Of a DNA stretch of 64,000 nucleotides, positions 1 through 64,000 are shown piece after piece. This stretch comes from Sporanaerobium hydrogeniformans (GTDB lineage Bacteria > Bacillota > Clostridia > Lachnospirales > Cellulosilyticaceae). The DNA is taken from positions 248,001-312,000 of the forward strand of contig NZ_PEDL01000001.1 of NCBI RefSeq assembly GCF_002735925.1, written 5' to 3'. The position numbers and the translations under genes are program-made. The notes beneath the pieces are model-generated. The model was not told where the DNA came from, did not search any database, and saw nothing but the letters and a program-made list of their open reading frames with translations. Position 1 is the stretch's first letter. Each line of letters opens with the position of its first letter.

Positions 1-287
1 AAATTTTCACAGGAGTTATTACTGGTACCACCTCTTGGGGGATTTATGTGGAACTTCCTAATACAGTTGAAGGTCTAGTTCATGTTAATGAAATGGCAGA
101 TGATTATTATATCTATGATGAGCCAGGGCATCGCTGGATTGGAGAGCATACAAAACAAATCTATCGATTAGGTGATAAGGTTTATGTTCAAGTTTTAAAA
201 GCAGATAAGATCTTGCGTTCAGTAGACTTTAGATTAGTAAGTGAAGAGGAATTTACAAAGCAAGAAGGGCAAATAGAAGAAGAATAA
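1..287 (+). CDS. rnr: RNase R, C-terminal fragment (S1 domain)
   Basis: The window opens inside a reading frame (first full codon at base 3) that ends at 287. The visible part is about 94 residues of an S1 RNA-binding fold, with GVITGTTSWGIYVELPN, then LVHVNEM and YRLGDKVYVQVLKAD, followed by an acidic tail. This is the usual C-terminal S1 domain of RNase R, the 3'-5' exoribonuclease that also degrades tmRNA-tagged messages. The catalytic RNB domain would lie upstream of the window. Calling RNase R rather than another S1 protein rests on the S1 pattern and on the family's usual neighbours: smpB and ssrA occur in this window, although about 40 kb away. Confidence 0.82.
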   Translation, partial: IFTGVITGTTSWGIYVELPNTVEGLVHVNEMADDYYIYDEPGHRWIGEHTKQIYRLGDKVYVQVLKADKILRSVDFRLVSEEEFTKQEGQIEEE

Positions 288-301
288 ACTAAGGGATAGA
301 G

Positions 302-333
302 AAAGAGCATTTCATTTCAAAATGCTCTTTTTT
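302..333 (+). terminator. Rho-independent terminator after rnr
   Basis: An 11-bp inverted repeat (AAAGAGCATTT / AAATGCTCTTT) is followed by a T-run, 15 bases after the rnr stop codon. The remaining bases up to 504 hold no convincing gene. A 61-codon open frame there has no ribosome site and an AT-biased composition. Confidence 0.85.
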
Positions 334-504
334 GCAATTTAGGGACTTGGTTTTTTGTGGTTTTTTAATGATAATAGATTTAAATCCACATAAAAACATA
401 TTGTTTTTTAGGAAAAGTGGATTATTTTTAAGAAATATATTTAAAAAAAGAAAAGACTGTGTTAGAATTAAACAAAATACAACATTAGGGGTAGGAGGTG
501 TTCT

Positions 505-1278
505 ATGCTTGCTTTAGAGAGACAAAAGCGCATTATAGAACAGATTGAAAAGGAAGAGTCTGTTAAAGTCATTGAGTTAAGTAAAGCCTTTGACGTAACA
601 GAAGAAACCATTAGACGTGATTTGGAAAAGTTAGAGAAACAAGGTATTTTAAAGAGAACCTATGGTGGAGCAGTTTTAGAAACGAGCAATGGAAAAGAAG
701 CAGAGGATACACCTTTTAATACACGTGTCAAACAAAACATCACAGGTAAACAAAAAATTGCTTTAGCTGTAGCATCACTTTTAAAGGATAATGAAGTGGT
801 TATGCTTGATCCGAGTACAACGTGCCTAGAAATTGCTAAACGTATTGATAAAGAGAAACATTTAACGGTAATTACCAATTCCATTAGTGTTTTATCCGAA
901 CTGAGCAATCACGAAGCACTGAATATTCTTTCAACAGGTGGTACTTTGAGGAAAAGATCCTTATCCCTTATTGGACCTACTGCAAAAGATAATATTCGTA
1001 ACTACTATGCAGATAAAGCAGTTATTTCTTGTAAAGGTGCAGATTTACACCGAGGGCTTATGGATACCAATGAATTAGAAATAGAAATTAAAAAGGCCAT
1101 GATTAGCTGCGCTAAAGAGATTATACTGGCCATTGATAGTACAAAGATTGAAAAGAAGTCCATGTATAAGCTTATGGAGTTAAAGGAAGTTGACTATATT
1201 GTAGTAGATGCACCCCTTTCAGAAGAGTGGGTAAGATACTGTAAAGACAACACTATTCAAGCTATTATTTGTGAATAA
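505..1278 (+). CDS. DeoR-family transcriptional regulator
   Basis: A 257-residue protein of normal length for DeoR/GlpR regulators. The N-terminal winged HTH (about residues 5-60) has the family signature VTEETIRRDLEKLEKQG followed by LKRTYGGAV. The C-terminal part (about 75-235) is the sugar-phosphate-sensing DeoR-C domain, with the SNSI-type stretch and a GG loop. The start is fixed by AGGAGGTG 5 bases before ATG. It stands alone, bounded by terminators, immediately upstream of the microcompartment operon and in the same direction. It therefore probably controls that operon in response to a deoxyhexose phosphate such as fuculose- or rhamnulose-1-phosphate. The regulatory assignment is inference. 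Confidence 0.9.
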   Translation: MLALERQKRIIEQIEKEESVKVIELSKAFDVTEETIRRDLEKLEKQGILKRTYGGAVLETSNGKEAEDTPFNTRVKQNITGKQKIALAVASLLKDNEVVMLDPSTTCLEIAKRIDKEKHLTVITNSISVLSELSNHEALNILSTGGTLRKRSLSLIGPTAKDNIRNYYADKAVISCKGADLHRGLMDTNELEIEIKKAMISCAKEIILAIDSTKIEKKSMYKLMELKEVDYIVVDAPLSEEWVRYCKDNTIQAIICE

Positions 1279-1297
1279 GAAAGTATAATAACAACCC

Positions 1298-1328
1298 AAG
1301 AGGTCTATTTTTAGATAGACCTCTTTTC
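1298..1328 (+). terminator. Terminator after the DeoR gene
   Basis: A 10-bp stem (AAGAGGTCTA / TAGACCTCTT) with an 8-base loop is followed by a T-rich tract. It separates the regulator from the microcompartment operon, so that operon has its own promoter. Confidence 0.85.
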
Positions 1329-1363
1329 TTTTAAAAAATAATTAAATTTAGTATAAAAAAACA

Positions 1364-1392
1364 TTGAACTTCTGTGTAATTAGTGGTATTAT
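1364..1392 (+). promoter_or_regulatory. Sigma-A promoter of the microcompartment operon
   Basis: TTGAAC (1364-1369) and TATTAT (1387-1392) are separated by 17 bases. The untranslated leader to the aldolase ATG at 1455 is about 55 bases, rich in A and C and almost free of G until the ribosome site ACGGAGG. It is the only good promoter match between the DeoR terminator and the operon. Confidence 0.6.
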
Positions 1393-1454
1393 AAAGACAA
1401 ACAAAGAAAAAACAACACAAAATAACAATAAACAAAAAATACGGAGGTAGAATT

Positions 1455-2297
1455 ATGTTTGTAAATGAATTTGAAATGCGTAAATTAATGTGTGAAATTG
1501 GTAACAGAGTATACAACAGAGGAATGGTAGCAGCCAATGATGGTAACTTCTCTATGAAGATTGGCCCTAACGAAATCCTTTGTACACCAACAGGTGTAAG
1601 TAAAGGCTTCATGACACCTAATATGATTTGTAAAATTGATATGAAAGGTAATATCCTTCAATCAGATGGTATTCATAAACCTTCTTCAGAAATAAAAATG
1701 CATCTTCGTGTTTATGAATGTAGAGAAGATGTAAACGCAGTTGTTCACGCGCATCCAATGTATGCAACAGCTCATGCAATTGCAGGTATTCCACTTGATA
1801 AACAAATCATGCCAGAAGCAACTATTTTCCTTGGCGAAGTGCCAATCGCACCATACGGTCTTCCATCAACAATGGAAATTCCAGATGCTATTGAACCTTT
1901 CTTCAATACACATGATGCTGTATTACTTGCAAACCATGGTGCTTTATCTTGGGGTGTAGACCTAATGGCAGCTTACTTCAAAATGGAAAGCTTAGAGTTC
2001 TATGCTGAGTTATCTTACAGAGCACAAATGTTAGGTGGAGCAAAAGAACTTCCAAATACAGAAGTTAAACGTCTTATTGAATTACGTAAAAGCTTCAATG
2101 TACCAGGTAAACACCCATGTATCGAAAAAGAAGGACTCTGCACAAAACCAGAGAATGAAGCTTGTACACATCAAGAAAACTGCAAAAATAGAGTATGTAC
2201 ATGTACAGATAAAAAAGAAACAAAAGCAGCTCCTACTCAAGATGCAGAACTTATAGCTCGTATCACTAAACAAGTACTTAGCCAACTTAATAAATAA
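1455..2297 (+). CDS. fucA: L-fuculose/L-rhamnulose-1-phosphate aldolase, microcompartment cargo form
   Basis: A class II (zinc) aldolase that would split L-fuculose-1-phosphate, and probably L-rhamnulose-1-phosphate, into DHAP and L-lactaldehyde. Zinc ligands are visible at H98 and H100 (VVHAHP) and at H161 (ANHGAL). The likely catalytic Glu is E79 in PSSEIKMHL. Plain FucA proteins are about 215 residues; this one has 280. The extra part has a linker holding six cysteines (C222, C229, C237, C243, C248, C250). It ends in the amphipathic helix AELIARITKQVLSQLNK, which looks like a C-terminal encapsulation peptide. It is the first gene of the operon and the probable signature enzyme of the compartment. 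The start follows ACGGAGG. Confidence 0.92.
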   Translation: MFVNEFEMRKLMCEIGNRVYNRGMVAANDGNFSMKIGPNEILCTPTGVSKGFMTPNMICKIDMKGNILQSDGIHKPSSEIKMHLRVYECREDVNAVVHAHPMYATAHAIAGIPLDKQIMPEATIFLGEVPIAPYGLPSTMEIPDAIEPFFNTHDAVLLANHGALSWGVDLMAAYFKMESLEFYAELSYRAQMLGGAKELPNTEVKRLIELRKSFNVPGKHPCIEKEGLCTKPENEACTHQENCKNRVCTCTDKKETKAAPTQDAELIARITKQVLSQLNK

Positions 2298-2310
2298 TTG
2301 AGGGTAGCCT

Positions 2311-2712
2311 ATGGAATTAACCTTAGAATTAGCCAATCAATTAATAGAAAGAATAAAAGCTTATGCACGCTATAACAACGTGAATGCGGTAATGGCTATT
2401 GTATCGAAAGAGGGAAATCCTATCAGCGTACAAGTCATGGAAGATGCATATATCGTTAGCTATGAACTTGCTCTAAAGAAGGCCTATACATCAGCAGCAT
2501 TAAAAATGCCCACCCATGAACTCGCTTATCTTGTAAAAGAGGGTGGTGACCTGGAGGGACTCCTAAGCATGTTAGATGGTAACAAGCTAATCACATTAGG
2601 TGGTGGCTATCCTATTACACTAAACGGCAAGGTAGTTGGCGGCTTAGGTGTAAGTGGCGGTACAGCAGGTCAAGATATTGAACTAGCACGTTACGGCGTG
2701 AGCTTTGCATGA
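2311..2712 (+). CDS. GlcG/HbpS-like (DUF336, PduO C-terminal type) protein
   Basis: A 133-residue protein covering one DUF336/GlcG fold. It begins with a helical segment (LTLELANQLIERIKAYA), carries the family's AYTSAALKMPTHELA region near the middle and ends with the glycine-rich GGYPITLNGKVVGGLGVSGG. The family includes heme-binding HbpS and the C-terminal domain of PduO, and stand-alone members recur in microcompartment loci without a proven role. It lies 13 bases after the aldolase and 15 before the aldehyde dehydrogenase, so it is co-transcribed. No adenosyltransferase (PduO N-terminal) domain is present, consistent with the absence of a B12 enzyme. A redox or cofactor-related role in the compartment is inference. 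Confidence 0.85.
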   Translation: MELTLELANQLIERIKAYARYNNVNAVMAIVSKEGNPISVQVMEDAYIVSYELALKKAYTSAALKMPTHELAYLVKEGGDLEGLLSMLDGNKLITLGGGYPITLNGKVVGGLGVSGGTAGQDIELARYGVSFA

Positions 2713-2727
2713 GGAGGGTGCCAAAAA

Positions 2728-4152
2728 ATGAATGAAAAAGATTTAGAGAAGATTGTTGCAGAAGTGACAAGGCAGTTAACTGGTAATAAGGTAGCTCATA
2801 AAGCATCCCTAGTATTTCCTAAAATTAACTTAGGAAAAGGTGTATTCGATAACATGGAAGAGGCTATTGAGGCTGCCAAAAAGACTGAAGAAGAACTTAA
2901 AGTAATGCCCCTTGAATTTAGAGACAAAATAATTGCCCGTATACGTGAAAAAATTATGGAAAACAAAGAACTTCTTGCAGAATTTGCTGTTCACGAAACA
3001 GGTATGGGAAAAGTTGGACATAAAATTTTGAAGCATGAATTAGTAGCAAAGAAAACACCAGGTACAGAATGTATTGAACCTAAGGTGTGGACAGGAGACC
3101 AAGGACTTACTCTTGTAGAGAGAGGACCTTTTGGTGTGGTAGGAGCTATTACTCCTTCTACAAATCCTTCAGAAACAGTTTTTTGTAATGCTATTGGGAT
3201 GATTGCAGCAGGAAATACAGTAGTATTTAATTCTCATCCTAATGCAGCACAAACTTCTAATTTAGCGGTACAATTAGTAAACGAAGCAGCTGAAGAAGCA
3301 GGTGGACTTACCAATGTAGTAACAACAGTTATGAAGCCTACTGCTGAATCAGGTAACATCCTTTTTAAACATCCTGATATACAACTTCTAGTGGCAACTG
3401 GTGGTCCAGGTGTTGTAAAAGCTATTTTACAAAGTGGTAAAAGAGGGATTGCAGCAGGTGCTGGAAATCCTCCAGTACTTGTAGATGAAACAGCTAATAT
3501 TCGTAAGGCTGCAGCCGATATTATAAATGGTGCAACTTTTGATAATAACCTACCTTGTATTGCAGAAAAAGAAGTCATTGTTGTAAATGAAGTAGCTGAT
3601 GAGCTTCTTTATTATATGCAAGCTGAAAACGACTGCTATAAATTAGTAGGTGAACAAATTGAAAAGCTTGTACAAACTGTATTGGTTGAAAAGAACGGTA
3701 AGAAAATAATTAACCGTGACTTTGTAGGGCGCGATGCCACAGTTATTTTAAAAGCAATTGGTATTGATGCACCAGAAAATACACGTTGTATTATATTTGA
3801 GGCAGATGAGAATCACATCTTAGTTGTTGAAGAGTTAATGATGCCTATTTTAGGAATTGTTCGCGTAGCCAATGTAGATGAAGGAATCGCAATAGCCCAC
3901 AAGCTTGAAGGCGGCAATAGACATTCAGCACATATGCACTCTTCCAATGTGCATAATCTTACAAAATATGGCAAAGTGCTAGATACAGCCATTTATGTAA
4001 AAAATGCACCATCTTATGCAGGAATTGGTTTTGGTGGAGAAGGCTATACCACCTTTACGATTGCTAGCAAAACAGGTGAAGGACTGACGAACGCACAAAG
4101 TTTTACTAAAGCAAGAAGATGTGTCATGGCAGAGGCACTTTATATTAGGTAG
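2728..4152 (+). CDS. pduP: CoA-acylating aldehyde dehydrogenase (PduP/EutE type), microcompartment cargo
   Basis: A 474-residue ALDH-superfamily enzyme that would oxidise an aldehyde with NAD+ and CoA to an acyl-CoA. Here the aldehyde is probably L-lactaldehyde, giving lactyl-CoA. The nucleophile is C277 in NNLPCIAEKE, and the ITPSTNPSET and TGGPGVVKA segments are typical of EutE/PduP. The first 20 residues (NEKDLEKIVAEVTRQL) form the amphipathic encapsulation helix and are linked to the catalytic part by a short variable segment. PduP-like enzymes act in series with PduL, encoded further down the operon. The start follows GAGGAGGG. The substrate is inferred from the aldolase; propionaldehyde cannot be excluded if a diol dehydratase is encoded elsewhere. 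Confidence 0.92.
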   Translation: MNEKDLEKIVAEVTRQLTGNKVAHKASLVFPKINLGKGVFDNMEEAIEAAKKTEEELKVMPLEFRDKIIARIREKIMENKELLAEFAVHETGMGKVGHKILKHELVAKKTPGTECIEPKVWTGDQGLTLVERGPFGVVGAITPSTNPSETVFCNAIGMIAAGNTVVFNSHPNAAQTSNLAVQLVNEAAEEAGGLTNVVTTVMKPTAESGNILFKHPDIQLLVATGGPGVVKAILQSGKRGIAAGAGNPPVLVDETANIRKAAADIINGATFDNNLPCIAEKEVIVVNEVADELLYYMQAENDCYKLVGEQIEKLVQTVLVEKNGKKIINRDFVGRDATVILKAIGIDAPENTRCIIFEADENHILVVEELMMPILGIVRVANVDEGIAIAHKLEGGNRHSAHMHSSNVHNLTKYGKVLDTAIYVKNAPSYAGIGFGGEGYTTFTIASKTGEGLTNAQSFTKARRCVMAEALYIR

Positions 4153-4165
4153 GAGGGAAAGCAAC

Positions 4166-5368
4166 GTGGAATATACTACAAACAATATCGAAGCCATTGT
4201 GGCAGAAGTTATTAAAAGCTTACAAGGAGAAGTAAGTACAGCATCACCAGCTCAAACAGGGGCTACTCCAAAAGAAGCAAGATGTGCTTATTTAACAGCA
4301 AAAGAAAAAATCGAAGTAAAAACATATCCTATTCCAGAAATTAATGAGGATGAAGTACTTGTAAAAGTGGAAGGTTGTGGTGTTTGTGGAACAGACGTTC
4401 ACGAATACAAAAACGATCCATTTGGTCTTATCCCAGTTGTATTAGGTCATGAGGGTACAGGTGAAATCGTTAAAATCGGTAAAAATGTAACAAAAGACAT
4501 GGTGGGTAAACCTCTTAAAGTAGGAGATAAGGTAGTTACATGTGTAACCCTTACAGGAGATGATGAGTACACCACTATTAAACCAGAAAAAGCTAACTTA
4601 AGTAGTAATATGGATGTATATGGTCTCTTGCCAGATGATGCATACCGCTTCAATGGTTGGTTTGGAGAATACATTATTTTAAGAAAAGGGTCTTCTATTT
4701 TTAATGTAAGTGATCTTTCTTTAGATGACCGTATCTTAGTAGAACCTTTTGCAGTAGCTATGCATGCCGTAGAAAGAGCAAAAACAACAAATCTTTTAAG
4801 CTTTGGTAGCAAAGTACTTGTTCAAGGTTGTGGCCCTATCGGACTTACAGTCATTGCTGTACTTCGTACAATGGGTATTCAAAATATTATTGCAGTAGAT
4901 GGTGATAGTCAACGTTTAGGACTTGCAAAAGAGTTTGGTGCAGACCTGACTGTTAACTTCAAAGACTTTAAAGACTTTGATGCAATGCTTGCCTTTGTAA
5001 CTGAGCAAACAAATGGTGGAGCAGACTTTGCTTTCCAATGTACAGGCGCACCAGCAGCAGCTTCTAACATTTATAAATTTATCCGTCGTGGTGGCGGTCT
5101 TTGTGAACTTGGTTTCTTCGTTAATAACGGTGATGCAACCATTAATCCACACTTTGACCTTTGTCAAAAAGAGATTACTTTAGTAGGTTCTTGGGTGTAT
5201 ACTTATAGAGACTATATCAACACCTTTGAGTTTATGAAACGTGCTAAGGGAATCGGTGTTCCAATTCATAAATTAATTACTCACCGTTTTGGTTTAGATG
5301 AAATGAATGAGGCAATGGCTGTTAACATGAAGCAAGCAGGTATCAAAATTGCCTATATTAACAAGTAA
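4166..5368 (+). CDS. Zinc-dependent alcohol dehydrogenase (MDR family) with encapsulation helix
   Basis: About 400 residues, medium-chain dehydrogenase/reductase fold. Catalytic-zinc motifs are GCGVCGTDVHEY and GHEGTGE; the nucleotide-binding loop is VQGCGPIGL. The usual four-cysteine structural-zinc lobe is missing: the region after GDKVVTC has no CxxCxxC. The N-terminus NNIEAIVAEVIKSLQ resembles that of the aldehyde dehydrogenase and is a likely encapsulation peptide. Probable role: reducing lactaldehyde to 1,2-propanediol, which regenerates NAD+ inside the shell. The GTG at 4166 is chosen because AGGAGGG lies just upstream; an upstream in-frame ATG at 4121 would overlap the previous gene and lacks a ribosome site. 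Confidence 0.88.
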   Translation: MEYTTNNIEAIVAEVIKSLQGEVSTASPAQTGATPKEARCAYLTAKEKIEVKTYPIPEINEDEVLVKVEGCGVCGTDVHEYKNDPFGLIPVVLGHEGTGEIVKIGKNVTKDMVGKPLKVGDKVVTCVTLTGDDEYTTIKPEKANLSSNMDVYGLLPDDAYRFNGWFGEYIILRKGSSIFNVSDLSLDDRILVEPFAVAMHAVERAKTTNLLSFGSKVLVQGCGPIGLTVIAVLRTMGIQNIIAVDGDSQRLGLAKEFGADLTVNFKDFKDFDAMLAFVTEQTNGGADFAFQCTGAPAAASNIYKFIRRGGGLCELGFFVNNGDATINPHFDLCQKEITLVGSWVYTYRDYINTFEFMKRAKGIGVPIHKLITHRFGLDEMNEAMAVNMKQAGIKIAYINK

Positions 5369-5381
5369 ATGAGGTAAGTCT

Positions 5382-5687
5382 ATGGGAAAATCAGTAGGAT
5401 TATTAGAGGTATATGGACTTGCAACAGCACTCCACGTAGCAGATGCAGCTTGTAAAGCAACCAATGTCACTATTGAAGCAATTGACAAAAATAAACCGGC
5501 TAATGCCGATGCCTTACCCGTACCACTTCTCATTATGCTGAAGTTCAGAGGAAGTGTAACCGATGTAACAGAAGCTGTTGAGGTAGGTAAAAGAGCCGCA
5601 AATGAAATTGCAGGTTATGTAGCGGCTCATGTGATTCCAAGTCCTGATGAAGATTTGGAGAAAATGCTTAAAATCAATTGTATATAA
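5382..5687 (+). CDS. BMC-H shell protein, divergent pore loop
   Basis: A 101-residue single-BMC-domain protein of hexamer-forming length. It shows the BMC start (SVGLLEVYGLATALHVADAA) and end (AAHVIPSPDEDLEKML). Where canonical shell proteins have a short KIGSG-type pore turn, this one has a longer stretch (DKNKPANADALPVPLLIML), so its pore should differ in size or charge. It is the first of four consecutive BMC-H genes, 13 bases after the alcohol dehydrogenase. The shell role is certain from the fold; what passes through the pore is not known. Confidence 0.9.
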   Translation: MGKSVGLLEVYGLATALHVADAACKATNVTIEAIDKNKPANADALPVPLLIMLKFRGSVTDVTEAVEVGKRAANEIAGYVAAHVIPSPDEDLEKMLKINCI

Positions 5688-5719
5688 AAATAAAACAAAA
5701 TGTATAGGAGGATTTAGAG

Positions 5720-5998
5720 ATGAAACAAGAAGCATTAGGAATGGTAGAAACAAGAGGTTTAGTAGCAGCAATTGAAGCAGCAGACGCAATGGTAAAAGCA
5801 GCAGATGTAGTACTTGTAGGAACAGAAAAAATCGGTTCTGGATTAATCACTGTAATGGTAAGAGGAGATGTAGGTGCTGTTAAAGCAGCTACAGAAGTAG
5901 GTTCAAGTGCCGCATCAAGACTTGGTGATCTTGTTGCAGTACATGTTATTCCAAGACCACACGGTGACATTGAAAAAATATTACCAGTTCAAAAATAA
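5720..5998 (+). CDS. BMC-H shell protein (PduA/EutM type)
   Basis: A 92-residue canonical hexameric shell protein: [24 protein letters not shown], then the pore segment EKIGSGL, then [11 protein letters not shown] and the end [15 protein letters not shown]. It is the best match in the locus to the bulk facet protein of Pdu/Eut-type shells. The start follows AGGAGGATTTAG. Its C-terminal domain half is almost the same as that of the fourth BMC-H protein (6323-6766), suggesting recent duplication. Confidence 0.95.
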
Positions 5999-6022
5999 GA
6001 GCACATAAGGAAGAGTGGGAGC

Positions 6023-6313
6023 ATGAAAGCGATAGGCGTATTAGAAGTTGCAGCAAACGTGGCCGCTATTGAGGCATTAGATGCTATGTTAAAAGCAGCA
6101 GATGTAGAATTTGTTACAACAGAAAGAGCGCTTGGAGGCAGGCTCGTATCCATTGTGATACAAGGTAGTATCTCAGACGTACAAGAAGCAATTGAACATG
6201 GGAAGGTGGTAGCAGCAAGGTTAGGTAAACTAGCTGCTGCTATTACCATTAGTCATCCCCATGAAGAAGTTCAAAAACTTGTCCTTCATAGTGCACAAAA
6301 ATTAAACAAGTAG
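6023..6313 (+). CDS. BMC-H shell protein with unusual GGR pore
   Basis: A 96-residue BMC-domain protein (KAIGVLEVAANVAAIEALDAMLKAADVEF). The pore turn reads ALGGRL, which places an arginine where PduA-type proteins have GSG, so a pore for anions or acyl phosphates is conceivable. The rest (IVIQGSISDVQEAIEHGK, ITISHPHEEVQKLV) is standard. It sits 24 bases after the preceding shell gene with an AGAGTGGGAGC ribosome site. Pore selectivity is inference from the residue seen. Confidence 0.9.
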   Translation: MKAIGVLEVAANVAAIEALDAMLKAADVEFVTTERALGGRLVSIVIQGSISDVQEAIEHGKVVAARLGKLAAAITISHPHEEVQKLVLHSAQKLNK

Positions 6314-6322
6314 GTGATAACC

Positions 6323-6766
6323 ATGGCAGAAAATGAGGGAGTAGTAAAAACGGAAACGCAACTTGCAACCAAAAAAGCAGCAATGAAAAAAGAAGCGACT
6401 ACGAAGACAGTAAGTGCCAAAAAAGAAGTGGTTAGTGAAAGTATAAAAGAAAATAATCCTAAAGTAGAAAGTAGAGAGGAGAAAAGAATAATGAATAATC
6501 AAGCATTAGGTATGATTGAAACAAGAGGCTTAGTAGCGATCACAGAGGCAGCCGATGCGATGCTTAAAGCAGCTAATGTAGAACTTGTTGGTTCAGAAAA
6601 AATCGGTTCAGGTCTTGTAAGTGTAATGGTTAGAGGAGATGTAGGTGCTGTTAAAGCTGCAGTAGAAGCAGGTGCAGCTACAGCAGCTAGATTAGGTGAA
6701 GTTGTAGCAACACATGTCATTCCAAGACCACACTCAGATATCGAAAAGATTCTTCCTAAATTCTAA
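6323..6766 (+). CDS. BMC-H shell protein with lysine/glutamate-rich N-terminal extension
   Basis: Read from the ATG at 6323 (AGGTGAT 6 bases upstream) the protein has 147 residues. A 56-residue charged, low-complexity extension rich in Lys, Glu, Thr and Val precedes a canonical BMC domain ([21 protein letters not shown], pore EKIGSGL, end [15 protein letters not shown]). A second strong ribosome site (GAGGAG, 9 bases upstream) precedes an in-frame ATG at 6491, which would give a 91-residue form without the extension, the same size as its neighbour. Both products may be made. The extension would lie on one face of the hexamer and could bind cargo or neighbours, but that is not shown. Confidence 0.9.
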
Positions 6767-6782
6767 ATAAGGGGTGGAAAGC

Positions 6783-7469
6783 TTGGCTACTCACGAAAAT
6801 AATTTGCAGCAGCTGATACTCTCAGCAATTCAAAAAGAACTTGGAAAGGAAATGACATCTTCTAAAGTTCAATCTGAAGTAAAAGGTGTAAGTCCTACTC
6901 AAAAAGCAATTCCAGTAGGGGTTTCAGCAAGGCATTTACATGTAACAAAGGAACATCTTGAAATCCTCTTTGGAGAAGGTGCAACTCTTCATCCTAAAAA
7001 GGAGCTTATGGGTGGACAATATGCAGCCAATGAATGTGTAACGATCGTTGGTATTAATTTAAGAGTTATCGAAAATGTGCGTATTTTAGGACCTGTAAGA
7101 AAAGAAACACAGGTTGAGCTTGCAAAAACAGATGCTATTCGTTTAGGGATTAACCCACCTATTAGAGAATCAGGACAAATTAAAGGCTCTTCACCTATTA
7201 CTATCGTAGGTCCTAAGGGTGCACTTTATCTTGAAGAAGGTTGCATCGTAGCGAAAAGACATATTCATATGAATGAAAAAGATGCAGCCCTTTTAGGTGT
7301 GGAGGATAATGAAATTGTTTCTGTAGAAATGGGTGGAGAAAGAAAAGGACGCTTTGATAATGTTCAAATCAGGGTACATCCTAGCTTTACCCTTGAAATG
7401 CATATTGATACAGATGAAGCGAATGCCTTAGGTGCAAGCTGTAAACAACATGCCATTATTATGAAGTAA
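6783..7469 (+). CDS. pduL: Phosphate acyltransferase PduL, microcompartment form
   Basis: Converts an acyl-CoA and phosphate to acyl phosphate and recycles CoA inside the shell. Here lactyl-CoA to lactyl-phosphate is the likely reaction. The two-barrel PduL fold is seen with its zinc-binding histidine motifs SARHLHVT (first half) and AKRHIHMN plus MHIDTDEAN (second half). At 228 residues it is slightly longer than housekeeping PduL because of an N-terminal amphipathic helix (NNLQQLILSAIQKELGKEM), the encapsulation peptide. A TTG start at 6783 is chosen: AAGGGGTGG lies 5 bases before it, whereas the in-frame GTG at 6774 is inside that ribosome site. No acetate or propionate kinase for the acyl phosphate is in the window. 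Confidence 0.92.
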   Translation: MATHENNLQQLILSAIQKELGKEMTSSKVQSEVKGVSPTQKAIPVGVSARHLHVTKEHLEILFGEGATLHPKKELMGGQYAANECVTIVGINLRVIENVRILGPVRKETQVELAKTDAIRLGINPPIRESGQIKGSSPITIVGPKGALYLEEGCIVAKRHIHMNEKDAALLGVEDNEIVSVEMGGERKGRFDNVQIRVHPSFTLEMHIDTDEANALGASCKQHAIIMK

Positions 7470-7487
7470 GAAAAGGAGAACGAGAGT

Positions 7488-7754
7488 ATGACTATAGCAA
7501 AGGTAATAGGAAGCATTGTGTCAACACGTAAGCATCAAGCTCTTGTTGGAAACAAATTTCTTTTAGTAGAAACACTTGAACTCGTTGATCAAAACAAAAA
7601 AAGATTCATCGCTATCGATACAGTAGGAGCAGGTGTAGGCGAAATTGTACTCATTACAACAGGCAGTGGGGCAAGGTGCAGTATTGATAATAGTAATGCA
7701 CCCGTTGATGCAGCTATAGTCGGCATCGTAGATGATGAAAATCATTTAGAATAA
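7488..7754 (+). CDS. BMC-P shell vertex protein (EutN/CcmL family)
   Basis: An 88-residue pentamer-forming protein that caps the vertices of the shell. Family features seen: MTIAKVIGSIVSTRKHQALVG at the start, then LVETLELVDQ, FIAIDTVGAGVGEIVLITTGSGAR, and APVDAAIVGIVDD at the end. It is the only BMC-P gene in the window, enough for a closed shell. The start follows AAAGGAGAACGAG. It lies between pduL and the PduS-like gene. Confidence 0.95.
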   Translation: MTIAKVIGSIVSTRKHQALVGNKFLLVETLELVDQNKKRFIAIDTVGAGVGEIVLITTGSGARCSIDNSNAPVDAAIVGIVDDENHLE

Positions 7755-7777
7755 AAGATAGAAAAGAGGGGGATTGT

Positions 7778-9106
7778 ATGACGTTTGATGAGCTGAAAGA
7801 CGCGGTTTACAAGGCAGGCGTTATTGGGGCAGGTGGAGCAGGTTTCCCTACTCACATAAAGTTAGTCAAAGACATGGACTATTTAGTGATTAATGGTGCC
7901 GAATGTGAACCGCTTATTTATACAGACTATGAGCTGATGGAACACTATGGCGAGGCGATCTTAAAGGTCATTCGCCAAATGCTTGAGACACTTCAAATTA
8001 AAAAAGCTGTGTGGGGCATTAAAAAGAAACACCAAAAGCTCATAGACAAACTGTCTGCAATGACCCAGTTGAATGCAAACATAGAAATATGTGCCCTTCC
8101 TAATATTTATCCAGCAGGTGATGAATTAACACTTATTTATCACTGTACAGGGAGGATTGTGGCAAAAGGCAAGCTTCCAAGTAGTCAAAAAATAATAGAG
8201 CTTAATGTAGAGACCTTATTAAATATATATAAGGTTCTTTATGAGAAACAGCCTGTAACAGAAAAATATGTGATGATTGGGGGAGCAGTAGAGGAAAGCC
8301 TTATACTCAAGGTACCTATTGGAACCCCTTTTAGAGAGCTTATTAAACAGGTTAAACCACTTGATTCAGACTATGAATTACTTGTAGGTGGTCCTATGAT
8401 GGGGAGTTTTGGTTCAAAAGATGATTATGTAACCAAAACGACTAAAGCTATTTTACTTTTTCCCAAGGAGAGTGAGCTTTACCGTATCAAACAAGTGATT
8501 GATTGGAATAGTATGAAACGTGTGATGTCTTCTTGCTCACAATGTCAGATGTGTACAGATTTATGCCCTAGAAATAAATTAGGACATCAAGTAGAACCAC
8601 ACAAATTAATGAATGCTTTTGCAAATGGACTGCTTTCTCAAAGTGGAGCTTTAAAGACAGCTTTAGGCTGTTGTGGTTGTAATATCTGTTCGTATTTCGC
8701 CTGTCATCATGATTTAATGCCCTCACAGTTTATGATGACAGTTAAACAGGAACTTTTAAAAAACGGTATAAGGCCACATGAGGAACCTACTGATGTGAAA
8801 GTAGGAGCGAAGGTACATGTACCAGCTGATCGACTTCTTGATAAACTAAGCATTCGTCTTTATGACAAGCACGCAAGGTGGATAGAAGAACCTCTTAATG
8901 TAGAGCGAGTTTACTTATCCTGTGTAGCACATGTAGGTAAACCAGCTATTCCAATTGTTAAAGTAGGCGAGGAAGTATTTAAGGGTAAGCTGGTTGCCAC
9001 AGCCAGTGAAGATGGCATAAGTACAAATCTTCATAGTAGTATAAATGGAGTGGTAAGCAGTGTAACTAAGCAAGAAATTGTGATAGAAAGGGGGAGGCTT
9101 AGATGA
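7778..9106 (+). CDS. pduS: PduS-like iron-sulfur flavoprotein (RnfC-related NADH dehydrogenase)
   Basis: A 442-residue protein. The N-terminal RnfC/NuoF-type part has VIGAGGAGFPTHIK and NGAECEPL, as in FMN/NAD-binding RnfC-like proteins. A ferredoxin-like segment follows, with a CSQCQMCTDLCP cluster motif and a second cysteine set (CCGCNICSYFAC). The C-terminal part resembles a biotinyl/SLBB-type barrel. In B12-type Pdu systems PduS is linked to cobalamin reduction. No B12 enzyme is seen here, so NADH oxidation with electrons passed to the adjacent Fe-S shell protein is more likely. The gene overlaps the next by 4 bases (ATGA), which couples their translation. Confidence 0.9.
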   Translation: MTFDELKDAVYKAGVIGAGGAGFPTHIKLVKDMDYLVINGAECEPLIYTDYELMEHYGEAILKVIRQMLETLQIKKAVWGIKKKHQKLIDKLSAMTQLNANIEICALPNIYPAGDELTLIYHCTGRIVAKGKLPSSQKIIELNVETLLNIYKVLYEKQPVTEKYVMIGGAVEESLILKVPIGTPFRELIKQVKPLDSDYELLVGGPMMGSFGSKDDYVTKTTKAILLFPKESELYRIKQVIDWNSMKRVMSSCSQCQMCTDLCPRNKLGHQVEPHKLMNAFANGLLSQSGALKTALGCCGCNICSYFACHHDLMPSQFMMTVKQELLKNGIRPHEEPTDVKVGAKVHVPADRLLDKLSIRLYDKHARWIEEPLNVERVYLSCVAHVGKPAIPIVKVGEEVFKGKLVATASEDGISTNLHSSINGVVSSVTKQEIVIERGRLR

Positions 9107-9657
9107 CAGAAATGAAATCATTGGGTATTGTTGAATACCGTTCTATTGCCTTAGGGCTTCAAGCGGCAGATAGTATGGTAAAAGCAGCTGATATTAAGTT
9201 GCTCATTTCACAAGTAGTCTGTCCAGGTAAGTATATTATTTTATTTACAGGCAAACTTTCTTCTGTTAAGGCTGCTTTAGAGGTAGCGGCTAAACCTCCT
9301 CTTGATACAGTACTTATTGATACCTATTTACTAGGTAATCCAGATGAAAGCCTCATTCCAGCACTTTATGGTGCATGCGAAAAGGGAAATCCAGAAGCTG
9401 TAGGTATTATCGAGGGCTATTCAGTTGCTTCGATTGTAGGTATAGCAGATGAAATTGTTAAAACAAGTCCAACTAAATTAATAGAGATTCGAATGGCAAG
9501 GGGGATGACTGGGAAGGCCTTCGCGCTTTTCAGCGGCGAACTAGCAGCGGTACAGGCTTCCATGGAAAAAGCTAAAGGCGCCCTCTTGGAAAATGGCATG
9601 TATCTTCATAGTGCTGTTATACCTCATCCGGATCCACAGATTTGGGAGGCCTTATAG
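9103..9657 (+). CDS. pduT: PduT-like tandem-BMC shell protein with an Fe-S pore cysteine
   Basis: 184 residues containing two BMC domains (about 1-90 and 95-184), a pseudohexamer-forming trimer. The first domain carries VVCPGKY with C40 at the pore position; in PduT the equivalent cysteine of three subunits holds a [4Fe-4S] cluster. The second domain starts VGIIEGYSVASIVGIADEIV and ends HSAVIPHPD. It overlaps the PduS-like gene, and the pair forms a plausible electron conduit across the shell. It is the last gene of the compartment operon and is followed by a terminator. Confidence 0.92.
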   Translation: MTEMKSLGIVEYRSIALGLQAADSMVKAADIKLLISQVVCPGKYIILFTGKLSSVKAALEVAAKPPLDTVLIDTYLLGNPDESLIPALYGACEKGNPEAVGIIEGYSVASIVGIADEIVKTSPTKLIEIRMARGMTGKAFALFSGELAAVQASMEKAKGALLENGMYLHSAVIPHPDPQIWEAL

Positions 9658-9665
9658 TTAAATAA

Positions 9666-9718
9666 ACCTGCTTAGAGTCATAAGAGCTTGCTCTTTTGTT
9701 TTTAGCAGGTATTTTTAT
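9666..9718 (+). terminator. Terminator of the microcompartment operon
   Basis: ACCTGCT (9666-9672) pairs with AGCAGGT (9704-9710), with a second small hairpin (AAGAG/CTCTT) inside the loop, followed by ATTTTTATT. Confidence 0.75.
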
Positions 9719-9760
9719 TATAAAAAAAGATAAAATATAAGTGTAGAAAGGGAGAAGGCT

Positions 9761-11182
9761 ATGAAACAACAAGCATATGTAGCAATTGATTTAGGCGCAT
9801 CTAGCGGAAGGCTTATTTTAGGAACGATGCAAGAGGGTAAATTAAACTTAGAAGAAATACATCGTTTTACAAATGACCCTGTTTATTTAGGAGATACTTT
9901 TTACTGGGACTTTATGCGTATTTTTCATGAGATTAAACAAGGGTTAAAAAAACTTTCACAACGCTCTGATATTGAAGTAACTTCTATTGGAATTGATACA
10001 TGGGGAGTAGATGGGGCATGGCTTGATAAAAATGGTAGACTACTTACAAACCCTATTCACTATAGAGATGCGCGTACAAGTAAAACAATGGATGCATTTT
10101 ATAACCATATTACAGATAGCAAACTGTATGATATTACGGGTATTCAAAAAATGAGCTTTAATACCGTTTATCAACTTTATTATGATATGACACAAAATGA
10201 AGTAGTTAAAAACTACGGTGAGAAATGGCTTTTTATGCCAGACCTTATTGCTTACTTCTTAACAGGTAGTACCTTTAACGAATACAGTATTGCTTCAACA
10301 GGCGCCCTTTTAGATGCAAAAACACGTACTTATTCTAAAGAATTATTTGAAGCTTTAGGGCTTCCACTTGATAAAATGCAACCTATCGTTATGCCAGGTA
10401 CAGTTGTAGGTACTTTAACTGCAGCTATTCAAGAAGAAACAGGCTTAGGTGAAGTAAAAGTAGTAGCAGTAGGTAGTCATGATACTGCTTCAGCTGTAGC
10501 AGGTGCACCTCTTGAAACAGAAAATGAAGTTTATCTTTGCTGTGGAACATGGTGCTTAATGGGAATGGAATTACAAGAACCTATTTTAAGTGAAAATTCT
10601 AAGGACTTTAATATCACAAATGAAGGTGGTGTAGAAGGAACCATTCGTTACCTTAAAAATATTAATGGTTTATGGTTTTTACAACAGCTTCGTAAGGTAT
10701 GGAATGAAAGAGGCTTAAATCTTTCTTTCCCTGATATTATTGCAGAAGTACAAAAATCAAATTGTGATTTTGCAGTGGATGCAACAGCAGATCGTTTTAT
10801 GGCACCACTTAATATGGAAAAAGAAATTATTGCTTACTGTAAAGAAACGTATGGTGTGACTTTAGAAACAGTAGGGGATATTGCTAAGGCTGCTTATAAT
10901 GGATTAGCTATTCACTATAAAGAGGTTCTTGAAATGTTTGAAAACATTACAGGAAAATCAATTGAGACAGTTCGCATGGTAGGAGGCGGTATTCAAGACC
11001 AATACCTTTGCCAGCGTGTAGCGGACTCTACAGGCAAACAGGTTGTAGCAGGGCCTATCGAGGCTTCTTGTATAGGTAATATGCTGATGCAAATGAAGGC
11101 AGTAGGCACTATTAAGAGCTTAAATGAAGGTAGACAAATCGTTAGGGAATCTTTTGAACAGAAGCATTATAGTGCAAAATAG
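9761..11182 (+). CDS. rhaB: L-rhamnulokinase (FGGY family)
   Basis: 473 residues, the usual length for RhaB. The FGGY nucleotide-binding start is AYVAIDLGASSGRLILG. Rhamnulokinase-type features include TSIGIDTWGVDGAWLD, NPIHYRDARTSKTMD, GSHDTASAVAGAPL and, near the end, MVGGGIQDQYLCQRVADSTG. It would phosphorylate L-rhamnulose at C1 to give the substrate of the upstream aldolase. It has its own terminators on both sides and starts after GGGAGAAGGC. No separate fuculokinase is recognised, so this enzyme or the FGGY kinase at 26792 may also serve L-fuculose. Confidence 0.93.
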   Translation: MKQQAYVAIDLGASSGRLILGTMQEGKLNLEEIHRFTNDPVYLGDTFYWDFMRIFHEIKQGLKKLSQRSDIEVTSIGIDTWGVDGAWLDKNGRLLTNPIHYRDARTSKTMDAFYNHITDSKLYDITGIQKMSFNTVYQLYYDMTQNEVVKNYGEKWLFMPDLIAYFLTGSTFNEYSIASTGALLDAKTRTYSKELFEALGLPLDKMQPIVMPGTVVGTLTAAIQEETGLGEVKVVAVGSHDTASAVAGAPLETENEVYLCCGTWCLMGMELQEPILSENSKDFNITNEGGVEGTIRYLKNINGLWFLQQLRKVWNERGLNLSFPDIIAEVQKSNCDFAVDATADRFMAPLNMEKEIIAYCKETYGVTLETVGDIAKAAYNGLAIHYKEVLEMFENITGKSIETVRMVGGGIQDQYLCQRVADSTGKQVVAGPIEASCIGNMLMQMKAVGTIKSLNEGRQIVRESFEQKHYSAK

Positions 11183-11194
11183 GTAATATAAATT

Positions 11195-11240
11195 AAAAGT
11201 TATCAAGAGGCAAGAAAGAGGCTTTTTGATAACTTTTTTA
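11195..11240 (+). terminator. Terminator after rhaB
   Basis: A 12-bp perfect stem (AAAAGTTATCAA / TTGATAACTTTT) runs straight into a T-run. Confidence 0.88.
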
Positions 11241-11306
11241 TTTAAAAGAATTGTCAGGTCTCCTTAGAAAGGCTATACTGTAAAAAAAGGAAAGGAACTT
11301 GTGCGA

Positions 11307-12344
11307 ATGGCTACCATTAAAGATGTTGCAAAGTGTGCAGGAGTTTCAGTGGCGACTGTTTCTCGGGTTTTAAATAATACAGCTCCTGTAAATGAAGAAA
11401 CAAGACAAAAAATTGAGAGTGTCATGGCAGAGCTCCACTATACACCTAGTATGCTAGCTAGAGGGATGAGAAAGAAGCAATCTAAAGTTGTTGCAGTTAT
11501 CGTTCCTAGCTATGAAAATCCTTATCACATTAAGTTATTTAAGCATATTGAAGAGCAGGCTAAAAGGCTGGGTTATCGCTTGATTTTGGTTTGTTTAGAA
11601 GAGGATAAGACTGCCGAGCAAAGTGCAGTAATGGACTTAATGACGCGTAATGTGGATGGCATGATTATGTGTACTTATAGAGGTAATAAGAAGGATATTA
11701 AAAATATTATGGATTTATCTAAAAGATTACCTATTGTATTTATGGATAATTTTGAATTTGACAGCGAGATTAGTTCGGTTGTCATAGATGGTTATAAGGG
11801 AATGTATGCACTTACTCAGCACCTTATCGCTTTGGGACATAGGCGTATTGCTTATATTGATGGGAATTCAGGCTATAAGGTAGCTAATGAGAGGCGTAAA
11901 GGGTATGAGGACTGTTTAAAAGAACAAGGACTTCATCTTATGAAAGATTTGATTTATTACGCCGACTATGAGATGAGTGGTGGCTATGAGGGTGCTCGCT
12001 ATTTTATGGAGGAAACACCCATAAGACCCACAGCAATTCTTTCCTCCAATGATATTATGGCAATAGGGGCTATAGGGTATTTAAGGGAAAAGGGTTTCTC
12101 CATTCCAAAGGATGTGGCAGTAGCAGGTTTTGATGATATCGAACTTTGCAAGATTATTCAGCCTAATTTGACTACCTATAAGCAGCCTTTAGACCGTATA
12201 GCTGTAGAGGTAGTTAAACTTCTTAATGCTAAAATCAATCGTCTTATTACAAAGGAAGAGCGACGTACCATTGAAGGAAAGCTTATTATAAGGGGGTCTA
12301 CAGATGAGAGTAGACCCGATCAAATGTTTCCTTCTCATGAATAA
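11307..12344 (+). CDS. LacI-family transcriptional regulator
   Basis: About 345 residues. The N-terminal LacI HTH reads MATIKDVAKCAGVSVATVSRVLNN, with the hinge helix near SMLARGMRKKQ. The periplasmic-binding-like effector domain follows (VVAVIVPSYENPYH, ALGHRRIAYIDG, AILSSNDIMAIGA, AVAGFDDIELC). The start is set at the ATG of MATIKDVA, with AAAGGA 10 bases upstream; an in-frame GTG at 11301 is a close alternative. It lies between rhaB and the rhamnose-isomerase region, so it is a plausible regulator of rhamnose genes. The two overlapping cre/LacI-type sites before rhaA (14793-14821) are candidate targets. Confidence 0.9.
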   Translation: MATIKDVAKCAGVSVATVSRVLNNTAPVNEETRQKIESVMAELHYTPSMLARGMRKKQSKVVAVIVPSYENPYHIKLFKHIEEQAKRLGYRLILVCLEEDKTAEQSAVMDLMTRNVDGMIMCTYRGNKKDIKNIMDLSKRLPIVFMDNFEFDSEISSVVIDGYKGMYALTQHLIALGHRRIAYIDGNSGYKVANERRKGYEDCLKEQGLHLMKDLIYYADYEMSGGYEGARYFMEETPIRPTAILSSNDIMAIGAIGYLREKGFSIPKDVAVAGFDDIELCKIIQPNLTTYKQPLDRIAVEVVKLLNAKINRLITKEERRTIEGKLIIRGSTDESRPDQMFPSHE

Positions 12345-12360
12345 AACAGAAACGAATAAA

Positions 12361-12414
12361 AAATAAGAGAGACTTGCGAAACTAAAAAATGAGTTTTGCA
12401 AGTCTCTCTTATTT
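12361..12414. terminator. Bidirectional terminator between convergent genes
   Basis: 23-base arms (12361-12383 and 12392-12414) pair almost perfectly around an 8-base loop, with A-rich and T-rich flanks on both sides. It serves the LacI gene on the plus strand and the chemoreceptor on the minus strand. Confidence 0.9.
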
Positions 12415-14511
12415 TTATAATTTAAAAACTTGAATAGCCTTTTGAAGCCCATCCATAGCTTCAGTAAGCTTCATAGAGAGCTTTGAAAGCCCTTCCATAA
12501 CAGCCTTTTGCTCCTCGCTGAGTGCACTGATTTGTTCGGTAGCTGCAGCCGATTCTTCTGTAACAGAAGCAATGTTTTCGATTTTTTGTGCAGTCTGAGC
12601 TTTAAGTTTTTCCATATCTTGAGTTTCTTGATTAATATCCTCTAAGTCAGTCGTTATTTGCTGAAGCGCTTTTATAATTTGACTAAAGAGGCTAGAGGTC
12701 TTTTCAACAGATTGACTTTGGGCATTAAAAATTGTATTCGATTTTTGAATAAGAGACATGGTAGAGTCTGTTTTATCAGCTATTTTAGTAAGTTCTTGTC
12801 TTACATTAATAGTTGAAGCCTTCGATTGCTCAGATAAGTTACGGACTTCTTGAGCAACAACAGCAAAACCTTTACCAGCCTCTCCTGCTCTAGCAGCTTC
12901 AATACTTGCATTAAGTGCAAGTAGGTTGGTTTGACCACTGATACCATCTAAAAGATGCATGATACTTTCAATACCTTTATTAAGCTCTTCGAGCTCTAAA
13001 ATACTTGTATTAATGTCACCAGAGATTTGGATGGAAGAAGCCATCGTTTGATTAAGCTGCTCAATAGTATGGGTTGCTTCTTGAATCATATGGGTTGCAC
13101 CTTGTGCATTTTGAAAAATAACATTACATTTTTGTGAAACAGTTTGAATGCTATCAGATAGAGTAATCATAGAAGAAGTACCTTCCTGAGCATCTTCGGC
13201 TTGCTGAGTAGTACCAGCCGCTATATCTTCCACAGAGTGAGCAAGTTCATTAAAGGTTTCGACCGATTGTTTGGTAGAGGAGGATAGGACTTCACTATCT
13301 TTTAGTGTATCGGCAATGACTGATTGTGTTTGGTGAAGGAGTCCCTTCATGTTATGAACCATCACATTAAAGCTTTGACAAAGTTGGGTAATTTCATTAT
13401 GACCTTTTGGGGTGATAGATACCGTTAAATCCCCGTTTTCTGTCTGTTTCATTAATTTCATGAGCTCAATAATAGGTTTCGAAAACTTATTAGCAAAGGT
13501 AAGACCAACCAAAACAGCTAAAATACTTGTAAGAAGGATTAAAGACCAAGTTAAAAGTGTTGCAGCTTGAAGCTGGTTGGTAAGTGAAGCTAGAGGTGTT
13601 TTAACTGCTAATATCCATCCATTTGAGAGAGTAGCATAGGTAATGAGGTTAGAATCTAGAGTAGTAGAAGCAAAGCTTTCCCCTGTATGTATAGTTGACC
13701 AAAACTCATCCTCAATAGTTGTATTTTCTGGCACGCTGCTGTAGAGAATATTTTTATTAGGGTCTACTAGCAGAAGAAGAGAGTTGTCTAAAAGCTCAAT
13801 ATCTTTTAGTGTATTGGTAATTTGGGTAGTATTAATATCTCCACAGAAGACACCTTGAGTGTTTTTGGACCTACCAATAGGTTTGATAACAAAGAGATGG
13901 TCAGAGGAAGAACCTAAACCAACCTTCCAAAGCAAATCATTTCCTAACTCTAAATTGAAAACTTCAAATAAATCTTCATGAGGAATGGTACTACCTGTAA
14001 CATAAAGATCTTGATTTTCACAAACAACCGCTACATCATTGAAAGAGCGATAAAGTGAACTTAAAGAAATCAGTTCAGATTGTAGGGCTGTTTTAGCTTT
14101 TAATTTTACAAAGGTATCATTGGAGAAACATTGATTAAAAGTAGCACTTTGAGTAGTAATAGATACAACAAAATCTACAACGATGTTTTCTATGGAATCA
14201 AGGGTTGTCTCTATATTATTTGCAGCCTGTTTAATTGTTTGACCCGTAAGCTTAGAAGTCGTTGTTGATAAAGCTTGACGTGATACAGATGTAGAAATGA
14301 GGTTAATAATGAGGAGTGGGATAATGGCAAAAGCAATACACATTCCCACAAGATTAAATTTTATGGGAATAAAGCGTTTTTTAGAGGAGGTGTTGCTTTT
14401 TGAGGGCTTCTTGGAAGAAGGCTCAGAAGAACGTTTTTTAAATTTAAGTTGAGATAAAAAAGAAGATTTTAAATGTATGGTAGACTGCTTATGCTTATTG
14501 AATAGGAACAT
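12415..14511 (-). CDS. Methyl-accepting chemotaxis protein
   Basis: 698 residues. A basic cytoplasmic N-terminal stretch of about 50 residues precedes TM1 ([20 protein letters not shown]). An extracellular Cache-like sensor region of about 250 residues and TM2 ([20 protein letters not shown]) follow, then HAMP and the long signalling coiled coil. The hairpin tip is the invariant type ([20 protein letters not shown], then EVRNLSEQS). It is transcribed against its neighbours and sits between rhaB/LacI and rhaA. Chemotaxis towards rhamnose or related sugars is suggested by position only. The start follows AAAGGCAGGTAC on the minus strand. Confidence 0.93.
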
Positions 14512-14752
14512 GATGTACCTGCCTTTCTAAAGTAAAATAAAATACCAATCTATAGTTTAATTTAAAAGAGACAAAAATTCAATTAAATATATAAATTTAT
14601 ACTATATACACAAAATTAAGACATAATATTTGGTTATATTAAGTAGAATTTTAAGGAATTAAGAAAGAAAATAGCTTTTTATTCAATAGTTATAAGTTTC
14701 ATTAAGTTACATAGTTATTTTATTAAAATTAATCCCTATCTCAACAAAATGA

Positions 14753-14781
14753 TTGATAAAAAAAGGTGGATATGTTATTGT
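14753..14781 (+). promoter_or_regulatory. Candidate rhaA promoter
   Basis: TTGATA (14753-14758) and TATTGT (14776-14781) are separated by 17 bases. The operators at 14793-14821 begin 11 bases after the -10 box, a position suited to repression. Confidence 0.45.
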
Positions 14782-14792
14782 ATTGTTAATGA

Positions 14793-14821
14793 ATGAAAAC
14801 ATTTTCATGAAAACGTTTACT
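14793..14821 (+). promoter_or_regulatory. Two overlapping cre/LacI-type operators before rhaA
   Basis: ATGAAAACGTTTACT (14807-14821) fits the Firmicutes cre consensus WTGNAANCGNWNNCW at every fixed position. The overlapping ATGAAAACATTTTCA (14793-14807) is the same pattern with CA in place of the central CG. CcpA or the LacI regulator at 11307 could bind; the sequence does not decide which. Confidence 0.65.
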
Positions 14822-14870
14822 AATTAATTAAACACCTATTAAAAAATAAAAACAAGGAGAGGGTAGTCAA

Positions 14871-16136
14871 ATGACAGAACAAGAACGTATTATGCAAGGC
14901 TATGAGTTAGCCCAAAATTACTACAGTAAATGGGGGATTGACATAGAAGACGTCCTCAAAAAAGTAGATGAAGTAGCTATTTCAATGCATTGCTGGCAAG
15001 GTGATGATGTAAGTGGCTTTGAAAATCCAGATGGACAGCTTACAGGTGGTATTCAAGCAACAGGAAACTACCCAGGTAAAGCAAGAACAGCCCAGGAGCT
15101 TCGTGCAGACATTGATAAAGCTATGTCTCTTATTCCAGGTAAACTACGCTTAAATTTACATGCTATTTATGCAGAAACCAATGGCCAAAAAGTAGAGAGA
15201 GATGAACTTAAGCCAGAGCATTTTACAAATTGGGTAAACTGGGCAAAAGCAAAAGGGATTGGCCTTGATTTTAACCCAAGCTGTTTTTCACATCCAATGA
15301 GTGAAGATGGCTTTACTCTTTCTCATGCCAATGATGAAATCAGAAATTTTTGGATTAGACACTGCATTGCTTCTCGTAAAATTGCAGCTTATTTTGGTAA
15401 GGAATTAGGCACACCAGCTGTAACGAACTACTGGATTCCAGATGGTTATAAAGATATCCCAGTGGACCGTAAAGCACCTCGTGAACGTCTTTTGGATTCA
15501 CTGAACCAAATTTTCGAAGAACCTATTGATGAAGCCTACAACTTAGATGCTGTAGAATCAAAAGTGTTTGGTATTGGAGCAGAAGCTTATACAGTAGGTT
15601 CAAACGAATTTTATATGGGTTATGCAACGACTCATCATAAACTGCTTTGTTTAGATGCAGGGCATTTCCATCCTACAGAAGTGATTTCAGACAAAGTTTC
15701 AGCGGTTATGCCATTTGTGCCAGGTTTACTTCTTCATGTAAGCCGTCCAGTAAGATGGGATAGTGATCATGTTGTTATTTTAGATGATGAGCTTCAAGCG
15801 ATTGCAAAAGAACTTGTAAGAGGTGGCTATTTAGAAAGAACACATATTGGACTTGACTTCTTTGATGCAAGTATTAATCGTATTGCAGCATGGATTATTG
15901 GTACACGCAATATGAGGAAAGCACTTCTTATTGCAATGCTAGAGCCTACTGATTACTTAAAAGAACTTGAGCTTAAAGGAGACTATACTTCTAGACTTGC
16001 AGTACTAGAAGAAATGAAAACTGCACCATTTGCAGCAGTATGGGAATATTATTTAATGAAAAATCAAATGCCTGTTGGCACTGATTGGATAGATGAAGTA
16101 AAACGTTATGAAAAAGAAGTGTTACTCCAAAGATAA
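14871..16136 (+). CDS. rhaA: L-rhamnose isomerase
   Basis: 421 residues, the normal RhaA length. It interconverts L-rhamnose and L-rhamnulose with a metal cofactor. Family landmarks are the N-terminal [17 protein letters not shown], then [38 protein letters not shown] and [16 protein letters not shown], holding the metal-binding Glu/Asp/His residues. The start follows AAGGAGAGGG. It is monocistronic, between a regulated promoter and a strong terminator. With rhaB and the compartment aldolase it completes the path from rhamnose to DHAP plus lactaldehyde. Confidence 0.96.
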
Positions 16137-16160
16137 TCCTTTCATTTTAATACATCGTTC

Positions 16161-16219
16161 AAAGGAAAAAGCTATATCTCGTGCTATGCACAAGAGATAT
16201 AGCTTTTTCCTTTATTTTT
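16161..16219 (+). terminator. Strong terminator after rhaA
   Basis: A perfect 20-bp inverted repeat (16161-16180 and 16194-16213) with a 13-base loop and a T-run after it. From here to 16424 the sequence is AT-rich with no gene. A TATAAT at 16317-16322 might be a -10 box for the response regulator, but it lacks a clear -35 box. Confidence 0.9.
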
Positions 16220-16424
16220 TAATAGTTAAGAAATATAATAAGATCGATATTTATAAAAATAAACAATAAATAAATAATATGTTGAATAGTTACTGTGCAA
16301 AATAAACTTTATGACGTATAATTAATTTGGAATATTAATTAATAATAACAATATTTTTGTAATTAAGCTTCAAGCTCAGTTTAAATAGCCAATCATTCTA
16401 TTAATAGAGAGAAGGGGAAGAGGC

Positions 16425-18035
16425 ATGTATAAAATAGTATTAATTGATGATGAGAATATTGTGAGAAGAGGCATTAGAGATTTAGTACAGTGGCAGGAGT
16501 TAGGATTAGAAATGGTAGGTGACGCAGAAGATGGTGAGAAAGGACTAGAGCTGATACGAAACGTTTCACCTGATATTATTTTATTAGATATCAATATGCC
16601 TAAAATGGATGGACTTACCATGAGTAAAATAGTACGTGAAACTTATCCGAATATGAAAATTGTTTTAATTACAGGCTATGATGAATTTAGTTATGTAAGA
16701 GAGGCACTTCGTTTAGGTGTAGAGGATTATATTTTAAAACCTATTACGAAGGCAGAAATGGAAGTGCTTTTAAAGAAACTTATTCATAAATTAAATGAGG
16801 AAAAATTAAACCAATCTGAAAAACTTAAAATGCAAAAAGCAATTTCTGTTTCTAATACGTTACTTAGACAGGAGTGTATAGAAAACATTATTTTTAATGA
16901 CCTTGAAGAAGGACTCATTAAACGGAAATGTGAAATAGCCCAATTACCTCTAAATAGGGTCTGTTATGGTATAGCCCTTCTAGATTATGACATGACTATT
17001 AAGGGAGAACAAAAGAAAAGTAAAGAACTTACTAACTTTGCCATTAGCAATGTACTAGGTGAGATGGTAGAAACAGAAGGAAAAGGAATTATTTTAGAAC
17101 TGGAAGGTAAAAATGCATTACTTTATTTAGGACAAGAAAGAGATGAAGATACCTACTACCGTTATATTGCAACTTTAAAGCAGGCTATTACACGCATATT
17201 AGGTATTACAGTAACGGTAGGAGTAGGAGGTTTAGTTCCTGTCATAGGCGAAATAGGGGTGTCCTATAAACAAGCAAGAGAAGCCCTTTTAAATCGTTTT
17301 TTCTTAGGAACGAATCGTATTATTACGAAAGAAGCTTCTTTGAGCTTTTTAGGTATGAACAATAAAAATCAATGGCTAGAATGGGAACAAAGACTCGTAG
17401 GAGCTATTAATAATAAAGTTTTATTTGGGGAGATATTAAAGGAAATTGTAGTCCGTATGGAAAAGAGTGGCATGAGTCAGGAAGAGTGTCAAAATATATG
17501 GAATATATTAGTAAGTAGGCTTCTTAAAAAATTTGTGCAATTAGATGAAACTATTATTAGTATTTTTCCAGATACTTTAAATACTATGAGTGAGATTCAA
17601 GAGAAAAAAACAATTAAGGCTATCAGTGAATGGGTAATGACAGTCTATGATAAGTGTCAAGCTTATATCGAGGAACAAGCAACACCTAATAAACAGTATA
17701 TGCAAAATATTATGCGTTTTATTGAAGAGAAGTATCACATGCCAGATCTCTCTGTTACAATGATTTGTCAAGAAATTCATTTAAGCCCCAGTTATTTTAG
17801 TACAGTGTTTAAAAAAGAAACAGGCTGCACCTTTATTCAATATATTACTCAGTATCGTCTTGAAAAGGCTAAGGAGCTTTTGCAATATTCAGTTCTTAAA
17901 ACCTATGAGATAGCAGAACAAGTTGGTTATATCGACCCTCAATATTTTAGCACACTCTTTAAAAAGCAATTTAAGCTTACCCCCTCCCAATATAAAAAAT
18001 TGAAAGGGAGGGGAGAAGATGAAAAAAGGGCTTAA
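16425..18035 (+). CDS. AraC-type response regulator (YesN family)
   Basis: 536 residues. The receiver domain (1-120) has the acidic pair D8/D9, phospho-acceptor D55 (ILLDINMPKMDG) and the conserved lysine in YILKPIT. A long middle domain of about 300 residues has no recognised catalytic motif. The C-terminal AraC-type double HTH (about 435-530) includes HLSPSYFSTVFKKETG and YIDPQYFSTLFKKQF. The start follows GAAGGGGAAGAGGC. It overlaps the sensor kinase gene by 17 bases. Such pairs control adjacent sugar ABC transporters in clostridia and bacilli, so the importer at 21029-24690 is the likely target. Confidence 0.93.
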   Translation: MYKIVLIDDENIVRRGIRDLVQWQELGLEMVGDAEDGEKGLELIRNVSPDIILLDINMPKMDGLTMSKIVRETYPNMKIVLITGYDEFSYVREALRLGVEDYILKPITKAEMEVLLKKLIHKLNEEKLNQSEKLKMQKAISVSNTLLRQECIENIIFNDLEEGLIKRKCEIAQLPLNRVCYGIALLDYDMTIKGEQKKSKELTNFAISNVLGEMVETEGKGIILELEGKNALLYLGQERDEDTYYRYIATLKQAITRILGITVTVGVGGLVPVIGEIGVSYKQAREALLNRFFLGTNRIITKEASLSFLGMNNKNQWLEWEQRLVGAINNKVLFGEILKEIVVRMEKSGMSQEECQNIWNILVSRLLKKFVQLDETIISIFPDTLNTMSEIQEKKTIKAISEWVMTVYDKCQAYIEEQATPNKQYMQNIMRFIEEKYHMPDLSVTMICQEIHLSPSYFSTVFKKETGCTFIQYITQYRLEKAKELLQYSVLKTYEIAEQVGYIDPQYFSTLFKKQFKLTPSQYKKLKGRGEDEKRA

Positions 18036-19791
18036 AACCCGTACGTTAAGGGAAAAAATTTTTAGTTATTTTTTTACGTTAATTATGTCTATTATTTTAA
18101 TCTTAGATGGCTTTTTCCTTTATAAAATTACAACAGTTACAGAAAAAAATGCCCATAGTTATTCCTATGAAATCATCAAGCAGTTAGGACGTAATGTGGA
18201 ATCTTATGTAGAATATATGAAACAAGTTTCTTGGGTACTCTCGCAAGACTCGGAAATTCGTTCTATGCTTAAAAAAGAAGTAATAGGAGAATTAGTTTAT
18301 GAGATGCCTACCCTTGAACAATTTAAAATGAATGCCAATATTGCCAATGATATTGAATCCATTATTGTATTTGGAACCAATGGGGTAAGGTTAGTTGATA
18401 ACGACCAATATAAAATCAAAAATTATATTAACGTGGAAGAAATGGATTGGTATAAGGAAGCCATCCATGCCAATGGGAATTTTGTTGTTTCACTCTCTCA
18501 TATCCAAAACTACATAGAAAATAATGATACATGGGTATTTTCTGTAAGTCGAAGTATCATTGATAAAAAAACAAAAGAAGTTTTAGGCGTTATGCTAATT
18601 GATATGAGTTATAAAAAACTAGCAGATATTTGCAATCAAATTACGTTAGGGAATACAGGTTATGTTTATATCATGAGTCAGAATAAGGATATTATTTATC
18701 ACCCTCAACAACAGCTTATTTACTCAGGACTTAAGTCAGAAAACTTAACAAGTGTGCAACAAAAGGTAGAAGGAAGCTTTATGGAAAAGGAAGATAAGAC
18801 GAAGCTTGTCACAGTCCATACCTTACCAGAGATTGGCTGGACAGTAGTTGGCGTATCCTATTTCAATGAATTTATGCTTTCTATGACCAATATCCTTCTT
18901 ACTATTGGGGTCATTTCTCTTATCTGTGTGGTACTTTCACTTATTGTAGCGGGTCAAATCTCACAAGAGATTTCTAAGCCGATACTTGAACTAGAAGATA
19001 TTATGAGCCAAGTAGAAAAAGGTGATTTGAGCGTCAACATCGATATAGAAACGAATACCAAGGAAATTCAAAATCTGTCAGGCTCATTACATACCATGCT
19101 CTGGGAAATTCGTGCCCTCCTTAGAAAGATAAAAGAAAATGAAACAGATTTACGCAAGAGTGAACTGAAGGTATTGCAAGCTCAAATTAATCCTCATTTC
19201 TTATATAATGCTTTAGATACAATCATATGGTTGGGAGAAAGAAAAGAAAATGATAAGGTGGTTTTAATGACGTCTGCACTTGCCAAATATTTTCGTTTAA
19301 GTTTAAGTAAGGGAGCAGAAGTCATTCCACTTTTTAATGAGATTGAGCACATCAAATATTATTTGCAAATCCAAAAGATTCGGTATGAAGAAAAGCTTAA
19401 CTATAGTATCCGTATCGACCCTAATATTTATGAATATTTAACAGTTAAAATCATTTTACAGCCCCTTGTTGAAAATGCGATCTATCATGGTATTAAAGAT
19501 AAGGACGAAGAAGGTTTTATCTTTATAGAAGGGCATAAAGAAGGTGATAATGTTATTTTATCTGTACAAGATAATGGCAAAGGTATGACGAAGGAACAAA
19601 TGGAGACGATTTTAACAAGACCTATATCTTTAGCGATTACAAAGGGTGGTGTAGCTATTAAAAATGTACATCAAAGAATACAAGTTTACTTTGGGCAGGA
19701 ATATGGCTTAAGCTATCAAAGTGAATTAGGTAAGGGGACAAAGGTAACTGTGACAATTCCAGCATTGACAGAATGGGAGGGAGGTAAATGA
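18019..19791 (+). CDS. Sensor histidine kinase (YesM/LytS type)
   Basis: 590 residues. TM1 is near residues 15-37 (IFSYFFTLIMSIILILDGFF), followed by an extracellular sensor region of about 250 residues and TM2 near 290-315. HAMP (SKPILELEDIMSQVEKGDLS) leads to the His_kinase domain with H393 in QINPHFLYNALDT. The ATPase N-box is LQPLVENAIYHGIKD, with GKGM and GTKVTV glycine motifs. The gene overlaps the regulator before it and the binding protein after it (ATGA), so the three form one translationally coupled unit. Confidence 0.93.
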   Translation: MKKGLKTRTLREKIFSYFFTLIMSIILILDGFFLYKITTVTEKNAHSYSYEIIKQLGRNVESYVEYMKQVSWVLSQDSEIRSMLKKEVIGELVYEMPTLEQFKMNANIANDIESIIVFGTNGVRLVDNDQYKIKNYINVEEMDWYKEAIHANGNFVVSLSHIQNYIENNDTWVFSVSRSIIDKKTKEVLGVMLIDMSYKKLADICNQITLGNTGYVYIMSQNKDIIYHPQQQLIYSGLKSENLTSVQQKVEGSFMEKEDKTKLVTVHTLPEIGWTVVGVSYFNEFMLSMTNILLTIGVISLICVVLSLIVAGQISQEISKPILELEDIMSQVEKGDLSVNIDIETNTKEIQNLSGSLHTMLWEIRALLRKIKENETDLRKSELKVLQAQINPHFLYNALDTIIWLGERKENDKVVLMTSALAKYFRLSLSKGAEVIPLFNEIEHIKYYLQIQKIRYEEKLNYSIRIDPNIYEYLTVKIILQPLVENAIYHGIKDKDEEGFIFIEGHKEGDNVILSVQDNGKGMTKEQMETILTRPISLAITKGGVAIKNVHQRIQVYFGQEYGLSYQSELGKGTKVTVTIPALTEWEGGK

Positions 19792-20768
19792 AAAAAATTA
19801 AAAAATGGATGATAGTTGTAGCTGCTATTTTAATCATCCTTGTTAATATTATTGGGTTTAAATGGGTGGAATTTAAAGAAAAAGGTTCTATTAAGATCGT
19901 TCTCATTCCTAAATCGGTCTCCTCTGACTTTGAGTTTTGGCAAACGGTTATGCAAGGAGCTGAACTAGCAGCAAAAGAAGAAAATGCCATTTTAGAAGTG
20001 AAAGGTGCACTTTTAGAAAAAGATATAGAAACGCAAAAACAAGCTCTTAAAGAAGCTATTGATGAAAAAGCAGATGTTATCATCATTGCAGCTGCAGATA
20101 CGAAGGCTCTTATCGAGCTGATAGAAGAAGCTCAAGCTAAAAAGATAACGGTATTAACGGTAGATTCTAAAACCGAGGGGATAGAAAACATCCAGCATGT
20201 AGCGACCAATAATATAGAGGCAGCTCGTGCCCTAACCCAGTATATGGCCAGTGCTATAGAAGAAGGTGGAGAAGTAGCCATGGTAAGTTTTGTTGAAGGG
20301 ACAGGTACAGCAAAGGAAAGAGAACAAGGCTATAAAGAAGAAATGCAGCGTCATCCTTTCCTTAAAATGCATCCTACAGTTTATTGTGAAGGGACAGTAC
20401 AAGGTTCCTATAAGGTAACAAAAGAGCTTTTAAAAAAATATCCCAATTTAAAGGGCATAATAGGAGCTAATCAGCAGTCTACAGATGGGATTTGTGATGC
20501 AGTACAAGAGTTGGGGCTTACAGGGAAAATTAAAGTAGTTGGATTTGATAGTTCGAATACCATTATTTATGCGTTAGAAAAAGATGTTATAGATGCCATT
20601 ATTGTTCAGAAGCCCTTTAATATGGGCTACCTAGCAGTAAAAAATGGTTTGGAGGTCTATAGGGGGAAAAAGATACCAGAGTTTATAGATACAGGCTACA
20701 AGTTTATTGATAAAGAAACCCTGTATTTAATTGAAAATCAAAAATTACTTTATCCTATTATTAAATAG
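19788..20768 (+). CDS. Membrane-anchored sugar-binding protein, probable co-sensor
   Basis: 326 residues of the RbsB-like periplasmic-binding fold, with LIPKSVSSDFEFWQTVMQGAE, DVIIIAADTKAL-type turns, GIIGANQQSTDGICDA and VVGFDSSN. Instead of a lipoprotein signal it has one N-terminal transmembrane segment (WMIVVAAILIILVNIIGF) and no lipobox cysteine. It would be fixed in the membrane rather than loaded on the importer. Overlap with the kinase gene suggests it presents ligand to the kinase's extracellular domain. The fold is certain; the co-sensor role is inference from anchoring and overlap. Confidence 0.85.
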   Translation: MKKIKKWMIVVAAILIILVNIIGFKWVEFKEKGSIKIVLIPKSVSSDFEFWQTVMQGAELAAKEENAILEVKGALLEKDIETQKQALKEAIDEKADVIIIAAADTKALIELIEEAQAKKITVLTVDSKTEGIENIQHVATNNIEAARALTQYMASAIEEGGEVAMVSFVEGTGTAKEREQGYKEEMQRHPFLKMHPTVYCEGTVQGSYKVTKELLKKYPNLKGIIGANQQSTDGICDAVQELGLTGKIKVVGFDSSNTIIYALEKDVIDAIIVQKPFNMGYLAVKNGLEVYRGKKIPEFIDTGYKFIDKETLYLIENQKLLYPIIK

Positions 20769-20771
20769 CTT

Positions 20772-20850
20772 AAAAGAGTTCTATTAACATAAAAAGAGTT
20801 CTATTAACAAAAGAACAAAAAGATTCTTTGTGAATAGGACTCTTTTTATG
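20772..20850 (+). terminator. Terminator with duplicated upstream arm
   Basis: AAAAAGAGTTCTATT (20791-20805) pairs with AATAGGACTCTTTTT (20833-20847), with one wobble, and a T-run follows. The left arm exists twice as a direct repeat (18-base units starting at 20772 and 20792). Bases 20851-21028 hold no clear promoter or gene. Confidence 0.7.
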
Positions 20851-21028
20851 CACTAAAGAAAAAAGTCTAAGTGTAAAACATGTAAAATTATTTGGAATCT
20901 TTAATTAAGAGTAGAAATTTAAACTTTTAGCATGGAATATTTGATTAAAATTTTCTTATAAAAGCAGTAGACTAGACATATAAGAAAAAGCACAAGAGAA
21001 AGCCAAGAATAATATGGAGGTGGTAGGC

Positions 21029-22531
21029 TTGGAAGAGAGACTTTTAGTAATGGAAGGCATAGACAAATCTTTCCCTGGTGTGCATGCTTTAGATCACTGC
21101 AGGTTTGACTTAAAGGCTGGTGAAGTCCATGCCTTAGTTGGAGAAAATGGAGCAGGTAAATCAACACTTATGAAAATCCTTACAGGTGTTTATACAAAGG
21201 ATGAAGGAAAGATTATTTATAAAGGAAAAGAGATTCATGTAAGTGGAACAAAGGAAGCGCAAGAAATGGGAATCTGTATTGTTCATCAAGAGCTTAACTT
21301 AATGCCCCACTTAACAGTTGCTCAAAACATGTTTATAGGAAGAGAATTTACAGGTAAGAACAAGGCATTTGTTAATGATGTAGAAGCCAATAGGCGTGCA
21401 CAAGTTCTGTTTGATAAAATGAATCTTAAACTCGATCCTAAAACAAAGGTTGGTAAAATTACAGTAGCCATGCAGCAGATGGTAGAAATAGCCAAAGCTC
21501 TTTCTTTTGATTCATCTGTTTTGGTTATGGATGAACCAACAACTGCTTTAACGGAGTCAGAGACAGAAGAACTCTTTAAAATGATTAAACTTCTTAAAGA
21601 AAAGGGAGTAGGCATTGTTTATATCTCCCATCGTATGGAGGAAATCAAAAGGATTACAGACCGTATTACTGTCATGAGAGATGGCATGTATGTAGATACT
21701 GTCAATACTGCTGAGGTAGAAATGAGTCAGGTCATCAATATGATGGTAGGACGTACTATTTTTGAAACAGCTAATGAAGAGAATTATACGGATAAAGAAA
21801 ATGTAGTATTAGAGGTTAAAAATCTTAATCGGGGTAAAGCGATAAAAAATGTTAGCTTCAAATTACATAAAGGAGAAATACTTGGTCTTTCAGGGTTAAT
21901 GGGAGCAGGTCGAACTGAAGTGGCTCGCGCTATATTTGGAGCAGATAAATTTGAAAGTGGAGAAATCTACGTCAAAGGTCAAAAAGTTAAAATTACAAAA
22001 CCTTTAGATGCTGTAAATCATGGGATAGGCTATTTATCAGAAGATAGAAAGCGTTATGGTTTAACTTTAAGTGAGACGGTTGAACAAAATATTTCTTTAG
22101 CTTCCATTGATAGGTATACAAATAAGCTTGGTTTCACCAATATGAGTACCATTACGGAAATGAGTCAGGAGTATGTCAATAAACTTTCTATAAAAACTCC
22201 AAGCACAAAGCAAAAAGCGAAAAATCTCTCAGGTGGTAATCAGCAAAAGGTCGTTATTGCAAAATGGCTTTTAAGAGATTGTGATATTTTAATCTTTGAT
22301 GAACCGACAAAGGGAATTGACGTAGGAGCTAAGAGCGAAATCTATAAGCTTCTTTCTCAACTGGCAAAAGAAGGAAAAGCAATTATTATGATTTCTTCCG
22401 AGCTACCAGAGATCTTACGTATGAGTAACCGTATTGTGGTCATGTGTGAAGGCAGGATAACCGGTGAACTAGATATTAAAGACGCAACTCAGGAAGAAAT
22501 TATGAAATACGCGACAAAGAGAGAGGCCTAA
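21029..22531 (+). CDS. Sugar ABC transporter ATP-binding protein (RbsA/RhaT type)
   Basis: About 500 residues with two fused ABC ATPase domains, as in ribose, galactose and rhamnose importers. The first has Walker A GENGAGKSTLMK, the Q-loop region VHQELNL and Walker B VLVMDEPTTAL. The second has a degenerate P-loop (GLMGAGRTEVARA), as is normal in the second half of RbsA. It also has LSGGNQQKV and DILIFDEPTKGIDVGAK. The start is set at TTG 21029, 5 bases after GGAGGTGG; the in-frame ATG at 21014 lies ahead of that ribosome site. It begins the importer operon. Confidence 0.93.
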   Translation: MEERLLVMEGIDKSFPGVHALDHCRFDLKAGEVHALVGENGAGKSTLMKILTGVYTKDEGKIIYKGKEIHVSGTKEAQEMGICIVHQELNLMPHLTVAQNMFIGREFTGKNKAFVNDVEANRRAQVLFDKMNLKLDPKTKVGKITVAMQQMVEIAKALSFDSSVLVMDEPTTALTESETEELFKMIKLLKEKGVGIVYISHRMEEIKRITDRITVMRDGMYVDTVNTAEVEMSQVINMMVGRTIFETANEENYTDKENVVLEVKNLNRGKAIKNVSFKLHKGEILGLSGLMGAGRTEVARAIFGADKFESGEIYVKGQKVKITKPLDAVNHGIGYLSEDRKRYGLTLSETVEQNISLASIDRYTNKLGFTNMSTITEMSQEYVNKLSIKTPSTKQKAKNLSGGNQQKVVIAKWLLRDCDILIFDEPTKGIDVGAKSEIYKLLSQLAKEGKAIIMISSELPEILRMSNRIVVMCEGRITGELDIKDATQEEIMKYATKREA

Positions 22532-22564
22532 CAAGAGGGTACTTTATAGAAGGAGGAACAAACA

Positions 22565-23569
22565 ATGCAAAATGAAGTCAGTAAAAATCAGTCAGGGATC
22601 AGCTTGAAAAATTTTATTAATCCAGCAAGAGCTCAAAAATTCTTAGCCTTTGGGGCACTTATCTTATTACTTATCTTTTTTAGCTTTGCCTCACCTTACT
22701 TTATGACCTTTGATAATGTGGTATCCATTATGCTTTCTACCTGTGTAAATGGTATTTTGGCATTAGGTATTATCTTTGTTATTATCACAGGAGGAATTGA
22801 CCTTTCTATTGGCACAGTTATGACCTTTTCATCTGTCATGGCAGGTGTAACGATCACTACTATGGGGCTTCCTGTATGGGTAGGGATTATCGTAGCTATT
22901 ATAACAGGAACATTTTGTGGGTTTATAAGTGGTACTTTAGTTTCAAGATTAAAGTTACAGCCTTTTATCGCAACCTTAGGTGTCATGATGGTAACAAAAG
23001 GTTTATCTTTAGTTCTTTCAGGAACAAAACCTATTTATTTTAGTGATACACCAAGCTTTAGAAAGATTACAGTGGGTTCCTTTATTAAATTTGGAGCAGA
23101 AGGTAAATACAGCATTCCCAACGGGATTCTCATCTTTGCAGTAATGGCCGTTATTGCAGCCATCATCCTTAATAAAACCAAATTAGGGCGTTATAACTTT
23201 GCAATTGGTAGTAACGAAGAGGCAACAAGACTTTCAGGAGTCAATGTAGAGAAATGGAAGACAGCTATCTTTGCTCTTTGTGGTGCCTTTGCAGGGGTAG
23301 CAGGTGTGGTAATGGCAGCTAGATTAGATTCTGCCCAGCCTGCTCTTGGTCAAGGTTATGAATTAGATGCTATCGCCTCTGTAGTAATTGGTGGAACATC
23401 TATGTCAGGTGGAGAAGGAACTATTTTGGGAACAGTTATTGGTGCTTTTATTATCAGTACCTTAACCAATGGACTTAAAGTAATGGGTGTGGCACAAGAG
23501 TGGCAAATTGTTATCACGGGTGGTGTACTCGTACTTGCAGTATTACTTGATAAAATGCGTAAACGTTAA
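22565..23569 (+). CDS. Sugar ABC transporter permease (RbsC type)
   Basis: 334 residues with 8-10 hydrophobic segments and the BPD_transp_2 signatures GGIDLSIGTVMTFSSV, IGSNEEATRLSGVNVEKWK and GGTSMSGGEGTILGTVIGA. It forms the membrane channel of the importer, probably as a homodimer because only one permease gene is present. The start follows AAGGAGGAAC. A hairpin (23591-23628) separates it from the binding-protein gene. Confidence 0.93.
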   Translation: MQNEVSKNQSGISLKNFINPARAQKFLAFGALILLLIFFSFASPYFMTFDNVVSIMLSTCVNGILALGIIFVIITGGIDLSIGTVMTFSSVMAGVTITTMGLPVWVGIIVAIITGTFCGFISGTLVSRLKLQPFIATLGVMMVTKGLSLVLSGTKPIYFSDTPSFRKITVGSFIKFGAEGKYSIPNGILIFAVMAVIAAIILNKTKLGRYNFAIGSNEEATRLSGVNVEKWKTAIFALCGAFAGVAGVVMAARLDSAQPALGQGYELDAIASVVIGGTSMSGGEGTILGTVIGAFIISTLTNGLKVMGVAQEWQIVITGGVLVLAVLLDKMRKR

Positions 23570-23590
23570 AAGCATCCACTCAAGATACTT

Positions 23591-23628
23591 ATGTTTCTAA
23601 ACTCTTTACAGAGTTTCAGAATAAACAT
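23591..23628 (+). promoter_or_regulatory. Intercistronic hairpin between permease and binding protein
   Basis: An outer arm ATGTTT/AAACAT encloses a 6-bp AAACTC/GAGTTT stem. No long T-run follows, so it is more likely an mRNA-stabilising or partial-termination element that sets a higher level for the binding protein than a full terminator. Confidence 0.5.
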
Positions 23629-23664
23629 TTTTAAGAATTTTAATTATTGAAAGGGGTAGAAATA

Positions 23665-24690
23665 ATGAAAAAATCATTAGTTTTAGGATTAGCTTTATCA
23701 CTTGTTATGGGACTTAGTACAGGATGTGGACAAAAAGCAGCAGCACCTGCTCCCGAAAGTTCTAAAGAACCAGCAAAAACAGAAGCAGCAGCACCTGCTC
23801 CAGCAGAAACAACTGGACCTGAGAAAATTTATATTCCACTTGTATCCAAAGGATTCCAACATCAATACTGGCAAGCAGTTAAATTAGGAGCAGAAAAAGC
23901 AGCTAGTGAATTAGGTATTGAAATTTCTTTTGAAGGCCCAGAAACAGAAGCAATGGTAGATAAACAACTGGATATGCTTCAAGCAGCCCTTGCAAAAAAA
24001 CCTCAAGCACTCTGTCTTGCAGCACTTGACTCTAAAGCAGCTACACCTTACCTTGAAAAGGCAGAAGCAGCAGGGATCCCTGTTATCGGATTTGACTCTG
24101 GTGTAGATAGCCCTATTGTAAAAACAACTTGTGCAACAGATAACTATGCAGCAGCTAGTGAAGTGGCACGTCATTTAGCAGAACTTATCGGCAAAGAAGG
24201 AAAAGTAGGTCTTATTGTACATGACCAAACAAGTAAAACAGGTATCGATAGACGTGACGGGTTTGTAGAAACCATGCAAAAAGAATTCCCTAATATCGAA
24301 GTTGTTCCTGTACAATATGGTGAAGGTGACCATGCAAAATCAACAGAAGCAGCTAAAGCTATCTTAACAGCTAACCCAGATATCAAAGGAATGTTTGGTG
24401 CTAATGAAGGTAGTATGGCAGGTGTTATGAATGCAGCAAAAGAACTTAATAAAACAGATCTTGTAATGGTAGGCTTTGACTCAGGTAAATTACTTCTTGA
24501 TGCAATTAAAGCAGGTACAGTGGCAGGTGCTGTTTCTCAAGACCCTGTAGGTATGGGATATGCAGCAGTACAAGCAGCTTATAAAGCTTACAAAGGTGAA
24601 ACGAATCCAGAATTTATCGACACAGGTTTTAAATGGTATGATAAAACCAATATGGATGCAGAAGATATCAAACCTATTCTTTATGAATAA
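23665..24690 (+). CDS. Sugar-binding lipoprotein of the ABC importer (RbsB type)
   Basis: 341 residues. A lipoprotein signal (MKKSLVLGLALSLVMGLSTG followed by Cys) precedes an Ala/Pro/Glu-rich linker of about 35 residues and then the periplasmic-binding fold. That fold shows IYIPLVSKGFQHQYWQAV, ALDSKAATPYLEKAEAAGIP, GIDRRDGFVETMQKEF and KGMFGANEGSMAGVMNAA. It delivers sugar to the permease and ATPase encoded just upstream. The start is at the ATG of MKKSLV because GGGG lies 8 bases before it. The substrate is not decided by sequence; rhamnose, fucose or a polyol fits the neighbourhood. Confidence 0.93.
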   Translation: MKKSLVLGLALSLVMGLSTGCGQKAAAPAPESSKEPAKTEAAAPAPAETTGPEKIYIPLVSKGFQHQYWQAVKLGAEKAASELGIEISFEGPETEAMVDKQLDMLQAALAKKPQALCLAALDSKAATPYLEKAEAAGIPVIGFDSGVDSPIVKTTCATDNYAAASEVARHLAELIGKEGKVGLIVHDQTSKTGIDRRDGFVETMQKEFPNIEVVPVQYGEGDHAKSTEAAKAILTANPDIKGMFGANEGSMAGVMNAAKELNKTDLVMVGFDSGKLLLDAIKAGTVAGAVSQDPVGMGYAAVQAAYKAYKGETNPEFIDTGFKWYDKTNMDAEDIKPILYE

Positions 24691-24715
24691 AATATACTAG
24701 AATACAAAAAATAGT

Positions 24716-24743
24716 TTGAAAAAAATTTAAAATAATGTATAAT
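24716..24743 (+). promoter_or_regulatory. Sigma-A promoter upstream of the second catabolic operon
   Basis: TTGAAA (24716-24721) and a perfect TATAAT (24738-24743) with a 16-base spacer. It precedes a hairpin and a palindromic operator, both upstream of the aldolase gene at 24866. Confidence 0.65.
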
Positions 24744-24778
24744 GTACTTAACGGTTATTGTCGATAACTAAAGTAAAT

Positions 24779-24817
24779 AAAGATAAAGAGTGTGTTTAAC
24801 CCATACTCTTTATCTTT
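24779..24817 (+). terminator. Hairpin between promoter and operon: terminator or attenuator
   Basis: A perfect 13-bp stem (24779-24791 and 24805-24817) with a 13-base loop and only a weak T-tract after it. It lies downstream of the promoter at 24716-24743. It either ends readthrough from the importer operon or attenuates the leader transcript of the next operon. Confidence 0.55.
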
Positions 24818-24829
24818 ATAAAAACCATA

Positions 24830-24849
24830 AAAGCGAAACGTTTCGCTTT
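24830..24849. promoter_or_regulatory. Palindromic LacI-type operator 1
   Basis: A perfect 20-bp palindrome with the core CGAAACGTTTCG. The same core recurs at 26761-26776, on the other side of the LacI gene (25733-26743), so that regulator is the likely ligand and would control itself and the operon. Confidence 0.8.
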
Positions 24850-24865
24850 AAAAGGAGAGGAAAAT

Positions 24866-25714
24866 ATGCCACTGGTAACATCTGAACAAATTTTAAAGGC
24901 AGCACAAGAAGGCGGCTATGCGATTGGTGCCTTTAATGTGGAAAACATGGAAATGGTTCAAGCAGCAGTAGAAGCAGCAGAAGAATTAAGAGCTCCTATC
25001 ATGCTTCAAACCACTTCTTCAACCGTAAGGTACGCAAGTGTGGAACAGTTTTATGCTAATGCAAAAGCCATGGCTGATAAGGCGAGTGTTCCTGTAGTGA
25101 TGCATCTTGATCATGGAGATAGCTTCGAACTCGCAATGCAAGCTTTAAGGGCTGGGTATACATCGATTATGATTGATGGTTCTCACTATTCTTTTGAAGA
25201 AAACATTGCGCTTACTAAAAGAGTGGTGGATGCAGCAAGGCCTAATGCGATACCTGTAGAAGCAGAATTAGGTAAAGTAGGCGGTAAAGAAGATGATTTA
25301 GAAGTAAAGGATGCAGGCTATACCGATCCACTTGAAGCAAAAGAGTTTGTAGAACGTACAGGTGTTGATTCACTAGCTGTAGCCATTGGAACAGCTCATG
25401 GTTTTTATTCGGGTACACCTAAGTTAGATATTGATCGCTTATCAGAAATAAGAAAGGTTATAAACATTCCACTTGTTTTACATGGTGCATCAGGACTTTC
25501 TGATGAAGATGTGATAGAATGTATCAAAAGAGGCATCTGTAAAGTGAATTTTGCTACTGAACTGCGAGTGGCTTTTAGTGAAGGGGTAAAATCTGTTTTA
25601 GCCAAAAACCCTGAAACATTTGATCCTAAAGCCTATCTTAAAGTAGGACGAAGCAATGTAAAAGAGCTTGTAAAAAACCGTATTAAAGTATGTGGATGCC
25701 AAGGAAAATACTAA
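24866..25714 (+). CDS. Class II ketose-bisphosphate aldolase (FbaA/GatY/KbaY family)
   Basis: 282 residues. It would cleave fructose- or tagatose-1,6-bisphosphate (or an epimer) into DHAP and glyceraldehyde-3-phosphate. Seen are the N-terminal AYAIGAFNV-type segment (GGYAIGAFNVENMEM), the catalytic Asp in MHLDHGDSFE, the zinc ligands H (LDHGD), E (PVEAELGKVGG) and H (LVLHGASGLSD), and the phosphate-binding NFATELR. Length and motifs suit GatY/KbaY as well as FbaA. It leads an operon with a polyol dehydrogenase, FGGY and PfkB kinases, which argues for a catabolic rather than a glycolytic role. Confidence 0.92.
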   Translation: MPLVTSEQILKAAQEGGYAIGAFNVENMEMVQAAVEAAEELRAPIMLQTTSSTVRYASVEQFYANAKAMADKASVPVVMHLDHGDSFELAMQALRAGYTSIMIDGSHYSFEENIALTKRVVDAARPNAIPVEAELGKVGGKEDDLEVKDAGYTDPLEAKEFVERTGVDSLAVAIGTAHGFYSGTPKLDIDRLSEIRKVINIPLVLHGASGLSDEDVIECIKRGICKVNFATELRVAFSEGVKSVLAKNPETFDPKAYLKVGRSNVKELVKNRIKVCGCQGKY

Positions 25715-25732
25715 AGAGTTGGAGTGACTATT

Positions 25733-26743
25733 TTGGCAGCAACAATTAAAGATATAGCCAAACAAACAGGCTTAGGCTTAGCAACTATTTCAAAATATTT
25801 AAATGGCGGTAACGTATTAGAAGCCAACAGGATAGCTATTGAAAATGCCATCGAGGAACTCAATTTTCACGTCAATGAATTTGCAAGAGGACTTAAAACT
25901 AATAAATCAAAAACAATCGGTGTAGTTATTCCAGAGCTTAGTAATATTTTTTGTACGAGTATTATTACGTGTATTGAAGATATACTCAGGCAAAATGGCT
26001 ATGGGATATTAGTATGTGATTGCCGAACAGATGCAAAGCTTGAATATGAAGCCACAGAGTTTTTAGTTAATAAAATGGTAGACGGCATTATTAACATGCC
26101 TGTTTCCAGTGATGGAGCCCATCTACAACTACCCCTTAGCAAGAATTTGCCGGTGGTGCTAATCGACCGTAAAATTGAAGGCCTTCCAGTAGATGCAGTG
26201 GTTGTTAACAATATTGAAGCCTCGCAGAAGGCTATTGAGCATCTTCTGCAAAAGGGGCATAAGGACATAGGGATCATTTGTGGCCCCAAAGATGTTTTCA
26301 CCTCTAATGAACGTTTACTCGGATATAATCAAGCATTTATTAAAAAAGGCATTTTACCGAATCAAAACTTGATTAGCTATGGTGACTATACAGTAGAAGG
26401 TGGTCATAGTGCACTCAAAGAGCTTCTTAAACGTGAACCTCATTTAAGCGCTGTTTTTGTAACGAATTATGAAATGACGTTAGGAGCTATTATTGCCCTT
26501 AATGAGCTTGGCATTAAGATGCCGGAACAAATCTCGCTTATTGGCTTTGATAATCTACATCTCGCACAAGTCATTAAACCGAAATTAACCATTATTTCTC
26601 AGCCTATTACTCAAATTGCACAAAGTGCAGCACATATGATGCTAAAGCGCTTAGCAGGAATAGGTATATCAGCTGGAGAAACGATTAATTTACCTACTGA
26701 ACTTTTAATGGGAGAGTCTGTATTGACTAAAAATAGAGAGTAA
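25733..26743 (+). CDS. LacI-family regulator of the second catabolic operon
   Basis: About 336 residues: N-terminal HTH AATIKDIAKQTGLGLATISKYLNGG, hinge NEFARGLKTNKS, effector domain IGVVIPELSNIFCTSI, GHKDIGIICGPKD, AVFVTNYEMTLGA and SLIGFDNLHLA. The start is placed at TTG 25733, 8 bases after GGAG; the in-frame GTG at 25724 overlaps that site. The gene is inserted within the operon it probably controls and is flanked by two operators with the same palindromic core. Confidence 0.9.
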   Translation: MAATIKDIAKQTGLGLATISKYLNGGNVLEANRIAIENAIEELNFHVNEFARGLKTNKSKTIGVVIPELSNIFCTSIITCIEDILRQNGYGILVCDCRTDAKLEYEATEFLVNKMVDGIINMPVSSDGAHLQLPLSKNLPVVLIDRKIEGLPVDAVVVNNIEASQKAIEHLLQKGHKDIGIICGPKDVFTSNERLLGYNQAFIKKGILPNQNLISYGDYTVEGGHSALKELLKREPHLSAVFVTNYEMTLGAIIALNELGIKMPEQISLIGFDNLHLAQVIKPKLTIISQPITQIAQSAAHMMLKRLAGIGISAGETINLPTELLMGESVLTKNRE

Positions 26744-26760
26744 AGCTATATATATTAAAA

Positions 26761-26776
26761 AACGAAACGTTTCGTT
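26761..26776. promoter_or_regulatory. Palindromic LacI-type operator 2
   Basis: A perfect 16-bp palindrome, AACGAAACGTTTCGTT, directly upstream of the FGGY kinase ribosome site (AGAAAGGAGG). It shares the core of operator 1, so the kinase and downstream genes can be controlled separately from the aldolase. Confidence 0.8.
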
Positions 26777-26791
26777 AGAAAGGAGGCAAGT

Positions 26792-28303
26792 ATGACAGAC
26801 TATTTATTAGGGATAGATATTGGCACTTCAGCTTGTAAGGTAGCACTTTTTAAAACAAATGGTGAAGTCGTTGCCCAGAAGTCGGGTGCCTATAAAGTCT
26901 ATTACCCTAAAAAGGGATGGGCAGAACAAGAACCAGAAGAATGGTGGGAAGCAGTAGCTAGTACCCTTAGGGCTCTTTTGAAAGAGAATCAGATTGAGGT
27001 AGAAAGAATAAGGGGCATTGGTGTAGATGGGCAAAGCTGGTCAGCTATTGCAATCGATGAAGAGGGGAAGGTATTATGCCCAACTCCTATTTGGATGGAT
27101 ACAAGAGCTAAAGCCATTTGTGAAGAAATCAAGGCGCAGATAAGTGAGGAAGAAATTTTTGAAAGTTGTGGTAACCCTCTCGAACCAAGTTATACCCTTC
27201 CTAAAATTTTATGGTACAAGAAGCATCGTCCAGAGATTTATGCTCAAACACATCAGATTTTACAATCAAATAGTTTTATTGTCTATAAGCTTACCGAAAA
27301 GCTTAGTCAAGATAAATCACAAGGATATGGGTATCAATGTTTTAATATGCGCCAAGGTACTTGGGATAAGGAGCTTTGTAAGAAGTTAGGAATAAAAGAA
27401 AGCTTGTTACCTCCTCTTTATGATTGCCATGAAGTAGTAGGGTATGTTACAGAGAAAGCCGCTAAGGAAACGGGACTTAAAGTCGGTATACCTGTTGTAG
27501 CAGGAGGACTGGATGCAGCATGTGGTACGTTAGGGGCAGGTGTTTTACATAATGGTCAAACCCAGGAGCAAGGTGGGCAAGCTGGTGGTATGAGTATTTG
27601 TACAAATACCTATAGAGCAGATAAGCGCCTGATTCTTTCTTATCATGTCGTTCCCAATACTTGGCTCCTGCAAGGAGGTACAGTAGGTGGCGGAGGTGTG
27701 ATCAAGTGGTTTGAAGAACAGTTTGGTGCAGCTGAAAGGCAGCTAGCTAAAGAAAAGGGAACCCATTCTTTTGAAGAGATGAGTAGTGAAGCAGGTGAGG
27801 TTGCACCTGGTTCCGAAGGTTTAGTTTTCTTGCCTTATATGGCAGGTGAGCGTTCACCGATCTGGAACCCGAAAGCAAGGGGCGTTTACTTTGGGCTAGA
27901 CTATGCGAAAACAAGAGCACATATGATTCGTGCGAGTTTTGAAGGAGTGGCTTATTCACTTAAGCATAATCTGGATATTGCAGAGGAGGCAGGGGCTGAG
28001 GTAGAAGAGTTACATGCTATGGGAGGTGCAGCCAATAGCCAGGTATGGACACAAATCAAAGCAGATGTAACCGGTAAAAAGATAAGTGTGCCAGCTTCTG
28101 ATACAGCCACTACTTTAGGAGCAGCACTTTTAGCGGGTGTAGGGGTAGGACTTTATAAGGACTTTGATGAAGCGGTAGAGAAGACTGTGGCTATCAAACG
28201 TGTCCATTTGCCTAACAAAGAAAATGCACAATGTTATGCACATTATTTTGAAATCTATAAAAAGCTTTATCAAAAGCTTGAAGGTTTAATGGAAGAATTA
28301 TAA
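26792..28303 (+). CDS. FGGY carbohydrate kinase (xylulokinase-like)
   Basis: 503 residues. The FGGY start is YLLGIDIGTSACKVALF; GWAEQEPEEWWEA and GIGVDGQSWSAIAID are xylulokinase-like; PIWMDTRA, GGLDAACGTLGAG, LPYMAGERSPIWNPKARG and HAMGGAANSQVWTQIKADV complete the family pattern. It would phosphorylate a ketose or ketopentose. Xylulose is the nearest family substrate, but the neighbours (polyol dehydrogenase, PfkB, bisphosphate aldolase) suggest a ketohexose entering as its 1- or 6-phosphate. It is also a candidate for the missing fuculokinase. The start follows AAAGGAGG. Confidence 0.88.
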   Translation: MTDYLLGIDIGTSACKVALFKTNGEVVAQKSGAYKVYYPKKGWAEQEPEEWWEAVASTLRALLKENQIEVERIRGIGVDGQSWSAIAIDEEGKVLCPTPIWMDTRAKAICEEIKAQISEEEIFESCGNPLEPSYTLPKILWYKKHRPEIYAQTHQILQSNSFIVYKLTEKLSQDKSQGYGYQCFNMRQGTWDKELCKKLGIKESLLPPLYDCHEVVGYVTEKAAKETGLKVGIPVVAGGLDAACGTLGAGVLHNGQTQEQGGQAGGMSICTNTYRADKRLILSYHVVPNTWLLQGGTVGGGGVIKWFEEQFGAAERQLAKEKGTHSFEEMSSEAGEVAPGSEGLVFLPYMAGERSPIWNPKARGVYFGLDYAKTRAHMIRASFEGVAYSLKHNLDIAEEAGAEVEELHAMGGAANSQVWTQIKADVTGKKISVPASDTATTLGAALLAGVGVGLYKDFDEAVEKTVAIKRVHLPNKENAQCYAHYFEIYKKLYQKLEGLMEEL

Positions 28304-28316
28304 GGGAGGAAAGAGC

Positions 28317-29363
28317 ATGAAAGCAGCAGTGTTATATGGGAACGAAGATATACGTTACGACGATTATGAAACACCTTGCATTAAGCCAGGTTGTGTTAAG
28401 GTAAAAGTACGTGCAACAGGTATTTGTGGTTCAGATGTACCGCGTGTTCTTCATAATGGTGCACATTTTTATCCTGTTGTATTAGGACACGAGTTTGCAG
28501 GAGATGTAGTAGAGATAGGTGAAGGCGTTACAGGTTTTGAGATTGGGGACAGAGTATCTGGTGCACCCCTAGTTCCTTGCCTAAAGTGTGAAGACTGTCA
28601 AAATGGTAACTACTCTCTCTGCAAGCACTATAGCTTTATTGGTTCAAGGGAGCAAGGGAGTTTTGCAGAATATGTAGTGATGCCAGCTCTTAATGCTGTT
28701 AAATTTTCAGATACTATTCCTTATGAGCAAGGTGCTATGTTTGAGCCTTCTACAGTAGCTCTTCATGGGCTTATGTGTAATCAATACAAAGGTGGTGAAT
28801 ATGTAGCCATTTTAGGAGGGGGGACGATTGGCCTTTTTACAATGCAGTGGGCGAAAATCTTTGGCAGCAGAAAGGTTGTTGTATTTGATATAAGTGAAGA
28901 ACGTCTTGAACTTGCTAAACGCTTAGGTGCAGATGAAATCATTAATACCTTAGAAGAAGATTTTATGGAAAAAGCAAAAGCTATTACAGGCGGTAAAGGC
29001 TATCCCTATGTTTTTGAAACAGCAGGTAATACTGTTACTATGCAAATGGCTTTTGAAGTAGCCAGTAATAAAGCGCATGTTTGCTTTGTAGGAACACCTA
29101 CTAAAAACTTAGAATTCACCCCTAAACTTTTTGAAAACATGAATCGTAAAGAATTTACTTTAACGGGCTCTTGGATGTCTTATAGTGCACCTTTTCCAGG
29201 CAAAGAATGGGAGCTTACAGCCCATTATTTTGCAACAGGAGCGTTAAAATTTGATGAAGGACTTATTTTTAAGAAATTTGCGATGAAAGATGTCAAGGAA
29301 GCTTTTGAGCTTTACAAAAACCCTAGTCAAGTTAAAGGGAAAATACTTCTCCTTAATGACTAA
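28317..29363 (+). CDS. Zinc-dependent polyol/sugar-phosphate dehydrogenase (MDR family)
   Basis: 348 residues, similar to galactitol-1-phosphate 5-dehydrogenase and sorbitol dehydrogenase. Catalytic-zinc motifs are TGICGSDVPRV and GHEFAGDVVEIG. The complete structural-zinc lobe is present (CLKCEDCQNGNYSLC), and the Rossmann loop is ILGGGTIGL. It would oxidise a polyol or polyol phosphate to the ketose that the kinases then use. It starts 13 bases after the FGGY kinase with AGGGAGG. The exact substrate cannot be read from the sequence. Confidence 0.88.
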   Translation: MKAAVLYGNEDIRYDDYETPCIKPGCVKVKVRATGICGSDVPRVLHNGAHFYPVVLGHEFAGDVVEIGEGVTGFEIGDRVSGAPLVPCLKCEDCQNGNYSLCKHYSFIGSREQGSFAEYVVMPALNAVKFSDTIPYEQGAMFEPSTVALHGLMCNQYKGGEYVAILGGGTIGLFTMQWAKIFGSRKVVVFDISEERLELAKRLGADEIINTLEEDFMEKAKAITGGKGYPYVFETAGNTVTMQMAFEVASNKAHVCFVGTPTKNLEFTPKLFENMNRKEFTLTGSWMSYSAPFPGKEWELTAHYFATGALKFDEGLIFKKFAMKDVKEAFELYKNPSQVKGKILLLND

Positions 29364-29382
29364 TAAGAAAGGGGAATAAAGG

Positions 29383-30318
29383 ATGATTACAACTGTTACG
29401 TTGAACGTAGCCATTGATAAACTCTATACCGTAGAGGATTACAAGCCTTACGAAGTCATGCGTGTGAAAGAATGCACAGCAACACCAGGAGGTAAGGGTC
29501 TAAATGTAACAAAGGTGATTCAGCTTTTAAAAGAAGAGGTGATTGCCACAGGGTTTGTAGGGGGTCATGCAGGAGACTGGGTTTTAGAACGCCTTGATGA
29601 ACGAGGGATTTCTCATCAATTTGTGAAAGTAGAAGCTGAGACACGTACCTGCATTAATATCAAAGACCTTCTAAATGGTAGACATACTGAGTTTTTAGAG
29701 CCAGGCTTTACTTTAAACGCACATGAGGAAGCTCGTTTTATAGAAAAATTTAAAGAGCTTCTTAAAACGAGTGAAGTGGTGACCCTTTCAGGGAGCATTC
29801 CAAAGGGGATCCGTGCCACTATTTATAATGAACTAGTAGACATTGCTAAAAAGGCAGGTAGAAAAGTCATTGTGGATACAAGTGGCAACCTACTTGTAGA
29901 GATCTTAAAAAGCAAACCAACCATGATTAAACCCAATCGGGATGAGCTAGAAGCTATTACAAAGAAAAAACTACAAAGCTTAGAGGAAATAGCTGGTGTT
30001 GCAAAGGAACTTCAAGTAGCAGGCATTCCCATTGTGGCGATTTCTCTAGGAAAAGAGGGGGTATTAGTGGTTTGTGAAGAAGGAACTTATCAAGGCAAAC
30101 CACCTGTTATTGAAGCAGTGAATACAGTCGGATGTGGAGATTCCATGATTGCTGGTTTTGCAGTAGGTCTTGTAAAAGGAGAAGCTATAGAAGAAATCAT
30201 TAAAAGAGCAGTCGCTGTTTCAGCAGCTAATGCGCTTACAGCGGCAACAGGAAGCTTTGAACAAGCAGATTATGAAAGGCTACTTGACCAAGTAACTGTA
30301 AAGAGATGGGCAGACTAA
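29383..30318 (+). CDS. PfkB-family kinase (1-phosphofructokinase / tagatose-6-phosphate kinase type)
   Basis: 311 residues. It has the short N-terminal start of the LacC/FruK group (MITTVTLNVAIDKLYTV), the first PfkB signature GGKGLNVTKVIQLL and the second signature NTVGCGDSMIAGFAVG, whose Asp is the catalytic base. It would convert a ketose phosphate to the 1,6-bisphosphate that the aldolase at 24866 cleaves. Starts after AAGGGG, 19 bases from the dehydrogenase. Confidence 0.9.
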   Translation: MITTVTLNVAIDKLYTVEDYKPYEVMRVKECTATPGGKGLNVTKVIQLLKEEVIATGFVGGHAGDWVLERLDERGISHQFVKVEAETRTCINIKDLLNGRHTEFLEPGFTLNAHEEARFIEKFKELLKTSEVVTLSGSIPKGIRATIYNELVDIAKKAGRKVIVDTSGNLLVEILKSKPTMIKPNRDELEAITKKKLQSLEEIAGVAKELQVAGIPIVAISLGKEGVLVVCEEGTYQGKPPVIEAVNTVGCGDSMIAGFAVGLVKGEAIEEIIKRAVAVSAANALTAATGSFEQADYERLLDQVTVKRWAD

Positions 30319-30379
30319 AATGCTACTTTAGCAAAGAATTTGCTATAAATAGAAATTAAAATGAAAAGGAGAGATGAAA

Positions 30380-31393
30380 ATGAGTGAATGCATTAACCCA
30401 GCTTTAGTACCACAACGTACCCTTTATACAGGTGAAAAAATCCCTGCAATAGGTATGGGAACCTTTGGTTCAGACCGTTTTACACCCGAACAAGTTTCAG
30501 CTGCTGTAAGAGGGGCTATTCGTGCGGGCTATCGTTTATTTGATTGTGCAGCAGTATATGGTAATGAACATTTAATTGGTGAGGTTTTTAAAGCAGCTAT
30601 TGAAAGTGGAGAAGTAAAAAGAGAAGAACTTTTTATTACTTCTAAAGTATGGAATAACATGCATGGTGAAGGGGATGTCCTTTTATCTTGTGCTAAAAGC
30701 TTAAAGGATCTTAAACTCGATTATATTGACCTTTTCTTTGTTCACTGGCCATTCCCTAACTATCATGCACCAGGTTGCTCAGTGGATTCACGTAGTAAAG
30801 ATGCTGTGCCTTATATCCACGAAAACTATATGAAGACATGGCGTCAGATGGAACGTTTAGTAGATGCTGGACTGGTAAGAAATATCGGTACATCTAATAT
30901 GACGATTCCAAAGCTTGAACTTTTACTTAGAGATTGCAGAATTAAGCCAGTAGCCAATGAAATGGAACTTCATCCTTGCTTCCAGCAAGAAGAACTGTAT
31001 AACTTCTGCATACAAAATGGTATTCAACCTATTGGCTTTTGTCCAATTGGTTCACCTACTCGCCCTGATAGGGATACAACACCAGAGGACCTTTGCGATA
31101 TAGAGCAACCCGTTGTTGTAGAAATTGCTAAAAAACATAATATTCACCCAGCTGTAGTATGCCTTAAGTGGGCTGTACAACGTGGACAAATTCCCATTCC
31201 GTTTTCTATTTATGAAAAGGAATATATAAGCAACTTGAGATGTACCATAGAAGATCCCCTCACACCAGAAGAAATGGAAGCCATGAAAACAGTGGAAGGC
31301 AATAGTCGCCTTATTAAAGGTCAGGTATTCCTTTGGGAAAGTGCAAAGGACTGGACTGATCTATGGGATTTAGATGGAACCATTACAAAATAA
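30380..31393 (+). CDS. Aldo/keto reductase
   Basis: 338 residues of the AKR (beta/alpha)8 barrel. The catalytic Asp and Tyr are in RLFDCAAVYGNE, Lys in FITSKVWN and His in FFVHWPFP. The family stretch GLVRNIGTSNM and the NADP-binding end (SRLIKGQV region) are present. It reduces an aldehyde or sugar to an alcohol or polyol. In this locus it could convert aldose to polyol for the dehydrogenase above, or lactaldehyde to propanediol. The start ATG at 30380 is preferred over 30374 because AAGGAG is 8 bases upstream. It follows the PfkB gene after 61 bases without a terminator. Confidence 0.88.
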   Translation: MSECINPALVPQRTLYTGEKIPAIGMGTFGSDRFTPEQVSAAVRGAIRAGYRLFDCAAVYGNEHLIGEVFKAAIESGEVKREELFITSKVWNNMHGEGDVLLSCAKSLKDLKLDYIDLFFVHWPFPNYHAPGCSVDSRSKDAVPYIHENYMKTWRQMERLVDAGLVRNIGTSNMTIPKLELLLRDCRIKPVANEMELHPCFQQEELYNFCIQNGIQPIGFCPIGSPTRPDRDTTPEDLCDIEQPVVVEIAKKHNIHPAVVCLKWAVQRGQIPIPFSIYEKEYISNLRCTIEDPLTPEEMEAMKTVEGNSRLIKGQVFLWESAKDWTDLWDLDGTITK

Positions 31394-31408
31394 GAGGAGT
31401 GAGGCAAT

Positions 31409-31840
31409 ATGCTAAAAGGCATACCAAGCATTTTAACACCAGAACTTCTAAAGGTTCTAATGGAAATGGGACATGGGGATGAACTAGTTATTGCAGATGG
31501 CAATTATCCACGTTTTGGGCACCCGGAACGTGTGATTCGTTGCGATGGGCATGGCGTACCAGAACTTTTAGATGCTATTTTAAAATTCATGCCCTTAGAT
31601 CCTTATGTAGAAAATCCAGTTATTCTTATGGAAGTGCTTCCTAATGACCCTGTTGTTCCAGTCATTTGGGATACGTACAAAGAGCTTATTGATAAGCACG
31701 GTGGAGATAGTAGCAAGGTTTTACCTATCAACAAATATACTTTTTATGAAAGAGCCGCAAAAGCTTATGCAGTTGTAACTACCAGTGAAGCCGCCTTATA
31801 TGCTAATATAATATTAAAAAAAGGTGTGGTGGTAGAGTAA
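31409..31840 (+). CDS. FucU/RbsD family sugar mutarotase (copy 1)
   Basis: 143 residues, the length of FucU. Typical motifs are MGHGDELVIADGNYP with the ring-opening His, RCDGHGVPELLDAIL and FYERAAKAYAVV. The family interconverts alpha and beta anomers of fucose or ribose. It is about half identical to the second copy at 36055, which sits beside fucI. This one lies between an aldo/keto reductase and an aldose epimerase, so it may act on a different sugar. Starts after GAGGAGTGAGG. Confidence 0.9.
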   Translation: MLKGIPSILTPELLKVLMEMGHGDELVIADGNYPRFGHPERVIRCDGHGVPELLDAILKFMPLDPYVENPVILMEVLPNDPVVPVIWDTYKELIDKHGGDSSKVLPINKYTFYERAAKAYAVVTTSEAALYANIILKKGVVVE

Positions 31841-32712
31841 TGAATTATACATTAACTAATGATGTGATGACAGTAAAATTAACAAGCTTTGGTGCAGAGC
31901 TCACCAGTTTAACAGATCCAAAAGGCACGGAGTATATTTGGAATGCTGATGAAAGATACTGGAAAAGACATACGCCTGTTCTTTTTCCTATTGTAGGTAA
32001 AGTACGAGATAATGAATATGTTATAGGAGGTAAGAGCTATAAAATACCTGCTCATGGTTTTGCACGAGACTATGAATTTGAAATAGAGAAAAGGACGGAT
32101 TGTAAAATCACCTTTGCTTTAAGAAGTTCACTTGCAACTAAAGCTATGTATCCCTATGACTTTTGCCTAAAAATTCATTATACCCTAGTAGAAAACCGAT
32201 TAGGTATAGAGTATGAGGTGATTAATGAAGATAAGATGCCAATGCCTTTTAAAATAGGGGCTCATCCTGCCTTTAACTGTCCACGATTTAGCGATGAAAC
32301 AATGGAAGATTATGAGCTAGTATGGGAGAAGGAAGAAGAAAGTACTCAGATTCTCATTAATGAGGATGTCTATTTAACTAAAGCATACAAACCTTTTAAA
32401 ACATCTCGTATACCTCTTAGTAAAGACCTTTTTGAAAAAGAAGGTGTACTTATATGGACCCATTATACAAGTCAATCCATGTCTCTTGTTTCTAAAAAAC
32501 ACCCAGAAAAATTAACTGTTGATTTTAAGAATTTTCCTTTTTTAGGGGTATGGAGTCCAACCAATGAAGGTGCATTTGTATGTATTGAACCTTGGCAAGG
32601 TCATGCAGATTATGTAGATGATAGTCTTGTATTACAAGAAAAAAGTGATATTATCCTGCTTGAAGCAGGTCAAAGCTTCAACTGTGAACATGGTATTTCT
32701 ATTTTCTTTTAA
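31840..32712 (+). CDS. Aldose 1-epimerase family protein (GalM-like)
   Basis: 290 residues, of the shorter aldose-1-epimerase group (YeaD/LacX-like). It starts with TLTNDVMTVKLTSFGAELTSL and has YWKRHTPVLFPIVG, IPAHGFARDYEFE and IGAHPAFNCP, containing the conserved histidines. The C-terminal ENAFVCIEPWQG-like segment (AFVCIEPWQGHAD) holds the catalytic Glu. It shares a base with the mutarotase stop codon (TAATG), so translation is coupled. It is the last gene of the operon that starts at 24866. Confidence 0.9.
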   Translation: MNYTLTNDVMTVKLTSFGAELTSLTDPKGTEYIWNADERYWKRHTPVLFPIVGKVRDNEYVIGGKSYKIPAHGFARDYEFEIEKRTDCKITFALRSSLATKAMYPYDFCLKIHYTLVENRLGIEYEVINEDKMPMPFKIGAHPAFNCPRFSDETMEDYELVWEKEEESTQILINEDVYLTKAYKPFKTSRIPLSKDLFEKEGVLIWTHYTSQSMSLVSKKHPEKLTVDFKNFPFLGVWSPTNEGAFVCIEPWQGHADYVDDSLVLQEKSDIILLEAGQSFNCEHGISIFF

Positions 32713-32731
32713 TCATTTCTAAGTTTTCATA

Positions 32732-32796
32732 GCTACAACAACTAAAGCGTATTGCAAGGTCTTAAGAGGCTTGCAATACGCTTTAGTTGTTGTAGC
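32732..32796. terminator. Bidirectional terminator with a perfect 27-bp stem
   Basis: Arms 32732-32758 and 32770-32796 are exact inverted repeats around an 11-base loop. They separate the convergent epimerase and AraR-like genes. The stem is unusually long for a terminator and has A/T-rich flanks on both sides. Confidence 0.85.
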
Positions 32797-32810
32797 AAAA
32801 GCTTTTCATA

Positions 32811-33875
32811 TTAAGTGGTCTCACGCACGATAAGCCTGCCGGGAATTAAAACTTCTTCTGGAATAAGGGTACCAGCAATAGCCTGCTTTAAAAAAAGAAA
32901 GGCAAGCTGCGCAATACTACGTTGTTCAATGCAAACTGTAGTAAGGGCTGGAATAGAGGTTTTGCTCTGATCAATATTATCAATACCAATGATTTTCACA
33001 TCTTCAGGTACCTTAAGACCTGCAGCAACTACGGCCTTCATAGCCCCTAAAGCCATCATATCATTAGCAGCCGCAATACCATCAAAAGGGATTCCTTTTT
33101 CTAAAAGGGTAGAGATGCTATTATAGCCGCTTGTAAAACTCCAGTCTCCAGACACAACGTATTCAGGTGAATAGGTAAGGCCATTGACAAGTAAGGCACG
33201 GCGATAACCCTCTACACGATTGAAGCGGCTGATATAACCTATAAGACCGGCAATGTGGACAATTTTTTTACATCCTTTTTGAATAAGGTGTTCTGTAGCA
33301 GTGTAGCTGCAATTAATGTCATCATTATTAATACAGGCAAAATGAGGTGATTGATTAGAGATGACAATGGAAGGAATATGATTAAGACGGGCTAGTTCTA
33401 AGAAACTTGCATCAATATCACCTACCCAAATAATCCCTTTGATAGAAGAAGGATTAGCCAAAAAGGCAGGCAAAGGCGAAGAAGGGCTAACCTTAGTGAA
33501 AATCAAATCAAGACCTTCCTCTTTGCAATATTTTTCGAGATAATTACAAATTTCCATATGATAGGGTTGAGGAGCTTCTTCACCAGAAGAGGTAGGTAAA
33601 ATATAAGCAATAGAGTGAGCTTCTTGAGAGGTGACGTTAAAAGAAGCTGGACGTAGTACTTTATTACCTGCACCTGGCAATTTTTGCAGATAACCTTCCT
33701 CCGCTAAAAGAGCTAAAGCTTTACGTAAGGTGAGACGTTCCACTTGGTAGTGTTCGCTTAGAACGCGTTCGGCAGGTAAAAAGGAACCTTCCTCATAGTG
33801 ATTTTCTTGAATTTGTATTTTTAAATCTTCATAAATTTGTTTATAGAGCGGGAGACTAGATTTTGAAACTTTCAT
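32811..33875 (-). CDS. GntR/LacI chimeric repressor (AraR-like)
   Basis: 354 residues. The N-terminal GntR-type winged helix reads LPLYKQIYEDLKIQIQ, LPAERVLSEHYQVERLTLRKAL. It is joined to a LacI-type effector domain (IAYILPTSSGEE, KGCKKIVHIAGL, GIAAANDMMALGAMKA, IIGIDNIDQSK). This is the architecture of AraR of Bacillus. The start at 33875 is supported by AAAGGAG 6 bases upstream on the minus strand; a longer frame to 33905 lacks one. It is divergent from fucI-fucU, with GGTATA/TATACC operators between them, so it probably represses fucose genes and itself. Confidence 0.9.
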   Translation of the reverse strand: MKVSKSSLPLYKQIYEDLKIQIQENHYEEGSFLPAERVLSEHYQVERLTLRKALALLAEEGYLQKLPGAGNKVLRPASFNVTSQEAHSIAYILPTSSGEEAPQPYHMEICNYLEKYCKEEGLDLIFTKVSPSSPLPAFLANPSSIKGIIWVGDIDASFLELARLNHIPSIVISNQSPHFACINNDDINCSYTATEHLIQKGCKKIVHIAGLIGYISRFNRVEGYRRALLVNGLTYSPEYVVSGDWSFTSGYNSISTLLEKGIPFDGIAAANDMMALGAMKAVVAAGLKVPEDVKIIGIDNIDQSKTSIPALTTVCIEQRSIAQLAFLFLKQAIAGTLIPEEVLIPGRLIVRETT

Positions 33876-34245
33876 TGTTTGAGCTCCTTTTAGGGTATAA
33901 TCCATTTTCTCTAAATTATACTAGAGGTATACCAACTAAGCAATAGAAAAGAGAAAAATGATAAATAAAAACTTAAAATTGGTATATAAAACATATACCA
34001 ATTTTAAAGCAAAAATAACTAGAAATAGATTTAAAAACTAGTATAAATGTTAAAATATCAACTTAATTATAAAATTTAATACTTAAATATTGACAAAAAC
34101 AGAGAAAACGATTAAATTAAGAGTAAGATAATCAATGTACAAAAACATATACCTTTTATATACCAATAAATGAGTGAAAGGTATATGCGGAAGGCCATTG
34201 AAATCAGAATAGTTTATAAGGTCGATCAATAAGGAGGAAATAAAA
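33876..34245. promoter_or_regulatory. Divergent control region of the AraR-like gene and fucI
   Basis: A 370-base AT-rich gap with a set of GGTATA/TATACC half-sites. These are the palindrome GGTATACC (33926-33933), a perfect 13-bp inverted repeat with a 5-base spacer (33975-33987 and 33993-34005), and half-sites at 34146-34153, 34157-34164 and 34180-34187. The fucI promoter lies among them. The spacing suits repression by a GntR-type dimer at several sites. Confidence 0.75.
34090..34118 (+). promoter_or_regulatory. Candidate fucI promoter
   Basis: A perfect TTGACA (34090-34095) and TAAATT (34113-34118) with a 17-base spacer. The half-sites at 34146-34187 lie just downstream, where a bound repressor would block transcription. 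Confidence 0.55.
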
Positions 34246-36039
34246 ATGAATAATGGATTTCGCTTAAATGGAAGATTACCTAAAATAGGGATTAGACCAA
34301 CTATTGACGGAAGAAGAAAAGGTGTAAGAGAATCATTAGAAGACAAGACAATGGGAATGGCAAAGGCTTTAGCTGAGTTTTTAGAAGCGAACATTCGCCA
34401 TGCAAGTGGTGAAAAAATAGAGTGTGTGATTGCTGATACAACCATTGGTGGTGTAGCAGAAGCAGCACGTTGTGAAGATAAATTTCAAAAAGAAAATGTA
34501 GGTATTTCTATTACTGTTACACCATGCTGGTGCTATGGTAGTGAAACAATGGATCAAAACCCACACCGCGTAAAGGCTATTTGGGGCTTTAATGGAACAG
34601 AAAGACCAGGAGCTGTTTACCTTGCAGCAGCAGCAGCAGGTCATGATCAAATGGGTCTTCCAGTTTTCACAATCTATGGTAGAGATGTACAAGATTTAAC
34701 AGATAACTCTATTCCAGAAGATGTACAAGGTAAACTTTTAGCTTTTGCTAAAGCAGGTCTTGCAGTAGCAACCATGAAAGATAAATCTTACTTATCTATG
34801 GGTAGTGTATCTATGGGTATTGCTGGTTCTATCGTAGATCCTCATTTCTTTAGCGATTACTTAGGTATGCGTAATGAGTACATCGATATGTCAGAGTTCA
34901 TTCGTCGTGTAAACGAAGGTATCTATGATCATGAAGAATTTGAAAAAGCAATGGCTTGGACAAAAGCAAATTGTAAAGAAGGTCCAGATTACAATAAAAA
35001 TCCAAGAAGTCGTGAAGAAAAAGATGCTCAATGGGAGTATGTTGTAAAAATGACTTTAATTGCACGTGACCTTATGATTGGTAATCCAAAGCTTGCAGAG
35101 CTTGGTTTTGCAGAAGAAGCTGAAGGACATAATGCCATTGCAGCTGGTTTCCAAGGCCAAAGACAATGGACAGACCATATGCCAAATGGTGACTTTATGG
35201 AAGCTATCCTGAACTCTTCTTTTGACTGGAACGGTATAAGAGAAGCATTTGTTGTAGCAACAGAAAATGACTGTTTAAATGGTGTGGCGATGTTATTTGG
35301 TCACTTACTTACCAATACAGCTTCTATCTTCTCAGACGTACGTACTTACTGGAGTCCAGAAGCTGTAGAACGTGTTACAGGTAAAAAATTAGAAGGACTT
35401 GCTGCAAATGGTATTATCCATCTTATTAACTCTGGTTCTACTACTTTAGATGGAACAGGTGAGCAAACAGATGCAGAGGGTAAACCTATTATGAAACCAT
35501 TCTGGGATATTACAGAAGAAGAGGCTCAAAAATGCTTAGATGCTACTGAGTGGCCACCTGCAAATAGTGATGAATACTTCAGAGGAGGCGGCTATTCTTC
35601 TTGCTTCTTAACCAAAGGAGGAATGCCTGTTACCATGACACGTATTTCCCTTGTAAAAGGATTAGGACCTATTCTTCAAATTGCAGAGGGTTACACAGTT
35701 GATTTAGATGAAGAAGTACATGATATCTTAAATAAACGTACAGACAAAACTTGGCCAACAACTTGGTTTGCACCAAGAATTACAGGAGAAGGTGCATTTA
35801 AAGATGTATACAGTGTAATGAATGCTTGGTCAGCGAACCACGGTGCTATTAACTACGGTCACGTAGGAGCAGACTTTATTACCTTAGCTTCTATGCTTCG
35901 TATTCCAGTAGCTATGCACAACGTACCAGAAGAAAAGATCTTCCGTCCAAAAACTTGGGGAGCTTTTGGTACAACTGATTTAGAAGGGGCAGATTATCGT
36001 GCTTGTAAAGCATTTGGTCCTCTTTATAAAAAATGCTAA
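34246..36039 (+). CDS. fucI: L-fucose isomerase
   Basis: 597 residues, the normal length for FucI. Converts L-fucose to L-fuculose with Mn2+. Family landmarks are [21 protein letters not shown] at the start (positions 10-30), [20 protein letters not shown]-like [36 protein letters not shown] and, near the end, [20 protein letters not shown]. The start follows AAGGAGG. With fucU directly after it and the compartment aldolase upstream in the island, it forms the fucose entry arm. Confidence 0.96.
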
Positions 36040-36054
36040 TAGAGGTGATACACT

Positions 36055-36486
36055 GTGTTAAAAAAAATACCAGCTATTATACCACCTGAACTGATGAAAA
36101 TTATGATGGAAATGGGACATGGCAATGAGATTATTTTTGCTGATGGCAACTTCCCAGCAGCAGACTATGCCCAAAGACTTGTAAGATGTGATGGACATAC
36201 TGTAACAGAACTTTTAGAAGCCATCTTACCTTTCTTCCCACTAGATACGTATGCTAAAGCACCTGTAGGACTGATGCAAGTTGTCCCAGGGGATAAGGTT
36301 GTACCAACTATTTGGGATGATTACAAAGCTATCATCACTAAACATGAAGGAAAACTTCCAGAAATAGATTATGTAGAACGCTTTGAATTTTATGAAAGGG
36401 CTAAAAAAGCCTATGCTATTGTAGCAACAAGTGAAAGTGCACTTTATGCAAACCTTATTTTGAAAAAAGGTGTAGTAGTAGAGTAA
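36055..36486 (+). CDS. fucU: L-fucose mutarotase (FucU/RbsD family, copy 2)
   Basis: 143 residues. It has MGHGNEIIFADGNFP, RCDGHTVTELLEAILPF and FYERAKKAYAIVATSE. It interconverts fucose anomers for the isomerase encoded 15 bases upstream. A GTG start is used, with AGAGGTG 7 bases before it. Clearly paralogous to the copy at 31409: same length and same C-terminus (ILKKGVVVE). Confidence 0.93.
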   Translation: MLKKIPAIIPPELMKIMMEMGHGNEIIFADGNFPAADYAQRLVRCDGHTVTELLEAILPFFPLDTYAKAPVGLMQVVPGDKVVPTIWDDYKAIITKHEGKLPEIDYVERFEFYERAKKAYAIVATSESALYANLILKKGVVVE

Positions 36487-36509
36487 GCACCTACTAAATT
36501 AAAGAAATA

Positions 36510-36582
36510 GCCTGTTAAGAAGCTTTACTTTACTCTACTTAACCCCCAGAGTAAAGTAAGTGTTTCTTAGCAGGCTTTTCTA
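36510..36582 (+). terminator. Terminator after fucU
   Basis: A long imperfect stem (GCCTGTTAAGAA pairs with TTTCTTAGCAGGC, enclosing TTTACTTTACTCT with AGAGTAAAGTAA) is followed by TTTTC and more T. It marks the end of the sugar island. Confidence 0.85.
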
Positions 36583-36662
36583 TTTTTATAAAAACAGAAA
36601 TTCTGCATATACTAGCGTCGTGAGATTTAAAAGAAAGTGTAAATTAAGCGAGGTAAAAGCAG

Positions 36663-37409
36663 ATGCAGAAATTTTTAAAGTGTAGTTTATACACGAGTCT
36701 TTTAATAGGTATTTTAGGGATGACTCATTTAAGAAGCTTAGCCATGGATATTCCTTCACCTCCTTCAAAAGAAGTAACAGAAAATAGGTCTCAGAAGGTT
36801 GTTTATTTAACCTTTGATGATGGTCCTACCCCCTTAGTAGGTAAAATTTTAGATGTTTTAAACGAGCAGCAAGTAAAGGGGACCTTTTTCATAGTAGGCA
36901 AGGAAATTAAGCAACGTGAAGCTATTCTTAAACGTATTTATGAAGAAGGTCATGGTATAGGGCTTCATACGTATAGCCATAACTTTAAAACCATATACAA
37001 TAGCCCATCAGCCTTTATAAAGGAGATGGATAAGACACTTGCTACTATAAATGAAGTGCTTGGAGAAAATTTAGATATTAAGGTTATTCGTTTCCCAGGA
37101 GGAAGTGCAGGGAGGCTCAATCAAAACTTTTATAATGAGCTCACAGAAAGAGGGTATAAAATTTTTGATTGGAATGTGAATCTAGAAGATGGAGTGAAAC
37201 CAGGACTTTCACCAAGTGAACTCTTACGCAATGCCAAAAAATCACGGGATAAAAGTGAATGTAAGATTATCCTAGCACACTGCAATTCGAAAAATAAAAC
37301 AACTTGCCAAGCACTACCTCAAATCATTCACTACTATAAGGAACAAGGTTATAGATTTGAGATTATTGATAATAACACTTCACCTTATTATTATCGTTTC
37401 AAAAAATAA
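36663..37409 (+). CDS. Secreted polysaccharide deacetylase
   Basis: 248 residues. An N-terminal hydrophobic signal (YTSLLIGILGMTHLRSLA) is followed by a NodB domain. The metal-binding motif is VVYLTFDDGPTPL, the second is HTYSHN, and RFPGGS and LAHC motifs follow. It would remove acetyl groups from peptidoglycan or another surface N-acetylglucosamine polymer outside the membrane. It is monocistronic, with a small hairpin (37419-37444) after it. It is not functionally linked to the sugar operons by sequence. Confidence 0.9.
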   Translation: MQKFLKCSLYTSLLIGILGMTHLRSLAMDIPSPPSKEVTENRSQKVVYLTFDDGPTPLVGKILDVLNEQQVKGTFFIVGKEIKQREAILKRIYEEGHGIGLHTYSHNFKTIYNSPSAFIKEMDKTLATINEVLGENLDIKVIRFPGGSAGRLNQNFYNELTERGYKIFDWNVNLEDGVKPGLSPSELLRNAKKSRDKSECKIILAHCNSKNKTTCQALPQIIHYYKEQGYRFEIIDNNTSPYYYRFKK

Positions 37410-37418
37410 ACAGTAAAC

Positions 37419-37444
37419 AAGGGATAGGCAAAAGTCTATCCCTT
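37419..37444 (+). terminator. Hairpin after the deacetylase gene
   Basis: A 9-bp stem, AAGGGATAG / CTATCCCTT, with an 8-base loop. There is no clear T-run, so termination is uncertain. Confidence 0.4.
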
Positions 37445-37574
37445 AAATAATGGTAAAGTATAAAAATGGAAGCATAGCATTCGAGATGAACTTGTAGTAT
37501 AATGCAAAAATATGAGAAAGAAATAAATATTTTGCTAATATTTGGTAAATAATGAGAATTTACAGGGGGATAAA

Positions 37575-38183
37575 ATGAAAAAGAAAAAAGAAAGTCAAAG
37601 AGGACGATTATTGGCGACGTGCTTAGTACTTTTTAGCTTGATAGGGATGGCAGGTTTTCTTATCCGATTTGGCCAAAAGCCACTTGTTGCTGAAGAAGTA
37701 GAAAAGGCAGTAGGTATACCTCTTGTAGTGGATTTGTTAGAGGATACTGGTAAAAGACCACATATTAAACGTAAGATTAAACAGATAGTCGTTCATAATA
37801 CGGCAAATCCTAAGAGTACTGCACGTAATGAAAGAGATTTTTTAAGCAATCCTACCAATACCAGTAGCACTTCCTGGCATATTGCAGTAGATGATCAAGA
37901 AATGGTACAAGCTATTCCCGTTACAGAGGTTGCTTTTCATGCAGGGAAAAAAGAAGGAAATTATTTCGGTATAGGGATTGAAATATGCGAATCAGGAGAT
38001 TACAAAAAGGCTGAACAAAATGCGCAAAAGCTTATTGCCTATTTGATGAAAACGTATCATCTTAAAATAGAAGATATTAAAACACATCAAGCTTTTACAG
38101 GTAAAGAATGTCCACGTCTTATTTTAGAACATTGGGATGACTTTTTAGAGGGTGTGAAGGAGCAATATAAAGTAATTAAATAA
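37575..38183 (+). CDS. Membrane-anchored N-acetylmuramoyl-L-alanine amidase (Amidase_2)
   Basis: 202 residues. An uncleaved or signal-type hydrophobic segment (LLATCLVLFSLIGMAGFLI) precedes an Amidase_2/PGRP domain. Zinc ligands are seen in IVVHNTANP (His), VAFHAGKKEGNYFGIGIEIC (His) and THQAFTGKECPR. It hydrolyses the bond between muramic acid and L-Ala in peptidoglycan. The ATG at 37575 is chosen because AGGGGG is just upstream. Amidases of this type also occur in phage and spore contexts, but this one is outside the prophage. Confidence 0.88.
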   Translation: MKKKKESQRGRLLATCLVLFSLIGMAGFLIRFGQKPLVAEEVEKAVGIPLVVDLLEDTGKRPHIKRKIKQIVVHNTANPKSTARNERDFLSNPTNTSSTSWHIAVDDQEMVQAIPVTEVAFHAGKKEGNYFGIGIEICESGDYKKAEQNAQKLIAYLMKTYHLKIEDIKTHQAFTGKECPRLILEHWDDFLEGVKEQYKVIK

Positions 38184-38217
38184 GTAAGTAGGCTATATTT
38201 AACTAATAGCATTTTTC

Positions 38218-38245
38218 TTGCAAAAACCATCAATTTTTGCAAGAA
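38218..38245 (+). terminator. Hairpin after the amidase gene
   Basis: TTCTTGCAAAAA pairs with TTTTTGCAAGAA around a short loop. It is a symmetric A/T-rich stem that could stop transcription by itself or with its internal T-run. Confidence 0.5.
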
Positions 38246-38300
38246 GTTACATAGAATGAAGCAGAACTAACAAGCAAATAATGAAAATGAGGGAGATAAA

Positions 38301-38966
38301 ATGACAACGTTAGAAATTATTTTAAGATTAGCGTTAGCCTGTGTATGTGGGGGAATTATCGGATCAGACCGTATCAAAAAAAGAAGGCCAGCAGGACTTA
38401 AAACGCACATTCTAGTCTGTATAGGAGCTACACTGACGATGATTATCAATGATTATATGTGGCACATTTATGGAGGGATGAGTGATCCTGCAAGGTTGGG
38501 TGCCCAGGTTATCAGTGGGATAGGTTTTTTAGGTGCAGGAACGATTATCGTTACGGGTAAGCAACAGGTAAAGGGATTAACCACTGCAGCTGGTTTATGG
38601 GCTTCTGCGACCATGGGGTTAGCCATCGGAGTAGGTTATTATTCGGCTGCCATTATTGGGTGTGTTTTTATTTTTGTGGTTATGGCTGTTGTACAAAAGC
38701 TAGATAATATGATTTTAGCGAAATCCAGTTATATGGAGCTTTATATAGAGTTTAGAGATACGGGAGATATAAAACCTTTTATTGAGTGTTTAAAAAAATA
38801 CAATTATAAGCTACTTTCTCTACATTTTTTACCACCTAGTAAGAGTGAAGAAACAGGAATAGGAGCCATGGTAACCTTACATGCTAAAGATAAAAATGGC
38901 CATGAAGGCGTTGTAAGTCTAATTAGTGAGGTGCAAGGTGTGCTAGCCATAGAAGAGTTAAGTTAA
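38301..38966 (+). CDS. MgtC/SapB-family membrane protein
   Basis: 221 residues. The N-terminal 140 residues contain 4-5 transmembrane segments and the family motifs GGIIGSDRIKKRRPAGLKTH, RLGAQVISGIGFLGAGTII and GLTTAAGLWASATMGLA. The remainder is a small soluble ACT-like domain. MgtC proteins are linked to magnesium homeostasis and growth at low Mg2+, and their molecular action is debated. Single gene, starts after GAGGGAG. Confidence 0.92.
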   Translation: MTTLEIILRLALACVCGGIIGSDRIKKRRPAGLKTHILVCIGATLTMIINDYMWHIYGGMSDPARLGAQVISGIGFLGAGTIIVTGKQQVKGLTTAAGLWASATMGLAIGVGYYSAAIIGCVFIFVVMAVVQKLDNMILAKSSYMELYIEFRDTGDIKPFIECLKKYNYKLLSLHFLPPSKSEETGIGAMVTLHAKDKNGHEGVVSLISEVQGVLAIEELS

Positions 38967-38967
38967 A

Positions 38968-39003
38968 AAAATATCAAATAAGAATGGTTTTCCGTTGATA
39001 TTT
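38968..39003 (+). terminator. Terminator after the MgtC gene
   Basis: AAATATCAA (38968-38976) pairs with TTGATATTT (38995-39003), followed by TGTTTTGTG. The right arm doubles as the -35 region of the next promoter. Confidence 0.65.
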
Positions 39004-39023
39004 TGTTTTGTGTATATTATAAT
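38995..39023 (+). promoter_or_regulatory. Promoter of the NADH oxidase gene
   Basis: TTGATA (38995-39000) and a perfect TATAAT (39018-39023) with a 17-base spacer, about 50 bases before the start codon. Confidence 0.75.
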
Positions 39024-39071
39024 GAGTATAAAGTAATTTAATTAATCCTGATAGAGAACGGAGGCTTAATG

Positions 39072-40409
39072 ATGAAGGTAATCGTTGTAGGATGTACACA
39101 TGCAGGAACGGCAGCTATTGTCAATACAAAGAAGTTATATCCAGAAGCTGAGGTAGTTGTTTATGAAAGAAATAACACTGTTTCTTTTTTATCTTGTGGC
39201 ATTGCCCTTAGTGTAGGAGGCGTAGTAAGTAATCCAGAGAAGCTCTTTTATAACTCACCACAAGGCCTTGAAGCTTTAGGTGTAGCAACTTATATGGAAC
39301 ATGACGTACTCGCCATTGACTTTAAAAATAAAACTATTCGTGTGAAAGATTTAAAAACTCAAGAGATCAAACAAGATACTTATGATAAATTAATACTCAC
39401 TTTAGGCTCTTGGCCAATCGTACCGTCTATTCCGGGAGGGGACCAGGAAAATATCGTTCTTTGTAAAAATTATAATCATGCACAAGCCATTATTGAAAAA
39501 ACAAAAGAGGCTAAGAAGATAGTTGTAGTAGGAGCAGGTTATATTGGTGTAGAGCTTGCAGAGGCCTTCCAAATGAAAGGTAAAGAGGTAACACTCATTG
39601 ACGCCCAAGAACGTATAATGAGTAAATATCTAGATAAAGAAATAACCGATTTAGCAGAAAAAGCCTTTACTACTCATGCCATTCATTTAGCATTAGGTGA
39701 AGAGGTAGAAAGCTTTAAGGGAGAAGGAGGTAAGGTTAAGGAAGTAGTAACCACTAAAGGCAGCTACCCAGCAGACCTTGTAATTCTTTGTATTGGCTTT
39801 AAACCTAATACAGCACTTGTAAAAGAAAGCTTAGAAACTTTACCCAATGGGGCTATTGTGATTGATGATTATATGCGTACGAGTGAACCGGATGTCTTTG
39901 CAGCAGGAGATTGTTGTATGGTACGTTATAATCCAGCAGAGGACAAACGTTATATTCCACTGGCAACCAATGCTGTACGTATGGGAACACTTATTGCCTA
40001 TAATTTAGTAGAACCTAGGCTTAAGTATATGGGCACTCAAGGGACTTCTGGTATTAAAATTTATCAGTTCAATATAGCATCTACAGGCCTAACGGAAGAA
40101 GAGGCCAAGGAGATAAATAAATATGAAGTTGCTTCAGCGGTTATTGAGGAGAACTATCGCCCTGAGTTTATGCCAACTTATGAAAAGGCAACAGTTAAAC
40201 TCGTATATGATAAGCAAACAAGACGCATTTTAGGAGGGCAAATTGCCTCAGCCTATGATTTAAATGAAATCATGAATACCCTTTCCCTTGCTTTGCAAAA
40301 TAAAATGACAGTGGAAGAATTAGCTATGGTAGATTTCTTCTTCCAACCACATTTTAATAAGCCTTGGGGGCTCCTTAATCAAGTAGCGCTCAAAGCGCTT
40401 TCTGAGTAA
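39072..40409 (+). CDS. NADH oxidase / CoA-disulfide reductase family flavoprotein
   Basis: About 445 residues of the FAD/NAD(P) pyridine nucleotide-disulfide reductase fold. The FAD motif VIVVGCTHAGTAA has Cys where GxGxxG would have Gly, as is common in this group. The single redox cysteine is C42 in SFLSCGIAL, the NAD-binding loop is VVVGAGYIGVELAEA, and VFAAGDCC is near residue 280. Water-forming NADH oxidase (Nox) and CoA-disulfide reductase share this pattern. It could regenerate NAD+ or protect against oxygen. ATG 39072 is preferred over the adjacent ATG 39069 by spacing to CGGAGG. Confidence 0.9.
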   Translation: MKVIVVGCTHAGTAAIVNTKKLYPEAEVVVYERNNTVSFLSCGIALSVGGVVSNPEKLFYNSPQGLEALGVATYMEHDVLAIDFKNKTIRVKDLKTQEIKQDTYDKLILTLGSWPIVPSIPGGDQENIVLCKNYNHAQAIIEKTKEAKKIVVVGAGYIGVELAEAFQMKGKEVTLIDAQERIMSKYLDKEITDLAEKAFTTHAIHLALGEEVESFKGEGGKVKEVVTTKGSYPADLVILCIGFKPNTALVKESLETLPNGAIVIDDYMRTSEPDVFAAGDCCMVRYNPAEDKRYIPLATNAVRMGTLIAYNLVEPRLKYMGTQGTSGIKIYQFNIASTGLTEEEAKEINKYEVASAVIEENYRPEFMPTYEKATVKLVYDKQTRRILGGQIASAYDLNEIMNTLSLALQNKMTVEELAMVDFFFQPHFNKPWGLLNQVALKALSE

Positions 40410-40431
40410 ATTGGTTAAAAAGGATAAACAC

Positions 40432-40465
40432 AAGGAGAATGAGGTCAGTTGACCTTATTCTTCTT
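40432..40465 (+). terminator. Hairpin terminator after the NADH oxidase gene
   Basis: AAGGAGAATGAGGTCA pairs with TGACCTTATTCTTCTT with a very short apex. A weak T-content follows. Confidence 0.6.
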
Positions 40466-40511
40466 AATACTTAATGAAACGATCAAAGAAGGATGGAAGT
40501 AGGAAGTAAAT

Positions 40512-40721
40512 ATGACAGCAGAAGAATACATCAAAGATAAATTGACCAAAACATGTCCTTGTACGCAAGTGACACGACTTAAAATCAAAGAAGCTATTGC
40601 AGGTGGAGCAGATAGCTTAGATAAAATCAAACAAGCAACAGGTGCTATGACGGGATGTTGTAAGGGAAGACGTTGTCGGGGTAGTATTGAAGAAATGCTC
40701 AAAGATTCAAAAAATGAATAA
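40512..40721 (+). CDS. BFD-like [2Fe-2S]-binding protein
   Basis: 69 residues, one BFD-like domain. The cluster ligands are C15 and C17 (TCPCTQV) with C50 and C55 (GCCKGRRC), the standard CxC...CxxxxC arrangement of the family. Such small proteins act as electron carriers or as partners of flavin reductases. It follows the flavoprotein gene but is separated by a hairpin, so co-transcription is uncertain. A ribosome site (AAGGATGGAAG) precedes the ATG at some distance. Confidence 0.85.
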   Translation: MTAEEYIKDKLTKTCPCTQVTRLKIKEAIAGGADSLDKIKQATGAMTGCCKGRRCRGSIEEMLKDSKNE

Positions 40722-40760
40722 GGATCTGGTTTTATGGAAACAATTTGAAGGCGCAAAAGG

Positions 40761-40788
40761 TTGCAAGTTTATCAATTTATGTTATAAT
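40761..40788 (+). promoter_or_regulatory. smpB promoter
   Basis: TTGCAA (40761-40766) and a perfect TATAAT (40783-40788) with a 16-base spacer, about 40 bases before smpB. Confidence 0.7.
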
Positions 40789-40829
40789 AAGAAATGCACC
40801 ATTCATTCCATAAAGAAGGAGGAGAACGC

Positions 40830-41300
40830 ATGGCAAAGGATCGCACTAGCTACAAACTCATTGCCAATAACAAAAAGGCATATCATGACTATTTTATAGA
40901 AGAAACCTATGAAGCAGGCATTGTGCTAGCAGGAACAGAAGTGAAATCCATTCGTCAAGGGGGCTGCTCTGTCAAAGAAAGCTTTATTAAGCTCAGAGAT
41001 GGGGAAGCATTTATTCTGAATATGCACGTTAACCCTTACGAGCATGGTAACATTTTTAATAAAGACCCTTTGCGTACCCGTAAGCTCCTACTTCACAAGA
41101 GGGAAATCAACAAGCTTATTGGGATGATTGCACAAAAGGGACTCACATTAGTACCCCTTAAGGTTTACATCAAAGGGAGTCTCGTTAAGGTAGAAATGGG
41201 ACTTGCGCGTGGTAAGAAGCTTCACGACAAACGTGATGACATTGCCAAGAAAGATGTACGCCGTCAGCATGAACGCGACTTTAAAATTAAAAACTTATAG
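40830..41300 (+). CDS. smpB: SsrA-binding protein SmpB
   Basis: 156 residues, the usual length. It binds tmRNA and places it on stalled ribosomes. Conserved segments are [30 protein letters not shown], the RNA-contact stretch [31 protein letters not shown] and the basic tail beginning [14 protein letters not shown]. The start ATG follows AAGGAGGAG. The tmRNA gene is 107 bases downstream, which is the usual order; rnr, usually adjacent, is instead about 40 kb upstream. Confidence 0.97.
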
Positions 41301-41407
41301 TGCCAAACAGTCGATTGGCCACATCAAACCTTCAGCCCTTTATCGAATCCTTGAGATATAACAGGATTCCAATTCAAGTTCCTAGCATTAGGAGTTTGAT
41401 ACAATAA

Positions 41408-41752
41408 GGGGGTGCACTGGTTTCGACGGGGGTCACGTCTATAGGGGCAGCCATCCGTAGTACGCCGGAGTCTACGTTAAAAGCTGGCATTAAAATTAAA
41501 CGCTGAAGATAATTTAGCAATCGCTGCCTAGTTTGCAGCAGTCCGCCTAGGCCCTCCGCAGCCTAGATCCGGGCTTCGACTTGCGGACCCTTCACCTGCC
41601 AAAGCTTTGCGGCAACGTGAATACTATGAAGCTACTGAAACCAAGAGCCAGCCTTTAGGAGCTTGGTAGAGGGAATGTCAAAGATAAGGCTATGATGGTA
41701 GAGACCACAATATCCGGGCTTTCGGACAGGGGTTCGATTCCCCTCACCTCCA
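41408..41752 (+). ncRNA. ssrA: Transfer-messenger RNA (tmRNA)
   Basis: The 5' end GGGGGTGCACTGG is followed by TTTCGACGGGG, as in all one-piece tmRNAs. The 3' end has the T-arm GGTTCGATTCCCC and the acceptor strand CACCTCC (41745-41751), which pairs with GGGGGTG (41408-41414) with one wobble. The tag frame begins at the GCA at 41487-41489 and stops at TAG 41529-41531. It encodes ALKLNAEDNLAIAA, with the protease-recognition end. CCA is not encoded. The prophage begins immediately after the discriminator base. The recombinase gene on the minus strand runs 121 bases into the 3' part. Confidence 0.97.
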
Positions 41753-43239
41753 TTGTCGGCATCCACAACAGATATTAATTCTATTTTGTCAGGATGCACA
41801 ATGACTTTTTTAATAAACTTTTGGATGATAACTCTTTGTTGCTCCAAAGGTTTATTTTTTATGTTTTTATTACTTTCTAGCCACTCTATAATACGTTGTT
41901 TACTTGGTAGAACAACGCTTTTTTGTTTTATTTCTGCATCAGACAATCTTAGCGTTAAATCAGATTTTTTACTTTCTAATATATCCATTTTCTCTTTCAT
42001 ACTGGGATGAAACATTCCAGCAGCTATAGCAGAGACTATATTATCTATTTCAGTCTGTGTTTTCTGAATCTCTCTTTTTATATTAGAAATTGTTTGTGGC
42101 ATATATCTATTTGTTTTTTTTGCTTGCTCGAATACTATGTCTGCTATATTACATATATTTGTATAGCTTAACAAATTGTTTTCTAAAAACTCTATTATAA
42201 TACCTTCAACTAAATCTTTATTAATTGATTTTGCTTGGCAATTCTTAGTCCTTTTTCTAGTATTGCACTCGTATGTTACATATAAAGACTTATTCCTTCC
42301 ACTAAATTTTCTATTTCCAACCATAGCTCCACCACAATTAGAGCATACAATTATTCCGCTAAGTAAATATATTTCTTTTGACTTTTGAGCAGCTTTATAT
42401 CCTTGACTACTATTATTAAGCCTATTATTTACATTTTCCCACATTTCTGGTTCTACTATTTTTGGAACTCCTCCAGATATACGTATGATATCATCTTCTG
42501 ATTTTAAGTATACGTTTCTTTTTCCTTGTTGCTTTTGCCCTGTTTTATTAAAAACATATTCCCCTTTGTATTTTTCATTTTTCATAATTGTAGTAATAGC
42601 ACTTTTAGAAAAATCTTTACCAAGCTTTGTCTTTCTGTTTTTTAATTTTAGTTCTTTAAGTATTCCCCCATAGCTACTACCTTTTGAATACATACTGAAA
42701 ATTATTTTTACAGTATCAGCTTCATATTCGTTGATAGTATAAGTTTTATCTTTTGCAACATCGTATCCAAGAGGTGGCTTACCACCAGTGTGTTTACATT
42801 GATACGCTGTCTCCTTCATTCCTTTCATAACCTCTCTTGACAAATTAGCAGAGTAATATTCTGCCATTCCTTCCAAAACAGATTCCAATATAATTGATTC
42901 AGGGCTATCGTCTAAATTTTCAAGCACGGAAATTAAACGTACTTTGTTTTTCTTGAGTTCTTTTTTATAAAATGCGCTGTCATATCTATCTCTTGAAAAT
43001 CTATCTAATTTATGGACTATAACTATATCGAATAGTCCTTTTTTAGAGTCTCTTATCATATTTAGAAACTGTGGTCTATTATCGCTTGTGGCAGACTTTG
43101 CTTCATCTGCATATATTTTTATTAAATGGTAGTTATTTTTTTCTGTAAAGTCTTTAATAGCTCTCGTTTGAGCTTCTATCGATTCCTCTCTTTGGTTGTC
43201 GCTTGAGTATCGGCAATACGCTACTGCTCTTTTTTTCAT
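41632..43239 (-). CDS. int: Large serine recombinase (phage integrase)
   Basis: 535 residues. The N-terminal resolvase domain has MKKRAVAYCRYSSDNQREES with catalytic Ser12. A recombinase domain follows (GGKPPLGYDVAKD), then a zinc ribbon (CSNCGGAMVGNRK ... CNTRKRTKNC) and a coiled coil around residues 380-470. It would integrate and excise the prophage. The start at 43239 has AAGGAG about 10 bases upstream; a frame extended to 43281 has none. The last 40 residues are encoded by the complement of ssrA, so the C-terminus in the integrated state differs from that in the free phage. Confidence 0.93.
   Translation of the reverse strand: MKKRAVAYCRYSSDNQREESIEAQTRAIKDFTEKNNYHLIKIYADEAKSATSDNRPQFLNMIRDSKKGLFDIVIVHKLDRFSRDRYDSAFYKKELKKNKVRLISVLENLDDSPESIILESVLEGMAEYYSANLSREVMKGMKETAYQCKHTGGKPPLGYDVAKDKTYTINEYEADTVKIIFSMYSKGSSYGGILKELKLKNRKTKLGKDFSKSAITTIMKNEKYKGEYVFNKTGQKQQGKRNVYLKSEDDIIRISGGVPKIVEPEMWENVNNRLNNSSQGYKAAQKSKEIYLLSGIIVCSNCGGAMVGNRKFSGRNKSLYVTYECNTRKRTKNCQAKSINKDLVEGIIIEFLENNLLSYTNICNIADIVFEQAKKTNRYMPQTISNIKREIQKTQTEIDNIVSAIAAGMFHPSMKEKMDILESKKSDLTLRLSDAEIKQKSVVLPSKQRIIEWLESNKNIKNKPLEQQRVIIQKFIKKVIVHPDKIELISVVDADNGGEGNRTPVRKPGYCGLYHHSLIFDIPSTKLLKAGSWFQ
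41725..41765. other. Left attachment site (attL) at the 3' end of ssrA
   Basis: Chromosomal tmRNA sequence passes directly into phage sequence here: the T-arm and acceptor stem are intact and the recombinase gene lies on the other side. The exact crossover and the core repeat cannot be set without the right end, which is outside the window. Position is therefore approximate. Confidence 0.7.
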
Positions 43240-43324
43240 TATCTCGCATCTCCTTAGTATTAGATATGTAAAATGGTTCATTATTAATTGTTATTCTATA
43301 AATATACTTAAAATACTCCTTCAT
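43154..43324 (-). CDS. Small open frame overlapping the integrase start (uncertain)
   Basis: A 56-codon frame beginning MKEYFKYIYRITINNEPFYI, with the ribosome-site-like GGGAG 6-7 bases before its ATG. It overlaps the first 86 bases of the integrase gene in another frame and is the first start codon after the predicted integrase promoter. It may be a leader peptide that couples or limits integrase translation, or a chance frame. I recognise no family. Confidence 0.3.
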   Translation of the reverse strand: MKEYFKYIYRITINNEPFYISNTKEMRDNEKKSSSVLPILKRQPKRGIDRSSNESY

Positions 43325-43348
43325 AATAATCAACTCCCTATTAAAAAT

Positions 43349-43362
43349 CGAACATACGTTCT
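43349..43362. promoter_or_regulatory. LexA/DinR-type SOS box in the integrase promoter
   Basis: CGAACATACGTTCT matches the Bacillus-type LexA box CGAACRNRYGTTYC at all but the last base. It lies directly downstream of the -10 box of the integrase promoter, where LexA would block transcription until DNA damage. Confidence 0.65.
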
Positions 43363-43368
43363 ATTTTG

Positions 43369-43397
43369 ATTATATCATTTAGCATAATAGCTATCAA
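43369..43397 (-). promoter_or_regulatory. Integrase promoter (minus strand)
   Basis: On the minus strand TTGATA (43397-43392) and a perfect TATAAT (43374-43369) are separated by 17 bases. The SOS-like box overlaps the expected transcription start. Confidence 0.7.
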
Positions 43398-43487
43398 TAT
43401 AAATATAATTTTTATGCTATTTAGAATATTATAATGTATATTATTCAATAATTGGTGTCGACATATCGACATAACATATAAAATAAA

Positions 43488-43517
43488 GAAACACTACTAA
43501 TTTGGATTAGCAGTGTT
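43488..43517 (-). terminator. Terminator of the repressor gene
   Basis: AAACACTACTAAT pairs with ATTAGCAGTGTTT with one mismatch. On the minus strand a T-rich tract follows, directly after the repressor stop codon. Confidence 0.75.
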
Positions 43518-43880
43518 TTAACTATCAATAAATTTTTTTACATCAAACCCAGCAGACTGTATATCATCTAATATTTGCTTTATGTCTGAAGGAGTACATT
43601 TTTTAAAATAATCTTCATCTATTTCTATCTTTACATTATTGCCATTTATTTGTCTATTTATAACATGTGCATTTTTTACATTTGTTCGTCCCCATAAATA
43701 ATCGATTGAGCAATTAAAGATATTAGCTAGACTATCTAGCGTTTTACCATCAGGAGTTTTCCTTCCGGACTCCCAATTCGATATAGCTGATCTCCCAATA
43801 CCTAATTTTGTGCCTAATTCTTCTTGTGTTAGATTATGCTCTTCTCGTTCTAATTTTATTCGTTTGTGTATTTCTTGCAT
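43518..43880 (-). CDS. Phage repressor, CI-like HTH protein
   Basis: 120 residues. The N-terminal Xre-type HTH (about 1-62) reads RIKLEREEHNLTQEELGTKLGIGRSAISNWESGRKTP and ends SIDYLWGRT. The C-terminal half is short and acidic and has no visible peptidase (LexA-like) domain, so self-cleavage is unlikely. The start at 43880 follows AGGTGG on the minus strand. Divergent from the early genes, the usual position of a lysogeny repressor. The inverted repeat at 43962-43985 is a candidate operator. Confidence 0.88.
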   Translation of the reverse strand: MQEIHKRIKLEREEHNLTQEELGTKLGIGRSAISNWESGRKTPDGKTLDSLANIFNCSIDYLWGRTNVKNAHVINRQINGNNVKIEIDEDYFKKCTPSDIKQILDDIQSAGFDVKKFIDS

Positions 43881-43961
43881 ATAATCACCACCTAATATCA
43901 TTATATAACAAGCTCAAAAATAATTACATACCCATTTTATAGTAAAAAATATAATAAGTAT

Positions 43962-43985
43962 ACCATAAATAATATTTTTTATGGT
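43962..43985. promoter_or_regulatory. Candidate operator in the lysogeny control region
   Basis: ACCATAAA and TTTATGGT form an inverted repeat with an 8-base spacer between the divergent repressor and early genes. TTGACA at 44004-44009 and a TATTGT at 44028-44033 may be the rightward early promoter (spacer 18). Confidence 0.45.
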
Positions 43986-44084
43986 TTTTTTAGTAATAAA
44001 CTATTGACATAGTGCATATAATAGTGTTATTGTTTTCTTGAAGAAACTAAATTGTTTCCAAAAGTGTACAAGGAGGTGAGGAAA

Positions 44085-44291
44085 ATGTGTATTGCAATAA
44101 ATTCTAATAATGTTAAGGCGGCTAGGGTTAAGTATGATAAAACACAAGCAGAAATGGCTGAAATAATAGGTATAAATGTAAATACCTATTGCCAAAAAGA
44201 GCAGGGTAATAAAGAATTTACGTTGTCAGAAGCTAAAAAGGTTGCAGATTTTTTGGGGAAAAGTATAGATAATCTTTTTTTTGCAGATTAA
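44085..44291 (+). CDS. Small HTH protein, Cro-like
   Basis: 68 residues made of one Xre-type HTH: VKAARVKYDKTQAEMAEIIGINVNTYCQKEQGNKEFT, ending KKVADFLGKSIDNLFF. The start at 44085 follows AAGGAGGTGAG. First rightward gene after the divergent repressor, the Cro position. It is likely to repress the lysogeny promoter or early genes. Confidence 0.85.
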   Translation: MCIAINSNNVKAARVKYDKTQAEMAEIIGINVNTYCQKEQGNKEFTLSEAKKVADFLGKSIDNLFFAD

Positions 44292-44329
44292 AGACACTAA
44301 AAGAAAACAAAAAAAGGAGAAATGACAAC

Positions 44330-44539
44330 ATGAGTGACATACTGAGACTTAAACAAATAAGAAAAAAAAGAGGATTAACAACAAAACGTCTAAGTGATAT
44401 GAGTGGTATTTCTCGATCTTATATCTCTCAACTTGAAAATGATGGTAACGACAATCCTACATTGATAGTGATATGTGCTTTATGTAGGGGTTTAGGAATT
44501 ACGCCTAATGATTTAATACCTGAACAATTATATAAGTAA
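44330..44539 (+). CDS. Small HTH (Xre-type) regulator
   Basis: 69 residues, one HTH domain (LRLKQIRKKRGLTTKRLSDMSGISRSYISQLE, then NPTLIVICALCRGLGITPNDLI). Starts after AAAAGGAG. Second of three short regulatory genes in a row; the target is unknown. Confidence 0.85.
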   Translation: MSDILRLKQIRKKRGLTTKRLSDMSGISRSYISQLENDGNDNPTLIVICALCRGLGITPNDLIPEQLYK

Positions 44540-44548
44540 GGAGAAATA

Positions 44549-44677
44549 ATGGAAAAAGATAGAGAAGAGTTTTTAATGGATTTAGCGATTGTTATTTATG
44601 GAATGCCTGTGGAGGATATAGCAAAAGAACTGATAACACTATCAAATCAAGAAAGTAAAGGTGATACATATGAGTAG
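44549..44677 (+). CDS. Hypothetical 42-residue phage protein
   Basis: A short frame starting MEKDREEFLMDLAIVIYGMP and ending near ESKGDTYE. AAGGAG sits 5 bases before the ATG, and the gene overlaps the next one by 8 bases, both signs of real translation. Mostly helical and acidic. No family recognised. Confidence 0.6.
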   Translation: MEKDREEFLMDLAIVIYGMPVEDIAKELITLSNQESKGDTYE

Positions 44678-45422
44678 TTTAGTTAGTCAAGAGCAGATAA
44701 AAGCAATATCAAGTTTGGAAGTAGCTGAAATGTGTGAAACAAGACACTCTGATTTACTAGAAAAAATAAGAGGATATTGTGTAGTTTTAGCCGAACGCAA
44801 TTTTCCGCTGGGGTCATTCTTCTTAGAAAGCACATATATAGATAAGCAAAACCAAGAAAGGCCATGCTATCTATTGACCAGAAAAGGGTGCGATATGGTA
44901 GCAAATAAAATGACAGGTGAAAAAGGAATTGTATTTACAGCCAAATATGTAACAAAGTTTGAAGAGATGGAACAACAGCTAAAACAACCTATGTGCTTAG
45001 AGGACTTAATCATTGCTAACGCAAAAGCCCTTAAAGACGCTAGGGAGCAAGCAGAGAAGGCACAGGCTACAGCCTTAGAAGTAAAACAGGAAGTACAAGC
45101 TATCAGGGATACAATTACACTTGATCCAGCAGCATGGAGAACAGAGACAACAAACCTAGTTAACCGTATAGCCCAAAAGCTTGGTGGAAATGAAAATATC
45201 CAAGTAATTAGAAAAGAAAGCTATGACCTTTTGGACAGTAGAGCCAAGGCAAAGCTAGGAATAAGGCAAACAAACATGAAGCGTAAAGTACTAGAAGAAA
45301 CTGGTAGCACAAGTAAGTCTAATAAGATAACTAAGCTTGATGTGATAGCAGCTGATGCAAGGCTAAGAGAAGTGTACATAGCCATAGTAAAAGAAATGGC
45401 GATTAAATACGGTGTAGCATAG
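44670..45422 (+). CDS. Rha-family antirepressor with ORF6C-like C-terminal domain
   Basis: 250 residues. The N-terminal Rha domain (about 12-95) has SLEVAEMCETRHSDLLEKIR, SFFLESTYIDKQNQERPCYL and LTRKGCDMVANKM. A coiled linker (about 110-150) precedes a C-terminal ORF6C-type region (AWRTETTNLVNRIAQKLGG, AKLGIRQTNMKRKVLEETG). Phage proteins of this build interfere with repression or host gene expression. The start ATG at 44670 follows AAAGGTG; an in-frame GTG nine bases upstream lies in that site. Confidence 0.87.
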   Translation: MSSLVSQEQIKAISSLEVAEMCETRHSDLLEKIRGYCVVLAERNFPLGSFFLESTYIDKQNQERPCYLLTRKGCDMVANKMTGEKGIVFTAKYVTKFEEMEQQLKQPMCLEDLIIANAKALKDAREQAEKAQATALEVKQEVQAIRDTITLDPAAWRTETTNLVNRIAQKLGGNENIQVIRKESYDLLDSRAKAKLGIRQTNMKRKVLEETGSTSKSNKITKLDVIAADARLREVYIAIVKEMAIKYGVA

Positions 45423-45435
45423 GGGAGAAATAGTG

Positions 45436-45609
45436 ATGGATGAATTACAGAAATTAACTATTAAAAGAAGTGAAAATTCTACAATTATAAAGCTTGATGG
45501 TTTTGAGCTTAAGAATATTGTTGAATATGAGTTGAAAAGCTCTGCTAATGGGCCAACAGAGCTTCTGATTAAAGTGATTGTGGTAACTAACGAAATTGAG
45601 ATGAAATAA
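45436..45609 (+). CDS. Hypothetical phage protein, 57 residues
   Basis: A short frame starting MDELQKLTIKRSENSTIIKL and rich in beta-strand-like alternation (ELLIKVIVVTNEIEMK). It has AGGGGAGAAA upstream of ATG. Its 3' end overlaps the convergent gene at 45587 by 23 bases. No family recognised. Confidence 0.6.
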   Translation: MDELQKLTIKRSENSTIIKLDGFELKNIVEYELKSSANGPTELLIKVIVVTNEIEMK

Positions 45610-45958
45610 GATCAGATATAACATTGGCAGCTATTGTAGAAAGTGAATCAAGAGAGAATGAACCGACATTTTTTGCAATATCTTTGGTTTTATTCCAAAT
45701 ATTATCTGAACGTATATCAGCTATAAATTTATGCCCCACAGGAGTAAGATCATATACCAAGCAACCTTGCATTAACCAATGAACCTTTCTGACAAGATAT
45801 GATAATTCACATTGCTTTATATGATACAAAATCTCATCATCAGAATATTTTTCAAGCCTATCATATTTTTCAGGTAACCTCATGGTGTGATGTGGGGCTT
45901 GGATTACTTCTTCGACGGTGAACAAGATATCTCTAATGCAATCTGGATTTAGTTTCAT
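45587..45958 (-). CDS. DUF2513-like hypothetical protein
   Basis: 123 residues, starting MKLNPDCIRDILFTVEEV, with YSDDEILYHIKQCELSYLV and VYDLTPVGHKFIADIRSDNIW. This pattern matches DUF2513, a winged-helix-like family of phages and mobile elements of unknown role. The minus-strand start at 45958 follows AAAGGTGG; a longer frame upstream has no ribosome site. It is one of only two small genes facing against the lytic direction in this region, so it may be expressed in the lysogen. Confidence 0.82.
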   Translation of the reverse strand: MKLNPDCIRDILFTVEEVIQAPHHTMRLPEKYDRLEKYSDDEILYHIKQCELSYLVRKVHWLMQGCLVYDLTPVGHKFIADIRSDNIWNKTKDIAKNVGSFSLDSLSTIAANVISDLISSQFR

Positions 45959-46058
45959 AAATAATACCACCTTTCTCATTAGTATTTCAGCTTGGCAGAG
46001 CTGATGACTATATTGTAAAGGTGAATTTAGAAAATTACAAATAAAGAAGGTAGGAAAA

Positions 46059-46250
46059 GTGAAAAAGAAACTATTATTACCATTAATAATTGTACAAGCC
46101 ATCATGATGTACGATATGGCGTATGAAAGAGGAATTATCACAGTAGGAGGAGAGTGGTTTATTGTACCACTGTACATAGTTGTTGTCTATGGGTTAATTC
46201 CATCTATAAAACAGTTATTCGAGGAGGTGTACAAAGATGAAGCAAGGTAA
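46059..46250 (+). CDS. Small membrane protein
   Basis: 63 residues with two hydrophobic segments (LLLPLIIVQAIMM and FIVPLYIVVVYGLIP) and a charged tail. GTG start, with AAGGTAGG upstream. No family recognised. Its end overlaps the next gene by 14 bases. Confidence 0.65.
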   Translation: MKKKLLLPLIIVQAIMMYDMAYERGIITVGGEWFIVPLYIVVVYGLIPSIKQLFEEVYKDEAR

Positions 46251-46395
46251 GGCACCTAACAAAAAGCAAAAGATACTTATTAGAAGCAGAGGACTTGACT
46301 ACAACCACTGGTTAGTAGTGACAGATAATAAAGAGCTTATGAAAATTAAGCATAGGACAAGTAATAGGGTTAGAAATATCTATAAGGAGGTTTAG
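46237..46395 (+). CDS. DUF6906-like small phage protein
   Basis: 52 residues, starting MKQGKAPNKKQKILIRSRGL, then NHWLVVTDNKELMKIKHR. This short basic pattern, with the lysine-rich start and a DYNHWLVV-like middle, recurs in Firmicutes phages next to early genes. Function unknown. GAGGAGGTG precedes the ATG. Confidence 0.65.
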   Translation: MKQGKAPNKKQKILIRSRGLDYNHWLVVTDNKELMKIKHRTSNRVRNIYKEV

Positions 46396-46398
46396 ATT

Positions 46399-47115
46399 AT
46401 GTCTAAAAGCTTATTATTATTTGACCCAATGACCGGAGAACGTAAGTTTACAGATTTGCAAATGCTATCTGGCATTACAGGAAGAACAGTAGGCTCTTTA
46501 AGAACATCAATAGGACGTAAGATTAAACTTTTAAATTGTTATCTTTTACCAATAGATACACCACTTAGTAAGTTAAGAGAGCTTCTAGCTAAAGAAGTTA
46601 TTTTAGATGAAGTATGGCGAGATATTCCAGGAAGCAGATGGCAAGTCAGTAGCTATGGTAGATATAGATCATGGTTAAGAGTTCAGTCTAATAGATGCGT
46701 TTACAGACTACCATATCATGGCACTAAATGTACAAGCCAAACCATGGCAATACAGATAAACGGTAAACGTACTGAGTGTAGGGCGCATGAATGGGTGTAT
46801 AAGCTGTTTGTTGGAGAAATTCCTAAAGGTTATGTAGTTTATCACAAAGATGGAAATAAATCTAATAATAGAGTTGAAAATTTAGATGTAATAAAAAGAA
46901 GTAAACTAATGCAACGCCAGTGTACTCCAGTAAGAGCAGTAGAGGTGCAGCAATTAGATCTGGATACAGGAGAAGTTATTGCAGAGTATAGCACATTAAG
47001 TGCAGCAGCTAGAGCTAACTATACAGACTGTAAAACAATAAGAGATGCTGCTAAAAGAGATAAAGCATCTATAGGTTTTAGATGGAATGTTGAAAAAGAA
47101 AAAAGCATTATCTAA
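46399..47115 (+). CDS. HNH endonuclease with NUMOD4 motif (homing-type)
   Basis: 238 residues. A NUMOD4-like segment (EVWRDIPGSRWQVSSYGRY) is followed by an HNH core (RAHEWVYKLFVGEIPKG, VYHKDGNKSNNRVENLDVI). A C-terminal DNA-binding repeat of the NUMOD1 kind (DTGEVIAEYSTLSAAARAN) follows. Such free-standing endonucleases move between phages and can be inserted between essential genes. The N-terminal 70 residues are not recognised. Starts after AAGGAGG, four bases after the previous stop. Confidence 0.85.
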   Translation: MSKSLLLFDPMTGERKFTDLQMLSGITGRTVGSLRTSIGRKIKLLNCYLLPIDTPLSKLRELLAKEVILDEVWRDIPGSRWQVSSYGRYRSWLRVQSNRCVYRLPYHGTKCTSQTMAIQINGKRTECRAHEWVYKLFVGEIPKGYVVYHKDGNKSNNRVENLDVIKRSKLMQRQCTPVRAVEVQQLDLDTGEVIAEYSTLSAAARANYTDCKTIRDAAKRDKASIGFRWNVEKEKSII

Positions 47116-47187
47116 GTCGGCAAACTTAAATAATGCAATTAAATAAAATATCCAGTGCTAGTATAGCACAATTAAGGGGCGGTAACA

Positions 47188-47406
47188 ATGCTATATAAAG
47201 AAATAATTCGTGACAGCAATGGTAAGCCAATAGATACAGGTGCCATCGTAAAACATGGTAATAAACGAGGGATTGTGCTAGAAGATGAATTTGAAGGACA
47301 ATACGCTGTGCTAGAAAATGGAACCAAGTTAAGAGTTAAGGACTACTGTAAAAAGCTTAGTGTAGTCTATTGTAAGCGAGGTGTTAATCATGCTAGCAGG
47401 AAGTAA
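47188..47406 (+). CDS. Hypothetical phage protein, 72 residues
   Basis: Starts MLYKEIIRDSNGKPIDTGAI and looks like a small beta-barrel (VKHGNKRGIVLEDEFEGQYA, VLENGTKLRV). AAGGGGCGG lies upstream of the ATG. Overlaps the next gene by 17 bases. No family recognised. Confidence 0.65.
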   Translation: MLYKEIIRDSNGKPIDTGAIVKHGNKRGIVLEDEFEGQYAVLENGTKLRVKDYCKKLSVVYCKRGVNHASRK

Positions 47407-47761
47407 AGAAGAACACGACTTGTACATATCACAAGCTATCAAAAACCTTGTGAAGGAAGAAACGTCTTTTAATCTAGTAAACAGAGAAGCATTCAGTGAT
47501 TGGATGGGTGTTTACGGTTATATCAAAGAGGAACTTGAAGAAGCATCAGAAGCTTTAGTAGATACAGCCGAAGAGCACGAGAAGCTGTGGAGACTTATTA
47601 GAAATAATGCTTATACACCTGAACTGGTATTACGTACGCAGGTCCTAGTAGAAACAGCATTAGAAATCATTCATGAAGCTGTTCATGTAGCAGCAGTAGG
47701 GATGAAGGCTATTGAACAATTAGGGGGTGATCCTTTTGGGAAGAGGCAAGAAATGGACTAA
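47390..47761 (+). CDS. Hypothetical phage protein (helical)
   Basis: 123 residues, helical, with an acidic central part (YGYIKEELEEASEALVDTAE) and a long C-terminal helix (VLVETALEIIHEAVHVAAVG). The repeated E-x-x-E pattern resembles MazG-like pyrophosphohydrolases, but the full motif is not present, so no function is claimed. The start at 47390 follows GAGGTG. Confidence 0.65.
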   Translation: MLAGSKEEHDLYISQAIKNLVKEETSFNLVNREAFSDWMGVYGYIKEELEEASEALVDTAEEHEKLWRLIRNNAYTPELVLRTQVLVETALEIIHEAVHVAAVGMKAIEQLGGDPFGKRQEMD

Positions 47762-48500
47762 GGAGGAGATTGAGTTCCTAGAAGAAAGCTATGGACAACT
47801 TTCAGTAGAAGCCATTGCTAATAGGCTTAATCGAACACTCAGTTCTATTGATAACAAGTCCTATAGATTAGGTTTGGGTGCCATTGCTGATGCAGGAGAG
47901 TACATCACCTTTAATAGGGTGGCTCAAGTCCTTTATAAAAAGCCGAACTCCTCTTGCAGAGACTATTTAATTGCACATGGGATACCTGTTAAGAAAAAGA
48001 AGTTTATCACAACTACGTTTTTAATTGTTTATCCAAAAGACCTATGGAAATGGCTTAAGGAAAATAAGGATAAAGTTAACTTTAAATATATGGAGCCTGG
48101 TGATTTTGGGTATCCAGAACCTAAGTGGGCAGACATAAAAAGACAATCAGATAAAGCTAATGCGAAATTCAATGGTAGACCGTGGAGCCGTAGTGAAGAA
48201 AAGCAACTTATATTCTTGGTTAATCAATACAAGTACACCAATAGGCAGTTATCAGTATTGTTGAATAGAACAGAGTGCGCTATATATAGAAAGCTTATTG
48301 AGCTAAAGGTTATGGCGAGACCTCTTCGTGCAGATCCACATAGTGTATGGACCAAAGAGCAGATTGATTTATTACTGCAGCTAAAAGCTCAAGGTTATAA
48401 CTACCACGATATAGCTTTAAAACTAGGTAATAAATCAGTAAAAGCAATTAAGGGAAAGCTTGAACGAATGGCTAAGGAGGAAAAGAAGTGCGCTATTTAA
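47736..48500 (+). CDS. SANT/Myb-like DNA-binding protein
   Basis: 254 residues with three similar HTH-type units: KKWTKEEIEFLEESYGQL, WSRSEEKQLIFLVNQYKYTN and VWTKEQIDLLLQLKAQGYN. Each has tryptophan-spaced helices and ends in an IDNKSYRLG- or IYRKLIEL-like recognition helix. It is a likely sequence-specific DNA-binding protein of the replication region. TTG at 47736 is chosen because AGGGGGTGAT lies upstream; the GTG at 47727 is inside that site. Confidence 0.75.
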   Translation: MGRGKKWTKEEIEFLEESYGQLSVEAIANRLNRTLSSIDNKSYRLGLGAIADAGEYITFNRVAQVLYKKPNSSCRDYLIAHGIPVKKKKFITTTFLIVYPKDLWKWLKENKDKVNFKYMEPGDFGYPEPKWADIKRQSDKANAKFNGRPWSRSEEKQLIFLVNQYKYTNRQLSVLLNRTECAIYRKLIELKVMARPLRADPHSVWTKEQIDLLLQLKAQGYNYHDIALKLGNKSVKAIKGKLERMAKEEKKCAI

Positions 48501-50161
48501 TAGATGGAGATTATATTAGGGTGGATTCCTTAACGAATGAACAATATAAGCGTGTTAATGAGATACTTGGTCGTGAATGGGATAGGAAAAATAAGTCTTG
48601 GAAGATACCTATTAACCTTGAAAACCTTGAAGAGCTGTGGCGCATTGGACATGAGGACACAGATTTTAAGAATGACTTTGTTGCTTTAGGCAAAAAGCTA
48701 AGAGGTAACAAAGAAACAACAGAGGCTATAAAGCTTTCAGATAAAGTAATAAGTAGTGTAACACCACCTGTTAAAGCAACGCTTTATGCGCATCAAATAA
48801 AGGGTCTTAACATGGCGCTATTAAATGATGGGTTCGGAATACTTTTCGATATGGGACTTGGCAAATCACTTACGACCATAGCCATTATGGGAACAAGGTA
48901 TATACGAGGAGAGATTGATAAGGTACTTATTATTGCGCCAAGTAGTGTATGTCCAGTATGGCCCAAAGAACTTAGTCAATTCGCAGACTTCCCATATAAC
49001 ATACAGTACTTATCAGGCACTAGGGATAAACGCTTAGAGAAACTAAATAGTTTAGATATAGGATTCTTCAGTGGGCTTAAAATAGCGGTTATTAATTATG
49101 AAAGTGCTTGGAGGTTAGAAAAGGAGTTAGTAGCTTTTAAGCCGGATATGATTGTGTGTGATGAAAGTCAGCGTATCAAGAACGCGCAAGCTCAGCAGAG
49201 CAAAGGTATACATAAGCTAGGTGATAAGGCGAAATATCGTATTATCTTAACAGGTACGCCTGTGCAGAACAATCCGCTAGATTTTTTTAGTCAGTATCGA
49301 TTTTTAAATAAAAACATTTTTGGTACAAGCTATGTAGCATTTAGAAATAGGTATGCTCAATTCGGTGGCTATGAAAATCATGAAATTATTGGCTATAGGA
49401 ATTTACCAGAGTTGGTTGAAAAGGCCCATAGCATTGCTTATAGAGTATGCAAAGAGGAGGCGCTTGACCTTCCGGAACAAGTATTTATCAAACGTTACTG
49501 TGAGTTTAGCAACGAAGAGCGTAGGGCGTATGAGCAATTAAAGAAGGAGTCTATTACAGCTATTGAAAATGATCAAATGACAGGAGAGGTAGTGGCTACG
49601 AATGTCCTTACAAGGATTTTAAGACTTCAACAACTTACAGGTGGATTTGCACAGCTGGAGGATGAAGATAAGGTTAAGCAACTAGGTAATAGCAAGCTTA
49701 AAGTACTCGAAGAGGTTATAGAGGATGTTGTACTTGATAGTGGTCGTAAACTTGTTATCTTTGCTAAATTTGTTCATGAGATTAAGGCGATTGTTAAAAT
49801 GATTCAAGATAAGGGGATTGATTACAGTCTTATTTACGGAGAGATAAAAGACCGTGGAGAGCAAGTAAGGCGCTTTCAAGAAGAAGCAAGTGTAAAAATC
49901 TTTATTGCTCAGATACAGACAGCTGGGCTAGGTATTACTTTAACAGCAGCAGACACAGCAGTTTATTACTCTCTTGGTTACAACTACGCTGACTACGCTC
50001 AGTCACTTGCCAGAACGCACAGGATAGGTCAAAAAAATACATGCACTTACATACAGCTTATTGTACCTAACACAATAGACGAACAGATTTATACCGCATT
50101 ACAAGCTAAAGAAGATATAGCCAAAAAGGTAGTAGATAATTGGCGAGATTTACTAAGCTAG
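48488..50161 (+). CDS. SNF2-family DNA helicase/translocase
   Basis: 557 residues. Walker A is DMGLGKSLTTIA, the Walker B-like sequence is VCDESQRIKNAQ, motif III is ILTGTPVQNNPLDF, motif V is IFIAQIQTAGLGITLT and motif VI is QSLARTHRIGQKNT. The N-terminal 100 residues resemble the HARP-like cap seen in phage and SMARCAL1-type proteins (NRKNKSWKIPINLENLEEL area). It probably remodels DNA at forks or during recombination. GTG start after AAGGAGG; overlaps the previous gene by 13 bases. Confidence 0.92.
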   Translation: MRYLIDGDYIRVDSLTNEQYKRVNEILGREWDRKNKSWKIPINLENLEELWRIGHEDTDFKNDFVALGKKLRGNKETTEAIKLSDKVISSVTPPVKATLYAHQIKGLNMALLNDGFGILFDMGLGKSLTTIAIMGTRYIRGEIDKVLIIAPSSVCPVWPKELSQFADFPYNIQYLSGTRDKRLEKLNSLDIGFFSGLKIAVINYESAWRLEKELVAFKPDMIVCDESQRIKNAQAQQSKGIHKLGDKAKYRIILTGTPVQNNPLDFFSQYRFLNKNIFGTSYVAFRNRYAQFGGYENHEIIGYRNLPELVEKAHSIAYRVCKEEALDLPEQVFIKRYCEFSNEERRAYEQLKKESITAIENDQMTGEVVATNVLTRILRLQQLTGGFAQLEDEDKVKQLGNSKLKVLEEVIEDVVLDSGRKLVIFAKFVHEIKAIVKMIQDKGIDYSLIYGEIKDRGEQVRRFQEEASVKIFIAQIQTAGLGITLTAADTAVYYSLGYNYADYAQSLARTHRIGQKNTCTYIQLIVPNTIDEQIYTALQAKEDIAKKVVDNWRDLLS

Positions 50162-50173
50162 GAGGAAAAAGCA

Positions 50174-51154
50174 ATGGGTAAAAACAAGCAACGCAAGCAG
50201 ATCCCTTTCAATCCACCTGTGAGGCATCCTCAGAATATGGTAGCTATGGCTAAACAGTTGGAAAAGGAGATAGATACAGCAAGACTTGAGAGCAGCAATC
50301 AAACATTAAACCTTTGTGCTAGTGCGTTTATTATCGTACTTAAGGAATTTTATGACTTCGACAATGAAAAGCTCCAAGACACTATGAACAAAGTTTTTGA
50401 ACAGCTTGAGCTATGTGGAAAAGAACTTGTTACCTTGGATCAGATGATGGATCTATGCGAGGAGTATGGCATTGAAGTAAAGAAAGATGCTGAGAAGATG
50501 GAGTCCATCGGCAAGCAGATGCAGAATAAGCTAAAAGTCTACCAGTTATTAGACAGAGGTATTACGGAAGTAGAGGACATTGCTAGAGAATCTAAGCTAT
50601 CTACAAGGGAAGCAAGTGCTTATAGATGGCAGTACAACAAAATAAAATATGGAAAAGATTATGAGGGGGATGCTGAAATGGCAACTAAAAAAGAGGACGC
50701 AATGAGACTTTACAAAAAGGGTTACACAGTTAACCAGGTTATGGATGAATTACAGATTACTAAAGGTTCAGCCTTTAATTATCAAACAGAGTACAAGAAG
50801 ACACTAGGAATGGTAGCATCCAATGAAAAACCTAAGACAGCGGATGAGTTAGCCGATGCACTGTTTGGTAATGAAGAGGAACCATCTATTGAGAAAAAGC
50901 ATTATGAAGTGCCAAAAGGTGATGAAGATAGCGAAAAACCTATCCAAGCTATCGAAGAACAGCCAAAGCCAAGCAAGGTGAAAAGAAAGCTCCAAGAGCT
51001 CTCCAGAACCGTAACCTATAAAGGTGAGTTTGGGGAATATGAAGTATCAAACAAGGTTGTAGTTGTTAGATTTGAAGATAGTGAAATGTCACTTGATAAA
51101 AATACTATTTCTGGGCTTATAGAAGAGCTTACTGAACTTTCTTTAACAATGTAA
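50174..51154 (+). CDS. Hypothetical phage protein with HTH-like repeats
   Basis: 326 residues, starting MGKNKQRKQIPFNPPVRHPQ. The N-terminal 120 residues are helical. Two resolvase-type HTH-like segments follow (VYQLLDRGITEVEDIARES and MRLYKKGYTVNQVMDELQI), then an acidic linker and a C-terminal beta-rich part. DNA binding is likely from the HTH segments. No specific family recognised. Starts after AGGAGG. Confidence 0.7.
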   Translation: MGKNKQRKQIPFNPPVRHPQNMVAMAKQLEKEIDTARLESSNQTLNLCASAFIIVLKEFYDFDNEKLQDTMNKVFEQLELCGKELVTLDQMMDLCEEYGIEVKKDAEKMESIGKQMQNKLKVYQLLDRGITEVEDIARESKLSTREASAYRWQYNKIKYGKDYEGDAEMATKKEDAMRLYKKGYTVNQVMDELQITKGSAFNYQTEYKKTLGMVASNEKPKTADELADALFGNEEEPSIEKKHYEVPKGDEDSEKPIQAIEEQPKPSKVKRKLQELSRTVTYKGEFGEYEVSNKVVVVRFEDSEMSLDKNTISGLIEELTELSLTM

Positions 51155-51235
51155 GGTTGACCCAACTTTTTAATGATAATGAGGAGCTTTATGCTCTAGA
51201 AATGATAAAAAAATAAAGATGAAGAAGGTGATAAA

Positions 51236-51400
51236 TTGAATGTAATGGGACTGTATGCAAGCCTAGGAAAGTTAATCTTTGATTATCCGCAGATGGCCAC
51301 AGCAAAAGTAGTGGATGTAGAAAACCCAGATTATGAGGTAAGTAGCATCGAATACAAACGTGAGCATGATGCAGTATGTATAGAATTTAAGGAGGAATAG
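51236..51400 (+). CDS. Hypothetical phage protein, 54 residues
   Basis: Begins at a TTG after AAGGTGAT; the ATG 9 bases on is too far from that site. Starts NVMGLYASLGKLIFDYPQMA and has VVDVENPDYEVSSIEYK. No family recognised. Confidence 0.6.
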   Translation: MNVMGLYASLGKLIFDYPQMATAKVVDVENPDYEVSSIEYKREHDAVCIEFKEE

Positions 51401-51405
51401 TAGGT

Positions 51406-51780
51406 ATGGAAAACAATGCAATTAATTTATCGACAATAGCAAAAGGGGCATTGGCTGAGCAAGCTAATGCAGAGATTTAAAAAGTTCTTGATAATATCCA
51501 GGATCCAAACACTTCTGAAAAAGCAAAGCGCAAGGTAACAATTGTTTTAGAGTTTGCGCCTAATGGCAATAGATCCGTAGCAGATATTTCTATTCAAGCA
51601 AAGGCTACACTTGCACCAGTTAAGTCTATTTCAACCAGTATCATGATTGATAAAGATCTAAAAACTGGACAAGTAAAGGCTGCTGAAATCGGTGGACAAA
51701 TCGCAGGGCAAATGGAAATTGAGCAAGAAGTAGTTAAGCAAGAAGGCGTTATTGATTTAAAGAAAGCAAAAGCTAACTAA
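51406..51780 (+). pseudogene. Phage 'replication terminator' family gene interrupted by an in-frame stop
   Basis: A 125-codon frame with one TAA at 51478-51480, codon 25. Upstream it reads MENNAINLSTIAKGALAEQ; downstream KVLDNIQDPNTSEKAKRK, then VTIVLEFAPNGNRSVADI and so on to a normal stop at 51780. Both halves together match a short phage family often labelled replication terminator protein. A CAA to TAA change would explain the stop. It may be a point mutation, a sequencing error or a readthrough codon. The second half has no good restart site close by. Confidence 0.8.
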
Positions 51781-51802
51781 TAAAAAAATGGAGGAATAGA
51801 AT

Positions 51803-52522
51803 ATGTCAATGACAAAAGAAGCTTTACAATATGTGGTAGGTTTAGGAAAAACAGAAGTCATGGAGGTAAATGGACAAAGTTACGCCACATCAGAATTATA
51901 TAGAGTAAAGGGTCTTCAACCAGCAGCTATTAAAGCAACGACCTTAACTGCTTTAGTGGATTATATTAAATCAGGTATGGATAAAAAATTCTCAGAAAAG
52001 CTACTTATTCATGTAGTGAGCCCTAATACCGTTGTTCTCTTATCAGAGCTTAGAGGAGATATGGCTAGAGAAGCCTATATGGAGTGTAATGCACTTCTAC
52101 CTAGTATTAACCTTGGTTCTTTTATGGAGGTTGAAAAATTTAATATTATGCTTCAAAGCACGTTCGTTGCAGGTGAAGATAAGGAAATCGTACTTAGAGT
52201 AGTTGGTAATGTAACAGATAACGTTGTGAAAGATACCTCAGATGATGGTGTGAGCCAAGCGGTTACGATTAAAACGGGATTAGCTCAAAAGGGTTATGTA
52301 TTGGTGCCTAACCCAGCACAATTAGCAACTTATAGAAGTTTTCCGGAAATTGAGCAAGTGGCTAGTAAGTTCGTATTTAGAATGCGCCAAGGCAGGGATA
52401 ACCCAGAAGCAGCATTATTTGAAGCGGATGGTGGAGCTTGGAGGAATGAAGCAATGTTTCGCATTAAAGATTATCTCACACAAGAGCTTGAAGGGATAGA
52501 AAATATTGAAGTTGTTTGTTAA
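51803..52522 (+). CDS. Hypothetical phage protein (replication region)
   Basis: 239 residues starting MSMTKEALQYVVGLGKTEVM. It contains VVGNVTDNVVKDTSDDGVSQ and NPAQLATYRSFPEIEQVASK. Similar in layout to the YfdQ/DUF2303 group that precedes phage recombination genes, but I am not sure of the family. Well translated: GGAGG before ATG. A structural or DNA-binding role is possible. Confidence 0.7.
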   Translation: MSMTKEALQYVVGLGKTEVMEVNGQSYATSELYRVKGLQPAAIKATTLTALVDYIKSGMDKKFSEKLLIHVVSPNTVVLLSELRGDMAREAYMECNALLPSINLGSFMEVEKFNIMLQSTFVAGEDKEIVLRVVGNVTDNVVKDTSDDGVSQAVTIKTGLAQKGYVLVPNPAQLATYRSFPEIEQVASKFVFRMRQGRDNPEAALFEADGGAWRNEAMFRIKDYLTQELEGIENIEVVC

Positions 52523-52568
52523 TTAATAAGGGGATTTACTCCCCTTATATTACACTGGAGGGAACATT

Positions 52569-52979
52569 GTGAGTAGAGTATTAGAAGCAGCTACCAAGCT
52601 GAAAAATTTAAAAGATAGAAAAGCAGAATTAGAAGAAATCACAAAGGAAGTGAGTGCAGAGATAGAGTCTGCAGAACAAGAGCTTCTCAGCATTATGACA
52701 GAGGATGAGATTCCTAAGTTCGTACATGCAGGAACTAGCTTTAGTATGACAAACAAAGTATTTGCAAGTGCTAGGGCTGATAAAAAGGACGAGTTATTTG
52801 AGGCTTTAAGGGAGAACGGATTAGGTGATTTAATCAAAGAGCAAGTTAATGCACAATCACTTAGAAGTGCAGTTATTGAGCAGATGGAAGATAACGATGA
52901 TGAGCTTCCAAAATGGTTAGATGGTCTTGTAAACGTATTTGAGAAGCCGGTTATTAATTTAAGAAAGGCAGGTAAGTAA
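52569..52979 (+). CDS. Hypothetical phage protein with coiled coil
   Basis: 136 residues. The N-terminal 45 residues are a coiled coil (LKNLKDRKAELEEITKEVSA), then SFSMTNKVFASARADKKDEL and a C-terminal basic end. GTG start after GGAGGGAAC. Followed without a gap by the SSB-tip protein, with which it may work. No named family. Confidence 0.65.
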   Translation: MSRVLEAATKLKNLKDRKAELEEITKEVSAEIESAEQELLSIMTEDEIPKFVHAGTSFSMTNKVFASARADKKDELFEALRENGLGDLIKEQVNAQSLRSAVIEQMEDNDDELPKWLDGLVNVFEKPVINLRKAGK

Positions 52980-52980
52980 C

Positions 52981-53730
52981 ATGAAAGAAAAAAACGAAAT
53001 CGCAGTAATTAAATTTGAAGTACCAGCATTACCAGAGGAAATCGTTGTAGCTATGGCTGAGGAGATGGATGGTCTTGAAGAACTCTTTGACTTTGATCGT
53101 ATAAAGATTCCTTCTGGTGGTGGTCTTGCCTTTGAAGTGCCTGGTGAGGATGAAGAGAACCCTGATGTGGTGAAGGAAATTAAAGGTGTAATTGTAGATC
53201 ATCACCCTATCAATGCTTATTGGCCAGCTAAATACGAAGGAGCAAACCAAGCACCAGAATGTAGTAGTATGGATGGCAAAGTAGGCAGTAGCGGTAGAAA
53301 CTGTAAGAACTGCCCTCACAATAAGTTTGGTTCAGATGGTAATGGTAAGGCTTGCAAAAACATGCATCGCGTCTATGTGCTTACAGAAGGGTCTATGTTC
53401 CCACAGCTCTTAACACTACCACCTTCAAGTCTTAAGAACATTAGCAACTTCATCATGAAGCAAATTATTATGAAAGGACATAAGAGCTCAGGTGTAATCG
53501 TTAAGATCACTCTTAAGAAGGCTACTAATGCGAATGGAATTGTTTATAGCCAAGCAGTATTCACAGTTGATAGTGTACTTGATACCGATACAGCGGCTCA
53601 AATGGCTAGTTACAGCCAAATGATTAAGGAACAAACAAGAAAGATAGCAATTACAGATATTGTAGATGAGTATGTTTCAAGTGATGGTGTACCAGCTCAA
53701 GACAGCGAACCAGATGATATGCCATTTTAA
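52981..53730 (+). CDS. Putative phage ssDNA-binding protein with SSB-type acidic tip
   Basis: 249 residues starting MKEKNEIAVIKFEVPALPEE. It has a four-cysteine segment (CSSMDGKVGSSGRNCKNCPH, then a Cys a few residues on) that could bind zinc. A beta-rich domain follows, and the protein ends in SEPDDMPF. That acidic end with Pro-Phe resembles the partner-binding tip of bacterial SSB. The primase-helicase just downstream ends in a similar MPF tail. The name is inferred from the tip and position; a fold search is needed. Confidence 0.6.
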   Translation: MKEKNEIAVIKFEVPALPEEIVVAMAEEMDGLEELFDFDRIKIPSGGGLAFEVPGEDEENPDVVKEIKGVIVDHHPINAYWPAKYEGANQAPECSSMDGKVGSSGRNCKNCPHNKFGSDGNGKACKNMHRVYVLTEGSMFPQLLTLPPSSLKNISNFIMKQIIMKGHKSSGVIVKITLKKATNANGIVYSQAVFTVDSVLDTDTAAQMASYSQMIKEQTRKIAITDIVDEYVSSDGVPAQDSEPDDMPF

Positions 53731-53784
53731 ATATAGAGGTGGGTTAGTCACCCGCCTTTAACTTATGATGAAGGAGGTTAAGAA

Positions 53785-56370
53785 TTGGATACTAACGTTG
53801 ATATTGATGGAAGGATTAACTGGGAACAGTTCTATACACCATATGTCAAGCAAGGAAAGAAAAGTGGAGATAACATTATAGGACTGTGTCCTTTTCATCA
53901 AGACAGTAACCCTTCATTTTCAGTAAGTTTAACAAATGGGCTCTATAAATGCTTTGCGTGTGGTGAAGAAGGCAACCCTACAACGTTTCTAGAAAAGATA
54001 GAGGGTATTAATAGCAAAGAGGCTTACAAAAAGCTTTTAGAAATGGCTGGCTATGATACGGAAAGCACACCTAGAAAAAGTGATAAGATTATGCCTTATA
54101 CACTAGACGATTACGCAGCAGATAAAGGGTTTACAGTAGAATTTTTACAGAAACTTAAGATTAAAAACGTTAAATTGGGTATAGCTATACCCTATATGGA
54201 CACTGAAGGTAAGTTCGTAAGAAACCGTATAAGATACGGGCATAATCATACCATGCGCTTTAGCTGGGGTAAAGGCGGAGACTTATGCCTTTATGGCTTA
54301 TGGAAGTTAGATAAAATCAGAGCTACTAAAGAGGTTGTTTTAGTAGAGGGTGAATCAGATACACAAACCCTATGGGTTTTAGGTAAGCCTACTATGGGTG
54401 TACCTGGAGCTGCTACTTTTAAGAGAGATTGGTGTAAGTATTTAGAAGGTATTGAGCGCGTATATCTACATAAAGAGCCAGACCAAGGCGGAGAAACGTT
54501 TATTGGTAAAATGCTTGAGAAGTTAAAAGAAGGCGACTATAAAGGTGAAGTCTATGTATTTAGCCTTCCTTCCTACAAGGATCCTAGCGATATGTACACT
54601 AAGATTAAGGACAAGGAGAAGGTTCGTGAGCTAATAGACATGCAGCTTAAAGCTGCTACTAAGGTAAATCTTAGCCAAGTAATAGAAAGCGTTATAGAAT
54701 GCTCACCTGTTAAGCTCAAGCAGCTCAACAACTATAGGATTGATGATAGTGGTGTATATATGTTTAATGCTCAAGCGCAAGAATGGCGCCATATATGTAG
54801 GACTCCTTTAGTCTTGTCAAAGCGCATTAGGAATATTGAGACAGATGAGGAAAAGGTTGAACTGGCCTATAAGCGTGACGGCAGGTGGCATTATATCATC
54901 GAGAAGAGGTCCATAGTGTTTCAAAGCAGGAACTTAGTTGGACTTGCTGATGTAGGGATAACAGTAACGAGTGAAAATGCTAAGTTTTTAGTACGGTACC
55001 TACAGGAGCTAGAGGCTGTTAATTTTGATATTTTAAATAAATGTGAGTGTGTTACTCAGCTAGGATGGCATGATGATAGGTTTTTGCCATATGGTGATGA
55101 TAATTTGATTGTAGACGTAGAGAGCAATGCTAAGATGTGGGTTAATGGCTACAAAACAAAAGGTGAACTTAATGATTGGATTAACTTCGTAAGTAGACAC
55201 AGAGAAAGTAGTCCGATCATTAGAGCTTATATAGCGGCAGCATGTGCTACTCCGTTTTTAAGGCCACTAGGACAACGTATCTTTTATCTGTATAACTGGA
55301 GTGATACAGAGGGTGGTAAAACGGCATGTCTTAACCTAGCACTTAGTGTATGGGGTGATCCTACAAAGCTTATGCAGACATATAATAGCACGAGTGTAGG
55401 TCTTGAATTTATGGCTAGCTATATGAATGACTTACCTCTTGGACTTAATGAGCGTCAAGCAGCAGGTAAGGACCAGGCAAAGCTAGAGACAGATGCTTAT
55501 CGGTTAGCTGAAGGTAAGGGAAGGCTTAGAGGAAATAAAAAAGGTGGATTGCAATCTAGAGGAGAGTGGCGAAGTATTATTTTGGCCAATGGTGAAGAAC
55601 CGTTTATTACACCCAGTACAATGTCAGGTGTAAGCACAAGAACAATAGAACTTTACGGCAAGCCATTCGCTCAAGACGCAGATGCAAAGAGCGTTTACGA
55701 GTTTATCGGCGGGAATTACGGCACCATTGGGAAAGATATTGTTTCAAGGTATCTAGGTAAAGATAAGCTACACGATATTGTAAAGATGCTTAAGCAGCTT
55801 AATAAGATTATTGATGATGCACTTAGACAGGCCCACTCTACAAAGAAAAGTTCCAATATATCTGCTGTGGCGTTTATATCGGCTATAGATGTTTTTTTAT
55901 CCGCCAATTACTTCAATCCAGATGAAGACCAAAACGTTTTGCTTAAAAGAACGCTTGATATGGCAACATTTATCTTAAACCAAGTTGAAAGTAAAAGCGA
56001 AACAGACATTGTTGAGAAATTTTACAACGATACCCAGGACTGGATGAGCATTAATAAGAATAGGTTTATCTTTGAGAAGAACATACCAAGCAATGAGATC
56101 TATGGGCTTATTGAAAGAAGTGGTGTAAGAGGAGTATTTTACTATGTGTATCCCAAAGTATTTGAGGACTTTTGTAATAAAGAGGGACAAAGCTACAAAA
56201 AGATGTTACAAGGTTTTGGTGAGCGCGGCTATATACAAACCTTAATGGATGGAGATAAGCTGAGGACCCAGGTAAGAAAATCAATAAATGGTAAACAAGG
56301 AAGGGTTATTCAATTTTATTTTGAAGGTGATTTTGAGCCTCCAGAGGAAGATGAGAAGATGCCATTTTGA
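53785..56370 (+). CDS. Phage primase-helicase (CHC2 zinc finger, TOPRIM, DUF927-type ATPase)
   Basis: 861 residues. The zinc finger has C35, H38, C56 and C59 (LCPFHQDSNPSF, YKCFACG). A TOPRIM-like segment is VVLVEGESDTQTLWVLGKP. The C-terminal ATPase has the DUF927-type P-loop WSDTEGGKTACLN and NERQAAGKD. It would prime and unwind phage DNA. TTG start after AAGGAGG. The C-terminal end is DEKMPF, much like the SSB tip. Confidence 0.9.
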   Translation: MDTNVDIDGRINWEQFYTPYVKQGKKSGDNIIGLCPFHQDSNPSFSVSLTNGLYKCFACGEEGNPTTFLEKIEGINSKEAYKKLLEMAGYDTESTPRKSDKIMPYTLDDYAADKGFTVEFLQKLKIKNVKLGIAIPYMDTEGKFVRNRIRYGHNHTMRFSWGKGGDLCLYGLWKLDKIRATKEVVLVEGESDTQTLWVLGKPTMGVPGAATFKRDWCKYLEGIERVYLHKEPDQGGETFIGKMLEKLKEGDYKGEVYVFSLPSYKDPSDMYTKIKDKEKVRELIDMQLKAATKVNLSQVIESVIECSPVKLKQLNNYRIDDSGVYMFNAQAQEWRHICRTPLVLSKRIRNIETDEEKVELAYKRDGRWHYIIEKRSIVFQSRNLVGLADVGITVTSENAKFLVRYLQELEAVNFDILNKCECVTQLGWHDDRFLPYGDDNLIVDVESNAKMWVNGYKTKGELNDWINFVSRHRESSPIIRAYIAAACATPFLRPLGQRIFYLYNWSDTEGGKTACLNLALSVWGDPTKLMQTYNSTSVGLEFMASYMNDLPLGLNERQAAGKDQAKLETDAYRLAEGKGRLRGNKKGGLQSRGEWRSIILANGEEPFITPSTMSGVSTRTIELYGKPFAQDADAKSVYEFIGGNYGTIGKDIVSRYLGKDKLHDIVKMLKQLNKIIDDALRQAHSTKKSSNISAVAFISAIDVFLSANYFNPDEDQNVLLKRTLDMATFILNQVESKSETDIVEKFYNDTQDWMSINKNRFIFEKNIPSNEIYGLIERSGVRGVFYYVYPKVFEDFCNKEGQSYKKMLQGFGERGYIQTLMDGDKLRTQVRKSINGKQGRVIQFYFEGDFEPPEEDEKMPF

Positions 56371-56436
56371 GAGTAGAAGGACTTTATTCTAGTGGTAAAG
56401 TCTTTTTATTTAAGAATGAATTTTTGATAGAGGAGC

Positions 56437-56691
56437 CTAATAGCTCCCCTGAAGTCCTTTATAAATTTGATCAGCAGTGTTTTCTATAGAATTAAGCTCA
56501 TGATTTAAATCTTTAGCTAGGTTAAGATCTCCATCAATTATTTTACTTGATACCAGATAAAAACCATCTATTTGTTCACGACTTAAACCTATGTGGGTGC
56601 AAAATGCATCCATATTAAAGTATGGATTTTCATACGCACGTTGTAAAGCTTTATATGCAGAAAGAATCTTTGGATAATTATAAAAAGACAT
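56437..56691 (-). CDS. Hypothetical 84-residue phage protein, minus strand
   Basis: Starts MSFYNYPKILSAYKALQRAY and is helical (FCTHIGLSREQIDGFYLVSS). Minus-strand AAGGAGGG lies 7 bases before the ATG, good support for translation. Isolated between plus-strand genes, so possibly lysogen-expressed. No family recognised. Confidence 0.65.
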   Translation of the reverse strand: MSFYNYPKILSAYKALQRAYENPYFNMDAFCTHIGLSREQIDGFYLVSSKIIDGDLNLAKDLNHELNSIENTADQIYKGLQGSY

Positions 56692-56785
56692 ATTGTGCCC
56701 TCCTTATTAGTTAATAATGCATAGTATATCCAAGATAAACGATTTTATAGCAATTTAAAAAATAATAATTTGGTGAGGTGAGATC

Positions 56786-56974
56786 ATGAATAGACAACTA
56801 AGTTTATTAGAATCTAAACCTAAACTTTGGAAATATGATAATGAATTGGGTGTAGCTTATTTTTGCCCACATTGTAAAACATTCATATGTGATAGCCATC
56901 CTATATGTAAACATTGTGGTTTTGAGGTTGATTGGAATAAGGAACAAGAGTTTAAAGGAAAAGTCAAATGGTAA
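56786..56974 (+). CDS. Small zinc-ribbon phage protein
   Basis: 62 residues. Two Cys pairs, FCPHCK and CKHCGFEV, are 17 residues apart, a zinc-ribbon pattern. GAGGTGAG precedes the ATG. Function unknown; small zinc ribbons often bind nucleic acid. Confidence 0.65.
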   Translation: MNRQLSLLESKPKLWKYDNELGVAYFCPHCKTFICDSHPICKHCGFEVDWNKEQEFKGKVKW

Positions 56975-57000
56975 CAAATCCAAATTTGGTGGTGGTAGTA

Positions 57001-57288
57001 ATGCAAGAAATGGAACAGAAAGAATTTAATTATTGGGAAGATGTAGTTTTTTATCAGAAGCAGGGACACACAAAAGAAGAATCTGAGGATTTAGCATATA
57101 AAGATTTAATGAGTGTGTTCAACAAAGTATGTGATGCTATTGACAAGAACCCAAAAGGGTGCTGTGTAATATGCAAGTATTCAGAAGGTGTATGGGATAC
57201 AGGTAATGTTGAGTGTGAATTTCATGGTGGTCTACACAAGAATGATGATGTGTGCGATCAATTCAAAGAAGTAGGTTTAGATGGATAA
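57001..57288 (+). CDS. Hypothetical phage protein, cysteine-containing
   Basis: 95 residues from the ATG at 57001 (GGTGGTGG upstream); an in-frame ATG at 56968 overlaps the previous gene and is less likely. Contains GCCVICKYSEGVW, VECEFHGG and DDVCDQF, a set of Cys/His that may bind metal. No family recognised. Confidence 0.6.
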   Translation: MQEMEQKEFNYWEDVVFYQKQGHTKEESEDLAYKDLMSVFNKVCDAIDKNPKGCCVICKYSEGVWDTGNVECEFHGGLHKNDDVCDQFKEVGLDG

Positions 57289-57315
57289 AATCAGAGTTTG
57301 AAAGGGTTTGAGAGT

Positions 57316-57678
57316 ATGAAAAAGTTAAAAAGTATATATGAACAGCCTAAAAGATATGCTAGAAAGTGTAATATACCTATAAAATATGCAAGGGAGATAT
57401 GTAAGAAACAAACAAAGTTATTGAAAGAAATAAGAAAGAATAGCAAGTGTCCTTATTGTGGCAAAAGAGAGCTTGAAATGGAATGGAGTGAGGCTGACTA
57501 TACTTGTCATTCATGGATTGTATGTGGAAACTGTGGTAAAGAAGTTGATGAAACGGTATATAAGAATATAAGAGTTGAAGAGATAGGGGAGGACTTTGAT
57601 ATATTCCTATGGATGAGCTTAGATAATATGCACTTCACAAAAGAAGAGTGGATTGAGTTCATTAAAGAACATAAATAA
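57316..57678 (+). CDS. Zinc-ribbon phage protein
   Basis: 120 residues. It has a basic N-terminal helix region and then the zinc ribbon CPYCGKRELEMEWS ... WIVCGNCGKEVD, which suggests nucleic-acid binding. The C-terminal region FTKEEWIEFIKEH is helical. The start at 57316 is preferred for its AAAGGG spacing. Confidence 0.65.
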   Translation: MKKLKSIYEQPKRYARKCNIPIKYAREICKKQTKLLKEIRKNSKCPYCGKRELEMEWSEADYTCHSWIVCGNCGKEVDETVYKNIRVEEIGEDFDIFLWMSLDNMHFTKEEWIEFIKEHK

Positions 57679-57710
57679 ATAAAATATAAGTTTGAAAGGT
57701 GGAAAAGTAA

Positions 57711-58019
57711 ATGGAAGAGATTAAAGGAACAATGATTACTGGTGCAAGTGACGATTTAATAGAAATAGAGGGAGAACTTAGTGAAGAATTTGAAAGCTTT
57801 GATTGTACTGATGGGGTACTATCTTGCTCGGACGGAACACTCTTAGAAGTAAATTATGATAAGCATGGGATATGGAGATTTAATGTTTTATATTCAGGTA
57901 GTTTATTTAACAAGAAAGTTGAAGGTTCGGCAGATAGTGATACAAACGATGAAGTTTATTTTAATCCAGGCTTAAAGTGGATAACGTTTAATGATGATGG
58001 CCATTTAGTAACAAGATAA
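57711..58019 (+). CDS. Hypothetical phage protein, 102 residues
   Basis: Acidic beta-rich protein starting MEEIKGTMITGASDDLIEIE, with GVLSCSDGTLLEVNYDKHGI. AAAGGTGG precedes the ATG. Resembles small uncharacterised phage proteins; no function claimed. Confidence 0.65.
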   Translation: MEEIKGTMITGASDDLIEIEGELSEEFESFDCTDGVLSCSDGTLLEVNYDKHGIWRFNVLYSGSLFNKKVEGSADSDTNDEVYFNPGLKWITFNDDGHLVTR

Positions 58020-58082
58020 AATCTGATTTTTAAATTACACAGGGTGGCTGAATTTTAGGCTACCCTTTAGGAGGTGCTAAAT

Positions 58083-58691
58083 ATGTACGAGTTATTAAAC
58101 ATTGAGGTTAAAGATGGTAAGCAGCTAGTAAGTGGTAGAGAGTTGCATGAGTATTTAGAAATTAAGACCCCATATAAACAATGGTTTGAAAGAATGCTAG
58201 AATATGGATTCGTTGAACATCAAGATTTTGAATTGGTCACACAAAAATGTTTGACCAATAATCCTAAAAATCCTTGGACAGAAATTACGGATCATGCAAT
58301 TACTATAGATATGGCCAAAGAGTTATGCATGTTGCAACGTAACGCTAAAGGGAAGTTTACAAGGCAGTACTTCATAAAAATGGAGAAAGTAAGTAAAGAA
58401 CTTGTTACGTATCATGAGACTAAACTAAAAGAAATTACTGACAGATTAGATCGTACTGAAAAGCTTATTGGACTCAGAACTAGAACTAAATTCAACTATG
58501 GAAGGTACATAAAAAATAAGATGGGTATTAACAGAGCTACCAAGGACTATGACAATGTTAAGATGGTTCTTTTCGCTGAACTTGGTGTGAATATGTGGGA
58601 GCAAATTGACTACTCTTTAGATGTTATCGCCAAGATTGATGAGATTTTAGAAACGCTTAAATTGGATAACCAATTATCTTACATCAAATAA
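58083..58691 (+). CDS. AntA/AntB-type antirepressor
   Basis: 202 residues. The N-terminal AntA domain reads VSGRELHEYLEIKTPYKQWF, FVEHQDFELV, DHAITIDMAKELCMLQRN and GKFTRQYFIKME. A helical linker and a C-terminal part (FNYGRYIKNKMGINRATKDY) follow. Such proteins relieve repression during induction. The start at 58083 follows AGGAGGTG; an in-frame codon at 58074 is inside that site. It is the second antirepressor-like gene in this prophage, with the Rha protein at 44670. Confidence 0.85.
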   Translation: MYELLNIEVKDGKQLVSGRELHEYLEIKTPYKQWFERMLEYGFVEHQDFELVTQKCLTNNPKNPWTEITDHAITIDMAKELCMLQRNAKGKFTRQYFIKMEKVSKELVTYHETKLKEITDRLDRTEKLIGLRTRTKFNYGRYIKNKMGINRATKDYDNVKMVLFAELGVNMWEQIDYSLDVIAKIDEILETLKLDNQLSYIK

Positions 58692-59062
58692 AATTCGACT
58701 TTGAGTAACTTGTTTTTATTTACATAAATAAGTTTAAATAAAGAAGAAATAGGCTCCAGTGGTCTAGTGTGGTCTAGGTAGTGGTCTAGGAAACGATACT
58801 CTTAAACCCTTGATAATACTACATTTAGACCACTAGACCACTTAGACCACTACTTTTACACCTATAAAGAAATCAAGTTGCAAAACGAGTTGAGTTAGTC
58901 TCTGTTATCAACTTATATATATAGTATATTAAATTTGGTGGTCTAGGTGGTCTAAGGGGACTAAATGTAGTAATACCAATGGTTTGAAGGCTGTTTTTTT
59001 AGACCACTAGCCTTTTTCCAGTGGTCTAGTGTGGTCTAGTTTTTGAAAATGAGGTGAAAAAG
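58692..59062. repeat. Non-coding region with 11 copies of GTGGTCTA in both orientations
   Basis: GTGGTCTA occurs at 58759, 58769, 58781, 58938, 58947, 59021 and 59031 (plus). Its complement TAGACCAC occurs at 58826, 58833 (first base C) and 58843, and at 59000. Three direct copies face three inverted ones around a 36-base spacer. TAGACCACT (59000-59008) and AGTGGTCTA (59020-59028) make a hairpin with an 11-base loop. ACTACATTTAG and CTAAATGTAGT are a further inverted pair. No gene is here. A phage origin, regulator-binding array or packaging signal would fit; the sequence alone does not say which. Confidence 0.85.
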
Positions 59063-59362
59063 ATGAAAGATATTCCGTTAGAATCTAACATCCAGAAAGA
59101 TATATTGAAGTATTTAAAGTCAAGGAATGATTGCTGGTTCTTTAAGGCTCATAGTGGTAGCAGTTACAGCTCAAAAGGAACTCCTGATATCATAGGTCAT
59201 TATAGGGGATTGTTTGTAGGGTTTGAAGTAAAAAGACCAAAGGTAGGAGTGCTTTCGGATCTGCAAGCTAACACGATTAGAAAAATAAATACTACTGGAG
59301 GTAGAGCTTATATTGTTACATCGGTAGAGGAAGTAAAAGAAATACTTGAGAATGTGGGGTGA
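59063..59362 (+). CDS. VRR-NUC domain nuclease
   Basis: 99 residues: the small PD-(D/E)xK-type VRR-NUC fold. Seen are SNIQKDILKYLKSRND, FKAHSGSSYSSKGTPDIIGH with the catalytic Asp, FEVKRPKVG with the catalytic E-x-K, and LQANTIRKI. Phage members lie near terminase genes and may process recombination intermediates or packaging substrates. The start at 59063 follows GAGGTG; an in-frame GTG at 59054 is inside that site. Confidence 0.88.
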   Translation: MKDIPLESNIQKDILKYLKSRNDCWFFKAHSGSSYSSKGTPDIIGHYRGLFVGFEVKRPKVGVLSDLQANTIRKINTTGGRAYIVTSVEEVKEILENVG

Positions 59363-59366
59363 AATA

Positions 59367-59840
59367 ATGAGAAAAGACCATATAAGAGATTATGCTACAG
59401 AGGCATTTAGATATTATGCTAGGCTTGGGAAGACATTTGAACAGGTTAAAGAAGAGATATACAAAGAGGCTATTGAGAAGTCTAAAAACAATGATATTAA
59501 AACTAACAACATCTGTTCTCCCACTGAGCTTGCTATGATGAGAGCTGACAAAGCAGTAATCGAAAAGAAGGGCGAGCTTGAGGATATACTTGCTGTTGAG
59601 GAAACATTAAAGCAATTAGCTTATGAATACAATGGGTCTGATATTAAAAAAGTTGTGCAATTAGTTTATTTTGAGAACCCATCAGAAGAGATAGAGCGTA
59701 ATGAGTTTACTAGGAGAGTTATTTATGCAGCTAATCAAATACATTGTGATGAACGCACCGTATACAGGTACCTAGGAAAAGCACGGAGTATATTTGCAGA
59801 AAATCGTGGTTTAAGGAAAACTAATAAGCATATTTCATAA
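59367..59840 (+). CDS. ArpU-like phage late regulator
   Basis: 157 residues. Helical N-terminal and middle parts precede a C-terminal HTH-like end (EFTRRVIYAANQIHCDERTVYRYLGKARSIFAE), with the sigma-factor-like build of ArpU/RinA-type late transcription regulators. Its place just before the terminase genes supports that. The start at 59367 follows GGGGTGA. Specific family not proven. Confidence 0.65.
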   Translation: MRKDHIRDYATEAFRYYARLGKTFEQVKEEIYKEAIEKSKNNDIKTNNICSPTELAMMRADKAVIEKKGELEDILAVEETLKQLAYEYNGSDIKKVVQLVYFENPSEEIERNEFTRRVIYAANQIHCDERTVYRYLGKARSIFAENRGLRKTNKHIS

Positions 59841-59888
59841 AGTTGTCAGTAGTAGACCTAAAAAATGTGTTAATATGGTAATGTGAAC

Positions 59889-59950
59889 AAAAGCACTTAG
59901 ATGGTATAGGAGAGTTAAATGACTTCTCTAGCCACACTAGGTGCTTTTTT
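59889..59950 (+). terminator. Nested hairpin with T-run before the terminase genes
   Basis: AAAAGCACTTAG (59889-59900) pairs with CTAGGTGCTTTT (59937-59948) with one wobble. An inner hairpin lies around GGAGAGT/ACTTCTC, and a T-run follows. A terminator is likely, and a place where late transcription could be controlled by antitermination. Confidence 0.65.
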
Positions 59951-59973
59951 TATTTCAAGAAAGGAGTAGGGTC

Positions 59974-60447
59974 ATGGCAAAATCAAAATATGAAACTCAT
60001 GTATTACCAAGATTGGTTGAGATTGAAGGGTGGGCTAGGGATGGCCTTACTGATGAACAAATAACTAAGAATTTAGGAATTAGCATTCAGACATTTTATA
60101 CGTACAAGGTTAAGTATATTGAGTTTTTTGAGTCCTTAAAAAGAGGAAAAGAGGTAGTTGATCGAGAAGTAGAAAATGCACTTCTTAAAAGAGCTCTCGG
60201 ATACAGTTATCAAGAAGTTACTAGAGAGCCAGTATTAAATTCTGATACAGGGAAGTATGAATTGCAGCCTACAAAAGTAGTAACTAAAGAAATAGCTCCT
60301 GATACTACGGCACAAATATTCTGGTTAAAGAATAGAAAGCCAGAAGAATGGAGAGATAAAAAAGATATAGAGCATAGTGGAAATGTAAATAACCCATATG
60401 CTAATCTAACCGAAGAACAGCTTCTAAAAATCGCAAAAGGTGGCTAA
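59974..60447 (+). CDS. terS: Terminase small subunit
   Basis: 157 residues. The N-terminal HTH reads EIEGWARDGLTDEQITKNLGI and SIQTFYTYKVKY, followed by a helical oligomerisation part. The end has FWLKNRKPEEWRDKKDIEHSG, a pattern seen in small terminases of Firmicutes phages. It recognises phage DNA for packaging by TerL. The start at 59974 follows AAAGGAG. 144 bases without gene signals separate it from TerL. Confidence 0.85.
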   Translation: MAKSKYETHVLPRLVEIEGWARDGLTDEQITKNLGISIQTFYTYKVKYIEFFESLKRGKEVVDREVENALLKRALGYSYQEVTREPVLNSDTGKYELQPTKVVTKEIAPDTTAQIFWLKNRKPEEWRDKKDIEHSGNVNNPYANLTEEQLLKIAKGG

Positions 60448-60591
60448 AAAGCATATAAATACTAAACTTTATACATTCTAAGTAAATTTGATTTTAAGAA
60501 AGCTTGTAAAATCAGCGTTTAGTTAAAAATAGTAACCACATATAACAAAAAATTATCTTTGGTGATTGACTTATGTAGGAGGTAAATACAT

Positions 60592-62028
60592 GTGCAAAAC
60601 ATAGATAAAAATATAATAACTTTAGGAGCTAAGATAGAACTTGCAAAACGTAGGTTCTTTTTTTATTGCCAGCTTAAAGCACCTAAGTTTTACAAAGATG
60701 ATAGACCATTTCTTATAGAGTTATGTGACACACTACAAAGCTTCTATGAAGCACAAGATGAGCAAGTCCTTATTGTTAATATGCCACCAAGGCATGGAAA
60801 GAGTCGTACAGCTTCTTTGTTTGTTGAGTGGATGTTTGGTAAGAACCAACAAGAGAAGGTTATGACAGGTTCTTATAATGACACCTTATCAACTACCTTT
60901 GCAAAGTCTGTAAGAAATTCCATACAAGAAGAAAAAGCCGATATCCTTAAGCCCGTGTTTAGTGATGTGTTTCCGGGTGTAAGAGTTAAGCGTGGGGATG
61001 GATCTATGAGCCTATGGTCATTAGAAGGTGGATACAATAACTATCTGGCCACATCACCAGGAGGAACAGCCACAGGATTTGGAGCTTCTATCATGATAAT
61101 AGACGACTTAATCAAAAGTGCTAAAGAAGCCTACAATGAAAATGTATTAGAAGGTCATTGGGATTGGTTTACTAACACAATGCTTTCACGTCTTGAAGAA
61201 GGCGGAAAGATTATTATAATCATGACTAGATGGGCAAGTGGTGATCTAGCAGGTAAGGCCCAGGAGCATTTCAAGGAACAAGGCATTAAAGTTAAACACA
61301 TAAACATGAAGGCTGTACAATCTGATGGGTCTATGCTTTGTAGTGAGATACTTTCTAAGAAATCTTACGACATGAAAGTTAAGGCAATGGGTGAGGATAT
61401 AGCAAGTGCAAACTATCAGCAGGAACCAATAGACCTTAAAGGCTGCCTATATAGTAGCTTTAAAACCTATATACAGTTGCCTAAGGATGATAAAGGTAAT
61501 TTACTATTTACACGTATATCATCCTATAGTGACACAGCAGATGAAGGCTCAGACTATTTATGCAACATTATCTACGGTGAGTATAACAAAGAGGCTTATA
61601 TTTTAGATATTTATTACACCAAGGATCCTATGGAGACTACAGAAGAAGAAACAGCTAGAAGGCTTTACCAGAATAGCGTAAATGTATCCACTATTGAAAG
61701 CAATAATGGTGGTAGAGGATTTGCTAGAGCTGTAGAAAGGATATTAAGAGAGAAGTTTGGTAGTAATAAAACTAAAATCAAATGGTTTCACCAAAGCCAA
61801 AATAAGAACGCCCGTATACTTAGTAATGCTACCTGGGTTATGGATCATATTTATTATCCAGTAAATTGGAGAGATAGATGGCCAGAGTACTATAAGGCCA
61901 TGACTAAATATCAAAGAGAAGGTAAAAACAAAAATGATGATGCTCCTGATGCCACAACTGGAGTTGCCGAGGCATTTAATAAGTGTTCAGGTGGTATTTC
62001 AGTATTAAAGCCAAAAGAGAGGAGGTAG
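60592..62028 (+). CDS. terL: Terminase large subunit
   Basis: 478 residues. Walker A is MPPRHGKSRTAS and Walker B IMIIDDLIK. The nuclease part has Asp in SYSDTADEG and DDAPDATTG. It is the packaging motor and headful nuclease. GTG at 60592 is used: AGGAGG is upstream, and an ATG overlapping it by two bases (60590) is in a frame that stops after four codons. Confidence 0.93.
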   Translation: MQNIDKNIITLGAKIELAKRRFFFYCQLKAPKFYKDDRPFLIELCDTLQSFYEAQDEQVLIVNMPPRHGKSRTASLFVEWMFGKNQQEKVMTGSYNDTLSTTFAKSVRNSIQEEKADILKPVFSDVFPGVRVKRGDGSMSLWSLEGGYNNYLATSPGGTATGFGASIMIIDDLIKSAKEAYNENVLEGHWDWFTNTMLSRLEEGGKIIIIMTRWASGDLAGKAQEHFKEQGIKVKHINMKAVQSDGSMLCSEILSKKSYDMKVKAMGEDIASANYQQEPIDLKGCLYSSFKTYIQLPKDDKGNLLFTRISSYSDTADEGSDYLCNIIYGEYNKEAYILDIYYTKDPMETTEEETARRLYQNSVNVSTIESNNGGRGFARAVERILREKFGSNKTKIKWFHQSQNKNARILSNATWVMDHIYYPVNWRDRWPEYYKAMTKYQREGKNKNDDAPDATTGVAEAFNKCSGGISVLKPKERR

Positions 62029-62031
62029 GCA

Positions 62032-63438
62032 ATGCCAGCAATAGAGTTAGAACAATTTAAAAAGATTTTAGAACGCTATAAAAATGGACATGATGAGTAT
62101 ATTAAGCAATGCAAAGTAGCGAGAATGTACTATGCACACAAGAATGATATATTAAGTGATTCAGCTCCAGCTAATAGAAACAAGCAAAAAGAAGATAATC
62201 CTTTAAGAGCAGCTGACAATAGAATCCCTCATGATTACCATGCTCAACTTGTAAATCAAAAAGCATCTTATTTATTCTCATATCCGCCTACGTTTGATGT
62301 AGGGAAGAAAGAGCTTAATGAGAAGATTAAGAAGATGCTGGGAGACAATTACGAGAAGTATTGTAATGAACTTTGTGTAGATGCTTCTAATTATCGCAAT
62401 GCATGGCTGCATGTATGGAAGGATAGCGATAGTAAAGAATTTAAGTATGCACCGGTTAATCCTATTCAAGTCATTCCTATTTACTCAAATGGATTGATTA
62501 AGGACTTAGCTGCAGTTATTCGTGTTTACTCAGAATACTTTGATGATGGTAGTACGTATTCAACAAACAACTATTACACAGTATATGAGTATTGGGATAA
62601 AGAGGGATGTACTACATTTCGCAAGAAACAGAATGCTATTAGCTTGAATGATATTGAAAGCATTAATCGATTTGTTTCAGTCAATATTGATACTGGTGAG
62701 AGCACAGAAAGTAATTATTATCAACATGATTTTGGAGAGGTACCATTTATTGAGTTTCCCAATAATAACATCAAAGATAGTGACTTAACTAAGATTAAAC
62801 CATTTATTGATGTTATGGATAACGTATTAAGTGGGTATGTTAATGATATTGATGACATTCAGCAGCTCATATGGGTACTTACTAACTATGGAGGTACTGA
62901 TTTAGATGAGTTCAGAAAAGACTTAAAGAAATATAAGGCTATCAACATGGAAAGTATGGGAGCTGATGATAAGTCAGGAGTTCAAACGATAGCTGTTGAT
63001 ATTCCAGTAGAAGCGAGAAACAAGCTTTTAGAAATTTGTAGAAAACAAATCTATGAACAAGGGCAAGGACTAGACCCTCATCCAGAAGGTGGTTATTCGA
63101 ATAGCTCAGGAGAAGCACTTAAATTCATGTATGCACCACTTGAACTAAAGGCATCACTCATGGAAATTGAGTTTAGACCAGGCTTTAATAAACTCATTAG
63201 GCTCATGGCAAAGAGTCTAGGAAAGAACGAATATTTTTCCATTAATCAAACATGGACTAGAAACTCTATAAAGAATGAGTTAGAGGCTTCTCAAATTGCT
63301 CAAAATAGTTTCGGTGTTATATCTAGAAGAACACTCTTAAAGAATCATCCATGGGTGGAAGATGTAGAGCAAGAACTCATTTACCTTGAGGAACAGGAGC
63401 CAGATCAGGAGCCTCCACTAATAGGTGGTGGTAGTTAA
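62032..63438 (+). CDS. Portal protein (SPP1 gp6 type)
   Basis: 468 residues. The N-terminal MYYAHKNDILSD and DNRIPHDYHAQLVNQKASYLF are typical of SPP1-type portals (Phage_prot_Gp6). VPFIEFPNNN and, towards the end, FRPGFNKLIRLMAKSL follow. It forms the DNA entry channel of the capsid. It starts 4 bases after terL and overlaps the next gene by one base (TAATG). Confidence 0.92.
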   Translation: MPAIELEQFKKILERYKNGHDEYIKQCKVARMYYAHKNDILSDSAPANRNKQKEDNPLRAADNRIPHDYHAQLVNQKASYLFSYPPTFDVGKKELNEKIKKMLGDNYEKYCNELCVDASNYRNAWLHVWKDSDSKEFKYAPVNPIQVIPIYSNGLIKDLAAVIRVYSEYFDDGSTYSTNNYYTVYEYWDKEGCTTFRKKQNAISLNDIESINRFVSVNIDTGESTESNYYQHDFGEVPFIEFPNNNIKDSDLTKIKPFIDVMDNVLSGYVNDIDDIQQLIWVLTNYGGTDLDEFRKDLKKYKAINMESMGADDKSGVQTIAVDIPVEARNKLLEICRKQIYEQGQGLDPHPEGGYSNSSGEALKFMYAPLELKASLMEIEFRPGFNKLIRLMAKSLGKNEYFSINQTWTRNSIKNELEASQIAQNSFGVISRRTLLKNHPWVEDVEQELIYLEEQEPDQEPPLIGGGS

Positions 63439-64000
63439 TGGATAATCATACTTATTGGATTAAAAGGCAAGAGGCTAAATATCTAGCTGGAGAAAAACTT
63501 ATTACAGATTACTATAAGGGTTTGGAAAAAGCTTTTAAGCAAGCACAAAAGGAAATCACTAACGTAGTTAATGCTTTTTATATTCGTTATGCAAATGAAA
63601 ATAATGTTACCTTTCAAGAAGCACAGAAGCTTTTAACACGTGCAGAGATAGGGGAGCTTCAAGAGTTTATTGACATGGCTAAAGAATATATGGGAGAGTA
63701 TAACCTTGAACTTAATAACATGTCAATAAAGGCAAGAATAACCAGGTATGAAGCACTTCAAAAGCAAATAGATGTCGTATTGCAAAAACTCTATGCTACT
63801 GAATATGAACAAAAAGGTAGAGAGATTTTGCAAAATGCTTATACAGAGTCCTATTACCGAACTTGGTGGAATATAGATTGTTATAAGGGATTTCATTCAG
63901 AATTTGCTCAGATTAATCCAGTGCTTATTGATGAGCTTATTAACTACCCATTTAATGGGGCCAATTATTCTGCTAGGTTGTGGAAACAAAAGGATCATAT
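63438..64000 (+). CDS. Minor head protein (SPP1 gp7 / MuF type), partial
   Basis: The reading frame starts at 63438 and is still open at the window end (187 codons visible). It begins MDNHTYWIKRQEAKYLAGEK; helical stretches such as ALQKQIDVVLQKLYATEYEQ follow. This layout and its place after the portal match the SPP1 gp7-like head morphogenesis family. The C-terminal MuF domain would lie beyond 64000. Confidence 0.8.
   Translation, partial: MDNHTYWIKRQEAKYLAGEKLITDYYKGLEKAFKQAQKEITNVVNAFYIRYANENNVTFQEAQKLLTRAEIGELQEFIDMAKEYMGEYNLELNNMSIKARITRYEALQKQIDVVLQKLYATEYEQKGREILQNAYTESYYRTWWNIDCYKGFHSEFAQINPVLIDELINYPFNGANYSARLWKQKDH

Follow-up and report, generated by a model that had tools for sequence, protein, structure and literature searches.

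What purpose is served by short repeats, in both orientations, crowded into a gap of 280 bp between two prophage genes? The preliminary description of this locus counted 11 exact copies of GTGGTCTA in that gap, in the order three direct, three inverted, two direct, one inverted, and two direct, and proposed an origin, a late-regulator binding array, or a packaging site. Both the number (seven plus and four minus copies, 58759 to 59038) and the order were confirmed. The window, that is, the whole 64-kb stretch of DNA analyzed, contains 13 copies of GTGGTCTA; dinucleotide shuffles averaged 1.24 copies and never exceeded 4, so that the clustering is far beyond chance. The two copies outside the array (43071 and 57227) each carry 2 mismatches to the 10-base consensus of the array iterons, aGTGGTCTAg.

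The iteron array and the prophage that carries it

The copies split into two sets, 58758 to 58851 and 58937 to 59039, with an AT-rich stretch between them. The features of the array are as follows.

58758..58851, unstranded: left iteron set, aGTGGTCTAg on + at 58759, 58769, and 58781, a spacer, then on - at 58826, 58834, and 58843; slots match those of other phages
58804..58816, + strand: spacer element AAACCCTTGATAA, which corresponds to the AAACCC/AAAGCC..CCTTGA element seen in other arrays
58818..58828, + strand: ACTACATTTAG, one arm of an inverted pair
58852..58936, unstranded: AT-rich center, probable melting region, 74% AT versus 64% for the window
58937..59039, unstranded: right iteron set, + at 58938 and 58947, a spacer, then - at 59000, and + at 59021 and 59031; slots match those of other phages
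58961..58971, + strand: CTAAATGTAGT, the second arm of the inverted pair
58977..58992, + strand: spacer element CAATGGTTTGAAGGCT, from a by-eye comparison of two sequences

A plasmid origin of the RepA/RepE iteron type (direct repeats of ca. 20 bp in one orientation) does not fit the window iterons, which are ca. 9 to 10 bp long and lie in both orientations. The extra inverted pair ACTACATTTAG/CTAAATGTAGT, thought earlier to tie the halves together, is real: it is exact over 11 bp and sits inside a longer 31-nt pair with 84% complementarity. The hairpins once suggested are not needed for the best explanation of the array, although the spacers between iteron blocks still carry a conserved element of the AAACCC/AAAGCC type. 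The array of the SaPI-like element PT1028 of Staphylococcus aureus has the first 11 bases of CAATGGTTTGAAGGCT, CAATGGTTTGA, in its corresponding spacer.

The surrounding element comprises a recombinase-like integrase open reading frame (ORF) beside a tmRNA gene, regulators, an SNF2-type helicase, a primase-helicase, an AntA antirepressor, a VRR-NUC/RecU-like endonuclease, and terS (terminase small subunit by PHROG match). The tmRNA gene (41408 to 41755, + strand), the only match to Rfam, overlaps the 3' end of the integrase-like ORF (41632 to 43281, - strand); given this overlap, the prophage is probably inserted at the tmRNA gene, with part of the recombinase frame running into it. Judging from their translations, the ORFs at 60592 to 62028 and 62032 to 63438 resemble genes for the terminase large subunit and the portal protein. 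Since terminase genes are present and more than 20 kb already separates the integrase-like ORF from the end of the window, we consider the element a prophage and not a PICI (ca. 15 kb, without phage structural genes). The protein encoded at 47727 to 48500, described earlier as SANT-like, has Myb/GcrA-like DNA-binding matches. Two further genes of the element have the following coordinates.

53785..56370, + strand: primase-helicase, the proposed initiator, with a DnaG Zn-ribbon, a DUF927 helicase, and a C-terminal HTH_56 domain (Cch helix-turn-helix)
59054..59362, + strand: VRR-NUC/RecU-like endonuclease, directly 3' of the array (PHROG 93 endonuclease, E value of 3e-23)

The array lies 3' of the primase-helicase gene, 2,389 bp from its end, with small ORFs intervening. 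It sits between the early genes and the terminase genes, adjoined by the AntA antirepressor (58074) and a PHROG 31049 protein (59346), a position that would suit an operator through which a phage regulator, either a late activator (e.g., ArpU-like) or an antirepressor, controls the genes that follow. The start of terS, only ca. 0.9 kb downstream, would in turn suit a packaging (pac/cos) site for the terminase small subunit.

Arrays in related phages and their common layout

A direct DNA search for the window array in phages gave nothing meaningful because the letters of the iterons differ between phages, and a protein search was therefore needed. Single-protein scans with the primase-helicase detected no relatives, but an alignment query did; the VRR-NUC neighbor as a query retrieved five loci only. 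By tblastn, phages with related primase-helicases were found, among them THSA-485A and FP_Epona, which have 10 copies of CGGTTACC and 10 copies of AGGTGAAA, respectively, packed in each case into the ca. 290 bp that directly follow the primase-helicase gene on its 3' side. We fetched 80 viral contigs, providing 69 nonredundant loci with enough 3' sequence, and counted an array when a 350-bp stretch 3' of the gene contained a single 8-mer six or more times, with copies on both strands. Arrays were present in 52 of the 69 loci, compared with none in upstream DNA of equal length and none in shuffles. Jekyll, AC844P1, and phiRg507T2_3 fell under this threshold, with repeats visible by eye. Most arrays start 1 to 184 bp past the stop codon, and seven are displaced by 2.4 to 4.5 kb from the primase-helicase gene (L087, L090, L097, L109, L111, L118, and the window). 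Locus L102 has a second repeat family, AAAAACGT (positions 3518 to 3847; 10 copies, seven + and three -), which overlaps the iteron array and extends past it.

Thus, what recurs in related phages is the layout and not the letters of GTGGTCTA, each phage using an 8-mer of its own. Among these relatives, the array tracks the primase-helicase gene, whatever the neighboring genes. This argues against the packaging site, since the array stays at the primase-helicase gene when terS is ca. 2.9 kb (THSA-485A) or ca. 6.1 kb (FP_Epona) away, and we give that proposal almost no credence. It likewise argues against the operator, to which we return below.

With motifs oriented alike, most arrays share one set of slots, and each fills most of them: -(0), +(15), +(27), and +(39), a spacer, -(86), -(95), and -(104), the AT-rich center, +(200) and +(208), a second spacer, and -(256), +(278), and +(288). 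Against a template made of FP_Epona plus two optional slots from other phages, and written after the arrays, including that of the window, had been seen, all 11 window copies fit within 6 bp, orientation included; the best random placement reached 9, once in 3,000. When the window positions were kept and the orientations alone were shuffled, the full score of 11 was obtained in 10 of 3,000 cases. The middle region was AT-richer than its own contig in all 47 arrays compared. Of the 47 left spacers, 23 contained AAAGCC (1.0 expected), and of the 47 right spacers, 16 contained CCTTGA (0.4 expected); AAACCC was enriched in array spacers as well.

The C-terminal winged helix and the letters of the iterons

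We compared the letters of the iterons with the sequence of the primase-helicase. Against PDB sequences, this protein matched 8tch (SaPI Rep; E value of 1.3e-25) and 5dgk (SCCmec Cch; E value of 1.7e-10). Two stretches of its gene are relevant here.

56005..56325, + strand: C-terminal winged helix (HTH_56), residues 741 to 847, the proposed iteron-binding domain (Pfam HTH_56, E value of 1.8e-16)
56263..56283, + strand: codons of wing residues 827 to 833, three of which (827, 831, and 833) covary with bases 4, 6, and 9 of the iteron

Searching PDB sequences with the C-terminal domain or its profile produced no meaningful match, and its structural matches came from fold comparison only. An AlphaFold2 model of the C-terminal 222 residues (mean pLDDT of 88, pTM of 0.61) consists of a helical part and a winged helix, and its best matches among solved folds were Cch (Z score of 13.2), SaPIbov1 Rep (12.0), and TcpK (10.0, with an rmsd of 2.2 over 88 residues).

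We measured the mutual information between each variable iteron position (register AGNNGNNAS) and each protein column in 44 loci, leaving the window out. The best of ca. 704 columns was residue 827 for base 4, residue 831 for base 6, and residue 833 for base 9. At residue 827, R or H went with G in 9 of 9 cases and E with C in 9 of 10; at residue 831, M went with A (4/4) and K or Q mostly with G (4/4 tallied); and at residue 833, R or K went with C (23/23) and W or Y with G or A (21/21). The window itself, with R827, was predicted to have G at base 4, and G was found, but S833 with A at base 9 falls outside the rule.

The rule was then fixed and applied to clusters outside the training set, all of which shared less than 95% identity with it. 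Correct predictions for bases 4, 6, and 9 numbered 33 of 40, 24 of 31, and 35 of 42, compared with maxima of 25, 24, and 34 in 10,000 permutations, so that the score for residue 831 was equaled by the best permutation. Between sister pairs, a base change was accompanied by a residue change in 13 of 16, 10 of 11, and 10 of 11 cases, respectively; among 556 columns, residue 833 ranked 1st, 827 ranked 3rd, and 831 ranked 24th. Given the permutation tie and this rank, the rule for position 6 and residue 831 is the weakest of the three. In one sister pair (L045 and L047, 92% identical), R changed to E together with G to C. Some predictions failed, mostly in distant homologues. Iteron positions 3 and 7 had no reader of their own, the best columns being 827, the residue paired with base 4, and 418, which is not part of the winged helix. 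In L078 and L080, which have very similar scaffolds, all iterons differ at positions 3 and 7 (AGGTGTCAG versus AGATGTTAG) and residues 827, 831, and 833 are identical; therefore, other residues must read these two positions.

This covariation also bears on the operator. The letters of the array covary strongly with the winged helix of the primase-helicase, which supplied the best of ca. 704 columns in a comparison that scored primase-helicase columns only. Together with the persistence of the array at the primase-helicase gene, this leaves the late-regulator array of the preliminary description unsupported, and we judge an operator very improbable.

A precedent for this mode of reading is TcpK of plasmid pCW3 with its oriT boxes (5vfx/5vfy), a winged helix of the same fold. 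TcpK binds 9-nt tandem repeats through a β-wing placed in the major groove, the usual recognition helix making a single backbone contact (PMC6137059). Unlike the primase-helicase, it is a conjugation accessory protein acting at an origin of transfer, and neither a helicase nor a replication origin is involved. In our predicted model, the covarying residues are placed on or beside the wing strand of the TcpK-like winged helix, with 831 and 833 on that strand itself and 827 where the preceding strand ends. The β-wing reading of TcpK fits the covariation but falls short of proof for the primase-helicase. By this analogy, the winged helix would bind each iteron, and its wing strand would read bases 4, 6, and 9 in a manner close to that of TcpK on its boxes. 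Going further, we lean toward a nearly one-residue-to-one-base origin code in the primase-helicases of this phage family (827, 831, and 833 to bases 4, 6, and 9). Because the wing would read the bases almost one to one, the scaffold could stay fixed while all 8 to 11 iterons are swapped together upon a wing change, giving many mutually distinct replicons. Such a code would be testable and would let protein sequence predict origins. It also raises the question of by what route ca. 10 repeats change jointly with their positions fixed.

A probable replication origin of the SaPI/PICI kind

The features described above have a counterpart in the origins of SaPIs and PICIs, so that the earlier remark that no listed feature type explained the array was mistaken. 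PICI origins always consist of two iteron sets flanking an AT-rich region, an organization that their authors considered common to no other known bacterial replicon, and pri-rep-ori segments of SaPIs and PICIs drive plasmid replication (PMC6092414). In SaPIs, the iteron origin lies directly 3' of the rep gene and is recognized by the C-terminal domain of Rep (PMC7581432). As in SaPIbov1, SaPI1, EfCIV583, and EcCICFT073, and in PT1028, where we read the array, the short iterons of our phages fall into two sets flanking an AT-rich center, 3' of the gene for a related DUF927 helicase. The window has the cognate protein, with DUF927 and an HTH_56 domain matching 8tch/5dgk, and the covariation suggests that it binds the iterons.

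The half-origin spacings of PT1028 agree within ca. 4 bp (+ to -, 44 versus 48 bp; - to +, 22 versus 21 bp). With one fixed offset, only 6 of its 12 copies fit our template, since PT1028 has a shorter AT-rich gap and a different orientation of the first copies. PT1028 Rep can be aligned in two ways (R827/K831 when ungapped by eye; gap/Q/K at 827/831/833 by MAFFT). Wherever a rule applies, its CGGGAAC iteron is consistent with either alignment, which is only suggestive.

Unlike SaPI and PICI origins, the window array belongs to a full tailed prophage with terminase genes, its initiator is fused to a DnaG-type Zn-ribbon, and its iteron is different. Moreover, the position immediately 3' of rep is found in most relatives but not in the window. 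It is the prophage nature of the element and the displacement of the array from the initiator gene that set the window array apart.

Considering its constancy beside the primase-helicase gene and the covariation of its letters with the DNA-binding domain of that protein, the array is very probably the replication origin of this tailed prophage, working like a SaPI/PICI origin. The origin suggested by the preliminary description thus gained strong support. Counting against it are the 2.39 kb between array and gene end (as in six other loci), S833, and the lack of a GC skew switch at the array, skew being a weak test in a prophage. As we picture it, the C-terminal winged helix of the primase-helicase would bind the iterons, and helicase copies would assemble at each half-origin, perhaps as a pair of opposed hexamers. 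The assembled helicase would then melt the AT-rich center and load, and either the host or the fused DnaG-type portion would carry out priming. The spacer element, a conserved part of each half-origin, may be a priming or loading site.

The primase-helicase might also bind the array mainly for copy control or incompatibility, as at P4 crr or plasmid inc iterons, with synthesis starting elsewhere. Iteron arrays can act as control sites in iteron replicons. However, a search for the paired motif across the whole host genome gave this array as the sole match, and an AT-rich center between opposed sets is what SaPI/PICI origins have; we see little chance that copy control is its main role. The alpha protein of phage P4 is itself a primase-helicase that reads short repeats in both orientations, as proposed here for the prophage protein, but it belongs to a different helicase family, and its ori and crr are separate sites.

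SCCmec Cch combines DUF927 with a C-terminal winged helix, as does the window primase-helicase. The C-terminal domain of Cch2 binds a repeat region downstream of its own gene (PMC7581432). Nevertheless, Cch2 has a helicase of another family and a putative origin with only three short iterons, and that study included no in vivo replication of SCC.

In the literature searched, a partial collection, we found no earlier report of a SaPI/PICI-type origin in tailed phages. Here, tailed phages and prophages from many Firmicutes show the PICI type of origin organization, a finding relevant to the source of the PICI replicon. As a minor observation, the C terminus of the primase-helicase is an acidic tail, EEDEKMPF; in most of the homologues listed, the tail is of a similar (D/E)LPF type, resembling the C-terminal tip of SSB, and the ORF at 52981 to 53730 terminates in PDDMPF.
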